Assembly (NCBI GenBank): GCA_041287335.1
Contig: JBEULM010000004.1
Span: 1-47,233 of the forward strand
DNA: 47,233 bases
Source: Hydrogenobacter sp.
GTDB lineage: Bacteria; Aquificota; Aquificia; Aquificales; Aquificaceae
Reading direction: 5' to 3'
Program-made: the position numbers and the translations under genes
Notes under the pieces: generated by a model
Told to the model about the DNA's origin: nothing
What the model saw: only the letters and a program-made list of their open reading frames with translations
Databases searched by the model: none
Shown here: positions 1 to 47,233 of the stretch, in pieces
Numbering within the stretch: the first letter of the stretch is position 1
Layout: each line of letters starts with the position of its first letter

Positions 1-2
1 TG

Positions 3-131
3 GATAGGTCTTTGAAGAACCTGTCTGATGAGCGGTATGAGTGCCTCAGGAGTAAGGCACTGGGCTTACTGTCTGGAAATCCTTATTTCAGGGGGTTTTC
101 AGGCACAGTCCTAAACCCGATGCATAGATAG
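3..131 (+). CDS. 3' end of an unrecognised ORF (partial)
   Basis: A reading frame is open from the window edge to a TAG at 129-131, giving 42 residues that begin DRSLKNLSDERY and end TVLNPMHR. I do not recognise the family. The stretch is rich in Arg, Leu and Gly and contains two hairpins (40-61 and 122-160, the latter overlapping the stop codon), so it may instead be a structured, non-coding or mobile-element end. The upstream part is outside the window. Coding status is uncertain. Confidence 0.35.
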   Translation, partial: DRSLKNLSDERYECLRSKALGLLSGNPYFRGFSGTVLNPMHR

Positions 132-160
132 ATGTCTATAAATGGGATATCTGTCTATGC
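122..160 (+). other. Imperfect 12-bp inverted repeat (possible terminator or element end)
   Basis: GCATAGATAGAT (122-133) pairs with ATCTGTCTATGC (149-160) with one G-T wobble and a 15-nt loop. No T-run follows on either strand, so it is a weak candidate for an intrinsic terminator. It covers the stop codon of the partial ORF and lies 64 bp upstream of the next start codon. A smaller hairpin, AGTGCCT/AGGCACT, sits at 40-61. Confidence 0.4.
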
Positions 161-208
161 AAAGGGATACTCTTATGGACTATGCATTTCTTGTAGGGCG
201 TATAAAGT

Positions 209-214
209 TATAAT
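209..214 (+). promoter_or_regulatory. -10 element of a likely leaderless promoter
   Basis: A perfect TATAAT ends 9 nt before the ATG at 224, and no Shine-Dalgarno sequence lies between them. Transcription would then start at or next to the A of the start codon. The -35 is weak (TTTCTT-like at 187-192, 16-bp spacer). Confidence 0.5.
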
Positions 215-223
215 ACCATTTTA

Positions 224-1264
224 ATGAAGCGCATTCTTATGCTTATGGGTCACTCTGCAGGTATAGGTGACCTTCTCAGAGGGAGCGCAAGTTGGAGAGC
301 CTTAAAAAATAGGTTTCCTGATGCTGAACTTCACTTACTCTTTCTTACCAAGGATAAAGGAGCTGTTTCTGAAAAGCTCATATCAAGGCATCATCTACTT
401 TCTTCCTTTCATGTGATAGACAAAAGGCTGAAGAGTTTAAAAAGTTTGTTAGATTTCTTTAGAGAGTTTGATGAGATAGTTATGAAGGTGAACCCTGAAT
501 TGATTATAGATTTTGAACCTCATGGGCTTAAAAGTTCTTTTCTCTGCGCGTACGCACGGTTAAAGTACGGTATAAAGTCTGTAGGTGTAGGAGAAATACC
601 TATGAGAAAATACTTTTACAGTGTAGCGTCCCCACCTTCTGCTAAGGTGCTCAAAGGTGCTGATTATACGGATAGGTACTTTGCGGTGCTTAAAGCTCTC
701 GGTATTGAAAGGAACGGTATCCCTATAGAGCTTGAAGAGACACAGGAAGCTGTGGAGTTTAGAAGGAATTTTCACGGAAGATATGGCATTCCCCACGATA
801 AAGTACTCATAGGGCTTAATATAGGGTGTGGAACACCTGACGCTCTTTGGAAAAGACCGAATATACATCTTTTGAGAGAAGTTGTGCTGGAAATACAGCT
901 ACGGACTAAAAGTCTTCTTATCCTTACTGGAGCAAGTTTTGAAAGGGATATAAACAGAGAGTTTTTAAAGGATTATCCCCTCGAAGCTCTTGATCTTGCC
1001 GGACATACGGACATTTTGGAGCTTCCGGGACTTTTAAGATCTCTTTCCCTCTTCATATCTACAGATAGCGGACCTTACCACATGGCTGTAGCTCTCAAGG
1101 TTCCCACCTTAGCACTTTTCGTTAAAGACTTCCCCCCTTCTTATCATCACCATCCGTGGGTGTCTTGTAAGGTACTAAGTAAGAGAGAGGATATTCCTCA
1201 CATAATCAATGAGGGACTAAGGCTTTATGATAGCTTTTGTAAGAAAGAGGAAAGCACCAAGTAA
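224..1264 (+). CDS. Glycosyltransferase family 9 (heptosyltransferase-like)
   Basis: 346 residues, the usual length for ADP-heptose:LPS heptosyltransferases of family GT9 (WaaC/WaaF-like). The N-terminal Rossmann part carries GDLLRGSASWRAL, the counterpart of the family GD-x3-ttPa-x2-L segment, and the C-terminal half has STDSGPYHMAVALKVPTL (about residues 280-298), the GT9 nucleotide-sugar site. Such enzymes transfer heptose or a related sugar to lipid A-core on the cytoplasmic face of the inner membrane; the exact sugar cannot be read here. The ATG has no Shine-Dalgarno but a TATAAT 9 nt upstream. The last 48 bp overlap the convergent metal-transport permease gene. Confidence 0.85.
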   Translation: MKRILMLMGHSAGIGDLLRGSASWRALKNRFPDAELHLLFLTKDKGAVSEKLISRHHLLSSFHVIDKRLKSLKSLLDFFREFDEIVMKVNPELIIDFEPHGLKSSFLCAYARLKYGIKSVGVGEIPMRKYFYSVASPPSAKVLKGADYTDRYFAVLKALGIERNGIPIELEETQEAVEFRRNFHGRYGIPHDKVLIGLNIGCGTPDALWKRPNIHLLREVVLEIQLRTKSLLILTGASFERDINREFLKDYPLEALDLAGHTDILELPGLLRSLSLFISTDSGPYHMAVALKVPTLALFVKDFPPSYHHHPWVSCKVLSKREDIPHIINEGLRLYDSFCKKEESTK

Positions 1265-1951
1265 GGAGTGTAAAAAAACTAAGCTAAAGCCTGTAGGAAA
1301 ATCCAATCTAAAGGATAGCAAAATGCCCACAGTATTCACAGAGGCTCCATATAACCAAGCGAATATGAGTCCTTTTTTGCAAAGTTTAGAAACCAGAGCT
1401 GGAGCTACGAGCATAGAAAAGACTATAAGCACACCGACGAGCTTTACTGAACTCGTTACAGTTAAAGAAAAAAGAACAAAAAAGACCACTTCACCAGCTT
1501 GCCCCTTGAGAAGCTTACTCCTCAGGTATAGAAGAAAACCAAGAAATGCGTAAAGAATGCCAGTTTTTAATACATCTTCCTTAGGTACAAATAAAATGTC
1601 TGATGCTGTAAGTGCCATAAGCTGTTCCGTGCCATGTGTGGATTTGGAGAGTATCAAAACAACCGAGGAAAAACCCAAGGCATATATAAGACCTATGAAA
1701 GCTTCCGCATACTCTTTTTTCCTTTGGGATATGGCTATGAGTAAGCTTGAAAAAAGGGCAAAGAGGAGGGAGAGGACATAAGAAGGTTTCTGATAAAGTA
1801 GTAAGGAGAGGGAAAGACCTACCGCCGAAAATTGCGCTATAGCTATATCCGTAAATATTATACCCCTTCTTACTATCTCAAGCCCAAAATATGCGTGAAT
1901 ACCCAAAAGTATAAAAGATAAGAGTAGAGCGTGGATCAGCACATCAGTCAT
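1217..1951 (-). CDS. Metal ABC transporter permease (ABC-3 family, ZnuB/MntB-like)
   Basis: 244 residues of alternating hydrophobic helices (about 7-8 membrane segments) with the ABC-3 signature region GIIFTDIAIAQFSAVGLSL near residues 30-48 and a conserved late segment KLVGVLIVFSMLVAPAL. It would be the inner-membrane permease importing Zn2+ or Mn2+ delivered by the binding protein encoded just upstream, with which it shares an ATGA overlap (1948-1951). No ATP-binding subunit lies next to it, so the ATPase must be encoded elsewhere. The 3' end overlaps the convergent GT9 gene by 48 bp. Confidence 0.9.
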   Translation of the reverse strand: MTDVLIHALLLSFILLGIHAYFGLEIVRRGIIFTDIAIAQFSAVGLSLSLLLYQKPSYVLSLLFALFSSLLIAISQRKKEYAEAFIGLIYALGFSSVVLILSKSTHGTEQLMALTASDILFVPKEDVLKTGILYAFLGFLLYLRSKLLKGQAGEVVFFVLFSLTVTSSVKLVGVLIVFSMLVAPALVSKLCKKGLIFAWLYGASVNTVGILLSFRLDFPTGFSLVFLHSLLGAFLFLTKAIIKP

Positions 1952-2823
1952 TGGTTAAGCCTCCTTACGATCTCGTCAAAGAGCGAAAATATATCTCTCG
2001 CCTCTGGCACAGCTCCTACATCGTGTGGAAGTACTACCAACTTTGCGTTGAGCTTCTGAGCCACATACTGGGCTGTCCTTCTTTCGTGATAAACATCCTG
2101 CAAGATAAATTTGACATCCTTAGAGTTGGTCAAAAGCTCTTCTACATGCTTTGCGGTTGGAGGGATTCCCGGAAGAGGTTCAAGCGTTCCCACCAGAACC
2201 ATTCCATATCTGCGGATCAGATAGTCATATAGTTTATGGTACTCAATAACTTTTATGCCTTTCAACTTTTCAAAATCCCTATCCCACCCCTTTAATTTGG
2301 TATCCCATCTCGTGAGAAAGTTCTCAAGATTTCCCTTATAGTAAGTGCAGTTTTTTTCATCAATCTGGCAAAGTTTATCCGTTATTGCTCTTGCAAGTAT
2401 GGGTATATTGTGAGGATCAAGCTGATAATGGGGATTTCCTTCCGGATGGATATCTCCCATAGCTCTTGAGACTCCTTCAGGCTTTTCTATGATCTTAACA
2501 AACTGGGAAAGGTCTAAGAGTCCTTCACTTCCAGGTTGAATTTTGGGATTATTGGATTGTTGAAGGAGAGGAGGTAGAAAACCTATCTCTAAGCTTGCGC
2601 CTTGCATTATGAGTAGATCCGCATTTCTCATTCTTGCTATGTGAGAAGGTTTTGGTACTACGAAGTGAGGATCCTCAGAACCTTTGGCTATAACATAGAG
2701 GTTTACCCTATCTTTACCTACTTCCCTCACCAGATCACCTATCCAGGGGTAGGTTGCTATCACATTAGGTTTGGCAAAAGAAAAGGAGAAGAAAAAAAGG
2801 AGAAGGGCTACGAGTCTTTTCAT
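1948..2823 (-). CDS. Metal ABC transporter substrate-binding protein (ZnuA/TroA family)
   Basis: I place the start at the ATG at 2823, giving MKRLVALLLFFF. A GGAGG sits 8 nt upstream of it, and the protein opens with a clean signal peptide ending near SFA-KP. The upstream ATG (2838) has no such site. Residues about 20-290 show the TroA/ZnuA fold: DPHF (His 53), GNPHYQLDP, EYHKLYD and a C-terminal HDVG supply the expected His/Asp metal ligands. The His-rich loop of zinc-type proteins is short (GDIHPEGNPHY), so Zn versus Mn is not settled. It is periplasmic and partners the downstream permease by ATGA overlap; the outer-membrane protein gene lies 21 bp upstream. Confidence 0.88.
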   Translation of the reverse strand: MKRLVALLLFFFSFSFAKPNVIATYPWIGDLVREVGKDRVNLYVIAKGSEDPHFVVPKPSHIARMRNADLLIMQGASLEIGFLPPLLQQSNNPKIQPGSEGLLDLSQFVKIIEKPEGVSRAMGDIHPEGNPHYQLDPHNIPILARAITDKLCQIDEKNCTYYKGNLENFLTRWDTKLKGWDRDFEKLKGIKVIEYHKLYDYLIRRYGMVLVGTLEPLPGIPPTAKHVEELLTNSKDVKFILQDVYHERRTAQYVAQKLNAKLVVLPHDVGAVPEARDIFSLFDEIVRRLNQ

Positions 2824-2844
2824 GGCTAATACCTCCAAAAGTTT

Positions 2845-4296
2845 TTAAAATGGATGCGCACCGTGAGCTCCTATCGCAAAGTTAAACTGTAAAATCACTT
2901 CGTTGACTGTCTTTCTCATGCCTTCATAATATAAAGCTCTGTTTTGACCTACCTGAAGCCTTATGCGTGAAAATTCGGTGGGATTAAATTCCAGCATAGC
3001 ATAATAAGCTGGGAGACTTCCGGGAAAGTTCTGCTTTACTCCATCTACCTTGACATCGTTTTTGTTTAGAAGATTGTATTGAATACCCGCTCTCCATCTT
3101 TGAGCGAATCTCCAAACAAGCTGAGAATAAAAACCTCCCTGTTTTTTACTCACTGATGGAGTTACCAAATCACCCAGATCATCGTATGCGTATCTTGTTC
3201 CTTTTTGATCCCTATAGATATACTCACTTTGGAAGGATACGTACCTGTAAGAATCAATAAAGTACTTGGCTGTGAGATCAAGTCCGTAAAGCTTAGTACT
3301 TCCCGAAAAGGCGTGAGGTTCGTCAGTGTCAATGTGGTTTAATCGTGTTTTACCTTGTGCATAAGATATGCCTGTAAGAATAGAGAGGTTTCCTATATCA
3401 AAGGAAGTCTTGATAAAACCTACGTAAAGGTTTGGTTTTCTTGCATCTCCTACAGTGAGGTTTGTACCACTGCCATCTTTTTTAGTATTTATACTAAAAC
3501 CATTCGTCCCAAAGCTCTGTTCGTTCTCACCTTGAAGCACCTCAAGACCAAAGAGCAAATAAAAAGGCGTAGGTGCGAGCCAATTAATTTGAATCCCCTT
3601 TTCCACAAGCCCATCATCACCCAAAAACACCTTATAAGGCAATGGGAGGGTAGCAAAGTCCCACACGTGGGGATGTTGAGAGTTTAGCCTTCCAAAGGAG
3701 CTTCTAAATTTGCCTACCTTGAGCTGGAAACCTCCGGGTAAGCCTCTGGTAACCGCATAAGCTTCTTCTATCTGGGAGCTATCTTCCGAAAAGGGTATGG
3801 TAACATAAAGGTCAAAGTAAGGATCAACAGGTGCATACAGGTAAAGCTCGCCGTAGTTAAGGTTAAAACCTCTATTTTTGTTAAGTTCCTCACTATTATC
3901 GCCGTGCGGATGCCAAAATCCCGGAATTTCAAGCTGTTTGTACGTTTGGTCATTTCTGTTTCTTCCTACAAGAGAAGTATCCATGATAAAAGATATGTCA
4001 GGCAAGAAGTCGGTTTGTTTAAAAGGATAGATTTGATAAGCTTTTAGTCTTTCGTCGTATTTTACCCTTAGCTGGAGGGTTCTGTCTGCGGGTACAGGCT
4101 TTGTTTTCTCTTTAGCTTCTGTTTCTTGCCGTGTTTCTTCCTTCTGACCTTTTTGAGCCTTCTCTAAGGCTTCTATCTTTTTCTCAAGCTCCTGAATGAG
4201 CCTTTTTTGTTCTTCAAGCTGACGCTTTAGACTTTCAAGGTCATCTTGCGCAAAGGCAAAGCTAAATATACCAAGGCAAAGTATAAGCTTCTTCAT
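2845..4296 (-). CDS. Outer-membrane beta-barrel channel with N-terminal coiled coil (putative metal-uptake porin)
   Basis: 483 residues. A signal peptide (MKKLILCLGIFSFAFA) is followed by a charged heptad region at about residues 19-65 (LKRQLEEQKRLIQELEKKIE), then alternating beta-strand segments ending in a terminal strand with aromatic/hydrophobic alternation. Residues near 195-215 read KFRSSFGRLNSQHPHVWDF. This resembles bacterial outer-membrane proteins annotated as zinc-regulated receptors; the His-Pro-His is a plausible metal-touching element. Strong Shine-Dalgarno (AAGGAGGTG) before the ATG. Its place directly upstream of the metal-binding protein and permease supports a role in metal passage across the outer membrane. 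The substrate is inference. Confidence 0.75.
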   Translation of the reverse strand: MKKLILCLGIFSFAFAQDDLESLKRQLEEQKRLIQELEKKIEALEKAQKGQKEETRQETEAKEKTKPVPADRTLQLRVKYDERLKAYQIYPFKQTDFLPDISFIMDTSLVGRNRNDQTYKQLEIPGFWHPHGDNSEELNKNRGFNLNYGELYLYAPVDPYFDLYVTIPFSEDSSQIEEAYAVTRGLPGGFQLKVGKFRSSFGRLNSQHPHVWDFATLPLPYKVFLGDDGLVEKGIQINWLAPTPFYLLFGLEVLQGENEQSFGTNGFSINTKKDGSGTNLTVGDARKPNLYVGFIKTSFDIGNLSILTGISYAQGKTRLNHIDTDEPHAFSGSTKLYGLDLTAKYFIDSYRYVSFQSEYIYRDQKGTRYAYDDLGDLVTPSVSKKQGGFYSQLVWRFAQRWRAGIQYNLLNKNDVKVDGVKQNFPGSLPAYYAMLEFNPTEFSRIRLQVGQNRALYYEGMRKTVNEVILQFNFAIGAHGAHPF

Positions 4297-4308
4297 TATC
4301 GCACCTCC

Positions 4309-4647
4309 TTATAGTGTTATCACTTGATCTACTCCCAGTTCCTGAGCCTTCTTGTATAGGTTTGGAAAGCACCCTATAACCGCACCTTCTACCAAGTCAT
4401 TTTCTATGTTTCTTTCCATACAACACTGGTCGCATCCCATAATAAAGCCAATTCTGTCCTCTTTTAGGAGCTTAGAAAGTCTTTCCCCTATTGGGTTTTT
4501 CTTTACAAGTACATAGTTGTTATCAAGGAAGAAAAACATGCCTGCCACTTGGACGGGATGAATACCCATCTCTAATTGTGGTAGTATCATCCTACCGAGT
4601 ATGTAGCTGGCGGAGTTTGGTGTGCTAAAGATATAAACTACTTTCAT
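4309..4647 (-). CDS. DsrE/DsrF-like small protein
   Basis: 112 residues from the ATG at 4647, which has GGAGG at 4656-4660 with 8-nt spacing; a GTG three codons earlier overlaps that ribosome site and is unlikely to be used. The protein is a single alpha/beta domain of the DsrE-like type, MKVVYIFSTPNSASYILGRM at the start and CDQCCMERN with three cysteines near residues 73-77. DsrE-like proteins carry persulfide sulfur or act as small redox proteins; the Cys cluster would fit sulfur or metal handling. It sits between a secreted His/Cys protein and the metal channel, in the same direction. Function within the cluster is unknown. Confidence 0.7.
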   Translation of the reverse strand: MKVVYIFSTPNSASYILGRMILPQLEMGIHPVQVAGMFFFLDNNYVLVKKNPIGERLSKLLKEDRIGFIMGCDQCCMERNIENDLVEGAVIGCFPNLYKKAQELGVDQVITL

Positions 4648-4674
4648 AATAAGCACCTCCTCAGGTTTTTGCTG

Positions 4675-4698
4675 AAAAAAAGGTCTGTATGGACTTTT
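4675..4698 (-). terminator. Weak hairpin plus T-run (possible attenuator)
   Basis: On the minus strand AAAAGTC and GACCTTTT can pair (one bulged base) and run directly into six to seven T residues. It overlaps the stop codon of the 88-residue secreted protein gene and would partly separate the mnmA-rlmB segment from the downstream metal genes. The stem is short and A/T-rich, so this is a weak call. Confidence 0.3.
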
Positions 4699-4963
4699 AA
4701 ACCTTTGGAGGCGCTCTCTGAAGTGTAGTTCTGAAAGAAGGTCTTAGTATAGGCTCTTGAGGCTCATAAGAGATTTCTATAGTAAAGCTTACAAGACTTA
4801 CCTTAAGCTCAGGTTTATATGAAGGTTTATCTACAAGAGAATGCTGAAGAATGCATACAGAACAATCTAAATGTTGTTTTCCATCTTCGTGTCTGTGAGT
4901 TAGGGATATACTCCCTTCAACACTTAAAAGAAGTAAGAGGAGCGCAATAAGCCACTTTTTCAT
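4697..4963 (-). CDS. Small secreted His/Cys protein (DUF2946-like), unknown function
   Basis: 88 residues. MKKWLIALLLLLLSVEGSIS is a signal peptide. The mature N-terminus reads HRHEDGKQHLDCSVCILQHS: three histidines, an acidic pair and a CxxC, which resembles the HH..C.VC region of DUF2946-type small periplasmic proteins often found near metal uptake genes. The rest (about residues 45-88) is Pro/Ser-rich and looks extended. Its ATG overlaps the rlmB stop (ATGA at 4960-4963), so it is probably translated by coupling, yet the neighbours on the other side are metal transport genes. Metal binding is inference from composition and context. Confidence 0.6.
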   Translation of the reverse strand: MKKWLIALLLLLLSVEGSISLTHRHEDGKQHLDCSVCILQHSLVDKPSYKPELKVSLVSFTIEISYEPQEPILRPSFRTTLQRAPPKV

Positions 4964-5676
4964 ATTCTTACTTTATTCCTCACGCATTCCCACATAGCTA
5001 TAGCACCTGCAGATCCTACATTCAGCGAATTTATTTTTCCCACCATAGGTATTGATACTATTATATCGGAAATCTCTGCAATACTTTTTGAGATTCCTTC
5101 ACCTTCAGATCCAAGAACCAGTGCGCTTGGTAAAGGTATGGATACGTTCCTTATGTCCTTACCCCCTCGCTCTACAGCCACTATCCAACCTCCGAGCTTT
5201 TTAAACTCCCTAAGCGTCTTTGAAAGACTTGAAACTCTTGATAACTTGAGGTGAAAGATGCTTCCTGCGGAGGCTTTTATGACCACCTCGTTTATTGGGC
5301 TTGATCTGTGAGTTGGCAAAAGAACTCCTACTCCACCAAACACTTCGCACGTTCTTATAAGATTTCCCACATTCTGAGGATCGGTGAGGTGGTCAAGCAC
5401 TAAAATGAAAGAGTTTTTATCTACTGCTGTCTTAAAAAGCTCACCAGGGTCTACGTAACTTATGGGACTTATTAAGGCAATAATTCCTTGGGTTTTCTTT
5501 GTACCTGCGAGTTGTTCTATCCTTATTCTCGGAACCTTTTGTATCTTTATACCCCTCTCTTTGCAAAGCTTTACTACCTGATGGGGTGGATGGGAATCAT
5601 GAGCGACAAGCACTTTCTCTATATCCTTACCAGATCTTAAAGCTTCAATAACGGGATTCTTTCCGTAAACTATCAT
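4960..5676 (-). CDS. rlmB: 23S rRNA 2'-O-ribose methyltransferase, TrmH/RlmB family
   Basis: 238 residues, a SPOUT methyltransferase. An N-terminal substrate-binding domain (YGKNPVIEALRSG) precedes the three SpoU motifs: DHLTDPQNVGNLIRT (motif 1, Asn/Arg), ALVLGSEGEGIS (motif 2) and IPMVGKINSLNVGSAGAI (motif 3, knot and SAM pocket). The RlmB subgroup methylates G2251 of 23S rRNA; TrmH-type tRNA activity cannot be excluded by sight. ATGA overlaps join it to mnmA upstream (5673-5676) and to the secreted protein gene downstream. Confidence 0.88.
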   Translation of the reverse strand: MIVYGKNPVIEALRSGKDIEKVLVAHDSHPPHQVVKLCKERGIKIQKVPRIRIEQLAGTKKTQGIIALISPISYVDPGELFKTAVDKNSFILVLDHLTDPQNVGNLIRTCEVFGGVGVLLPTHRSSPINEVVIKASAGSIFHLKLSRVSSLSKTLREFKKLGGWIVAVERGGKDIRNVSIPLPSALVLGSEGEGISKSIAEISDIIVSIPMVGKINSLNVGSAGAIAMWECVRNKVRI

Positions 5677-6734
5677 ACCTCTGTTATTATGCCTCCCCCA
5701 AGTAGGACGTCACCTTCATAAAAAGCGCACACTTGTCCAGGAGTTATACCTCTTACACTTTCCTCAAACTCCACAAAATATCCATCTTTTTCTTCCCTTA
5801 TGCTTTTGACTTTTACAGGTTTCGTTCTGTATCTTACCATCGCGTATACCTCATCCCAGTCTTCCAAAGGTATATGGACATTTATGCTCTCAAGTTTTAG
5901 ACTCTTTTTGTAGAGCATATCTTCTTTTCCAACCACCACTTCGTTTTTTTTAGCATCAAGCCCAATAACGTATAAAGGTTCGTGATAAGCCAGTTTTAAT
6001 CCTCTTCTTTGCCCTATGGTGAAGTTATAAATGCCAGTATGCTTCCCGAGAACTTCACCATTTGCATGCACTATGAATCCCTCTTTCGTACCTACCCTCT
6101 CTCTCACAAACTCACCCGGCTTTTTACCCATTAAAAAGCATACCTCTTGAGAGTCCTTTTTGTCAGCTACTGGAAGATTAAACTCTTTTGCTATCCTTCT
6201 GACCTCATCCTTGGTGAGATCCCCCAGAGGAAACTCAAGAAGGTCAATATCTTCCCTTTTTACCAAAGCCAAAAAGTAAGACTGATCTCTACTTTCATCT
6301 TTTGATCTCGCTATCATTTTTCTACCTTTGTACTCTACCAGTTTTGCGTAATGACCAGTTGCCAGTTTATCTATGCCTGCCACTTCCCTGAGGTATCTTG
6401 CCAAAAAACCAGTTTTTACTTCCCTGTTGCAAAGAGCGCACGGATTGGGAGTTTTACCCTCCGAGTACTCTCTGACAAAGTAGTTTATAACCCTCTCTTT
6501 AAAGAATTTCTCCCAATCAAGGGTTATGTGAGGTATTCCAAGCCTTTCAGATACCCTCACTGCATCCTTCACATCTTCTGGAGAACAGCACACTCTTAGG
6601 TCCTCCAAGCTACAGTTCTCGTCTATGGTATGAAGTCTCAGAGTTACTCCTATAACTTCGTGACCTGCGCGTTTTAAAAGGAGAGCGCACACACTGCTAT
6701 CTACACCCCCGCTCATACCAACTGCAATTTTCAT
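5673..6734 (-). CDS. mnmA: tRNA-specific 2-thiouridylase MnmA
   Basis: 353 residues, matching family length. The PP-loop GMSGGVDSSV (residues 6-15) binds ATP; the catalytic cysteines are in TPNPCALCN (about residue 103) and SQEVCFL (about residue 199), and the C-terminal half has the GQRRGL and FEESVRGITPGQ segments typical of MnmA. It makes s2U34 in tRNA Lys, Glu and Gln using persulfide sulfur. First gene of a minus-strand series; the coding regions downstream overlap by 4 bp each. The DsrE-like gene three genes on could be connected to sulfur delivery, but that is speculation. Confidence 0.95.
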   Translation of the reverse strand: MKIAVGMSGGVDSSVCALLLKRAGHEVIGVTLRLHTIDENCSLEDLRVCCSPEDVKDAVRVSERLGIPHITLDWEKFFKERVINYFVREYSEGKTPNPCALCNREVKTGFLARYLREVAGIDKLATGHYAKLVEYKGRKMIARSKDESRDQSYFLALVKREDIDLLEFPLGDLTKDEVRRIAKEFNLPVADKKDSQEVCFLMGKKPGEFVRERVGTKEGFIVHANGEVLGKHTGIYNFTIGQRRGLKLAYHEPLYVIGLDAKKNEVVVGKEDMLYKKSLKLESINVHIPLEDWDEVYAMVRYRTKPVKVKSIREEKDGYFVEFEESVRGITPGQVCAFYEGDVLLGGGIITEV

Positions 6735-6762
6735 AGGTATTTAATTTACACTCTTTTATGCA

Positions 6763-7197
6763 TCAGTTGGTAGGAGATTTGTGAAAGAAGTCCCTTATGT
6801 ACTCTAATATCTCCTTTTTTAGTCCGTAAGCTTTTATCATCTCGCTCTTTTGTAGCACCATATCCACAGCTACAGGTATTAATTTGTACGGTTTATCATT
6901 CTCTTTAAGAATTCTGAGAGAGTACATGCCCAAAAGGGTGTGTCTCAAATCTTCAGCAATACCTACCATCATCAGGTCAAAATTGTATTTTTTGTAAAGT
7001 TCCTGTCTTTCTTCATCTTTTTTGGAAAGCATATCATTGGCAAAGAGGCATATTTTTGCCCAAGTTTTTAAAGTTTTGTCCCATTCCTCTTTAGGTAAGG
7101 CATCAAGCTCCATATTTATATAGTTCAAAAGATACTTGGCGAGGTATTCCCTTGCGGATTCTATATCTTCAAATCCCCACACCTTTGCCTCTTGCAT
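6763..7197 (-). CDS. Conserved-looking hypothetical protein, all-helical
   Basis: 144 residues, not recognised. It is predicted to be soluble and almost entirely alpha-helical, with many Lys/Glu, no signal peptide and no membrane segment. One cysteine (KICLFAND) and a Trp-rich N-terminal half (VWGFED, KEEWDKTLKTWAK) are visible. It lies 28 bp upstream of mnmA in the same direction, and 34 bp from the divergent cytochrome gene start. No motif allows a function to be given; it could be a lineage-specific Aquificales protein. Confidence 0.7.
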   Translation of the reverse strand: MQEAKVWGFEDIESAREYLAKYLLNYINMELDALPKEEWDKTLKTWAKICLFANDMLSKKDEERQELYKKYNFDLMMVGIAEDLRHTLLGMYSLRILKENDKPYKLIPVAVDMVLQKSEMIKAYGLKKEILEYIRDFFHKSPTN

Positions 7198-7231
7198 AGT
7201 ATATAAATTTAACAGTTAGGAGGTGAAAGTC

Positions 7232-7483
7232 ATGATCCTTTTGTATATAGTTTTATTCTTGAGTTATGCTTTTGCGGTTCCTGAGGGACAGATGATCTTT
7301 GAAAATAACTGCCTCAGATGTCATCAGGAAGGCTCAAAAAAACCCCTGTCTTATCTTAAAAAAGAGTATAAAGGTAGATCTGATGCTGTTATGATACTCG
7401 CCAAACAATGTCCTTGGGGAAGAAACCTCTCCGATATGGAAATAGAGATAGTCAGTAAGTGGATAGCGGGAGAAGACAAATGA
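7232..7483 (+). CDS. Small monoheme c-type cytochrome
   Basis: 83 residues from the ATG at 7232, with TTAGGAGG at 7216-7223; a GTG at 7223 overlaps that ribosome site and is rejected. The signal peptide MILLYIVLFLSYAFA is followed by a heme-binding CLRCH at residues 27-31. The distal ligand is probably a methionine (candidates in DAVMILAK and LSDMEI). The mature protein would have about 68 residues, very small even for class I cytochromes, and periplasmic. Electron partner unknown; the neighbours (ftsY, nuo) do not define it. Confidence 0.85.
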   Translation: MILLYIVLFLSYAFAVPEGQMIFENNCLRCHQEGSKKPLSYLKKEYKGRSDAVMILAKQCPWGRNLSDMEIEIVSKWIAGEDK

Positions 7484-7504
7484 AGTGTTAAAATAATTGA
7501 TCCT

Positions 7505-8890
7505 ATGGTACTCTTTTGGAAAAAATCGGAAGAAGAGAAGCTCGCAGAGAAGGGAGATAAAACTGCCATACTTAAACTCATAGAGAAGGGTAAAAAGGAT
7601 AAGGCTATACAGATACTTGAGCAGTTCAAGGAAGATCCGGAGCTCAGGCGCATACTTTATGACCTGTATCTAAAGGAAGATAAATACTACTATGCTTACC
7701 AGCTTATAGAACACTATGATAGGAGTTTAGGCACGGCTTGGGAGAGGGCAAACATATATGAAAGGGTTGGTCAAAAGGAAAAGGCAGTGGAAGAGTATTT
7801 AAAGATCGGAAACTTTGAAAGCCTACAAAGGGCAGGTATTGTCCTTTACCAAATGGATAAAAAACAAGAGGCTCTGAATGTTTTTGAGAGGGCTTTAAAG
7901 CTTGCACCTCCAACTAAGAAAGATGAAGTGGAGTCTTCTATAAGAAAGATAAAAGAGGAACTTGGACTTTTGGAAGTTAAAAAGGAGAGTCTTATTGAAA
8001 AAATAAGAAAGGGTTTACAAAAGACAAAAGAAAAAGCGCTTTTCGGAGTAATTTTCAGAGGGAGAAAGGTGGACGAGGCGCTCTTTGAAGAGCTTGAAGA
8101 AACACTCATAAGGGCTGATGTTGGTGCAAAAACCGCTGTAAATGTAGTAGAAGAACTTAAAAAAGAGGCTATAAAGAGGAATATAAAGGAGTCGGAAGGA
8201 TTAAGGGACATGCTAAAGGAGAGGTTTCTGTCTGTGCTGTCTAACTGTGAAGGAGATATAAAACTTAAAGATAAAGGACCAACAATCTATCTGTTTTTAG
8301 GTGTGAATGGTTCCGGAAAGACAACTACCATAGGCAAGTTGGCTTATAAGTTTGTCAATGAAGGCAAGAGGGTACTCTTATGTGCTGGGGACACATTCAG
8401 ATCTGCCGCTATAGAACAACTTGAAGTGTGGGCAGAAAAGAGTGGTGCGGACATAATAAAGAGGGAAGAAGGTGCAGATCCCGCATCGGTAGTTTTTGAC
8501 GCCATAAACAAAGCAAACAGCTATGACCTTATTTTGATAGACACAGCGGGAAGACTTCACACTAAGGAGCCTCTCATAAGGGAGCTGAGAAAAATAAAGT
8601 CAGTGATACAGAAGTTCTATCCAGATGAGCCAACGGAAACATTACTTGTACTTGATGCAACCCTCGGGCAAAACTCTATAGCTCAGGCTAAGGTATTTAA
8701 GGAGGCTGTGGATATAACAGGTATAGTACTCACAAAGCTTGACGGCACAGCCAAAGGAGGAGCAATAATACCTATATGTCAGGAGCTTAGAATCCCGGTT
8801 AAACTCTTGGGAGTAGGCGAAGGTTTAGATGACCTTCAACCCTTTAATGCAAACCTTTTTATAGAGGAATTACTCTCTTTGGAGGATTGA
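7505..8890 (+). CDS. ftsY: Signal recognition particle receptor FtsY with TPR-like N-terminal domain
   Basis: 461 residues. The C-terminal NG GTPase domain (about 160-461) has the G1 loop GVNGSGKTTTIGKL, the insertion-box region ending AGDTFRSAAIEQL, DTAGRL (G3), TKLDGTAKGG (G4/G5). It receives SRP-ribosome complexes at the inner membrane. Instead of the usual acidic A domain, residues 15-150 look like helical TPR-type pairs (GKKDKAIQILEQ, GQKEKAVEEYLKIG, DKKQEALNVFERALKLAP). A TAAAAT at 7489-7494 ends 10 nt before the ATG and there is no Shine-Dalgarno, so the mRNA may be leaderless. nuoA starts one base after its stop. Confidence 0.93.
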   Translation: MVLFWKKSEEEKLAEKGDKTAILKLIEKGKKDKAIQILEQFKEDPELRRILYDLYLKEDKYYYAYQLIEHYDRSLGTAWERANIYERVGQKEKAVEEYLKIGNFESLQRAGIVLYQMDKKQEALNVFERALKLAPPTKKDEVESSIRKIKEELGLLEVKKESLIEKIRKGLQKTKEKALFGVIFRGRKVDEALFEELEETLIRADVGAKTAVNVVEELKKEAIKRNIKESEGLRDMLKERFLSVLSNCEGDIKLKDKGPTIYLFLGVNGSGKTTTIGKLAYKFVNEGKRVLLCAGDTFRSAAIEQLEVWAEKSGADIIKREEGADPASVVFDAINKANSYDLILIDTAGRLHTKEPLIRELRKIKSVIQKFYPDEPTETLLVLDATLGQNSIAQAKVFKEAVDITGIVLTKLDGTAKGGAIIPICQELRIPVKLLGVGEGLDDLQPFNANLFIEELLSLED

Positions 8891-8891
8891 G

Positions 8892-9248
8892 ATGGAGTAT
8901 ATAGGGATACTTATCTTCTTTTTGATCGCTCTGTTTGTAGGTTTTGCCTTTGCCTTTTTAAACGATCTACTCGGTCCAAAAGCTAAGGAAAGTATGGAAG
9001 ATTACCCTTACGAGTGCGGAGTTCCCCTTTATGACGTAGAAGCTCGTGGAACTTTCAAACAAGGCTACTACCTTCTCGGGCTTTTGCTCATACTCTTTGA
9101 TATAGAGGTAGCTTTCCTCTTTCCTTGGGCTGTAGTGTTTAAAGAGATCGGATTATACGGTCTTATTGAGGCTCTACTTTTCATATTCATTCTCGCTTTA
9201 GGTCTTATTTACGCCTGGAGGAAAGGTGCTCTCAAATGGCAGATGTGA
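8892..9248 (+). CDS. nuoA: NADH-quinone oxidoreductase subunit A
   Basis: 118 residues with three membrane helices and the NuoA signature: KESMEDYPYECGVPLYD (the loop Cys of complex I) and FDIEVAFLFPWAV in the second helix. It forms part of the membrane-arm junction near the quinone site. It follows ftsY with a one-base gap, and nuoB begins 63 bp downstream. Confidence 0.95.
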   Translation: MEYIGILIFFLIALFVGFAFAFLNDLLGPKAKESMEDYPYECGVPLYDVEARGTFKQGYYLLGLLLILFDIEVAFLFPWAVVFKEIGLYGLIEALLFIFILALGLIYAWRKGALKWQM

Positions 9249-9311
9249 CACTTATCATAAAGTTATGTAAAAACTAAGTATAAGAACTTATAATTAAAGA
9301 GGAGGTAAGGT

Positions 9312-9851
9312 ATGGCTGTTTTGAACTCTAACGGTTTTGTAATAACAACTGTAGAGGAACTTTTAAATTGGGGAAGAAGGAATGCCCTTTGGCCTGTAAC
9401 CATAGGACTTGCGTGTTGTGCCATAGAGATGATGCATACAGCGGCTTCAAGGTTTGACTTAGACAGGCTCGGTGTCATATTCAGAGCTTCCCCAAGGCAA
9501 GCTGATGTCCTTATAGTTGCAGGTACTGTGGTAAACAAAGTGGCACCTATGCTTAAGCTCATATGGGAACAGATGCCTGATCCCAAGTGGTGTATAACTA
9601 TGGGAGGATGTGCATCCGCTGGTGGACCTTTTCCTACCTATGCAACACTTCAGGGAATGGATAGGATAATACCCGTTGACGTTTACATTCCGGGCTGTCC
9701 TCCCCATCCTCAAGGACTGCTTTACGGTATACTCCAGCTCCAGAGGAAGATAAAAGAAAAAGGAGTTACCAAATACGATAGAGCCTTTGGAGAGTTTAAA
9801 GAAGATCTAAAAAGGCAAGGTCTTTTAGTACCACAGGAGATAGAGGTCTGA
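9312..9851 (+). CDS. nuoB: NADH-quinone oxidoreductase subunit B
   Basis: 179 residues. The N2 [4Fe-4S] cluster ligands are visible as ACCAIE (adjacent cysteines), GGCASAGG and PGCPPHP. A GAGGAGGTAAGG ribosome site precedes the ATG. The 63-bp gap after nuoA contains TATAAG and TATAAT-like elements, so a second promoter there is possible. Peripheral-arm subunit passing electrons to quinone; next gene is nuoCD, 3 bp away. Confidence 0.95.
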
Positions 9852-9854
9852 GAT

Positions 9855-11612
9855 ATGCCGTGGATGAATTTAGCTACGAGGGAGAGGCTCAAGACTGTTT
9901 TTAAAGATCTGCACATACAAGCCGATGAAAAAGGTGTGCGCCTGGAAGTTCCAAAGAGTAAACTTTTGGACTTTCTCAAACATCTTAAAGAAAAGGAAGG
10001 CTACAGGCACTTTATAGACTTCACCTGCATAGATTTTCCCGAACATCCTTACAGATTTCAGGGTGTTTACATACTGTACAATCCTGACGAAAAAGAAAGG
10101 GTTATAGTAAAGACGTGGGCTGAAGGCGGTAACTTGCCATCACTTGAAAAACTCTGGGCTTGTGCCAGATGGGCTGAAAGGGAAGCATACGATATGTTCG
10201 GTGTTACCTTCGAAGGGCATGAAAACCTCAGAAGGATGTTCATGTGGGAGGGTTATCCTTACTTTCCCCTCAGGAAGGACTTCCCCTTAGGTGGCATACC
10301 GGAAGTAGAACTGCCATCTTTGACCGAGGTTTTGGAAGGGAGGGTAGAACCTCCCAGTCACGATTACGAGGTAATGCACACCAAAGTCGCTACATTAGAA
10401 GATCTTGAAAGGACAGAAAAGGCGAGACTCAAAAAGAAGGCTCAGCTCGTCCTCAATTGGGGACCATTACATCCCGGTACACACGGAACTATATGGTTTC
10501 TTTTTGACCTTGACGGTGAGCGTGTTGTCCAATCGGATGTTATACTGGGGCAACTCCACAGAGGTATGGAGAAGATAGCGGAAAACCTTTACTACTTTCA
10601 GTTCTTACCTTATACGGATAGAATGGACTACATATCAGCCATATGTAACGAGCTATCTTACGTTACCGCAGTGGAAAAGCTTTTGAACGTTGAAGTTCCA
10701 GAAAAGGCAAGATACATAAGAACCATATTTGCTGAGCTTCAGAGGATAAACTCTCACCTTCTCTGGCTTGGCACAGGTGCGTTGGATCTGGGAGCGCTGA
10801 CCGTCTTTTTATACGCATTTAGGGAGAGGGAAAAGATAATGGATATTATAGAGGGGAATGCGGGTTTTAGACTTACAACAGCCTTTTTGAGAATAGGTGG
10901 AGTACATTATGATCTTGCGGAAGGCACCCTCGACGTCATAAAAGCTTTTGTAAGGGACTTTCCCAATAGACTCAAAGAGTATCACCAGCTTTTAACGAGA
11001 AACCGCATATGGCTCAGGAGAACTAAGGATATAGGTGTGATTAGTAAGGAAGACGTATTTAACTACGGGCTTACGGGTCCAGTTGCAAGAGGTTCGGGAG
11101 TAGCTTACGACATAAGAAAGATAGATCCTTACGCTGCATACGATGAGGTAGACTTCGACGTGCCTGTAGGTGAGGTGGGGGACGTTTACGATAGGTATCT
11201 GGTGCGTATGGAAGAGATGGTTCAAAGTCTCAGGATCGTGGATCAATGTGTTGCCAAGTTGGAAAAAATGCCAAAAAGCGCACCTTACCTCAATAAGGAT
11301 CATCCTGCGGTTATTCCTCCAAAAGAAGATGTTTTTATGGCTTTAGAAGATATGGTAAAGTCTTTTAGGTTAGTGATACATGGCGAAAACGCACCTCCGG
11401 GAGAAGTTTACTCCAGTGGTGAAAACCCTAGAGGTGAGCTGGGATTTTATATATTCTCAATGGGGGGATCAAAACCTTACAGGCTTAGGATACGTTCTGG
11501 AGCTTTGTACAACCTGTCCATATTCCCAAAGCTCATAGAGGGTGGCACTATAGCGGATGCTATAGCTCTGCTTGGTAGTATAGATCCGGTAGTTGGCGAA
11601 ACAGACAGGTGA
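9855..11612 (+). CDS. nuoCD: NADH-quinone oxidoreductase fused subunits C and D
   Basis: 585 residues. About 1-185 is NuoC (30-kDa subunit; WAEREAYDMFGVTFEGHENL and RKDFPLGG), and about 195-585 is NuoD (49-kDa; LNWGPLHPGTHGTIWF, RGMEKIAE, RIVDQC, and the terminal GSIDPVVGETDR). The C-D fusion is as in E. coli. Together with NuoB it builds the quinone-reducing module. Only A, B and C-D are here; the following two genes are not nuo subunits, so the other subunits must be encoded elsewhere. Confidence 0.95.
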   Translation: MPWMNLATRERLKTVFKDLHIQADEKGVRLEVPKSKLLDFLKHLKEKEGYRHFIDFTCIDFPEHPYRFQGVYILYNPDEKERVIVKTWAEGGNLPSLEKLWACARWAEREAYDMFGVTFEGHENLRRMFMWEGYPYFPLRKDFPLGGIPEVELPSLTEVLEGRVEPPSHDYEVMHTKVATLEDLERTEKARLKKKAQLVLNWGPLHPGTHGTIWFLFDLDGERVVQSDVILGQLHRGMEKIAENLYYFQFLPYTDRMDYISAICNELSYVTAVEKLLNVEVPEKARYIRTIFAELQRINSHLLWLGTGALDLGALTVFLYAFREREKIMDIIEGNAGFRLTTAFLRIGGVHYDLAEGTLDVIKAFVRDFPNRLKEYHQLLTRNRIWLRRTKDIGVISKEDVFNYGLTGPVARGSGVAYDIRKIDPYAAYDEVDFDVPVGEVGDVYDRYLVRMEEMVQSLRIVDQCVAKLEKMPKSAPYLNKDHPAVIPPKEDVFMALEDMVKSFRLVIHGENAPPGEVYSSGENPRGELGFYIFSMGGSKPYRLRIRSGALYNLSIFPKLIEGGTIADAIALLGSIDPVVGETDR

Positions 11613-12034
11613 AACACGAAGAGCTTTTAAGCATATACAGAAGCAGGGCTAAGCAGTTTTATTATGCCTTTGTTTCTTTTTTGAGTCTCGTATTTTTAGG
11701 ATCGCTCCTTTTGTATCCTTTTTTTAAGCTTCCACTCCCTTCAAAACTGGTTCTTTATGCGAGTTTTTCTGTAACCTTTGTGGGGATGATCTCCTTACCT
11801 TTTTCGCTTTTCATCAGAAAAAGATACTTCCCTATAGATACATCTCAAGATGCGTATTGGAGTTATACAGCCACTAAGAGGTACTTCTGGGCTTTTGTTA
11901 TAGCGGGTTTGCCTTTTGCAACTGCTTTTCTCATCTATATAATCTTTGCAAGCATTATCGTTCTTTTTCTCGGTTATTTTCTCACACTGTGTGGTTTAAT
12001 ATTTATAAAGCCAAAAGAGGAGGATGTTCTATGA
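11609..12034 (+). CDS. Small four-helix membrane protein, unknown
   Basis: 141 residues. The start is a GTG that overlaps the nuoCD stop (GTGA). Four hydrophobic segments are visible at about 18-42, 48-68, 90-112 and 113-132, with a basic loop (RKRYFPIDTSQDAYWSY) between the second and third. No recognised family. Coupled translation with nuoCD suggests it is made with complex I; whether it is an assembly or accessory factor is unknown. Confidence 0.65.
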   Translation: MKHEELLSIYRSRAKQFYYAFVSFLSLVFLGSLLLYPFFKLPLPSKLVLYASFSVTFVGMISLPFSLFIRKRYFPIDTSQDAYWSYTATKRYFWAFVIAGLPFATAFLIYIIFASIIVLFLGYFLTLCGLIFIKPKEEDVL

Positions 12035-12255
12035 CGAGAGAGGAAGTCATAAGGAAACTCCTTCAAGAGGACAAGGAGTTTAAACATTACTACGAAAAAC
12101 ACGATGAGCTTAACAAGTTGGTGGACAGACTTGAAAGGCACAAGCCTATGACTCACGAGCTTGAACTGGAAATAGAGAAATTAAAGAAGGAAAAGCTTTA
12201 TTATAAGGATCTCATGGAGAAAAAGATACAAGAATACTTAAAGAAGGTCCATTAG
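12031..12255 (+). CDS. DUF465 / YdcH-like coiled-coil protein
   Basis: 74 residues from the ATG at 12031, preceded by AGAGGAGG; it overlaps the previous stop by 4 bp. The sequence is a helical hairpin: DKEFKHYYEKHDELNKLVDR, then KPMTHELELEIEKLKKEKLYYKDLMEKKI, matching the small YdcH/DUF465 family of about 70 residues. Function of the family is poorly known. Its last 18 bp overlap the convergent QueC-like gene. Confidence 0.7.
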   Translation: MTREEVIRKLLQEDKEFKHYYEKHDELNKLVDRLERHKPMTHELELEIEKLKKEKLYYKDLMEKKIQEYLKKVH

Positions 12256-12855
12256 AGCCTCTCTTCTTTCCATACACTTCACACATTTTCCACAGGGAAC
12301 TATTTTACCTGCGATCTTTTTTGGCATGGCACACGAAAGGGTAAGATGGTAGGGAACTTTTCTATAAAAGTTTTTCACAATATCTTTTTTTTCAAGTCCG
12401 AAAAGAGGTAGTTCAACAGAAAACTCATCGCCTGAGCCAACCTCTATAAGTCTTTCCACCTGCTTTATGTATCCTTTATCGTTATCGGGAAATGGGTAAA
12501 GTCCAAGACTTCCGATGGCAAGCCTTTTTATATCCTTTGAGATCGCATAAAAAGCACAAGTGGTTATAAGGATCAGATTTCTCAGGGGTATAAAGAGCTG
12601 AGGCACAGTATTAGGTTGCCTCTCTTTCGTCTTCCCTTTTTGCATACTGAGAATTCTCAGAGGTCTGAGCGATGCGTACCTATCTTTTGTATAATGCCAA
12701 AGCTTTATAGCGTTTTCAAGTTCCAAACTTTCCCAGCTTTCACCCATCTTTACGTACACAGGATAAACTATTTGTCCCTTTTGCAAGTATATATAAAGGA
12801 GTGTTGTACTCTCCACGCCTCCGCTGAAAAGTACAGCTACTTTATGTACATTCAC
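12238..12855 (-). CDS. QueC/ExsB-family ATP-dependent enzyme
   Basis: About 205 residues if translation begins at the GTG at 12855, which has GGGAGG 10 nt upstream; an earlier GTG (12873) is also in frame. The N-type PP-loop is LFSGGVESTTLLY. The C-terminus carries four cysteines, SCAMPKK...CGKCVKC, the zinc pattern of 7-cyano-7-deazaguanine synthase. The central part (PVYVKMGESWESLELENA) is closer to a paralogous ExsB-like group than to textbook QueC, so the substrate is uncertain. It overlaps the end of the SDR gene, suggesting a two-gene operon. queA lies elsewhere in the window (28620). Confidence 0.7.
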   Translation of the reverse strand: MNVHKVAVLFSGGVESTTLLYIYLQKGQIVYPVYVKMGESWESLELENAIKLWHYTKDRYASLRPLRILSMQKGKTKERQPNTVPQLFIPLRNLILITTCAFYAISKDIKRLAIGSLGLYPFPDNDKGYIKQVERLIEVGSGDEFSVELPLFGLEKKDIVKNFYRKVPYHLTLSCAMPKKIAGKIVPCGKCVKCMERREALMDLL

Positions 12856-13564
12856 CAGATATGTGCCTCCCACTGTCTAAATTTATGATCTCGCCTGTCA
12901 TACTCTCCACATTTAGCAAAAACTCCGTAAGCTTCGTAACATCCTTCAAGGATACAGCCTTTTTGAGAGGTGTTTTGATTATGTAGCTTTGCCATTTATC
13001 ATCTGAAAACTCTTCAGGCTTGAGAGTAGGACCCAAAGCTATAGCATTGACAAGCACGTCAGGTGCAAGCTCCTTTGCCATAACTTTCACAGCGGTGTGC
13101 AAAGCTCCTTTTGAGATAAAGTAAGCTGAGTAATGTCTGTAAGGTGTAGTGTTGGTAGCCCAATCACCGAAGGCAACTATTCTACCCTTTATCGTTGAAG
13201 AATTTTTTAGTATATGCGGATAAAAGAGTTTGCAAAGCATCAAAAAGGCTTCCACGTTAGGTATAAAGTGAGTGTAAAGGTCTTCCCTTTTTAGATACTC
13301 AAGGGGAGTCGGGAAATAAGGACTTGCCGTATGCACTATAGCATCTATACCGCCAAGATGTTCAACTACACTTTGAACTATCTTAGGGTATATACTCGGA
13401 TCTGAAAGATCTGCCTGAAAACCAAAGCTCCCTAACTTTTCAAGCTCAAGCGCCTTATCCCTTGATGTGTTGTATAAAAAAGCTAATTTATAGCCTTTCT
13501 CAACCAGATCCTTGGCTATGTAAAAGCCTATCCTTCTTATGCCAGTTATAAGTACCCTATGCAT
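12842..13564 (-). CDS. Short-chain dehydrogenase, FolM/PTR1-like pteridine reductase group
   Basis: 240 residues. The cofactor loop is VLITGIRRIGFYIA; the RRIG in place of the usual glycine-rich loop is typical of NADPH-dependent pteridine reductases and dihydromonapterin reductase FolM. The catalytic Tyr-Lys pair is YFISK in HYSAYFISKGAL, and the C-terminus has GEIINLDSGRHI, close to the FolM ending. Likely reduces a pteridine or related heterocycle; this is inferred from family resemblance. It overlaps the QueC-like gene, which also acts on a purine/pteridine-derived ring, and is divergent from thrC. Confidence 0.7.
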   Translation of the reverse strand: MHRVLITGIRRIGFYIAKDLVEKGYKLAFLYNTSRDKALELEKLGSFGFQADLSDPSIYPKIVQSVVEHLGGIDAIVHTASPYFPTPLEYLKREDLYTHFIPNVEAFLMLCKLFYPHILKNSSTIKGRIVAFGDWATNTTPYRHYSAYFISKGALHTAVKVMAKELAPDVLVNAIALGPTLKPEEFSDDKWQSYIIKTPLKKAVSLKDVTKLTEFLLNVESMTGEIINLDSGRHISGECT

Positions 13565-13613
13565 TTGCTCGGATTACATTATAATTTTAATCTTTCACTT
13601 TTGGAGGTATAAG

Positions 13614-14846
13614 ATGGCAAAGGTGAAAGGTCTTGTGTGCAGAGAGTGCGGGAAGGAGTATCCCGTTGAACCAATTCACGTGTGCGAGTTTTGCTTTGGA
13701 CCCCTTGAGGTAGTTTATGATTACGAAGAGATTAAAAAGAACGTAAGTAGGGAAAAGATAGAAAAGGGACCTAAAAGCCTCTGGAGGTACATAGATCTTC
13801 TTCCAGTACAAGAGCCAAGCGTGGGACTTAGTGCAGGCTTTACTCCACTCAAGAAAGCTGAAAATTTAGGAAAGTTGTTGGGTCTTGAAAACCTTTACAT
13901 CAAAGATGATTCCGTAAATCACCCTACACTTTCCTTCAAAGATAGGGTAGTCTCCGTTGCCCTCTCAAAAGCTAAGGAGTTCGGTTTTGACACTGTCGCA
14001 TGTGCCTCTACCGGAAATCTCGCCAACTCGGTGGCTGCACATGCTGCACAGGCGGGTTTTAACTGTTTTGTCTTCATTCCAGCAAACTTAGAGTCACAGA
14101 AGATATTTGGCAGTCTTGTCTTTAAACCAACAGTTGTTGCGGTAGAGGGTAATTATGATGATGTCAACAGGTTGTGTTCTGAGATAGCCAACGAGCTAAG
14201 CTGGGCTTTTGTGAATATAAACATAAGACCTTTCTATGCGGAAGGTTCAAAGACTCTCGCCTTTGAGGTAGCTGAACAGCTTGGATGGAAAGCACCTGAT
14301 GCCATTGTTGCTCCTGCAGCATCCGGATCTTTGATAACCAAAATATGGAAGGGTTTTAAGGAGTTAAAATTAGTAGGTCTTTTAGAGAATGTGAAGACAA
14401 AAGTTTACGGAGCGCAAGCCGATGGTTGTTCTCCCATAGCTCAGGCATGGAGGGAAGGCAGAGATTTTGTAAAGCCAGTAAAGCCAAACACAATAGCCAA
14501 ATCAATAGCTATAGGTAATCCCGCAGACGGTATATATGCCCTTCAGGTAACTAAAGAGAGCGGTGGTGTATGGGAGACTGCAACGGATGAAGAGATCATA
14601 GAAGGTATAAAACTACTTGCTGAAACGGAGGGGATATTCACAGAAACCGCAGGTGGAACTACTATAGCTGTCCTCAAAAAACTTTCAGAAATGGGTTATT
14701 TCTCGCCCAAAGATGTGGTGGTTGCCTATATAACTGGGAACGGTTACAAAACTATGGAAGTGCTTGAAGGACATTTACCTGAAAGCGTCAGGATAAAGCC
14801 AACTCTTGCGGATTTCAGGGAGAAAATACTCGTAAAGACGTTATGA
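13614..14846 (+). CDS. thrC: Threonine synthase
   Basis: 410 residues from the ATG at 13614, preceded by TTGGAGGT; an upstream in-frame ATG would add a non-conserved tail. Residues 9-27 form a zinc-ribbon (CREC...CEFC) as in the long thermophile-type ThrC. The PLP lysine is in PTLSFKDRV (about residue 100), and the phosphate-binding loop is ASTGNLANS. It converts O-phosphohomoserine to threonine; the homoserine kinase gene thrB is in this window at 43510-44412. Its stop overlaps the next gene by ATGA. Confidence 0.94.
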   Translation: MAKVKGLVCRECGKEYPVEPIHVCEFCFGPLEVVYDYEEIKKNVSREKIEKGPKSLWRYIDLLPVQEPSVGLSAGFTPLKKAENLGKLLGLENLYIKDDSVNHPTLSFKDRVVSVALSKAKEFGFDTVACASTGNLANSVAAHAAQAGFNCFVFIPANLESQKIFGSLVFKPTVVAVEGNYDDVNRLCSEIANELSWAFVNINIRPFYAEGSKTLAFEVAEQLGWKAPDAIVAPAASGSLITKIWKGFKELKLVGLLENVKTKVYGAQADGCSPIAQAWREGRDFVKPVKPNTIAKSIAIGNPADGIYALQVTKESGGVWETATDEEIIEGIKLLAETEGIFTETAGGTTIAVLKKLSEMGYFSPKDVVVAYITGNGYKTMEVLEGHLPESVRIKPTLADFREKILVKTL

Positions 14847-15268
14847 AAAAACTTCTGATCCTGATACTTCTTTTGTTTTCTTGCTCTGCAAAAGATACGC
14901 TTCCTAACATAAGCGTTAAGGATCTGAGCGGTAGGGAAGTTGAACTTGGCAGTTACAGAGGTAAAAAAACTATTCTTTACGTGTGGAGCAGAACATGTGC
15001 AGGACACACCAAAGATCTTAAAAAACTTGGGAAACTCGTGCAGAAATATCCAAATTACACAATAGTGTCTTACGCTATAGCCATGGACACAAGGGATGTG
15101 ATAGAAAGCTACGAGCAACTTGGAATAACACCAAACTTTACTACCCTTGTGGATACTTCCGTAAAATTCAATGATTACTTTCCCATCACCTTTCTGCCAT
15201 CCACATACATTTTTGACAAAAGTGGGAAACTCCTTGCCTCTTATGCAGGTCTACCGGACAACCTCTGA
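14843..15268 (+). CDS. TlpA/ResA-like thioredoxin-fold lipoprotein with altered active site
   Basis: 141 residues. MKKLLILILLLFSCSAK carries a lipobox-like LFSC, so it is probably a lipoprotein facing the periplasm. The domain has the AhpC/TlpA order: LSGREVELGSYRGKKTILYVWSRTC, then a cis-proline segment FLPSTYIFDKSGKL. The active site reads TCAGH where TlpA/ResA proteins have CxxC, leaving one cysteine. It might therefore work as a peroxiredoxin-like or mixed-disulfide-trapping protein rather than a CxxC reductase. Translation is coupled to thrC by ATGA. The biological target is not evident. Confidence 0.75.
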   Translation: MKKLLILILLLFSCSAKDTLPNISVKDLSGREVELGSYRGKKTILYVWSRTCAGHTKDLKKLGKLVQKYPNYTIVSYAIAMDTRDVIESYEQLGITPNFTTLVDTSVKFNDYFPITFLPSTYIFDKSGKLLASYAGLPDNL

Positions 15269-15270
15269 TC

Positions 15271-15309
15271 TTAACAACTTCTTAACGTAAACTTAATAAA
15301 AACTTAACC
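15271..15309 (+). promoter_or_regulatory. Pho-type box: four TTAAC-like direct repeats at 11-bp spacing
   Basis: TTAACA (15271), TTAACG (15282), TTAATA (15293) and TTAACC (15304) each start exactly 11 bp apart, with 5-bp spacers. This is the layout of PhoP/PhoB-type operators (B. subtilis TTAACA repeats; the cyanobacterial CTTAAC 8-bp units with 3-bp gaps). A TATTCT-like -10 (15319-15324) follows at about the distance where such activators replace the -35. Phosphate control is inference from the pattern. Confidence 0.65.
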
Positions 15310-15331
15310 GTGATCCTCTATTCTCTTAAGC

Positions 15332-16045
15332 ATGAACTTGGCACTGATAGAGTTGCATGATGTGACACCTTACTATTACGAAGAGGTATCTTATGCTCTT
15401 GATCTTCTTTCTCTTTGTGGTGTTGAAAAGTTTTCTTTGCTTATTGTTCCTAACTTCCGGGATGAAGCACCTCTTTACAAATATCCTCAATTTGTGAAAG
15501 CGATGCTGGCAACAAATCAGGAGATTGTCCTTCACGGCTTTAATCACAGAGGGGGAAGCTTAAAAGACATCCTTTGGACCTACAGAGAAGGGGAGTTTTC
15601 TGATCTTTGTCTTTACGGTACCTATACCAAGCTATATAAAGCTAAGGAAATGTTAGAAACTTTCGGTATAAAAACGGAGGTCTTTGTACCACCTGCATGG
15701 ATAGGTAATCCTTTTCTTGAGGACGTAATTTACTCTTTAGGTTTTTCCGCAATAGCCTACAGAGGACACATAAAGAACCTTAACACGGATATGTCTTACA
15801 CTTCTCCAGTAATCTCTTTCAGCAACAGACCTATCCTTGACAATTTTAGTAAAGCTTTCGTACCCCTTCTCTTTAAGCTTTTCAAAAGATACAGACTTTT
15901 GAGGCTTGCCATTCATACAAGGGATCTCAGAGATAGGAAGAAGGTGAAGCTTTGGAGATTTTTATTGAGCAAGGTAAAAAAGATAAGGAGGCTTGTTAGT
16001 TATGAGGAACTTCTTAGCAAAAGCGGACTTGCATTTGCACTCTAA
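15332..16045 (+). CDS. Polysaccharide deacetylase-like protein (DUF2334 type)
   Basis: 237 residues. The N-terminal IELHDVTPYYYEEVSYAL and QEIVLHGFNHRGG segments match the Asp and His-x3-His metal region of NodB/DUF2334-type deacetylase folds; FVPPAWIGNP is a later active-site loop. Such proteins remove acyl groups from sugars or glycolipids. No signal peptide is seen, so it may act in the cytoplasm. No Shine-Dalgarno precedes the ATG, and the last repeat of the Pho-type box ends 22 bp upstream. The next gene starts inside its 3' end (44-bp overlap). Confidence 0.75.
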   Translation: MNLALIELHDVTPYYYEEVSYALDLLSLCGVEKFSLLIVPNFRDEAPLYKYPQFVKAMLATNQEIVLHGFNHRGGSLKDILWTYREGEFSDLCLYGTYTKLYKAKEMLETFGIKTEVFVPPAWIGNPFLEDVIYSLGFSAIAYRGHIKNLNTDMSYTSPVISFSNRPILDNFSKAFVPLLFKLFKRYRLLRLAIHTRDLRDRKKVKLWRFLLSKVKKIRRLVSYEELLSKSGLAFAL

Positions 16046-18245
16046 GGCTTCTAATCTACCGGGTGGTTGGTTTTCCAGATTAATTGGCTGTCCCGAAAGC
16101 TATGCGGAACCTATTGAGTTATACAAAAGGTTAAAAGAGAGAGGAATGACCTTTGTGACCATAACGGATCACAACACTATACAAGGCGTGTTGGAGATAG
16201 CTCATCTGCCCGACGTATTCATAAGTTGCGAATACACTGTAGAGTTCCCCGATGAAGAGGCGAAGGTGCATGTGATAGCTTACGGCATAGAAGAGAAGCA
16301 CCATATAGATCTGATGAAGATCAGACAAAATATATACGAATTTGTTTCATATTTAAAAGAAAACAGCATACCGCACACTCTCGCTCACCCTCTTTACTCG
16401 GTGCAGGGAACTAAGATAACCAGAAGGCTAATAGATAAGATGGCTCTTCTCTTTGACAGCTGGGAAGTGATAAACGGTACCAGAGGAACCAACATACGGA
16501 GCATAGAAGAAAACATAGCTAAGCTTTATAGCGGATGGGACAGAATAAGGGAGCTTGAAGAAAGGTACAGGATTAAATCTTTCAGGAGCAGAGAAAATAT
16601 AAGCTTCACCGCTGGATCTGACGATCACGGAGGAATGGATGTAGGGAGGACTTGGACGCAGGTGGAAGGTGTAAGAGACGTGAGGGATTTTTTGAAGGGT
16701 ATATTGGAAGGGAAAACACATGTAGGGACAGAAAAACTCGGTGAAGAAAGACTCATTAACATGATATCAAGGGTGGGTTACGAATACGTAAAGAGGCACT
16801 ATAATATACCAGCGGAGATAAATAGCATACTTGATCACATTTTTATGTACCAAGAAAATCCAGCCATAGATTTGGGACTTAGATACCTCTTAGGTTTCAA
16901 CGTGGAAAGAACGAAGCTGGTCAAAGAAATTATGGAAAGTCTTCCTTTCATTACGCTAAAGAGGTTTCAACAGAAGCGATCCCTTCGCGAACTTGCGGAG
17001 CTGGTTCTTTCCCTCCCTTTCTACGCTTTTCCTGCTTTCGTAAAGTATGCACAAAAGAGGGAGGAAAATAAGATAGAAGCTTTAGCAAAAGAGTTTGGCA
17101 TAAGCTTGAGGAGAAATACAAAAGTTGCTTACTTTACGGATACTTATTGGGATGTGAATGGGGTTGCACGCACAGCCAATATAATGAGATCTTTAGCCTC
17201 AGAAGAGGATCTTCCCTTTCATTTTTTTACATGCTCCAAAAAAGCCCTGGAGGAAGAAAACTTTACATCCCTTAAAGCTCGTGTGGAGTTTGCTGTGCCT
17301 TTTTACGAAGAGATCAAAATGGGGATACCTTCTTTTACCCAGCTTGTTGAGTTTTTGGAAAAAGGAGAGTTCACCGGTGTTCATATCGCCACACCGGGTC
17401 CACTGGGTATAATGGCTTTTCTTGCAGGTAAGATCCTAAGACTTAGGATAACCATCGCTTTCCACACAGATCTACCAACCTATGCAAGAATATACACTCA
17501 AGACGAAGATCTGGAAAACATACTCTGGAAAATTTTTGTTTTTCTCGCTAACAGCTCAGACAGATGTTTTGTTCCTTCGGAACACTACAGAAAAACTCTA
17601 ATAATTAAAGGTGCAAATCCTTCAAAGCTATCCCTATTTAGGCGGGGTATAGATACTGAGCTTTTCTCACCCGACAGAAGGGAGGAGGGCTTTTGGAGTG
17701 CAAGACTCGGCAAAAGGGTAAGCAAAGTTATCCTTTATGTGGGAAGGGTCGCAAAGGAGAAGAATCTGGACACCTTCTTGTACGTTGCCAAATGTCTTCC
17801 TCAAGAAACCTTTGTAGTAGTCGGAGATGGTCCATACAGAAAGGAACTTGAAAAGAAAAAGCCAAAGAACGTACACTTTGTAGGGTACATGAAAGGTGAG
17901 GAACTTGCCAAAGCTTACGCCAGCTCTCATCTCTTTCTATTCCCCTCAGAAACGGAGACTTATGCACAGGTAGTTTTGGAGGCTATGGCTTGCGCTATTC
18001 CTGTAGTTGTTAGCTCAAAAGGTGCTTCCCACGAACATGTGGATGATGGGCTAAATGGCTTTATAGCCACGAGTAAAGAAGACTATGTGAAAAAAGTGGA
18101 ACTCCTACTTTCGGATGAGGGGCTATACAGGATGGTGTCTGCGGAGGCTTTAAGGAAAGCAAAAAGCCTTGACATGAAAAAAACCTACCTTGACTATATG
18201 TACGCAATAGCAGGTTTAGGAAGGCTTGTATATGAAAGTTATTGA
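16002..18245 (+). CDS. Fusion of a PHP phosphoesterase domain and a GT4 glycosyltransferase
   Basis: 747 residues from the ATG at 16002, which has AAGGAGG at 15985-15991. Residues about 5-270 are a PHP domain with its metal site complete: DLHLHS (His 11, 13), TDHNT, CEYTVE, LAHPLY and GSDDHGG. After a helical linker (about 270-365), residues about 370-745 form a GT-B fold of family GT4: VAYFTDTYWDVNGVART, FHTDLPTYARIY, ILYVGRVAKEKNLD and the E-x7-E motif in SETETYAQVVLEAM. Resembles enzymes placing sugars on diacylglycerol or phosphatidylinositol. The PHP part could hydrolyse a phosphate ester in the same pathway. Overlaps both neighbours. Confidence 0.88.
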   Translation: MRNFLAKADLHLHSKASNLPGGWFSRLIGCPESYAEPIELYKRLKERGMTFVTITDHNTIQGVLEIAHLPDVFISCEYTVEFPDEEAKVHVIAYGIEEKHHIDLMKIRQNIYEFVSYLKENSIPHTLAHPLYSVQGTKITRRLIDKMALLFDSWEVINGTRGTNIRSIEENIAKLYSGWDRIRELEERYRIKSFRSRENISFTAGSDDHGGMDVGRTWTQVEGVRDVRDFLKGILEGKTHVGTEKLGEERLINMISRVGYEYVKRHYNIPAEINSILDHIFMYQENPAIDLGLRYLLGFNVERTKLVKEIMESLPFITLKRFQQKRSLRELAELVLSLPFYAFPAFVKYAQKREENKIEALAKEFGISLRRNTKVAYFTDTYWDVNGVARTANIMRSLASEEDLPFHFFTCSKKALEEENFTSLKARVEFAVPFYEEIKMGIPSFTQLVEFLEKGEFTGVHIATPGPLGIMAFLAGKILRLRITIAFHTDLPTYARIYTQDEDLENILWKIFVFLANSSDRCFVPSEHYRKTLIIKGANPSKLSLFRRGIDTELFSPDRREEGFWSARLGKRVSKVILYVGRVAKEKNLDTFLYVAKCLPQETFVVVGDGPYRKELEKKKPKNVHFVGYMKGEELAKAYASSHLFLFPSETETYAQVVLEAMACAIPVVVSSKGASHEHVDDGLNGFIATSKEDYVKKVELLLSDEGLYRMVSAEALRKAKSLDMKKTYLDYMYAIAGLGRLVYESY

Positions 18246-19344
18246 TGTGACGCCTTACTTTCATTCCAAAAGTGGTGGTATAAGAAGGTATCTTTTAGAA
18301 AAGTCAAAATACCTAAGCGATAAACCTGTAGAACACGCGATGATCCTGCCGGGAAAAGAGAGGAAGGAATATTACATTTACTCCACTAAGGTTTACCAGA
18401 TACCTTCTTTCCCCATTCCTATGAGCGGTGGGTACAGATTTTTCAGTAGCTTAAAGTGTATAAAAGACATAATAAGGCTTGAAAAACCTGACATAGTGGA
18501 GCTTCAAGGTACTTACCTTCCTATAACATCTCTTTTATCTGAAGACTACAGGCTTGTAGCATTTTATCATGCGGATGTAAGAACGGATGCCTCTTTAATA
18601 CCAATACCTGAAAAGTTTAGAAAAAAGCTCATTGACTATACAATTATAAAAAAGCTCTCAAAGGCGGACATAGTTATTACACCGTCAAAGAAACAGGAAG
18701 AGTTCTTGAGGAATTATTACCTTGAGAATGTTATTACCGTAAATCTGGGCGTTGACACAGAAACCTTCAATCCATCAAAAAGAAACCCCTACATAAATAC
18801 ACTACTCGGAGTAAAGGAAAACACTTTTAAGGTCATATATGTTGGTAGGCTCTCGCCTGAAAAAAACATAGACATACTTCTTGAGATAATCAGCCTTTTA
18901 GACCCTACCTTCTTCCACTTTATAATAGCAGGAGATGGTCCCTTAAGAAGAAGAGTAGAAAATTTCGTAAAAAGACAACCTAATGTCACCTATCTGGGTT
19001 ATGTATCTGATATAGAATGGTTGGCTCAGCTTTATGCGAGTTCAGACCTGTTCCTTTCGGCGTCTTATTCTGAGACTTACGGGCTTTCTTTTTTGGAAGC
19101 GCAAGCATGTGGATGCATTCTTGTAGCACCTGACATGGACCTTGAGACCCAACCCTTTAAAGAGTTCTTGGTCAAAGATCTAAAAGTGGAGAGCTTTTAC
19201 GAAGCTATAGTAAGAGCCGTCAATTGCCAAAGCTTCAATGTTAGGCAGGCACTGAGCCAGCACATAAGAGAAAATTTCTCCTGGGACAAAACCTTCAGTA
19301 AGCTCTTGGACATTTACAACGGTATCCTCTCCAGAGTGATTTAA
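18232..19344 (+). CDS. GT4 glycosyltransferase
   Basis: 370 residues from the ATG at 18232 (AGGAAGG 7 nt upstream), overlapping the previous gene by 14 bp. Domain order is that of GT4: the N-terminal SGGIRRYLLEKSKYL, the mid-protein hinge VNLGVDTETFNPSKRN, IYVGRLSPEKNIDILLEI and the E-x7-E in SETYGLSFLEAQACG. No membrane segment. Third gene of a tight set behind a Pho-type box, it would add a second sugar to the product of the PHP::GT4 enzyme, if both act on one lipid; that is inference. An intrinsic terminator follows at 19445-19470. Confidence 0.88.
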   Translation: MKVIDVTPYFHSKSGGIRRYLLEKSKYLSDKPVEHAMILPGKERKEYYIYSTKVYQIPSFPIPMSGGYRFFSSLKCIKDIIRLEKPDIVELQGTYLPITSLLSEDYRLVAFYHADVRTDASLIPIPEKFRKKLIDYTIIKKLSKADIVITPSKKQEEFLRNYYLENVITVNLGVDTETFNPSKRNPYINTLLGVKENTFKVIYVGRLSPEKNIDILLEIISLLDPTFFHFIIAGDGPLRRRVENFVKRQPNVTYLGYVSDIEWLAQLYASSDLFLSASYSETYGLSFLEAQACGCILVAPDMDLETQPFKEFLVKDLKVESFYEAIVRAVNCQSFNVRQALSQHIRENFSWDKTFSKLLDIYNGILSRVI

Positions 19345-19406
19345 GATCGCTATCCTTCCCTTGACATATGAGTTATTTTGTGTTACTTTTATTATAAATT
19401 AACTCA

Positions 19407-20531
19407 TTAGAAGTGTCCTTCGTGTGGCACCTCGTGCGCCATCTGACCCCTGCGGGGGTCTTCCTTTTTTAAAAGGTTTAGCACACTGCTTATCTTTTCC
19501 TGCAGTTGTCTTTCTGTGCTGGCTACTACATTTATGTGACCCATCTTCCTCCTTTCTCTCTTTTCCTTTCCATACCAGTAAAGTTTCGTTCCTTCAACGG
19601 ATAACACGCTATCCAGATCTATGTCTTCTAAGGACACTCCAAGAAGGTTTATCATACCTGCAGGTACTTTAAGATCCGTGGAACCCAAAGGGAGATTTGT
19701 AATGGATCTGAGCAGGTTTTCAAACTGGGAAGTGTAGCATCCGTCTAAGGTATAGTGCCCGCTGTTGTGGGGTCTTGGTGCCATCTCGTTTATAAGGATT
19801 CTTCCATCTTCGCACAAAAAGAATTCAACTGCGAGGAGTCCCACAATTTTTAGATCGGACATTAGAGACAGAAGAATATCTTCAGCTTCCTTTAGCTTTA
19901 AGTTTCCCGTGTAGTTATAAAGAAGCACTCCCTTATCATGATAATTTATAGTAAGTGGGTAGATCTTTGTTTTACCCTTTTTGTCCCTGACTCCTATGAG
20001 CGAAAACTCAAGGAGGAAATTTATTAACTTTTCTATAAGGAATTTCTCATCTTTGGGATGATTTTTCAATACATCTTCTACTTGTGAAGGATCTTCTATT
20101 CTGTACTGCCCCTTTCCATCGTAGCCGAGTTTTTCAGATTTTATAATCGCTGGAAGTCCAAATTTGATAAGTTCAATGGAAAGATCTTGAGCTTTTGCAA
20201 AGCTAAATTCAGCAGTAGGATAACCCATCTTCCTATAGAACTTTTTTTCCTCTATTCTGCTCTTTTTAAGTCTCAGCACATCGGGTGAAGGCAAAAGGAT
20301 GTCAGATACCGCATCTATAAGGGATTCATCTATGTGTTCAAATTCGTAGGTTATCACGTCACAGCTGTTTACAAAAGCTTTTATCTGGTCTGGTGTAAAG
20401 GATGCATCCGCTACCCTGCAAGCTGGTGCGCCTTTTTCCTTGTCAAGAACATAAAACTCAAAGCCAAGCTTTCTTCCTTCAAGGATAGTCATCCACCCAA
20501 GTTGACCACCTCCGAGGATACCGACCTTCAT
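19407..20531 (-). CDS. purK: N5-carboxyaminoimidazole ribonucleotide synthase
   Basis: 374 residues. An N-terminal nucleotide-binding part (GGGQLGWMTILEGRKLG) is followed by an ATP-grasp domain with IKSEKLGYDGKGQYRI, LAVEFFLCEDGRILINEMAPRPHNSGHYT. Converts AIR plus bicarbonate and ATP to N5-CAIR in purine synthesis. The C-terminal tail (EDPRRGQMAHEVPHEGHF) reads antisense through the terminator of the convergent GT4 gene and looks like a late extension. The start ATG overlaps the stop of frdA/sdhA by one base, giving a frdA-purK pair. Confidence 0.93.
   Translation of the reverse strand: MKVGILGGGQLGWMTILEGRKLGFEFYVLDKEKGAPACRVADASFTPDQIKAFVNSCDVITYEFEHIDESLIDAVSDILLPSPDVLRLKKSRIEEKKFYRKMGYPTAEFSFAKAQDLSIELIKFGLPAIIKSEKLGYDGKGQYRIEDPSQVEDVLKNHPKDEKFLIEKLINFLLEFSLIGVRDKKGKTKIYPLTINYHDKGVLLYNYTGNLKLKEAEDILLSLMSDLKIVGLLAVEFFLCEDGRILINEMAPRPHNSGHYTLDGCYTSQFENLLRSITNLPLGSTDLKVPAGMINLLGVSLEDIDLDSVLSVEGTKLYWYGKEKRERRKMGHINVVASTERQLQEKISSVLNLLKKEDPRRGQMAHEVPHEGHF
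19445..19470 (+). terminator. Intrinsic terminator of the GT4 operon, inside the purK 3' end
   Basis: GACCCC (19445-19450), loop TGCG, GGGGTC (19455-19460), then TTCCTTTTTT. It is a 6-bp GC-rich stem with a T-run on the plus strand, 100 bp after the GT4 stop. It lies within the antisense coding sequence for the purK C-terminal tail. Confidence 0.75.
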
Positions 20532-22237
20532 CAGTACTTCCTCTCAGCTGGCTGATATTTGAGGATTTTCACAGGAATGTACTCTAATGTAAGCTTTTCT
20601 CCCTCCTGCCTTATCAAGGTGTGCTTTAGGAAGTTCTCATCATCCCTTTCAGGATAGTCTTCCCTGTAATGTCCTCCTCTTGATTCCCTTCTGTGAAGCC
20701 CAGCATAGGCTACAGCTCTCGCAATCTCTAACATGTTCCTAAGTTCCATGAGTTCCACGAGATTTGTGTTAAATATCTTTGATTTGTCTATCACAGGCAC
20801 CCTTTTCCATCTTTCTATAAGTTCGGAAAGTTCTTCATAGGCTGAGAGGAGCGATCTTTCATCTCTGAATATACCCATCTTTTCCCACGTTATCTCTCCC
20901 ATTCTCCTTCTTATGTGAGCAAGCTTTTCAGTACCTTCCCTTTTCATAAGCTTTTGTATGTATTCTGTACCTGCCTTTTCCTCACCTTTGGTTACTGGTA
21001 AGTAATCCGTATATCTGGCGTATTCCCTAACCGCTATACCGCAGAACTTACCGAAAACCAAAAGTTCTATGAGGGAATTTCCACCAAGTCTGTTAGCTCC
21101 GTGTACAGATACGCACGCGGACTCACCTACCGCATAAAGTCCTTCAAGAGGTGTGGAGGATGTTATGTAGTTCTCTACATGTATACCTCCCATACAGTAG
21201 TGAGCGCTCGGTCTTATAGGAACAAGGTCACTAACAGGATCTACACCTTCAAAATCTATCGCAAGCTGACGTACCTGAGGAAGTTTCTCTTTTATTTTCT
21301 CTTCTCCGAGATGTCTCAAGTCAAGATAAACGTACGCGGATGTCCCTTCCCCTACACCTCTACCTTCTCTTATTTCGTATTCTATAGCTCTTGAGACCAT
21401 ATCTCTGGGTGCAAGCTCCATCTTCTCCGGCGCATAGCGTTGCATAAAGCGTTCACCGAGCTTATTCAGAAGGTATCCACCTTCACCTCTACAGGCTTCT
21501 GATAGAAGTATGCCTGTTTTGGCAAGCCCGGTAGGATGAAACTGGATGAACTCTATATCCTTAAGAGGTACTCCGTTGCGCAGAGCGACCGCCACTCCGT
21601 CACCTGTATTACCTACCGCATTTGTGCTTCTCTGCCAGTATATCCTCGCAAAACCTCCCGTCGCTATAACAACCGCTTTAGCCCCCAGCGTTAGTACCTC
21701 ACCGTTTTTTATATCATAAAGGCTTACACCCTTTACCCTTTGACCGTTGTGTAAAATATCAATTAGGAAGAATTCATTATAAAAGTCTATGTTTTCCTTG
21801 GAAAGAGCCTGTTCAAAAAGGGTGTGTAGCAGGACGTGACCTGTCCTATCCGCAGAATACACCGTTCTGGGAAAAGAAGCCCCTCCAAATGGTCTTTGAG
21901 CTATCCTGCCATCGGGAAGCCTTGAAAAAGGTACACCCCACCTGTCAAGCTCATATATAACATCCGGAGCATTTTCGCACATAAAGAAAACAGCATCCTG
22001 ATCAGCAAGAAAATCCGAACCTTTTATGGTATCATAAGCGTGCATCTGTGGACTATCATCCTTTATAACATTCCCGAGCGCCGCGTTGACCCCTCCTTGT
22101 GCAGCACCTGTGTGGGAGCGTGTAGGGTAAACCTTTGAAACTACTGCGACCTTTATGTTTGTATCCCTCGCACACTCTATGGCTGTGCGAAGCCCTGCAC
22201 CACCTGCACCAACAATTACCACATCGTAAGCTTTCAT
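20531..22237 (-). CDS. Succinate dehydrogenase / fumarate reductase flavoprotein subunit
   Basis: 568 residues, the usual length. FAD-binding VIVGAGGAGLRTAIE at the N-terminus; SRSHTGAAQGGVNAALGN contains the His that carries covalent FAD in the family; later FHPTGL, MGGIHV and GRGVGEG segments and the capping domain are all present. In Aquificales running the reductive TCA cycle this would act as fumarate reductase. No iron-sulfur (SdhB/FrdB) or membrane subunit gene is adjacent; it is followed instead by purK. Whether it is SdhA or FrdA cannot be decided here. Confidence 0.92.
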   Translation of the reverse strand: MKAYDVVIVGAGGAGLRTAIECARDTNIKVAVVSKVYPTRSHTGAAQGGVNAALGNVIKDDSPQMHAYDTIKGSDFLADQDAVFFMCENAPDVIYELDRWGVPFSRLPDGRIAQRPFGGASFPRTVYSADRTGHVLLHTLFEQALSKENIDFYNEFFLIDILHNGQRVKGVSLYDIKNGEVLTLGAKAVVIATGGFARIYWQRSTNAVGNTGDGVAVALRNGVPLKDIEFIQFHPTGLAKTGILLSEACRGEGGYLLNKLGERFMQRYAPEKMELAPRDMVSRAIEYEIREGRGVGEGTSAYVYLDLRHLGEEKIKEKLPQVRQLAIDFEGVDPVSDLVPIRPSAHYCMGGIHVENYITSSTPLEGLYAVGESACVSVHGANRLGGNSLIELLVFGKFCGIAVREYARYTDYLPVTKGEEKAGTEYIQKLMKREGTEKLAHIRRRMGEITWEKMGIFRDERSLLSAYEELSELIERWKRVPVIDKSKIFNTNLVELMELRNMLEIARAVAYAGLHRRESRGGHYREDYPERDDENFLKHTLIRQEGEKLTLEYIPVKILKYQPAERKY

Positions 22238-22272
22238 GATAGCAATAATTTTAACCTACCTGATAGAAGGTA

Positions 22273-22926
22273 TCAGATGATCTTCAGCACATAAAAGGTG
22301 AGAACGAGACAAGCTAAAAATATGATAGCTCCGTAGGTTTTATAGAGCCACGTGTGTGTTCTGTAATAACCTGCGTCCACCTGTCTTATAGTCCTGTAAA
22401 AGTTTATTGTACCTATTATGAGTGTAAATAGTCCTACGAGTATTATAAATACGCCGATACCTACAAGGGTACGGTGATCACCTCTCAGGTGTATGTTAAA
22501 AACTCTCTCAAGCTGTTCCAAAAAGAACTCAAATTTCTCAATGACAAAGCCAAAGACTATAAGAGCTATGGAAGTCCTTATCCAAGCTAAAAAGGTTCTT
22601 TCTGCAGCCATATAAATTCTCGGATCAGTAACCTCCTTTGAAGACACTTCTATACCTCCTTCTATGTATTTTATGTCAAAGTAAAAGGTGAGTATACCTG
22701 CAACGATCAAGAACGTACCAACTATGGACAAAACAATAGCTACATGTTCCAAAAGTACGGATACATGTATCTTCTGCGTTATGTCCGCAAATACCTCTAA
22801 CTTCCTTAAGAAAACTGCAAAAGACAACGTATATAAGGAGAACCTTATGTAGCCAAGGTAAGTCCTCTCAACGGACATGTATATGCGGGCATCCTTAGCC
22901 GACGGTAAACTTTTGGCTATTAGCAT
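22273..22926 (-). CDS. Tandem DUF202 membrane protein
   Basis: 217 residues built from two copies of DUF202. Copy one begins DARIYMSVERTYLGYIRFSL (about residue 12), copy two DPRIYMAAERTFLAWIRTSI (about residue 101). Each is followed by two to three membrane helices, and a last helix closes the protein. DUF202 (YidH-like) usually occurs as single 100-130-residue proteins and also as the membrane part of VTC-type proteins; function is not established. Copy one has diverged from the consensus (LGYIRFSLYTLSFAV). It lies 35 bp upstream of the frdA/sdhA gene. Confidence 0.75.
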   Translation of the reverse strand: MLIAKSLPSAKDARIYMSVERTYLGYIRFSLYTLSFAVFLRKLEVFADITQKIHVSVLLEHVAIVLSIVGTFLIVAGILTFYFDIKYIEGGIEVSSKEVTDPRIYMAAERTFLAWIRTSIALIVFGFVIEKFEFFLEQLERVFNIHLRGDHRTLVGIGVFIILVGLFTLIIGTINFYRTIRQVDAGYYRTHTWLYKTYGAIIFLACLVLTFYVLKII

Positions 22927-22943
22927 CTATCCTTATATTATAA

Positions 22944-23762
22944 TCAAAAGTTAGTTATGACGAGCTCTTTCACCTTGCCTCTCTTATCACCCATACAGTT
23001 TATAGGTCTGCTCACATAAACTTCTCTTATATAAAATAGGGAGTATAGCTTTATGATAAAATCCGTACAAGAGTTGGAAACTACTGTAAAAACACCCATG
23101 CGAGAAAGTTCAAGGCAAATGTCTCTCAGATCAGTGTGATCTTTTTCGGAAAAACCTCCCGTATAATAGGATGTGAACGAGGAAGTCTTTGAAAGTGGAT
23201 AGTAGGGCGGATCAAAGTAAACCAAATCCTCACCTTCCACCCTTTTAACCACTCTCCTAAAGTCTTCACACTTTATTTCAGCAATCTGCAGGGCTTTGCT
23301 GACTGCTAAAAGATTTTCCGCATCAAAGATTTTGGGGTTTTTGTATCTGCCGAAGGGTACATTAAATTTACCCTTGGCGTTAACCCTGTAAAGACCGTTG
23401 TAACAAGTCCTGTTGAGGTATATAAATCTGGATGCCCTTTCCGGGAGCGATAGTTTTTTTCCATCCTTTTCTCTCAGCTCGTAAAAAAGTTCTTTACTGT
23501 ATGGCATATCTGAGAGCAAGCTTATCACTTCCTTTACGTGATCCCTTACCGCTATGTAAGTGTCTATAAGTTCACAGTTTGCATCGGACAGAAATGCCTT
23601 CTTTATTTTACCTTCTTTAAATAGGTGGAAGAATACCGCACCGCTTCCCAAGAAAGGTTCGTGGTAGCTTTCAAACCTTCTTGGAAAGAACTTGCAAAGC
23701 TCATGCACCCACCTTGATTTTCCACCGGCCCATTTAAGGAAGGGTTTAGGGATCTGTCTCAC
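22944..23762 (-). CDS. Orphan Dam-type DNA adenine methyltransferase
   Basis: 272 residues. The D12-class N6-adenine methylase motifs are in order: FLKWAGGKSRW (SAM-binding region), HEPFLGSGAVFFHL (motif I), and VYFDPPYYPLSKTSSFT (motif IV DPPY). The SKTSSFTSYYTGGF segment is typical of Dam/DpnM enzymes recognising GATC; the target is inference. No restriction endonuclease gene is adjacent, so it looks like a solitary regulatory or repair-linked methylase. The GTG start at 23762 overlaps the end of purB by 17 bp. Confidence 0.85.
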   Translation of the reverse strand: MRQIPKPFLKWAGGKSRWVHELCKFFPRRFESYHEPFLGSGAVFFHLFKEGKIKKAFLSDANCELIDTYIAVRDHVKEVISLLSDMPYSKELFYELREKDGKKLSLPERASRFIYLNRTCYNGLYRVNAKGKFNVPFGRYKNPKIFDAENLLAVSKALQIAEIKCEDFRRVVKRVEGEDLVYFDPPYYPLSKTSSFTSYYTGGFSEKDHTDLRDICLELSRMGVFTVVSNSCTDFIIKLYSLFYIREVYVSRPINCMGDKRGKVKELVITNF

Positions 23763-25059
23763 CGAACACTTTTCTGTATATGTAATCTATGTTTTTCAAA
23801 AAACTCTTGGGATCTGTGGCTTCACGTATTTGGCTATCATCAAGAAGTTTTATTACCTCTTCATCTTTGAGAAGTACCTCTTCAAAGGATACCCCCTCTT
23901 TCCAGCTTTTCATAGCACACCTTTGGACTATATCGTAAGCTTTATCCCTTGCAAGTCCTTTGTCCATAAGCTTCACGAGGATTTTGGAAGAAGCGTAGAG
24001 CTTGTGAGACAGCTCCATATTTTTTAGCATTCTATCCGTATTTACTACAAGACCCTTCAGGATCTCCAGGAAAAGGTTCAGCATGTAATCAAGAGCTATG
24101 GTAGCATCTGGGAATATGATCCTTTCGGCAGATGAGTGGGATATGTCCCTTTCGTGCCACAAAACCATGTTTTCAATAGCTACAAAAAGGTTTGCCCTCA
24201 CAACCCTTGCAAGACCACATATACGTTCCGAATGTATGGGATTTTTCTTGTGTGGCATAGCTGAAGATCCACGCTGTCCTTCCGTAAAGGGTTCCTGGAG
24301 TTCCAGAACTTCCGTCCTTTGCAGGTGTCTTATTTCAGTGGCGAACTTCTCAAGGGATGTGGCACAGCAGGCAAGCGCATACATAACATCCGCATGCCTG
24401 TCTCGGTGAACTACCTGAGTGCTTGCGGGTTCAGCCTTAAGCCCCAATTCTCCGAGAGCAAGTTCTTCAACAGCTGGATCAAGGTTAGAGTACGTTCCTA
24501 CAGCACCGGAAAGCTTACCGAAAGATACGCTTTCATACGCTCTCAGTAGCCTTTCCCTGTTTCTCCTCATTTCGTCATACCACACAGCGAACTTTATACC
24601 TAAGGTTGTTGGTTCAGCATGTACACCGTGAGTCCTTCCCATCATGATCGTGTTTTTATATTCGAAGGATAACCTTTTTAGTTCTTCAAGTACTTTATCT
24701 ATATCTTCAAGCAGTATAGTAAGAGCTTCTCTCATCTGCAGAGCAAGAGCTGTATCCACGATATCCGAAGATGTCAATCCCATATGAAAGTAGTGAGAGT
24801 AAGAAGGTATCTGCTCAGATATAGCTGAGATAAAGGCAAGAACGTCGTGTTTATAAATCCTTTCGTACTCTTTGATCTTCTCAACTACTTTATCATCAAT
24901 ATGGGTTTTGCCTTTTATCTCCCCGAATGCTTCCTGTGGAATCTTGCCAAGTTTTGTCCAGGCGTTGCAGACGGCAAGTTCTACATCAAGCCACTTTTTA
25001 AACTTATTTACCTCAGACCAGACCTTTCCCATCTCTTCTCTTGTGTATCTTTCTATCAT
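23746..25059 (-). CDS. purB: Adenylosuccinate lyase
   Basis: 437 residues. Fumarase/aspartase superfamily with HYFHMGLTSSDIVDTA (catalytic His region), MGRTHGVHAEPTT and the signature GSSAMPHKKNP. Cleaves SAICAR and adenylosuccinate to release fumarate. No Shine-Dalgarno precedes the ATG, and the divergent nnr gene begins only 48 bp away, so the promoter is close to or overlapping the start. Its 3' end overlaps the Dam gene. Confidence 0.95.
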   Translation of the reverse strand: MIERYTREEMGKVWSEVNKFKKWLDVELAVCNAWTKLGKIPQEAFGEIKGKTHIDDKVVEKIKEYERIYKHDVLAFISAISEQIPSYSHYFHMGLTSSDIVDTALALQMREALTILLEDIDKVLEELKRLSFEYKNTIMMGRTHGVHAEPTTLGIKFAVWYDEMRRNRERLLRAYESVSFGKLSGAVGTYSNLDPAVEELALGELGLKAEPASTQVVHRDRHADVMYALACCATSLEKFATEIRHLQRTEVLELQEPFTEGQRGSSAMPHKKNPIHSERICGLARVVRANLFVAIENMVLWHERDISHSSAERIIFPDATIALDYMLNLFLEILKGLVVNTDRMLKNMELSHKLYASSKILVKLMDKGLARDKAYDIVQRCAMKSWKEGVSFEEVLLKDEEVIKLLDDSQIREATDPKSFLKNIDYIYRKVFGETDP

Positions 25060-25107
25060 AAATACTATCTTACAGGAAAAGTGCGGTAACGAACTAAAAT
25101 TATAACT

Positions 25108-26634
25108 ATGAAAATACTAAAAGCTCACGAGATGTCCGAGTGCGATCGTACAGCCACAAAGGATATAGGCATTCCATCACTCCTGCTTATGGAAAATGCC
25201 GGACTTAGGGTAGCTCAGGTTATAAGGGAAGTGTTTCCTGGGGTAAAAAGGATACTTTTCTTTATAGGTAAGGGAAATAACGGAGGGGATGGTCTCGTAG
25301 CTGTAAGACACCTTCACCTTATGGGATACAAAGTTGATTATCTTTTGACGCTTGGAGAGGACCTTAAGGGAGATCCGGCGGTAAATTTAGAGATCCTCAA
25401 GCGCCTCGGACTTTTTCCCTTGAAAGGAGAACCTGCTAAGGATTACGATCTCATAGTAGATGCTATCTTCGGTACCGGTTTTAAACCACCTGTTAGGGAT
25501 GGTGTGGTCAGATGGATAAACTTCATGAACTCTTCGGGCATTCCTGTCCTGTCCGTGGATATACCATCAGGGCTATCAGCGGACAGCGCTATGGAATATG
25601 AGCCAAGCGTGAAGGCGAGTATTACCGTAACTTTTCAGTTTCCTAAGGTATGTCACCTTCTTTATCCTTCAGCAAAGAGGTGTGGAAAAGTTTACGTAGC
25701 CAATATAGGAATGCCGGAGTTTCTTGCAAAGGATATAAAAAGGGAAGTTTTAGAGAAGGTAACTTTCAAAAAGAGAGAACCTGACGTGCATAAGGGTAAG
25801 ATGGGGCATATACTTCTGATAGGCTCAAGTGTAGGAAAGACAGGGGCACTCATTATGTCAGCAAAAGCTGCAACCAGAACAGGTTCAGGGCTTGTAAGCG
25901 TTGGCGTGCCTAAGGGTTTAAACTGGATTTTTGAAATTTCTTTAACCGAGGAAATGAGCATACCCCTTGAAGGTGAAGAAAGACTCAGTGAAAAGAGTGC
26001 TGACACAATAATCAATATGCAGGAAAACTTTTCCGCAATAGGTGTAGGAATGGGCATGGGAAGATATGAAGAAGGAAGATCCTTTGTAGAAAAGCTCATT
26101 GCTGGCATAAGGAAACCTTTACTTTTGGATGCCGATGCTATAAATAACCTTGCGGATCTTGGGGATCTAAGCATTCTGAAAGATAGGGAACTTCCCGCAG
26201 TGCTTACACCTCATGTTGGGGAGTTTGAGAGACTGAGCAAGTTGGAAAAGGAACACATAATTTACAATTTCATAGATACAGCTCAAGAGTTTTCCCAAAA
26301 GTGGAACTGCTTTTTGGTGCTAAAATCCTCAAGAACGGTAGTAACAACACCACAAGGTGAAGCCTTTGTATCGCTCAGGGGCACACCCGCCATGGCAAAG
26401 GGAGGAACCGGAGACGTTCTTTCTGGCATACTCACATCGCTTATTGGGAAAGCTATTCCTATCAAGGATGCTCTAAAGCTCGGTGTATTCTTACATGGGC
26501 TTGCCGGCGAAATAGCTGAAAAGAAAAGGCATACGGAAAGTGTAAAGGCACTTGACCTTGTTGAAGAAATCCCCGAGGCTTATAATCAGATAGAAAATGA
26601 AGATTATTTTCCTGTTATTCCTTACCTTCCTTAG
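25108..26634 (+). CDS. nnrE-nnrD: Bifunctional NAD(P)H-hydrate epimerase / ADP-dependent dehydratase
   Basis: 508 residues. The N-terminal half (1 to about 210) is the epimerase (YjeF_N): [40 protein letters not shown]. The C-terminal half (about 225-500) is the ribokinase-like dehydratase: [31 protein letters not shown], and [21 protein letters not shown]. It repairs NADHX and NADPHX, which form quickly at high temperature. No Shine-Dalgarno before the ATG. The next gene begins within its last 38 bp. Confidence 0.94.
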
Positions 26635-27091
26635 CTCCTGCGGACTCATACATATAGAATTGAGGGATATATCTACCCCTAAGGAGATACCACATCAACC
26701 CAAAGAGATACCCAAACGGAAGGAGGAAGAAAAGGAAAGTCCAACTGCCTCACGCATCTTTGTAAAGATGCCGGTGAGAGGAACGCCTATAAAGACAAAG
26801 AGAGGGTACTTTATCAAAACTTCCTGTGATGAGTTTTTCAGAGCTACAGAGGAAGGAAGGGTACTTTATGCTGGGGATGAACTAAAAAGTTACGGTTGGC
26901 TCGTTATAGTTGACACCGGACGGTACATAGCTGTCTATGGGAAAGCTCAAAGACTCTTTGTGAGGAAGGGTGAAAGGGTAAGAAAGTGGCAAGTTCTTGG
27001 TAAGGTGGGGAAAGGCACAGATATGTGTGGTATAACCTTTGAGGTGAGGGACCATGACGGTATGCCCATCAATTTTGAACTTGAGAGATGA
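26597..27091 (+). CDS. NlpD/EnvC-like lipoprotein with degenerate LytM (M23) domain
   Basis: 164 residues. [16 protein letters not shown] gives a signal peptide with lipobox LSSC. A Pro/Lys/Glu-rich linker (about 30-55) leads to a C-terminal LytM-like domain (about 65-164): [32 protein letters not shown] and [17 protein letters not shown] match the beta-rich NlpD/EnvC pattern. The zinc-binding histidines of active M23 peptidases are absent, as in NlpD, so it is more likely an amidase activator than a hydrolase. Starts inside nnrE-nnrD; its 3' end overlaps the convergent CCA-type gene by 23 bp. Confidence 0.75.
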
Positions 27092-28595
27092 AGTTTTTGA
27101 TAAACTCTACAGCATCCCCTTTTGTCTTTACAGTACCATCAAGTTGTGCTTCTTCTAAGGCTTTCTTTATCTCGCCTATTAATGGTCCTGGTGGCAAACA
27201 TAAAATATCCATTATTTCTCTTCCATTGAGAAGGGGTTTTGTGGGTATTTTTTTGTACTTTTCTTTTCTGTACCTTTCTAACTCGTTTAGGGTTTTAAGA
27301 AGGAAATCTAACTCTTCATCGCTGTCTCCGCTACCTATGGAGTCAGCTATAGCGTGAAGAAAGAGGTGAGGTGCGAAGCTCTCACACTCCCTCCAGAATT
27401 TGGCTTTACCTTTGTCGGTGAGTTGTCCTTTTTTCATAGCTTCCTTAAGGTAAAAGGGTCTGAGGTGATACTGCACAAGCTTAGACACAAAGTTCGTTGC
27501 TTCAATACCCCACTTGAGCCTTTTCCCTATATCCTTTACTATATCGCTTCCAAGTTTATCGTGGTTGTAAAAGGTCACTTTACCATTTTTTACCTCAAAG
27601 GTGTGGGGTTTGGCAATGTCGTGAAAGAGTGCAGCGAGCTTTAAAAGTTCTACATCCGAAAACTCACCGTGTACATGCATGCTCCCAAAATTTTTTAGGA
27701 GCTCCACGTCAAGATACCTCTCCCTCTCATCTATAACTTTATCTATGCTTTCCACAACTTTGAGCGTATGCTCATCAAGAGGATACACGTGATGCTCACC
27801 CTGATCTTTTACTTGTCTGAGTTTTTCAATTTCTGGAAAAATCATTTCTAAAAGTCCATGTTCATAAAGATCCCTTATGACCCTTCCACTATGGTTATTT
27901 CTCAGTATTTTAAAAAGCTCAAGGGTTATCCTCTCTGCTGGTGCTTTCTTTATGATACTTCCTTTTTTCTTCACAAAATCGTAAAAGTCTTCAGAAAGAT
28001 CGAGTTTTTTTTCCACGGCTAACCTGAAACCTCTGAGAATTCTAACAGGATCTTCCTCCAAGTTCTTGAGCGATACGGGTCTTAAAAGTCCCCTTTCTAA
28101 GTCTTCTACACCATGAGAGGGATCGTATATTATAGTTTGTTTTGATCCAATGCTAAGCACATCATCCAAACTCACAGCCATGGCGTTTGCGGTAAAATCC
28201 CTTGAGAGTAGATCTTGAACAAGAGCTTTCTCAACATCTCTACCCTTTATCTGTGCAAAATCAAACCTGTATTTATAAGGATCAAGCCTGAGTATAACAG
28301 TTGCAACGGTGGGTCTCTTTATAAAAAACCCTCTCTTTTCAAATTCAAAATATGTACCACCTATAAGCTCGGCAAAATCCTTAGCCACTTTGGCAGGATC
28401 ACAAGTAAGAAGTAGATCAACATCAATATGGTAGCCTACAGGCTCCCCTATCATCCTATCCCTTATCCATCCGCCTACAATGAAACAAAACTCATCTCTT
28501 GGCAGAACTTTCGCTATGTCATCAAAGTAAGACAGGTAAAAGTTAAGACCGTGTGCTGTGTGTTTTATACCCTTTTCAAAGAAAACTTCTCGCAT
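27069..28595 (-). CDS. tRNA nucleotidyltransferase / poly(A) polymerase family (CCA- or A-adding) with HD domain
   Basis: 508 residues of the class II nucleotidyltransferase family. Head: [14 protein letters not shown]; catalytic carboxylates in [21 protein letters not shown] and [15 protein letters not shown] follow. An HD region ([15 protein letters not shown] and YNHDKLGSD) occupies about residues 320-360. In Aquifex CCA addition is divided between separate CC-adding and A-adding enzymes of this family (established in the literature); which this one is cannot be read directly, though the HD domain and length suggest the A-adding type. No Shine-Dalgarno; queA starts divergently 24 bp away. 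Confidence 0.85.
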
Positions 28596-28619
28596 GGATA
28601 TAAAATATATAAATTTGGC

Positions 28620-29624
28620 ATGAGATTAGAAGATTTTGATTTTGATCTTCCTCAAGAACTCATAGCTAAATACCCCCTTCCTGAGCGCCATATGGCGAGA
28701 TTGATGATCCTAAACAGAAAGGACAAGACTATAAAACACGATATTTTCTGGAACTTACCCCTTTACCTGAATGAAGGTGATCTCCTCGTTTTCAATGATA
28801 CCAAGGTTCTGCCTGCGAGACTTTACGGTAAGAAGCCTACAGGTGGAAAGGTGGAGGTGCTTTTGACGGACTATATAAGTCAAAACCTGTGGCATGCCCT
28901 TGTAGGTGGGAAGAATATAAAAGAAGGACTTTCTGTGAGTGTAGCGGAAGACTTCCACATCAAGATACTCAAACACATAAGTGAAGGAAAATTTCTCGTG
29001 GAGCTTGTTGCCAAAAATCCCATTGAAGCTCTTTATATGTACGGACATATACCTATACCACCTTATTTAGAAAGACAAGAGGAAGAAATAGACAGAATTT
29101 ATTACCAGACAGTATTTGCAAAAAGGGAGGGATCTGTAGCTGCACCTACCGCATCTTTGCATTTCTCAGATCAGCTCCTTGAAAAACTTGAAAATTACGG
29201 AATAAGGAGAGCTTTTATTACCTTGCATGTTTCTTACGGCACTTTCAAGCCTATAAAGGTAAACGATATAAAAGCCCATAAGGTAGACGAAGAGTACATG
29301 GAAGTACCTCAAGAGACCGTAGATCTTATAAAGATGGTAAAGGAGGAAGGTAAAAGGGTGATCGCCGTAGGGACAACTGTCGTGAGAGCCTTAGAAACTA
29401 AACCTTTCTCAGCCTTCTGTGGCAAGACAGACCTTTATATATACCCGGGATACACTTTTAAAGTGGTTGATGCTATGATCACCAATTTCCATCTGCCACG
29501 CTCTTCTTTGTTACTGCTTGTTTCAGCTTTTGCAGGTAGGGAGTTTACACTTGAGGCATACTCTGTTGCTGTAAGGGAAAGATACAGATTTTACAGTTAT
29601 GGCGATGGTATGCTTATACTTTAA
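28620..29624 (+). CDS. queA: S-adenosylmethionine:tRNA ribosyltransferase-isomerase
   Basis: 334 residues beginning [19 protein letters not shown], the canonical QueA N-terminus; an in-frame extension upstream overlaps the divergent gene and is rejected. Other family blocks: [39 protein letters not shown]-type ([13 protein letters not shown]). It adds the cyclopentene ring precursor from SAM to preQ1-tRNA in queuosine synthesis. AT-rich TATAAAATATATAAAT lies just upstream and no ribosome site is present, pointing to a leaderless mRNA. Ends 1 bp before the convergent reductase gene. Confidence 0.95.
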
Positions 29625-29625
29625 A

Positions 29626-30360
29626 TCACTCATACTTTTCCTTTTTTATGCGCTCTTTATCTATCCCCATATCGGTAAGCATAGATGTAACATCGTCAAC
29701 AAACTTGGGTGGACCACAGAGGTAATAGAGATTCACAGGCATATCGTCAACCTCTTTAAGGATCATATCTGGATTTATTCTGCCTGTGTATCCCCTCCAA
29801 CCTTCCGGTATTGAGCGCGTAAGTGTATGCACTATTTTTATGTTGGAGTATCTCTCCATTCTTTCAAGCTCTTCTCTGTATATGATCTCCTCGTAAGATG
29901 TGTTTGAGTAAAGCAGTGTAGCCTTCACATGGTGAAGCCCAGCATCCACTATGTATCTGAGCATACACATGAGTGGTACTATACCGCTACCAGCCCCTAT
30001 GAATACCACTTTCTCAGACATCTCGGGAAGCCAGATGAACTTCCCATAAGGACCCTTTATTCTGAAGGTATCACCAACTTTGACACGATCTGTAAGTATC
30101 ACAGATGCTTTACCGTTAGGTGTTCTTTTAATGGTAAGCTCAAGGTAATTCTTCCTTAGTGGCGAGTTGGCTATAGAATATGCCCTCTTTAGTACTTCAC
30201 CAGTTTGAGGGTAGGGAACTTCCAACATTACATACTGCCCGGGATAAAAATCAAAGTTTATACCGCTTATGTCAAAGACGAGGGTCTTGGTTGTTGGAGT
30301 CTCCGTTAATATCTTCACAACCGATGCTGAAAACTCAAGAACCGGTTTTTTATCAACCAT
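29626..30360 (-). CDS. FAD/NAD(P)H-binding oxidoreductase (ferredoxin reductase-like)
   Basis: 244 residues with the two-domain FNR-type fold. The flavin domain (1 to about 105) has VLKRAYSIANSP (RxYS FAD motif) and GPYGKFIW. The NAD(P) domain (about 110-244) has VFIGAGSGIVPLM and the C-terminal LYYLCGPPKFVDDV. There is no [2Fe-2S] ferredoxin domain and no PyrK-like Cys cluster, so the electron partner must be a separate protein, perhaps ferredoxin. A TATATT about 9 nt before the ATG and no Shine-Dalgarno suggest a leaderless transcript. Substrate unknown. Confidence 0.85.
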   Translation of the reverse strand: MVDKKPVLEFSASVVKILTETPTTKTLVFDISGINFDFYPGQYVMLEVPYPQTGEVLKRAYSIANSPLRKNYLELTIKRTPNGKASVILTDRVKVGDTFRIKGPYGKFIWLPEMSEKVVFIGAGSGIVPLMCMLRYIVDAGLHHVKATLLYSNTSYEEIIYREELERMERYSNIKIVHTLTRSIPEGWRGYTGRINPDMILKEVDDMPVNLYYLCGPPKFVDDVTSMLTDMGIDKERIKKEKYE

Positions 30361-30459
30361 GTTAAAAAAATATAACTCAAAATCTTTCTAAATGAGGATG
30401 CTCAAAATTTAAACTCAACTAATATCTGTCAGAACTCGTTTTTAAAACAAAGCATAATG

Positions 30460-30475
30460 TGGCAAGCTTCTTGCA
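30460..30475 (+). promoter_or_regulatory. Sigma-54 promoter
   Basis: TGGCAAGCTTCTTGCA has the GG (-24) and GC (-12) pairs at exactly 10-nt spacing and matches TGGCAc-N5-TTGCA except for one base. It lies 34 bp upstream of the ATG of the broken gene at 30510. RpoN is a different factor from the RpoD encoded here at 39651-41363. No clear activator site is seen in the 100 bp upstream. Confidence 0.75.
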
Positions 30476-30509
30476 TCATCAGAAGGAAAGAAAATCTTGG
30501 AGGTGAAGC

Positions 30510-30660
30510 ATGAGGAAAGTAATGGGAATGATTTTACTGTCCGCAATCTTTGCTGTACCAAGCTATTGCCATCAAACTAAGGGATGCAGACATTGACTTT
30601 GGCACTCAGTATAGGGTCATATACAACAAGACTGCGGTAAAGCCCACCTTTATCTCTTGA
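30510..30660 (+). pseudogene. Frameshifted and truncated secreted (porin-like) protein gene
   Basis: TTGGAGGTG precedes an ATG that encodes a signal peptide, MRKVMGMILLSAIFAVPSY, but the frame stops at 30594-30596. Skipping one base in the TATTGCC after PSY restores a second frame reading AIKLRDADIDFGTQYRVIYN and ending at TGA 30658-30660. The signal-peptide cleavage (SYA-IKL) and the beta-strand-like mature start suggest an outer-membrane protein. A one-base insertion plus loss of the 3' part would explain it. It retains a good sigma-54 promoter and ribosome site, so the decay looks recent. A sequencing error alone would not explain the early second stop. Confidence 0.65.
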
Positions 30661-30815
30661 GCAAAGACCAGTTGTAAAAAGATGAACTACAATAAGGAAT
30701 AAACTATTCCCTCTCCACGTTCCTGACGCGCCCCATTGCCTCTATGTATTAGAGACTGGTTCTGCTTTTTCTTGACAAATTTACCACAACTCAACGAACA
30801 ATAAGTTTCGGTGTA

Positions 30816-30947
30816 AATTATTATCGCTATGAAAAGATGGGCTTGCTCACCTCACGAGCAGTAAGGCAGGAACTGTCCGAACTCAAGCCTGTGGAGGAGC
30901 TAAAAGCTCCGTTGAAGCAGGAAGCTATATAAGGTGGAGTAGTTCAC
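30816..30947 (+). mobile_element. 3' remnant of an IS200/IS605-type element (TnpB tail and right end)
   Basis: The frame ending at TAA 30930-30932 encodes SRAVRQELSELKPVEELK and then APLKQEAI, which matches the C-terminal tail ELKPVE...APMKQEA of IS200/IS605 TnpB proteins. After the stop comes GGTGGAGTAGTTCAC (30933-30947), the typical right-end sequence of these elements, where the guide (omega) RNA scaffold also ends. The rest of tnpB and tnpA are missing. The same frame extends upstream to 30753 but that part is not TnpB-like; TISFGVNYYRYEK there resembles a beta-barrel strand, perhaps a scrap of the broken porin-like gene. Confidence 0.7.
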
Positions 30948-31001
30948 AGCCAAAGACTGAAAGTATGAAAGCAAGCTCACAGGCACTCGCCCCTGAACCT
31001 T

Positions 31002-31208
31002 CTATGAGAACCTTCTTTTCAGGGAGAGAGTTTCCTTTGCTGTCCTGTAAAGTCCTTCCTCAGGTATACACCCTCTGTTGAGACACATGCCACCAAGTTT
31101 TTCACCTTCAACAAGAGCAACTTTAAGCCCGTTCATGGCAAGTTCGAGAGCGCATGTAAAACCACCGGGACCGCTTCCTACAACTATCGCATCATACTGC
31201 TTTATCAT
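31002..31208 (-). pseudogene. Truncated pyridine nucleotide-disulfide oxidoreductase
   Basis: From the ATG at 31208 (GGAGGT at 31217-31222) the frame runs 68 residues to a TAG: YDAIVVGSGPGGFTCALEL (FAD Rossmann loop) and GGMCLNRGCIPEEGLYRTA, the CxxxxC redox-disulfide region of lipoamide dehydrogenase-like flavoproteins. The complete family is 440-470 residues, so about 85% is missing, probably removed in the same rearrangement that left the IS200/IS605 remnant 55 bp away. A sigma-54 promoter still precedes it. Confidence 0.8.
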
Positions 31209-31242
31209 TTTTCTACACCTCCAAAGATTATTACATACTTTA

Positions 31243-31258
31243 TGCAAGAACTGTGCCA
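31243..31258 (-). promoter_or_regulatory. Sigma-54 promoter
   Basis: On the minus strand TGGCACAGTTCTTGCA carries GG and GC with exact 10-nt spacing and the full TGGCAC / TTGCA blocks. It lies 34 nt upstream of the start of the truncated oxidoreductase, the same spacing as for the other sigma-54 site at 30460. It is back to back with the rubrerythrin sigma-70 promoter. Confidence 0.8.
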
Positions 31259-31268
31259 GCATTACCCC

Positions 31269-31297
31269 TTGACAGTTGCAAAAACTTTGCATATAAT
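31269..31297 (+). promoter_or_regulatory. Consensus sigma-70 promoter of rubrerythrin, with an inverted repeat in the spacer
   Basis: TTGACA (31269-31274), 17-bp spacer, TATAAT (31292-31297): both hexamers are perfect. The spacer contains TGCAAA-AAC-TTTGCA (31277-31291), a perfect 6-bp inverted repeat that could be an operator for a repressor. Predicted start of transcription is near 31304, giving a 28-nt leader with TAAGGAGG before the ATG. Confidence 0.8.
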
Positions 31298-31331
31298 AAA
31301 TAGTAGTAAAACTTTTTAAGGAGGTTTAGCC

Positions 31332-31760
31332 ATGAAGAGTTTAGCAGGTACAAAAACGCTTGAGTGTCTCAAGCATGCCTTTGCTGGTGAGTCTCAGGCA
31401 AACAGGAGATACCTTTACTTTGCCAGAAAAGCGGATATAGAAGGATATCCGGACATAGCCAACATCTTTAGGGAAACAGCAGAAGGTGAGACGGGACACG
31501 CCTTTGGACATATTGAGTTCCTTGAAAAGTATGGAGGTGGAGATCCCGCTACCGGCAAACCCATAGGGAGTATGGAACAGAACCTTGAGGCTGCAATAGC
31601 TGGAGAGACATACGAGTATACGGAGATGTATCCGGGATTTGCTAAGACTGCAAGAGAAGAAGGATTTGAAGATATTGCTGAGTGGTTTGAGACTCTCGCA
31701 AGGGCAGAGAAGTCTCATGCAGGTAGATTCCAAAAGGCACTTGAAAGCCTAAAAGCCTGA
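31332..31760 (+). CDS. Rubrerythrin without rubredoxin domain
   Basis: 142 residues, a four-helix diiron protein. The ligand motifs are [12 protein letters not shown] and [13 protein letters not shown] in the first half, and [13 protein letters not shown] and [12 protein letters not shown] in the second. The C-terminal rubredoxin domain of classical rubrerythrin is absent. In Hydrogenobacter thermophilus a rubrerythrin-type protein (ferriperoxin) acts as a ferredoxin-dependent peroxidase, which is the most likely role here; the identity is inference. Strong own promoter and terminator, so probably abundant. The nearby broken disulfide oxidoreductase may once have been a partner. Confidence 0.9.
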
Positions 31761-31767
31761 TCCTAAT

Positions 31768-31788
31768 AGCCCGGCTCTGCCGGGTTTT
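31768..31788 (+). terminator. Intrinsic terminator after rubrerythrin
   Basis: CCCGGC (31770-31775), loop TCT, GCCGGG (31779-31784), then TTTT. A perfect six-pair GC stem, extendable by a G-T and an A-T pair, 7 bp after the rubrerythrin stop. Confidence 0.85.
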
Positions 31789-31809
31789 ATCTCTTTTGGG
31801 GGTGGAAAG

Positions 31810-32394
31810 GTGAAGAAGATAAGCTTTGATGAGATACTCAACATTTACGAATATGAGAAGGTAAGAGAAGACAAGAAGAGAGAAATTATAGAGCTGAAAA
31901 AGAACAGAAGGGTTTTTTTGGGTGATCTCATCCATCTCGTTTTTGAAAACAGAGAAACGGTGTGGTTTCAAATACAGGAGATGATCAGGGCTGAGAGGAT
32001 GGTCAAAGATGAAGACATAATGCAGGAGATAGAAGTTTATAACGAACTTATACCTGAAGAGAACCAGCTTTCGGTCACCATGTTTGTTGAGATACCAGAT
32101 GAAGAGGAGAGAAAAAAGCTCTTGCCTAATCTGGTTGGTATACATGACCATCTGTACCTCCACATAGGTAACAAACACACAGTTAGAGCAGTGGCTGATG
32201 AGAGAAGTAAAGAAGATTACGAATATGGAAAAGCAGCGGTTGTACATTTTTTAAAGTTCAACCTAACAAAAGAGCAGGTGGATGATCTTAAAACATTACC
32301 TCTAAAACTGGAGATAAACCATCCCAATTATAAAGCTATGGCGGACATTCCGGAAAATGTAAAGAAAGAGCTTATAAGAGACTTAGAAAGCTGA
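31810..32394 (+). CDS. DUF3501 family protein
   Basis: 194 residues starting at a GTG (31810) preceded by a G-rich GGGGGTGG. The N-terminus (KISFDEILNIYEYEKVREDKKREIIELKKNRRV) and the block VFENRETVWFQIQEMIRAERM match DUF3501, a soluble family of about 190 residues with no known activity. In other bacteria DUF3501 genes accompany rubrerythrin and iron-sulfur genes, as here, pointing to oxidative or redox stress; this is an association, not a function. It lies beyond the rubrerythrin terminator and may depend on readthrough. Confidence 0.75.
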   Translation: MKKISFDEILNIYEYEKVREDKKREIIELKKNRRVFLGDLIHLVFENRETVWFQIQEMIRAERMVKDEDIMQEIEVYNELIPEENQLSVTMFVEIPDEEERKKLLPNLVGIHDHLYLHIGNKHTVRAVADERSKEDYEYGKAAVVHFLKFNLTKEQVDDLKTLPLKLEINHPNYKAMADIPENVKKELIRDLES

Positions 32395-32396
32395 GA

Positions 32397-32777
32397 TCAC
32401 TTTACCTCTTCCATTATTTCCATCATAAGCCTTTCCACTTCCTCCGCAATGTTCTTTGCCTCTGGCATGTTAAACATCTCAAGCAAAGTGGTGGGAGCGA
32501 TGGTACTCATAATCCTTTTATGCCCTTGATCAATTATAGCTATCCTACATGGCATGGCTGTTGAAACATAAGGATTCTTTTGAAGCATTATACTTGCGTG
32601 CTTAGGTGAGCAAATTTCAATGATCAGACATTCATAGTTTATAGGGACACCCTTACTTTCCAGTGTCTTTGTAACTTCATGAACAGCCATCACGCCGAAA
32701 TTTTTAGCTTTGGCGGTTTCTTCAATCCCTTTTCTGAGATCTTCCACGCTCTTTGTACTTTCCACATTTATAAGCAT
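32397..32777 (-). CDS. DUF302 protein
   Basis: 126 residues. The central part is DUF302-like: VEDLRKGIEETAKAKNFGVMAVHEVTKTLESKGV, YECLIIEICSPKHASIMLQKNP, and STAMPCRIAIIDQGHKRIMST. These are small soluble proteins of unknown role; the Cys-Ser-Pro and MPC elements are the conserved parts. A C-terminal helical tail (EEVERLMMEIMEEV) is Met-rich. It converges with the DUF3501 gene (2-bp gap) and starts 1 bp after the following secreted protein gene stops. Confidence 0.7.
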   Translation of the reverse strand: MLINVESTKSVEDLRKGIEETAKAKNFGVMAVHEVTKTLESKGVPINYECLIIEICSPKHASIMLQKNPYVSTAMPCRIAIIDQGHKRIMSTIAPTTLLEMFNMPEAKNIAEEVERLMMEIMEEVK

Positions 32778-32778
32778 T

Positions 32779-33198
32779 TCAATACCCCCTTCTAAAGTAT
32801 TGGATAAGCTCTATATATATTATACCAAGCGCGTTATCTATAGCTTGCCTTCTTGGAAGATCACCTAGACCTCCCGTCGGTAGACTGTAAGGTACTGTAA
32901 AGGAAAAATCTTTTTCCCCCTTGATATCTTTGAGAGCTACTGTCAGCGTGATGTTATAAGCGCTCACCCTCTGATAAGGCGTATAAGCTATAGGTATCTC
33001 CTTAAGATCCTTCACCATGGGAACGATGGCGATTGCATCCTTTCCACAACCTACCTTATGCCCACTTTCTAAAATTGCATTTTCTATATTTCTACGCAGC
33101 GCATAGCTCAAGTATGGTTCTTTATAAGGGTTTTCAACGGGTTTTATACAGAACTCCAAAGAGAAAACCAAACTTACCCAAAGAAGGAGGAGTATCAT
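32779..33198 (-). CDS. Small secreted protein, LptE-like by weak resemblance
   Basis: 139 residues with a short signal sequence (MILLLLWVSLVFSLEFC). The segment IPIAYTPYQRVSAYNITLTVALKDI followed by GLGDLPRRQAIDNALGIIYIELIQYFRR resembles the strand-helix order of LPS-assembly protein LptE, in which a terminal helix with RR-x-A follows the barrel-plug strands. The Cys at residue 17 is not in a good lipobox, which argues against a lipoprotein. Identity with LptE is a guess; otherwise an unknown periplasmic protein. Confidence 0.5.
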   Translation of the reverse strand: MILLLLWVSLVFSLEFCIKPVENPYKEPYLSYALRRNIENAILESGHKVGCGKDAIAIVPMVKDLKEIPIAYTPYQRVSAYNITLTVALKDIKGEKDFSFTVPYSLPTGGLGDLPRRQAIDNALGIIYIELIQYFRRGY

Positions 33199-33245
33199 GT
33201 GATATAATTTTAATGTAATAAGTAGACATAAGGAGGTAAGTTATA

Positions 33246-33446
33246 ATGGCTAAGGTAAAGATGAAAAGTAACAGATCAGCAAAGAAGAGGTTTAAAATAA
33301 CCGCTAAGGGCAAGATAAAGAGATGGCGTGCAGGTGGTTCTCACTACAATACTAAGAAGGCAAAGGATAGAAAGAGAAGATTGAGAAAGCCCACCCTTGT
33401 AGGTAGCGGTTGGGAAGACAAAGTTAGAGGACTTTTAAAGGAATGA
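33246..33446 (+). CDS. rpmI: 50S ribosomal protein L35
   Basis: 66 residues, family length. KVKMKSNRSAKKRFKITAKG and GGSHYNTKKAKDRKRRLRKP are diagnostic. AAGGAGGTA precedes the ATG; a TATAAT lies at 33203-33208. Normally rpmI sits between infC and rplT; neither is here. Its TGA overlaps the ATG of pqqD (33443-33446), so a PQQ-type gene is coupled to a ribosomal protein gene. Confidence 0.95.
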   Translation: MAKVKMKSNRSAKKRFKITAKGKIKRWRAGGSHYNTKKAKDRKRRLRKPTLVGSGWEDKVRGLLKE

Positions 33447-33715
33447 CAGAGTACGAGAAAATACCTGTTCTTAAAAAAGGTGTAATTTTGAAGGAGGTTG
33501 CAAATAGGAAGCTCCTTCTTATACCTGAAGGATATATAGAACTGGATGATGTATCTTGGGATATACTTAGAAGATGTGATGGGGTTAAAAAGTTAGGCGA
33601 TATTCTTGAAGAGCTAAAAAATTCTTACGTAGGCGATCCTAAGAGTATTGAGGAAGATACTATACAGCTCCTTATGGAGCTTAAGAACGATCGTCTTCTG
33701 GACTTTATTCCTTGA
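33443..33715 (+). CDS. pqqD: PqqD-type peptide chaperone (RiPP recognition element)
   Basis: 90 residues, the size of stand-alone PqqD. The fold is winged-helix: RKLLLIPEGYIELDDVSWDILRRCDGVKKLGDILEEL matches the PqqD block llPEG-x-v-L-N-x-t-a-x-x-I-L-x-l-cDG. PqqD binds the precursor peptide PqqA and presents it to PqqE. Its place is unusual: coupled to rpmI by ATGA, facing the rest of the cluster. The last 11 bp overlap the convergent MFS gene. A PqqD-like protein serving another radical SAM enzyme is possible, but pqqA and pqqE lie 3-5 kb away. Confidence 0.85.
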   Translation: MTEYEKIPVLKKGVILKEVANRKLLLIPEGYIELDDVSWDILRRCDGVKKLGDILEELKNSYVGDPKSIEEDTIQLLMELKNDRLLDFIP

Positions 33716-34859
33716 TAAAAAGCGCGAGAATTATAAATACGAGAAGTACACAAAGGAGTGCTACCCACACATTAAGGTACTTATCCAGCAACGCTCCAAG
33801 CATAAAACTTAAAGGTTGAGAACCTATGAAGATAGATGTGTAAAGACTCAATATCTTTCCTTTCATCTGCATTGGAGAAGATACTTGTACCTGAGCATTT
33901 GCACATGTGTAAAACATGGACAAGCCAAAACCATTTAGGAAAGTGGCTAAACCAAGTAAAGGGTAAAAGTGAGTGGATGCAAACCATAGAGAAATTCCAA
34001 AAGCGTATAAAAGTATCCCCAATCTTATGAGGGTATAAATTTTCAGATCTTTCAGAACCAGTAGTGATAAAGAACCGAGTACGGAGCCAACACCTGCCAG
34101 AGAAGTTAAGTAACCATAAGTGTGTGGTGGTAGATTCAAAATTTTATATGTGTACTCAGGTAGCAGTACGTAAAAAAACCATCCAAATAAACCTACTATC
34201 AGTGCGAGTGCAAAAATGTTCCTCAGATCCCCGTTTTGTATAAGGAAAATTGCTGTGTAGAGAGCGCTGTATGTGGAGGGAGTATTACTTCTAAGCACGT
34301 ATTTTTTTAAAAAACTCAGAAGGAATACGTTCACAATTAAAAGTATTGCTGACAGTAAAAAACCTAATTCTACACTGGAAAAGGTTACCACTGCACCAAA
34401 CAGAAAAGGACCAAGAAATCTTGAGAAATTAACTATAGTTGAGTAAAAGGATATGGCATTCTTAAGCTTATCCTTATCGTTTACAAGGTGCGCCATAATG
34501 GTTTGCCTCAGCGGGATATCAAGCATCTTCATTATTCCCATAGGTATTACCACGCAAAGTATATTGAACAGTACACTTTCTGTATCATCTTTCGTGATAA
34601 GGTAAAGAACAAGAGATAAAATCATCAACGTAAATTGTGTGAATATGAGCATCCTGTATTTATCAAGCCTGTCTATGAGTGTGCCACCCAAAAAGGGTAA
34701 GAATATAAGGGGTGCGTATTGTAAAAACTGTACCACGCCTACCTTCAGAGTGGATTCAGCTTTTGAGTATACGTAAAAGTTGAGGGCTGTATTCTGTAAC
34801 CAGTTACTCGTTTGATATAAGGATAGGCTTATAAAAAAAAGCGTAACAGCCCTATGCAT
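33705..34859 (-). CDS. Major facilitator superfamily transporter
   Basis: 384 residues with about 12 hydrophobic helices and the loop-2/3 motif LGGTLIDRLDKYRML typical of MFS_3 (EntS-like) exporters. MHRAVTLFFISLSLYQTSNW starts the first helix. It begins 1 bp after the pqqB stop in the same direction and is the last gene of the pqq set, so it could export PQQ or another product of the cluster. The substrate is inferred from position only. Confidence 0.8.
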   Translation of the reverse strand: MHRAVTLFFISLSLYQTSNWLQNTALNFYVYSKAESTLKVGVVQFLQYAPLIFLPFLGGTLIDRLDKYRMLIFTQFTLMILSLVLYLITKDDTESVLFNILCVVIPMGIMKMLDIPLRQTIMAHLVNDKDKLKNAISFYSTIVNFSRFLGPFLFGAVVTFSSVELGFLLSAILLIVNVFLLSFLKKYVLRSNTPSTYSALYTAIFLIQNGDLRNIFALALIVGLFGWFFYVLLPEYTYKILNLPPHTYGYLTSLAGVGSVLGSLSLLVLKDLKIYTLIRLGILLYAFGISLWFASTHFYPLLGLATFLNGFGLSMFYTCANAQVQVSSPMQMKGKILSLYTSIFIGSQPLSFMLGALLDKYLNVWVALLCVLLVFIILALFIKE

Positions 34860-34860
34860 A

Positions 34861-35754
34861 TTAGATGAAAAGCTCCATACCGTCGTAAGCTACAATTACA
34901 CCTGAACTCAAAACTCGCATGTACTCTCGAGAGGCAGGATCGTTGAGTGGATTCGTATTGTTTATATGCGTGTATATCTTGTATCTCGCTTTGCATTCTT
35001 TCAAGATATCAAGACTATCCACTACCGTTATATGCCCTATCTCTTTGGCTCTTTTCCCTTTGGGATCGTATTTTAGGAGTTCTTCTTCCTCCCAAAAAGT
35101 TCCGTCAAATATAACACAATCGCTTTTATCCATAAACCTTTTAAGTTCTTCAGTTATGATTCTCACAACCGGAGCGTAAAGCACGCTTTTCCCTTCATTA
35201 GACTTTATGAGAAGTGCCACCGTTGTACCTTCTTCTTCTTGCCAGTGGTATGTAGGAGGCTTGCCCGGTACGGAAAGGGGAAACACTTCTAAACCTAATT
35301 CTTTCCCTTGCATATCCTTTAAACGATTCCAAACGTTCAGTTCCAAAGTGTACCATTTTACCTTTATTATGCTGTTTGCTTTGAAGTAGTCATTTATAAG
35401 TGTCTGCGTGGTTTTCGTTGAATAAAGTGTAAGATAAGCATCCATATGGGTGGTAGGTCCTCTGAAAGTGAACATACCCAGCATGTGATTTATATCCGTA
35501 TGGGTAAGTATGAGGGATCTCAGGGAAGTCCCTCTCACATTACTCGGACTAAACACGCCGTACTTTGCGATCAGTGAACCTATAACAGGGGGTGCATCTA
35601 CGAGTATCCAACTATCACTATCTACTGATATGGCTATACAAGATTCTTCCCTTCTTGGAATACTTTCCCTTCTTGCTTTATTACAGTATGGGCAATTGCA
35701 GTTCCATTGGGGAAGTCCGCCACCACCTGCAGTGCCTAAGAACAAAATCCTCAT
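34861..35754 (-). CDS. pqqB: PqqB, metallo-beta-lactamase-fold hydroxylase of PQQ synthesis
   Basis: 297 residues. RILFLGTAGGGGLPQWNCNCPYCNKAR contains the structural-zinc cysteines of PqqB (C-x-C-x2-C). Active-site iron ligands are visible as LTHTDINHMLG (His, Asp, His) and IYTHINNTNPL (His). The family hydroxylates the cross-linked Glu-Tyr-derived intermediate. Shorter forms of other MBL-fold proteins are excluded by the WNCNCPYC block and the HINNTNP end. It lies 17 bp downstream of pqqC1. Confidence 0.92.
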   Translation of the reverse strand: MRILFLGTAGGGGLPQWNCNCPYCNKARRESIPRREESCIAISVDSDSWILVDAPPVIGSLIAKYGVFSPSNVRGTSLRSLILTHTDINHMLGMFTFRGPTTHMDAYLTLYSTKTTQTLINDYFKANSIIKVKWYTLELNVWNRLKDMQGKELGLEVFPLSVPGKPPTYHWQEEEGTTVALLIKSNEGKSVLYAPVVRIITEELKRFMDKSDCVIFDGTFWEEEELLKYDPKGKRAKEIGHITVVDSLDILKECKARYKIYTHINNTNPLNDPASREYMRVLSSGVIVAYDGMELFI

Positions 35755-35771
35755 GTTTCCCCCAAGAAATT

Positions 35772-36482
35772 TTAGTCATACGGTGTTTTACCATCATTTT
35801 TTAAAACATACTCATAATAAATGGCATCAAGTAAAGACCACAAAAGATCAAGCTTAAAAGATAGTGCCTTTATGCATTCTCTTCGAGCTTCCAATGTATT
35901 GGCATACTTTCTCAGTATGTCCAATGTGCCAGAAAGGTCCTCCCTAATTCCCTTTTCCGACAATCTCCACTCAAAATACTCAAAACCTTCGGATCTTATC
36001 CAAGGATATTTGTCTTTAAGAGCCACTATCCTTTCCTCTATAGCCTGAGGGGCAAAAAGTTCGGTAAGTGTAGTCGCAACGCCAAATATCCAGCTCCTAC
36101 TTTTGCATAAGTTAAGATAAGTATCTACAGCGAACTTCACGGAGGGTAGGACATACCCTTGCGTGATCTGCTCCCTTTCCAAACCCATTGCCTCTCCGAG
36201 CCTTATCCACATTTCAATACCCCAACTGTCATGATTGATTATTCTTTTTATCCACACTCGTCTTACCTCAATGAAGGGGCAGTTGGAGATGATCGCGGCA
36301 TCCTTCATAGGAAGTATTCTCTGGTAGTAAAACCTGTTTATCACCCAAGCTCTTATCTGACCGGGTGTTAGCTTCCCTTCTATCATAAGCTTGTGAAAAG
36401 GATGATTGGTGTGATACTTATCTTTACCTAACTCCCTTAAAGTGTTTACAAATTCCTCAAAAGGTACCTCTAACTCAACCAT
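35772..36482 (-). CDS. pqqC: PqqC homologue, copy 1 (pyrroloquinoline-quinone synthase family)
   Basis: 236 residues (family about 250). Against Klebsiella PqqC as I remember it, His24 (YHTNHP), Arg50 and Gln54 (NRFYYQ), His84 (INHD), Tyr128, Glu147 (LTELFAP), Arg157, Tyr175/Arg179 (YFEWRL) and Lys214 (FKLDLLW) are kept. His154 is replaced: APQAIEER has Ile where PqqC has His. The loop after His84 (HDSWGIEMW) is shortened and lacks the HDG glycine. Residues near 22-84 are coded by DNA almost identical to copy 2. It overlaps pqqE by 13 bp. It could be the true oxidase, a subunit of a mixed dimer, or a diverged relative. Confidence 0.85.
   Translation of the reverse strand: MVELEVPFEEFVNTLRELGKDKYHTNHPFHKLMIEGKLTPGQIRAWVINRFYYQRILPMKDAAIISNCPFIEVRRVWIKRIINHDSWGIEMWIRLGEAMGLEREQITQGYVLPSVKFAVDTYLNLCKSRSWIFGVATTLTELFAPQAIEERIVALKDKYPWIRSEGFEYFEWRLSEKGIREDLSGTLDILRKYANTLEARRECIKALSFKLDLLWSLLDAIYYEYVLKNDGKTPYD
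36229..36417. repeat. 189-bp near-identical block shared by the two pqqC copies (copy 1)
   Basis: Bases 36229-36417 match 38011-38199 at a constant offset of 1782 bp with one mismatch (T at 36318, C at 38100). A further 22 bp (36442-36463 and 38224-38245) also match. Outside these blocks the genes are strongly diverged. The pattern points to recent gene conversion. Confidence 0.95.
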
Positions 36483-37567
36483 TTGACCGTACCTCTCCTT
36501 AGCGGTGACACATCATACTTTTTTGCGTCCTCTATAAGCCTATCTACCAGATATCTGTAAGGTGAAAGTTCGCAGCTCGGATCAGTGGCATCAGCCACAT
36601 TCGTTAATAGGTAAGCAAAACACCTGCACCCACCAAAATCCTTCTCTTTATTTGGACACGTTTTGCAAGGTTCTTTCATCCACTCAAACCCCCTAAAGGC
36701 GTTAAAAGATTCCGAGTTATACCATATATCCCGTAGATCTTTTTCCTTCACATTTTCAAAGGTCAAAGTTTTTATAACCTTTGCACCATGACATGGGAGT
36801 ACTTCTCCGATAGGATTCACAACTATATATTTGTTTCCCCATCCGTAAGTGCAGGGTCTTGGTCTTCCTTCGTATATATCAAGGGCAACCATGGTTATAC
36901 TCATTTGTCCCTTGAGTTTTTCTTTATACTCTTGAGCAACTTTATAAGCTCTCTCAACACTTTCCTTATTTGGTATTAATGAAAGTCTGTTTTTCCAATC
37001 CCATCCTCCGAATTGTAACATAGCTATCTCAAATCTTGGCACTCCTAAATCATAAACGAATTGGATAATATTCTCTATGTGGTCAATATTCCATTTGTGA
37101 AGAACTATATTCATAGTCAAGAATACACCAGTTTCCTTAAGCCAGGATAATACCTTTAGCTTCTTTTCATACGTATGTGACTCTCCTATGAGGTCATTTA
37201 GTTCTTTTGTATGAGCTTGGAAGCTTACCTGTATGTGATCCACCCCTTTTTCTATAAGCTTTTCCCAATATTCTCTGTCATAAAGGGTAATATTCGTTAT
37301 TAGGTTGACGTAAGTCCCACATTTCTTTGCCTCCTCCACTATGTCCGGTAAATCCGGTCTTATTGTAGGCTCCCCACCGGTTATATGAATATGAATTACA
37401 CCCAGATCAGATGCTTTTCTGATGACCTTTCTCCATTCGTCCGTGGTGAGTTCTTTTTGGATAGGATACTCGCTAAGGTCCTGTGGATTATAACAGTACC
37501 AGCAATGCATATTACATCTGTATGTAAGTTCAGCTACAAGTACCTCAGGTTCTTTTACCTCATTCAT
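36470..37567 (-). CDS. pqqE: PqqE, radical SAM enzyme cross-linking PqqA
   Basis: 365 residues. The radical SAM cluster is CNMHCWYCYNP (Cys at about 18, 22 and 25); the SAM-binding loop is TGGEPTIRPD. The SPASM region supplies cysteines for two auxiliary clusters: RPCTYGWGN, LPCHGAKV, EPCKTCPNKEKDFGGCRCF and DPSCELSPYR. It joins Glu and Tyr of PqqA by a C-C bond. It overlaps pqqC2 (8 bp) and pqqC1 (13 bp), and is the only pqq gene between the two pqqC copies. Confidence 0.95.
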   Translation of the reverse strand: MNEVKEPEVLVAELTYRCNMHCWYCYNPQDLSEYPIQKELTTDEWRKVIRKASDLGVIHIHITGGEPTIRPDLPDIVEEAKKCGTYVNLITNITLYDREYWEKLIEKGVDHIQVSFQAHTKELNDLIGESHTYEKKLKVLSWLKETGVFLTMNIVLHKWNIDHIENIIQFVYDLGVPRFEIAMLQFGGWDWKNRLSLIPNKESVERAYKVAQEYKEKLKGQMSITMVALDIYEGRPRPCTYGWGNKYIVVNPIGEVLPCHGAKVIKTLTFENVKEKDLRDIWYNSESFNAFRGFEWMKEPCKTCPNKEKDFGGCRCFAYLLTNVADATDPSCELSPYRYLVDRLIEDAKKYDVSPLRRGTVKWLS

Positions 37568-38261
37568 AATCTTTCCTCCCCCTCACTATATATTCCATAT
37601 AAAGCGCATCAAGTATGTTCCAAAGTACGGTTGTTTTAAAAATGAGGGCTTTCAAACATCTTTCCCTATCTTCATCCGTCTTTATATAATCCCTGAGTAT
37701 ATTAAGAGCCATACGGCTATCCTCAGGTCCTTCTATCAGCCTCCATTGAAAGTACTCAAAACCCTCTGGTTTTATCCAAGGATAATACCTTTTCATATAC
37801 TCAAGCCTATCTCTGTGCGCGTCAGGTGCAACAAGAGTTGTAAGGGAAGAAGCTACACCTTCAAGCCAAGAGCTGTTTTTACAAAACTCCAGATAAGCAT
37901 CGCAGGCGAGTTTTACACCGGGTAATACATTTCCAGCAAAAAGGTCTTCACGTGTTAGACCTACAGCTTCACCCAAACGCAGCCATTTTTCAAGCCCCCC
38001 ATTTTCACCATCATGATTGATTATTCTTTTTATCCACACTCGTCTTACCTCAATGAAGGGGCAGTTGGAGATGATCGCGGCATCCTTCATAGGAAGTATC
38101 CTCTGGTAGTAAAACCTGTTTATCACCCAAGCTCTTATCTGACCGGGTGTTAGCTTCCCTTCTATCATAAGCTTGTGAAAAGGATGATTGGTGTGATACC
38201 TCTTAGCCCCCTCAACCTTCAGCGTGTTTACAAATTCCTCAAAAGCATCAACTGAAGACAC
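37560..38261 (-). CDS. pqqC: PqqC homologue, copy 2
   Basis: 233 residues from the GTG at 38261, with AGGAGG 7 nt upstream. Kept relative to remembered Klebsiella numbering: His24, Arg50, Gln54, His84 with an intact HDG-x-x-GG loop (HDGENGGLEKW), Tyr128, His154 (APDAHRDR), Arg157, Tyr175/Arg179 and Lys214. Lost: Glu147, as LTTLVAP replaces LTELFAP. It thus has the opposite gap to copy 1. It is the first large gene after pqqA, the usual order for a catalytic component. Function as the ring-closing oxidase, alone or with copy 1, is not decided by sight. Confidence 0.85.
   Translation of the reverse strand: MSSVDAFEEFVNTLKVEGAKRYHTNHPFHKLMIEGKLTPGQIRAWVINRFYYQRILPMKDAAIISNCPFIEVRRVWIKRIINHDGENGGLEKWLRLGEAVGLTREDLFAGNVLPGVKLACDAYLEFCKNSSWLEGVASSLTTLVAPDAHRDRLEYMKRYYPWIKPEGFEYFQWRLIEGPEDSRMALNILRDYIKTDEDRERCLKALIFKTTVLWNILDALYMEYIVRGRKDYE
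38011..38199. repeat. 189-bp near-identical block shared by the two pqqC copies (copy 2)
   Basis: Partner of 36229-36417, 188 of 189 bases identical. It encodes the segment from YHTNHPFHK to IINHD, including active-site residues His24, Arg50, Gln54 and His84 of the PqqC family. Confidence 0.95.
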
Positions 38262-38290
38262 AGCACACCTCCTGCCTGCTTAATAAACCC

Positions 38291-38312
38291 GCATACCCAT
38301 AAGAGGGTATGC
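38291..38312 (-). terminator. Hairpin between pqqA and pqqC2 (attenuator or mRNA-stabilising)
   Basis: GCATACCC (38291-38298) and GGGTATGC (38305-38312) form a perfect 8-bp stem with a 6-nt loop, 19 bp after the pqqA stop. On the minus strand GGGTTTATTAAG follows, a weak T-run. In known pqq operons pqqA mRNA is made in excess over the downstream genes; this hairpin would have that effect. Confidence 0.6.
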
Positions 38313-38331
38313 AGGCAAAAGGAGATTTCAG

Positions 38332-38415
38332 TTATACTTTGACCATAGAGTAAGCGCTGTACTCGGATCCAACGCTTACCTTCTTGAGGGTGGGCTTGCG
38401 CCACTCTCTCCTCAT
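38332..38415 (-). CDS. pqqA: PqqA precursor peptide
   Basis: 27 residues: MRREWRKPTLKKVSV then GSEYSAYSMVKV. It has the size (22-29) and basic, Trp/Lys-Pro-containing leader of PqqA. The conserved core Glu-x3-Tyr is Glu18-Tyr19-Ser20-Ala21-Tyr22, so Glu18 and Tyr22 would be cross-linked by PqqE and become the PQQ skeleton. A near-perfect Shine-Dalgarno, AAGGAGGTGA, ends 5 nt before the ATG, fitting high expression. First gene of the minus-strand pqq operon, 70 bp before pqqC2. A second Tyr next to Glu18 is unusual. No dedicated protease gene (pqqF/G type) is in the window. Confidence 0.85.
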   Translation of the reverse strand: MRREWRKPTLKKVSVGSEYSAYSMVKV

Positions 38416-38453
38416 GGCTATCACCTCCTTTTACAAGTATTTGTTATTAATAA

Positions 38454-38494
38454 CTATTATTATTAAATATTGAATTGTCAAGTGATTTAGATCA
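38454..38494 (-). promoter_or_regulatory. Proximal pqqA promoter with FNR/CRP-like site
   Basis: On the minus strand TTGACA (38481-38476), 16-bp spacer, TAATAG (38459-38454). One base upstream of the -35 lies the palindrome TGATTTAGATCA (38483-38494; TGAT-N4-ATCA, the core of FNR/CRP sites). Its centre is near -43, the place from which such regulators activate. Confidence 0.6.
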
Positions 38495-38523
38495 TTAACA
38501 TTCCTCAACATCTTTAGGAAGAA

Positions 38524-38552
38524 ATTATAATGCTTAAAAGCTGAAGTGTCAA
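38524..38552 (-). promoter_or_regulatory. Distal consensus sigma-70 promoter of the pqq operon
   Basis: On the minus strand TTGACA (38552-38547), 17-bp spacer, TATAAT (38529-38524), both perfect. It lies about 110 nt upstream of the pqqA start. With the proximal promoter it makes a tandem pair: one constitutive-looking, one probably regulated. Confidence 0.75.
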
Positions 38553-38595
38553 GTTAATTTCTCCACTGAGAAAGACGGTAAGAAAGCAAGTGTAA

Positions 38596-39654
38596 TTAAA
38601 ATCCTATTCTTACTTTAAAAGGCTGACCGTAAGGAGGTTGGAAGTTAGACGCTTGCACCTGAACATTTCTGTATTTACCCTGAAGGCTTTGTGTAAGTGT
38701 AGGAAGAGAAAGTGTGTACCCCTCCGCAGTTATGCTTTGAGCATCATATTGTAAGCTAAGTATCTTAGTCTTCGGAGGTAGAAGCTGAACAAAATCAGCG
38801 AAGGTTTTTATAAAGCTTCTTTCTTTGAGAAGCTTTATCAGCGTCCTTTTTGTGTCAACCTCTTTAAGCTTTATGCTGTATCTGTCAGCCAAAGGTTGCA
38901 GTCTCGCTATCTCTTCGTTTACTCTATCCAATCTTCTCTTGAGATGATAATAGTCATAAGCCATAAGGCTTAAGCTCAAAAGAACTATTACAACTACCGT
39001 GCTTACAGGGTAAAGATATCTCCTTCCCAACTTTACACGAAATAGCTTACGCTTATCGTAAAAAGCAAGTTCTAAAGGTTCGTGTTTCAAAAGCACATCT
39101 AAGGTCAAACACGCAACACTGTATTCGCCGTCAAGGATGCGCAGTTCCTTCTCCTTTACTTCTTCCGATAATATACTGTCCGTAAGTTTACCATCTCTTA
39201 TGACCACTTTTTCGTAAAGTCCTTCACTCAACTTTCTGTAAAAGGATCCTTCTCCTAAACTTTTGTAGAGGATAGGCGATGGAACGAGGAACTTAAGATT
39301 GGGAAAGCTCAAGATTTCGTCATACAGGGACTGAGGTATGGCGAATATGAAACACTCAACCTCTTTACCTGAGGTATTTATAGGAAGGACAGTTACTTTC
39401 AGCGGAACTTTTAATGGAAAGATCTCCTCTATATTCAACATCACCGCTTCTTTGATATCGTCCAATGCCTCAATTGGAAAGGTGTACTTCCTGACCAGAA
39501 GTACGTCCCTGCCTACAGCTATACCCAAATCTTTACCTGAGGAGAACTCTTTTAATTCCTGAAGATTCTCAAGTTTGATGTTCCCATCACGCGAACATAC
39601 ATAAATTCCACTTTGGGTAAACTCTACACCTATAACCCCTTTTTTCAATCTCAT
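38596..39654 (-). CDS. GspL/PilN-like secretion or pilus assembly protein
   Basis: 352 residues. The cytoplasmic half (1 to about 205) looks like the actin-like domain of GspL/PilM ([37 protein letters not shown]). One membrane helix at about 217-236 ([17 protein letters not shown]) is followed by a coiled coil ([15 protein letters not shown]) and a PilN/GspL-type periplasmic domain ([22 protein letters not shown]). So it is bitopic, as GspL. No other secretin, ATPase or pilin gene is near. ATGA overlap with rpoD means it is translated with the primary sigma factor. Confidence 0.7.
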
Positions 39655-41363
39655 ATCTCAAAATCTTTCAGATATTTGGCTCTCGCCGGGTGTCTAAGTT
39701 TTCTTATAGCTTTAGTCTCTATCTGTCTTATTCTCTCCCTTGTTACGTTAAACATTTTCCCTATCTGTTCCAATGTGTATTCTGTACCGTCAACCAGTCC
39801 GTACCTGTACATTAGAATCTCCTTTTCCTTTTCCCCTAACGTGCTAAGGACTTTTATAAGCTGTTCTCTGAGGAGTTTTCTTGAGACCTGCTCCTCAGGT
39901 GATAAGACGCTTTTGTCCTCTATGAAATCTTTAAGGTGGGTCTCTTCATCATCTCCTATAGGTGTCTCAAGGGATATGGGTTCCTGAGAAGTCCTCATGA
40001 CTTTCCTCGCTTTATCTACAGATATGCCCAGGTACTTGGCTATCTCTTCTGGGAATGGCTCACGTCCCAACTCTTGAAAGAGCTTTTTATGTGCTTTTGT
40101 TATATCGTTTATGGTTTCTATCATGTGAACAGGTATTCTTATGGTTCTTGCCTGATCTGCTATAGCCCTAGTTATAGCCTGCCTTATCCACCACGTTGCG
40201 TAAGTAGAGAATTTGTATCCTTTCCTGTAATCATACTTGTCTACAGCTTTCATAAGACCTATGTTACCTTCCTGTATGAGATCTAAAAAATGCAGACCCC
40301 TATTGACATACTTTTTGGCTATGGACACTACGAGCCTCAGGTTACACTTGACCATAACCTGCTTCGCCTTGGTTACCTTGGTTCTTCCCTCTTTTATGAT
40401 GTGCATTACCCTATCAAGTTCTTCTGGGAGTACTCCAAGCTCCTTTCTTAGCTCTTTTACTTCCTTTTCAAGTGTCAGATACTCGCTTCTGAGAACTTGA
40501 AATTTGGCAAATCCATAACCAGCCCTTTCAGCTCTAAGTTGCAGATCTTGCCTGTAGTCGTATAACTTTATAAGCTCTTCTACGTTTGGATATATACTTT
40601 CCAATCTCTTCTTCCTCGCTTCATACTCCTTTAGTCTCTTTGTGTACTTTTTGTAAAGTGCCAATAGTTCGTCGGCTATCTTTTCAAACTTGGAGTATTT
40701 TAACTTCATATCTTTTAATACCCTATTCATCTTTGCGTGTCTTATAAGATACTCTCTCTTGTATTCGGGTGTTCCATATCTTAGGTAAAGTTCCCTCCAA
40801 CTGAGAGCTTCTTTGTACGCTTTAGCGAGTTCAAGTCCTTTATCAATAAAGTATCTCTCAAGATGTTCATGGCTCTCTTCGTATTCTTCCACAGTTTTAC
40901 TCTCATCCATAGTATCCATAAGATCCGTAGCCTTTATCTTTCCGTTGCACACATTACCCCACTCTTTTAGAACCCTGTCAATTAGAAAGGAGGTTCTCAA
41001 AAGTCCCCGCCTCATGATCTTTCTTCCCATCTCTATCTGTTTTGCATACATGATCTCCTCCTCTCTCTTGAGGAGGGGGATCCTTCCCATTTCCCTAAGA
41101 TAAAGTTTCACTGGATCACCGTCCCTTGCAGTAAGAAGGAGGTTGTCTGTTGATACAGTAAATTCGTCGCTATGCTCTAACTCTTCTGTCAACTCCTCAT
41201 TCTCTACGATCCTTACGCCCCTTTCCTGAAGGAAGTCCATAATCTCCTCATAGGCTTCCGAATCAACAACCTCTTCTCCTAAGGTTTCATTGATCTCGTC
41301 ATAAGTCACGTATCCTTTTTCGCCAAGCTCCATGAGCTTTTTTATGTTTTCCTTACTCAGCAT
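39651..41363 (-). CDS. rpoD: Primary sigma factor RpoD
   Basis: 570 residues. Region 1.1 at the N-terminus ([22 protein letters not shown]), region 1.2 ([21 protein letters not shown]), 2.1-2.4 ([34 protein letters not shown] is the core, then [22 protein letters not shown]), region 3 ([19 protein letters not shown]) and 4.2 ([20 protein letters not shown]). GGAGGT precedes the ATG. A TTGCCA-N18-TATTAT promoter candidate lies in the 65-bp gap before it. Confidence 0.97.
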
Positions 41364-41387
41364 GCCTTACCTCCTTCATAAATTTTT

Positions 41388-41417
41388 ATAATATAGATTT
41401 CTTAAACCCTTTGGCAA
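41388..41417 (-). promoter_or_regulatory. Candidate rpoD promoter
   Basis: On the minus strand TTGCCA (41417-41412), 18-bp spacer, TATTAT (41393-41388), 25 nt before the rpoD start. Several overlapping AT-rich -10-like hexamers occur, so the exact box is uncertain. Confidence 0.4.
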
Positions 41418-41428
41418 TGACAGTAGGG

Positions 41429-41944
41429 TCATCTAATATGGAGAAAGTCTTCAACCGATCTTTTTGGCGCAGGAAGGGGTTCTTCCGCTGGGTATCCTAA
41501 GGTGAGTATGGAAACTGGTTTCCATGAAGCTGGTACATCAAGAAGCTGTTTTAACCCTTTTTCGTCAAAAGCTCCAACCCAACAGGTCCCCAAACCTAAT
41601 GCAGTAGCTGCAAGCTGTGCATAGACACAGGCTATAGTAGCATCCTGTAGACTGTAAAGCTCTATACCCCTTCTACCATACTTCCATGCATTTCTATCTG
41701 GATTTGCGAAGAATACAAAAACTGCGGGAGCCTCAGCTATGAACCACTGATTCAGAGCGAATCTCGCTATCTGCGCCTTCTTTCTCTCGTCCCTGATAAG
41801 CACTACTTCAAAAGCCTGTAAATCGCCAGCAGAAGGTGCTTTACCCGTAGCCTTGAGTATTAGATGTATTTTTTCTTCTTCAACTGGATCTTTTCTGTAA
41901 CTTCTTACAGAGTGCCTTCTTTCTATAACTTCAAAGAACTCCAT
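41429..41944 (-). CDS. Nitroreductase-family FMN oxidoreductase
   Basis: 171 residues, a short member of the family. EVIERRHSVRSYRKDPVEEE holds the RRSvR-type FMN phosphate site; GKAPSAGDLQAFEVVLI and CVYAQLAATALGLGTCWVGAF are the other conserved blocks. Uses NAD(P)H to reduce an unknown substrate. It overlaps the phosphoribosyltransferase gene by 14 bp. Confidence 0.88.
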   Translation of the reverse strand: MEFFEVIERRHSVRSYRKDPVEEEKIHLILKATGKAPSAGDLQAFEVVLIRDERKKAQIARFALNQWFIAEAPAVFVFFANPDRNAWKYGRRGIELYSLQDATIACVYAQLAATALGLGTCWVGAFDEKGLKQLLDVPASWKPVSILTLGYPAEEPLPAPKRSVEDFLHIR

Positions 41945-42572
41945 TGTTTAAAAGCTCCACAACTTCTTTATCCTCTACCTGACGAAAATCCTTATAAAAC
42001 ATACCCACCGCAAAACCTGGTTCTTCAGATATGTGGTAGCAATAAACTTCGTCCGCATATTCCCTTATTTTCCCCAAAGTGTCAGCGGGACATACTGGAG
42101 AGGCGACTATAACCTTTACAGCACCCTTCCTTTTGACAAAACTAACACCTGCTATTACCGTATAGCCCGTTGCTATGCCATCATCAACTACTATGACCTC
42201 CCTGTCTGTTACGTCAGGTGCACCCCCTTTTAGAAAAAGCTTCTGCCTCTCTCTTATTTTGCTAAGCTCTTCAGAAGCGACCTTCCTTATATCCTCTTGT
42301 GAGATCTTAAAGTACTCCACAGTTCTTTTATCAATGTATAGTTCACCGTCTGGATCTATCGCTCCGAAAGCGAGTTCGGGATTCTGAGGAACGCCGAGTT
42401 TTCTCACTATCAACAAACTCATAGGCAGATCAAGAACTTTCGCTACTTCTTTCGCAACAATTACACCACCCCTCGGTATACCCAGAACTATAGGATTTAA
42501 TTTTCTGTCTATCTTATCTTTTATATACTCCCCCAGTATTTTTCCCGCTGATACTCTATCAGGAAAAATCAT
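41931..42572 (-). CDS. Predicted phosphoribosyltransferase (COG1926 type)
   Basis: 213 residues. The PRPP-binding loop is EVIVVDDGIATGYTV; the N-terminal PIVLGIPRGGVIVAKEVA and RKLGVPQNPELAFGAID are typical of the group often annotated as phosphoribosyltransferases of unknown substrate. The ATG at 42572 has no Shine-Dalgarno, and only 14 bp separate it from the divergent DUF2103 start. Confidence 0.82.
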   Translation of the reverse strand: MIFPDRVSAGKILGEYIKDKIDRKLNPIVLGIPRGGVIVAKEVAKVLDLPMSLLIVRKLGVPQNPELAFGAIDPDGELYIDKRTVEYFKISQEDIRKVASEELSKIRERQKLFLKGGAPDVTDREVIVVDDGIATGYTVIAGVSFVKRKGAVKVIVASPVCPADTLGKIREYADEVYCYHISEEPGFAVGMFYKDFRQVEDKEVVELLNNGVL

Positions 42573-42586
42573 CTTAAATTAAATAT

Positions 42587-42880
42587 ATGAGCAAACGCAG
42601 GAAAAACAAGATAAAGATTGAACACAGTCTACTTGAGGGTCTTGAGGAACATCTTAAAGTTATATCAAGTTTTGATAGCGTCAAAAGTATAATACCGGGA
42701 AGGATAGCAAGACAGAACGGAGGAAGAGGATCAAAGGGTCTATTTTTAAAGTACGCAACACCGTCAGGGTTTAAGCTCCTTTACAAAAACGGTACGTCCA
42801 CACAGGAGGTTTTTGTGGTGTGTAGCGATAGTAAAGCTTTTGAAAAACAGTTTAGAGAAACTTACGGATACGAAGTATAG
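42587..42880 (+). CDS. DUF2103-like small basic protein
   Basis: 97 residues. SLLEGLEEHLKVISSFDSVKSIIPGRI and the later GSKGLFLKYATPSGFKLLYKNGTSTQEVFVV resemble DUF2103, described as predicted metal-binding proteins in Cyanobacteria and Archaea; the His/Cys ligands of that family are sparse here. The very basic N-terminus (MSKRRKNKIKIEH) would suit nucleic-acid contact. No Shine-Dalgarno; the start is 14 bp from the divergent phosphoribosyltransferase. The last 29 bp overlap convergent coaX. Confidence 0.55.
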   Translation: MSKRRKNKIKIEHSLLEGLEEHLKVISSFDSVKSIIPGRIARQNGGRGSKGLFLKYATPSGFKLLYKNGTSTQEVFVVCSDSKAFEKQFRETYGYEV

Positions 42881-43529
42881 CCTTGTGGATCAGAAGTGGA
42901 TCATACACACCCATATCCCTCAGAAGCCATCCGTCACCTCCCGTGATTATTAGTGAAAATTCTCTAAAGTATGTTTTTTTGAGTTCATCAAGGAGGACAA
43001 CTATAAAGCTTTTGGCTTCTCTGAGTATGCCTCCAAGAATGGCACTTTGGGTGTCCCTTCCAACGAAAACATCTACCTTTTTCAGATCCAACGATGGTAT
43101 AAGTTCAGCCTTTTCAGATAGACATTTAAGCTTTCCCAAAAGACCCAGAGTTATAAACCCACCTTCAAACGCACCTCTAACAAGTACGTCAAGTACTAAG
43201 GCTGTACCACAGCTTACGACAAGGGCATCTTCCGAGTAAAAATTTAAAGCGCCGTAAAGGTTTAAAAGTCTGTCTATCCCTACATTCTTAGTGTCAAAGG
43301 TTGCTTTCAGAGGTATGTGTTCGTTCAGTATAAAGCAAGCATTCTTGAAAGTTTCCATTAGGAACCTATTCATAGAAGGTTTTACGGATGCTATATAAAT
43401 CTCATCGTAAGAGTTCTTCAAATCTTCTACCTGCCAATGAGAAAACTTACCGAGAAAGGTGATATCCTTGCCATCAAAAAGGCAAGCATCTATACTTGTA
43501 TTTCCTACATCAAGGGTAAGAACTTTCAT
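42852..43529 (-). CDS. coaX: Type III pantothenate kinase
   Basis: 225 residues if started at ATG 43529, which gives MKVLTLDVGNTSIDACLFDG, the canonical CoaX start; AAGGAAGG lies upstream. A longer start would push into thrB. Other blocks: SCGTALVLDVLV, FEGGFITLGL, GRDTQSAILGGI. It phosphorylates pantothenate in CoA synthesis and needs a monovalent cation. It overlaps thrB by 20 bp. Confidence 0.9.
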   Translation of the reverse strand: MKVLTLDVGNTSIDACLFDGKDITFLGKFSHWQVEDLKNSYDEIYIASVKPSMNRFLMETFKNACFILNEHIPLKATFDTKNVGIDRLLNLYGALNFYSEDALVVSCGTALVLDVLVRGAFEGGFITLGLLGKLKCLSEKAELIPSLDLKKVDVFVGRDTQSAILGGILREAKSFIVVLLDELKKTYFREFSLIITGGDGWLLRDMGVYDPLLIHKAILRIRKFL

Positions 43530-44412
43530 GGATCTTAGTTCCTTCCTTATCAACATCAAGTACCAGATACATCGCTTTTACACCTTCTTCCTTGAAAGCC
43601 TCCACCATAGCTTTCCCTACAGCGTCAAAATTATTCACCGAAAAGCTGGCTATAGATGGTCCCGCACCACTCAGAAATACAGCCAAAGCACCATTTTCGT
43701 AAGCTCTTTCTATTATGTGATAAAACCCAGGTATGAGGCTTGCCCTATACGGCTGGTGTAATCTGTCTTTGACGGCTTCTCTTAGGAGATCGTACCTTCC
43801 TTTGCACAAACCTGCTACCATAAGACTCGCTCTTTGTATGTTGTTAACCGCATCGGATAGACTCACTTCCCTTTTTATGACCTTTCTTGCCTCTCTTGTA
43901 GAAAGTTCAAACTCCGGTACAGCTACGACCACTTTAATATCATCGGGAAAGTCAATCTTAGTATATATGATCCTTTCACCGTCCCAAAGTGAAATGACAA
44001 ATCCCCCCACCAACGCCGGTGTAAGGTTATCAGGATGAGGCTCTAAGCTTAGAGCTATTTTCAGTTTATCTTCATGACTGATTTTTCTCCCAAAAAGTAC
44101 CTCGTAGGCTGTTACGCCACCTATTATAGCTGTAGCAGAGGAGCCAAGACCTCTCGCTGTAGGTACATGGTTTTTCTGAACTACCCTGATAGGTTCGGGA
44201 TAACTTCCAAAGAACCTACAGGCATTCACATACGCCCTTATAAAAAGGTTGTTTTCATCTTTGGGGAGATGATCCCCTTCGCCTTCTATCTGTACTGAAA
44301 AACTCTTCCACCTTTCCACGAAAAAATCATTGTGCAACTTCAGAGCAAGTCCGAAAGTGTCAAATCCACAACCAAGATTGCTCGTACTTGCCGGAACACT
44401 CACACAGAACAT
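43510..44412 (-). CDS. thrB: Homoserine kinase
   Basis: 300 residues, GHMP kinase family. VSVPASTSNLGCGFDTFGLAL at the N-terminus, the ATP loop VPTARGLGSSATAIIGGV (about residues 85-102) and the C-terminal VFLSGAGPSIASF. It supplies O-phosphohomoserine to ThrC, encoded 29 kb away in this window, so the threonine genes are split. coaX follows with an overlap. Confidence 0.94.
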   Translation of the reverse strand: MFCVSVPASTSNLGCGFDTFGLALKLHNDFFVERWKSFSVQIEGEGDHLPKDENNLFIRAYVNACRFFGSYPEPIRVVQKNHVPTARGLGSSATAIIGGVTAYEVLFGRKISHEDKLKIALSLEPHPDNLTPALVGGFVISLWDGERIIYTKIDFPDDIKVVVAVPEFELSTREARKVIKREVSLSDAVNNIQRASLMVAGLCKGRYDLLREAVKDRLHQPYRASLIPGFYHIIERAYENGALAVFLSGAGPSIASFSVNNFDAVGKAMVEAFKEEGVKAMYLVLDVDKEGTKIHESSYP

Positions 44413-44421
44413 GACAATATT

Positions 44422-45534
44422 TTAAGGTAGTACATTTATGCTAATCACCCTTTTATATATATTTGTTAGCATATCCCCTTCCAGCCTGTTTTTTTCAACC
44501 CTTTTTGCTAAATAAAAAGTTCCGTCATCTCTTACGATACCATAAAGGGAGTGGTAAATTACGGGATCGTTGTTCTGCATCCCACCGTATATCATCACAT
44601 GACCTTTAAGAAAGATGAGAGTTCTAAAGGGAGGAAGCTCTCTAAGTAGGTCTTTTAACTCTGTGTAGCTTCTGACCCTCCCCTTTACCTTTATTCCTAC
44701 TTGCATTTGCTGTTGGGAGTTTCTTGGAAGATCCAAACCGAAAAGGGAAAAAACATCCTTCACAAGTGCCGAGCAATCCCAATAACCGTATTTTCCTCCC
44801 CAATCGTAAGGTTCTCCAATTAAACCTTCCAGAACATTTTTTATCACCTCTTGTGAATAAGACAGGTAACCATCGCTGAAACCTTCCGATAAGGTGACAA
44901 GCTCATGAGAACCGTCAGGAAGCAAAACCTCGTAATTGTTCCCCTCCTTTTCCACATAAGGTATTTTTGAGCCAAGTCCAAACTCAATTCTCTTTATGTA
45001 GAGTTTGGGTTTTATTACCACCAAAAAAGGAAGGGACATAATCTTTAACAGTTCATCTCTTTCTTTTATCAAAACATCTTCCTTTTTTACCCATCCTCTC
45101 ATAAATGGGGATTGAACATAGAGCCACTTTTTGTCTTTTGATATGTGAAGGATAGCTAAAAAGGTAAAGGGTTCAAGAAGGGTGTACTGGTTCAGGTCTA
45201 TGTCTTTGTTGCTACCGTGGATAGTTTCATCTGTTGGATACATCTTCATGTTTGTCCTTTTGAGTGTCCAACCAAAGGATGGTTTGACTTCCAAAGGAAT
45301 GGCATTGATATTTGTATTTTCCACAAGATCTTCCACCGGGAGAGTGCCTTCAAGTATCCACGTTTTTACCACTTGACCTTGAAGTATTTCAGGGAAGTCC
45401 TCAATCTTCGCCATGTAAGGGATTTTGGTATAAGCTTGGTAGTTTATATAGCTAATTTGCAACGCATAGGACGTATTTAGAAAAAGTATAAAGGCTTGCA
45501 TTAAAAGAACGCCCACATTAAAATCTACCCTCAT
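44422..45534 (-). CDS. Secreted NlpC/P60 cysteine peptidase with SH3-like domain
   Basis: 370 residues. An N-terminal hydrophobic signal (MQAFILFLNTSYALQ from an internal Met, or 11 residues longer from ATG 45534), then an SH3-like part (about 95-200; KWLYVQSPFMRGWVKKEDV) and a C-terminal NlpC/P60 domain (about 240-370). The catalytic Cys is in YGYWDCSALVKDVF, the His in LKGHVMIYGG, with PRNSQQQM between. These enzymes cut peptidoglycan stem peptides. The ATG at 45534 overlaps that of apbE on the other strand, and no Shine-Dalgarno is present, so the true start is uncertain. Confidence 0.85.
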   Translation of the reverse strand: MRVDFNVGVLLMQAFILFLNTSYALQISYINYQAYTKIPYMAKIEDFPEILQGQVVKTWILEGTLPVEDLVENTNINAIPLEVKPSFGWTLKRTNMKMYPTDETIHGSNKDIDLNQYTLLEPFTFLAILHISKDKKWLYVQSPFMRGWVKKEDVLIKERDELLKIMSLPFLVVIKPKLYIKRIEFGLGSKIPYVEKEGNNYEVLLPDGSHELVTLSEGFSDGYLSYSQEVIKNVLEGLIGEPYDWGGKYGYWDCSALVKDVFSLFGLDLPRNSQQQMQVGIKVKGRVRSYTELKDLLRELPPFRTLIFLKGHVMIYGGMQNNDPVIYHSLYGIVRDDGTFYLAKRVEKNRLEGDMLTNIYKRVISINVLP

Positions 45535-46408
45535 GCTACTTATATTAATACTCCTTTTTCTCTCTCTGTCCTTTTCAAAGGAAGAGGTGTTTTACCTTAT
45601 GGGAACTTACGCCTTTATTGATCTGCCAGAAGGTAAGAATTACGAAGCATACAGATATATGAGAAGCTTAGAGGAAAAGCTTTCGGATTATATAGAAAAC
45701 TCTGAAGTATCGCAGATAAACACAAAAGCCGGTATAGAAGCCGTAGAGGTATCTCCTGAAACGTTAGAAGTCATAAAGAAGGCTCTCTACGTTTCCCAAT
45801 TAACTAAAGGTGCTTTTGACATTACAGTTGGAGCGATTACTATAAGAGCAAGGCGATACAAAGAACTATCAGAAGAAGATGCAAAAAGGCTTGTGGATTA
45901 TAAAAAAGTGGAGATAGAAGGGAACAAAGTCTTTTTAATGGAGAAGGGTATGGCGATAGACCTCGGTGGTATTGGAAAGGGATACGCTGTACAGAAGGCT
46001 TACGAAAAATTAAAAACACCAAAGGGCTTTATATCCATAGCTGGAGATATGAAGGTATGGGGACAAAAAAGGCTCTTAGGCGTTTACGATCCGATCAAAA
46101 AAGGTGTTCTAATGGAAGGTGTGAACAGAAAGGATCTGTGCCTTTCTACATCTGGAAACTATTTCAGATCACACATAATAGGAAAACCCAATCACCTTAT
46201 TCAGGTAACGATAGCTTATACAGACTGTACCTTAACGGATGCCTTTGCTACAGCTGTATTCGCTATGAGTGACGAACAGAGACGTAGCTTTCTTGAAAGG
46301 CATAATGACGTAGGTGTTTTGTTACTCTACCAAGATGGCTCTATTTACTTTAACAGAGCCTTCCTTGATTACTTTGAATTCGTTATCTTCCGCGAAGGAA
46401 ATAGGTGA
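45533..46408 (+). CDS. apbE: FAD:protein FMN transferase
   Basis: 291 residues with a signal peptide (MLLILILLFLSLSFS), as usual for exported ApbE. Conserved blocks: FYLMGTYAFIDL, AIDLGGIGKGYAVQKAYEKL, ISIAGDMKVWGQ, LSTSGNYFRS and TLTDAFATAVFAMS (metal-binding Thr/Asp). It attaches FMN to Thr of flavoproteins such as RnfG/NqrC types. No target is encoded nearby. Its ATG shares the CATG at 45532-45535 with the start of the divergent NlpC/P60 gene. Confidence 0.92.
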   Translation: MLLILILLFLSLSFSKEEVFYLMGTYAFIDLPEGKNYEAYRYMRSLEEKLSDYIENSEVSQINTKAGIEAVEVSPETLEVIKKALYVSQLTKGAFDITVGAITIRARRYKELSEEDAKRLVDYKKVEIEGNKVFLMEKGMAIDLGGIGKGYAVQKAYEKLKTPKGFISIAGDMKVWGQKRLLGVYDPIKKGVLMEGVNRKDLCLSTSGNYFRSHIIGKPNHLIQVTIAYTDCTLTDAFATAVFAMSDEQRRSFLERHNDVGVLLLYQDGSIYFNRAFLDYFEFVIFREGNR

Positions 46409-46425
46409 TCTCCACTTTAGTATTT

Positions 46426-46441
46426 AAGATTTATAAATCTT
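46426..46441. promoter_or_regulatory. Perfect 16-bp palindrome, candidate operator
   Basis: AAGATTTATAAATCTT reads the same on both strands. It lies 17 bp after apbE and 39 bp upstream of the -35 of the oxidase promoter. No loop or T-run, so it is not a normal terminator; a dimeric regulator site is the likelier reading. Confidence 0.4.
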
Positions 46442-46480
46442 CAAACCTGATAATGAAGAAATATTATTAGATGATAACTC

Positions 46481-46512
46481 TTGACAAATGGTTAATAAAG
46501 TGATATAAATCA
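46481..46512 (+). promoter_or_regulatory. Heme-copper oxidase promoter overlapped by FNR/CRP-like site
   Basis: TTGACA (46481-46486), 17-bp spacer, TATAAA (46504-46509). The palindrome TGATATAAATCA (46501-46512; TGAT-N4-ATCA) covers the -10. The same core sits upstream of the -35 at pqqA (38483-38494), so one regulator may repress here and activate there. Confidence 0.6.
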
Positions 46513-46548
46513 TTCATATAGGTCATAAATACCAAGGAGGTTGGTGAG

Positions 46549-46899
46549 ATGGCGCACGAGGGAACACACATAGCAGTACATCACGAGACCAGCGTGTGGT
46601 CTTTACCGGCTGGTCTCTCAGTTTTTTTCTTTTCGCTCGCCTTTATATCTTTCTTCGTTTGGCATCTTCCTTTTCTCGCTGTTTTGAGCGGTGGTCTGGG
46701 TCTGGCTCTTTTAGCTGTTGGTATAGGTGGATGGGCTAACGAATACTTTTCTAAGGGAAAGGATGAGGGCAACGCTTTTCAGGGTATCATCTGGTTCGTT
46801 TTTGCAGAAATCATCATCTTCGGTAGCCTCTTTACAGCTTTCTGGACTGCGAGAGCTACGCACGCTTCTGAGTGGCCCAAATGGATACCTTTTTGGTAG
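46549..46899 (+). CDS. Heme-copper oxidase subunit III, N-terminal part
   Basis: 116 residues with three hydrophobic helices. SVWSLPAGLSVFFFSLAFIS and the block GNAFQGIIWFVFAEIIIFGSLFTAFWTA match the first part of cytochrome c oxidase subunit III, where a helix with Glu and FFGSLF-type residues follows a G-x-x-F-Q-G loop. It ends WPKWIPFW at TAG 46897-46899. Good Shine-Dalgarno (AAGGAGGTTGG). The missing C-terminal half is encoded by the next overlapping frame. Confidence 0.8.
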   Translation: MAHEGTHIAVHHETSVWSLPAGLSVFFFSLAFISFFVWHLPFLAVLSGGLGLALLAVGIGGWANEYFSKGKDEGNAFQGIIWFVFAEIIIFGSLFTAFWTARATHASEWPKWIPFW

Positions 46900-47233
46900 C
46901 TCTTTTGACCCTGATTCTCTGGGCATCAAGCTTCACCATACTCAAGGCTGAAAGGTCTTTAGAACACAACTATCTGGGCGGTTACAGAGCGTGGCTGATA
47001 GCTACTATGATACTCGGATCAGCCTTTCTTATTCTCCACGCTTTAGAGTGGAGACATTTATGGGAGAAAGGTTTTACTTTCAGTTCCAATATGTATGGTA
47101 CGGGTTTTTATTCGCTTACAGGTGTTCACGCCTCACACGTTCTGTTAGGTGTTTTAATACAGCTTGTTCTTCTCTTAAATAGCGGAAGGGCTATCGGAAA
47201 GATCACACCCATAAAAGCTGCGAGCTATTACTG
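46881..47233 (+). CDS. Heme-copper oxidase subunit III, C-terminal part (runs off the window)
   Basis: Open from ATG 46881 to the window end, at least 117 residues: MDTFLVALLTLILWASSFTI, then GGYRAWLIATMILGSAFLILHALEW and MYGTGFYSLTGVHASHVLLG, the typical subunit III block with the conserved FxxTGxHxxHV. It is in the -1 frame relative to the preceding gene and overlaps it by 19 bp. Together the two make one ordinary subunit III. Either the gene is split into two coupled genes, or a one-base change has broken it. Confidence 0.85.
   Translation, partial: MDTFLVALLTLILWASSFTILKAERSLEHNYLGGYRAWLIATMILGSAFLILHALEWRHLWEKGFTFSSNMYGTGFYSLTGVHASHVLLGVLIQLVLLLNSGRAIGKITPIKAASYY

Follow-up and report, generated by a model that had tools for sequence, protein, structure and literature searches.

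Two PqqC paralogues in a PQQ operon of Hydrogenobacter

The window analyzed here, a stretch of 47,233 nucleotides of the heat-loving bacterium Hydrogenobacter sp. (contig JBEULM010000004.1, assembly GCA_041287335.1), carries what appears to be a working operon for the redox cofactor PQQ with two different PqqC genes, pqqC1 and pqqC2. We consider it about 60% probable that C1 is a sufficient synthase and that C2 is an old, specialised paralogue with an auxiliary role.

The cluster begins on the minus strand with pqqA (38335-38415, minus strand), whose 27 codons translate to MRREWRKPTLKKVSVGSEYSAYSMVKV with the ExxxY motif. It is followed on the same strand by pqqC2 (37563-38261), which starts with GTG; pqqE (36473-37567), which encodes the radical SAM/SPASM enzyme that cross-links PqqA (TIGR02109, 424.7 bits, cut-off 381); pqqC1 (35775-36482); pqqB (34864-35754), which encodes the metallo-beta-lactamase-fold PQQ biosynthesis protein (TIGR02108, 247.1 bits, cut-off 245); and, directly behind pqqB, the gene of an MFS transporter (33708-34859; Pfam MFS_1, 109.6 bits), possibly an exporter. 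The gene of the PqqA chaperone, pqqD (33443-33712, plus strand), is convergent to the operon and overlaps an rpmI-like L35 gene; its product scored 45.0 bits with Pfam PqqD (cut-off 23.4) and 45.8 bits with NCBIfam TIGR03859, 0.2 bits under the cut-off of 46. Both PqqC copies exceed the cut-off of 240 bits of TIGR02111, the NCBIfam equivalog of PqqC, with 258.6 bits for C1 and 278.0 bits for C2. The locus was placed among PQQ operons on the joint presence of pqqA with E-x3-Y, PqqB, PqqC, PqqD and PqqE. The first-pass annotation had described a complete PQQ-type cluster, pqqA-C2-E-C1-B-MFS on the minus strand with pqqD adjoining, and the curated models bear this out, with pqqD on the plus strand. 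Candidates for a PqqF/PqqG-type protease were found outside the operon as a pair of adjacent half-size M16 genes, in all five genomes of the genus, pqq-bearing or not.

Since pqqE shares a few bases with pqqC2 and with pqqC1, the gap between pqqC1 and pqqB is short and pqqB is separated from the MFS gene by one base, the spacing from pqqC2 to the MFS gene is as expected for one transcript. The spacer between pqqA and pqqC2 (38262-38334, minus strand) is predicted to fold into a stem-loop (MFE -29.6 kcal/mol, z -3.42), and a similar 11-bp hairpin (z -2.72) occupies the equivalent position in the sister species described below. This structure likely lowers or processes the expression of the genes behind pqqA. 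A sigma-70-like promoter with a perfect consensus, TTGACA-17-TATAAT, is located at 38552-38524, and promoter and hairpin together are what one might expect where a peptide gene is expressed above the enzyme genes. No Rfam matches were obtained in 33000-39000.

Compared with the single-copy pqqABCDE operons of Proteobacteria, the same genes are present and the PqqA peptide gene is likewise at the head; however, two PqqC paralogues here flank pqqE, and pqqD is convergent and lies outside. The first-pass annotation had also proposed a survey for paired copies. Among 136 genomes of Aquificota searched, PqqC was found in two, those of the window and of a sister species in the same genus, and both carry two copies. 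The window's genome is a draft of 64 contigs, and that of the sister species is one contig of 1,743,135 bases. The gene order in the latter is identical, pqqA-C2-E-C1-B-MFS with pqqD opposite beside L35, and its pqqA, upstream of pqqC2, specifies the identical 27-residue peptide.

Outside the phylum, two PqqCs over the cut-off were found in one of 52 PqqC-bearing genomes sampled from gammaproteobacteria, none of 65 from alphaproteobacteria, one of 12 from actinobacteria and none of five from the FCPU426 phylum. The copies of the gammaproteobacterial and the actinobacterial genome are on different contigs, unlike the in-operon pair here, and in these two genomes neither an in-operon pair nor a change of Glu147 was seen. 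Likewise, when 80 PqqC loci were inspected with flanks of up to 6 kb to either side, no second PqqC was nearby in any of them.

Gene conversion of the N-terminal halves

The pqqC1 tract at 36228-36417 and its pqqC2 partner at 38010-38199 (both minus strand), which encode residues 23-85, agree in 188 of their 190 bases. The two copies of the sister species agree at 187 of 189 bases over the equivalent stretch, and in each genome all 63 amino acids of the tract are identical between the copies. Tract identity is approximately 99% within each genome but only approximately 78% between the genomes (about 22% of positions differ), and dS, which is 0.055 within each genome, is saturated or nearly so between them (2.5 to infinite). 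In a longest-run permutation test, the observed run of agreeing sites was reached in 0 of 10,000 permutations in both species. Because the copies resemble each other within a genome far more than either resembles its orthologue, the tract reflects concerted evolution by recurrent gene conversion, which has acted in each lineage on its own.

The two species agree in the 5' edge of the tract, which is at the codon for Tyr23. Its 3' edge is at Asp85 in the window's genome and some 15 alignment positions further on in the sister species, and this later edge is probably the source of the short loop that both sister-species copies have after His84. The window's genome being a draft, one could also ascribe the near-identical block to an assembly artefact or to a very recent duplication. 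We regard this as scarcely credible, since the same pattern occurs independently, with a different block sequence, in the single-contig genome of the sister species, which rules out an artefact of assembly, and the copies fall to about 56% nucleotide identity behind the block in both genomes. The locus is a clear example from bacteria of an enzyme pair in which conversion affects one half only and the other halves stay separate. The near-identity of pqqC1 and pqqC2 over the tract was absent from the first-pass annotation.

Divergent C-terminal halves and age of the pair

The C-terminal halves of C1 and C2 share 49-51% of their amino acids, compared with 80% between the C1 orthologues and 75% between the C2 orthologues of the two species. 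The C-terminal dN/dS between orthologues is 0.07 for C1 and 0.13 for C2, values that are rough because the corresponding dS is above 1. In the tree of the C-terminal halves, C1 groups with C1 (100/98) and C2 with C2 (100/99) across the species. From this grouping, the orthologue identities and the low dN/dS, we conclude that the C-terminal halves are under purifying selection and that both genes are old; on the same sequence comparisons, the duplication that produced C2 predates the separation of the two carrier species. The C-terminal differences persist although the adjoining half is still being converted, and selection may block conversion of the C-terminal half. The tree also joins the C1 and C2 clades (99/94), so that separate horizontal origins of the copies are unsupported, although the sisterhood of C1 and C2 is less certain because both branches are long.

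Active-site residues and structure of the two copies

An alignment to a PqqC structure, as the first-pass annotation had suggested, was made with Klebsiella PqqC (1OTV). It confirmed Glu147 in copy 1, together with Ile154, and Thr147 in copy 2, together with His154. The conserved cavity residues H24, R50, Y53, Q54, K60, D61, H84, Y128, R157, Y175, R179 and K214 are present in all four proteins of the two species. The 169 other distinct PqqCs have Glu at position 147 without exception, and C2 of both species has Thr; as two species carry the pair, this conservation of Thr147 amounts to one comparison. Position 154 is more variable: of the same 169 proteins, 117 have His, 35 Ile and 17 Met. Ile154 also occurs beside Glu147 in the solved PqqC/D of Methylobacterium extorquens (SLTEMFSPTIISERV), which reportedly converts the intermediate to PQQ (Toyama 2002). 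Because Ile or Met is found in 52 of the 169 proteins and in this enzyme, Ile154 of copy 1 is a natural variant rather than a lesion, and we rejected the view of copy 1 as a damaged enzyme. The M. extorquens protein (PDB 5VRC/5VRD) is like copy 1 in both residues, but it is a single fused PqqC-PqqD protein with a full-length loop after His84.

That loop contains two glycines, 86 and 92, which are invariant in the 169 PqqCs and missing in copy 1 as well as in both sister-species copies; for this reason the loop does not tell the copies apart and was discarded as a copy-specific trait. C1 of the window thus departs at family-invariant sites, namely these glycines and Ser144, which is replaced by Thr. 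Copy 2 retains both glycines, yet it has six residues between H84 and I94 compared with at least nine in the other PqqCs. What the first-pass annotation had read in copy 1, namely Glu147, Ile154 and a shortened loop, agrees with the alignment. For copy 2 it was right about Thr147, His154 and the glycines of the loop, but it took as intact a loop that is shortened too. Its view that the copies are defective at different active-site residues finds no support in copy 1, and its interpretation of complementary defects fails, Ile/Met154 being natural and the short loop being present in both sister-species copies. Among the departures that it named, the sequences single out Thr147 of copy 2 as the only exceptional one.

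Further residues distinguish the copies in both species. C1 has T/L/T at positions 127/131/144 where C2 has A/F/S, and E/F at 147/149 where C2 has T/V, Val149 replacing Phe. Glu147 is not an established defining residue of PqqC, and with Thr in its place we designate C2 a PqqC paralogue and not a proven PQQ synthase. In the more distant, CADD-like relatives that were aligned, the corresponding residue is also a conserved Glu, which in the dimetal oxidases of the CADD type coordinates metal. C2 would offer a natural probe of the otherwise invariant cavity Glu, selection having preserved the replacement in both species next to a normal copy. The literature searched yielded no publications about PqqC pairs or mutants of Glu147.

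The predicted models of both copies match the heme-oxygenase-like fold of solved PqqC. That of C1 (pLDDT 91.6) has a TM score of 0.90 to PDB 1otw and the AlphaFold model of C2 (pLDDT 95.5) one of 0.91 to PDB 3hlx/1otw. Both copies agree with Klebsiella PqqC (PDB 1OTV/1OTW) in fold (TM 0.90-0.91) and in the main cavity residues, whereas Thr147 of copy 2 differs and the loop after His84 is 3-5 residues shorter. The helix before His84 continues through the shortened loop in the C1 model (71-98) and is broken at the loop in that of C2 (70-84, 89-99). The CADD-type heme-oxygenase-like dimetal oxidases (CT610, PDB 1RCW/8VA9) have the same fold, with TM scores of 0.79-0.82 and 20-22% identity. However, both copies sit in a PQQ operon and score well under the CADD cut-off (61.5 and 60.2 versus 200 bits), and these scores exclude membership in CADD or TenA. 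A third gene of the TENA/PqqC family was not found in the window's genome.

Roles of C1 and C2

In the pathway that we propose, PqqE, assisted by PqqD, would form the cross-link between Glu and Tyr in PqqA, PqqB and an M16-type protease whose gene lies elsewhere would act afterwards, and PqqC would oxidise AHQQ to PQQ. The catalytically sufficient PqqC is most probably C1, which has Glu147 and Ile154 as in M. extorquens and differs from that enzyme in its short loop. C2 would bind the same intermediate or PQQ and have a specialised job, either a subset of the oxidation steps or the holding and handing over of intermediate or product; the lack of Glu147 probably changes how it treats this intermediate, towards partial oxidation, holding or release. 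Repeated conversion keeps the cavity alike in its N-terminal half, from H24 to H84, and selection would keep the C-terminal halves different. The reaction of PqqC is an eight-electron oxidation that needs neither metal nor cofactor, and the order of its steps is still studied. A second oxidase step, one of the possibilities raised by the first-pass annotation, may be involved. A division of this oxidation of AHQQ between C1 and C2, with a catalytic N-terminal half maintained in common by conversion and functionally distinct C-terminal halves, is a tentative and unlikely extension of the proposal. If it is true, C2 with its Thr147 stops at, or starts from, an intermediate that C1 handles, and natural enzymes separate the steps of a cofactorless oxidation.

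We find it doubtful that the two copies are simply redundant, that is, full PqqCs in which Thr147 is tolerated, duplication raises the enzyme dose and conversion is the usual by-product of having close paralogues. Both exceed the equivalog cut-off and keep the remaining conserved cavity residues that were checked, and a greater dose would suit an enzyme for which single turnover owing to product inhibition has been reported in vitro (PMC2294125). Nevertheless, copies kept for dosage would be free to convert over their whole length, whereas the C-terminal halves are about 50% different, the copy-specific residues are kept in both species and Glu147 is otherwise invariant. It is rather improbable that C2 is a non-catalytic carrier or regulator (pseudoenzyme) of PQQ or AHQQ, which would relieve the product inhibition of C1 or deliver PQQ to PqqB or to an exporter. 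The loss of the invariant cavity Glu with retention of the substrate-binding residues speaks for such a protein, as does the requirement for a PQQ acceptor that has been discussed (PMC2294125); H84, Y175 and R179, which are expected to matter for catalysis, are nevertheless retained. This reading and the auxiliary role that we prefer for C2 overlap.

The mixed dimer that the first-pass annotation had suggested, in which two half-defective sites of C1 and C2 complement each other, seems very unlikely to us. PqqC is a homodimer (PMC2294125), both genes flank pqqE in one operon and the common N-terminal half could keep the interfaces compatible. However, C1 is not defective at position 154, and in the sister species the two copies do not differ in the loop. 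Moreover, complementing sites are unlikely because the cavity is enclosed by the helices of each single monomer (PMC2294125), so that E147 of one chain would not complete the site of the other.

A PQQ dehydrogenase elsewhere in the genome

A PQQ-dependent dehydrogenase of the methanol/ethanol type (TIGR03075, cut-off 480 bits) is encoded once in the window's genome (656 bits) and once in that of the sister species (647 bits). Among the five genomes of the genus searched, it is present in exactly the two with PqqC and absent from the three without it. This alcohol dehydrogenase would be the client of the PQQ operon. Its motif is WDYDGVNE, with an extra Asp that presumably marks lanthanide-dependent (XoxF-like) enzymes. 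The locus documents PQQ synthesis, rare in Aquificota (the two PqqC-bearing genomes of the phylum), along with an alcohol dehydrogenase of the lanthanide type in the same genomes. Downstream of the dehydrogenase are genes for a beta-propeller protein, an XoxJ/MoxJ-like binding protein, a TonB receptor and a molybdenum hydroxylase. The receptor is PqqU-like, with a score of 459 against a PqqU cut-off of 1200, and a PqqU homologue in H. thermophilus was already listed in a paper of 2025 (PMC12124388).

Genes and sites associated with PQQ

Outside the window, G000 (the genome of the window) carries a PQQ alcohol-oxidation module (contig C16, L090:7779-16749), which is unexpected in Aquificota and comprises a dehydrogenase together with a propeller, a XoxJ-like protein, a TonB receptor resembling PqqU and a molybdenum hydroxylase. 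Judging from its motif WDYDGVNE, the dehydrogenase is of the lanthanide type. The sister species G028 likewise possesses such a module (L091). Moreover, two half-size M16 protease genes lie side by side in G000 (contig C26:11499-13162). This pair is present in all five genomes of the genus and is not PQQ-specific; it is possibly the PqqF/PqqG equivalent in the PQQ-making genomes.

At 33246-33715 (+) in the window, pqqD overlaps the end of an L35 ribosomal protein gene; it comes after L35 in G028 as well, and this arrangement may couple PqqD synthesis to the ribosomal gene. A rubrerythrin-like gene (31332-31760, +) is also found near the PQQ locus, as in G028. A sigma-70 promoter-like site (TTGACA-17-TATAAT; 38524-38552, -) that lies about 110 bases upstream of pqqA matches the consensus at 12/12 positions. 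A second one (38453-38481) matches at 10/12.
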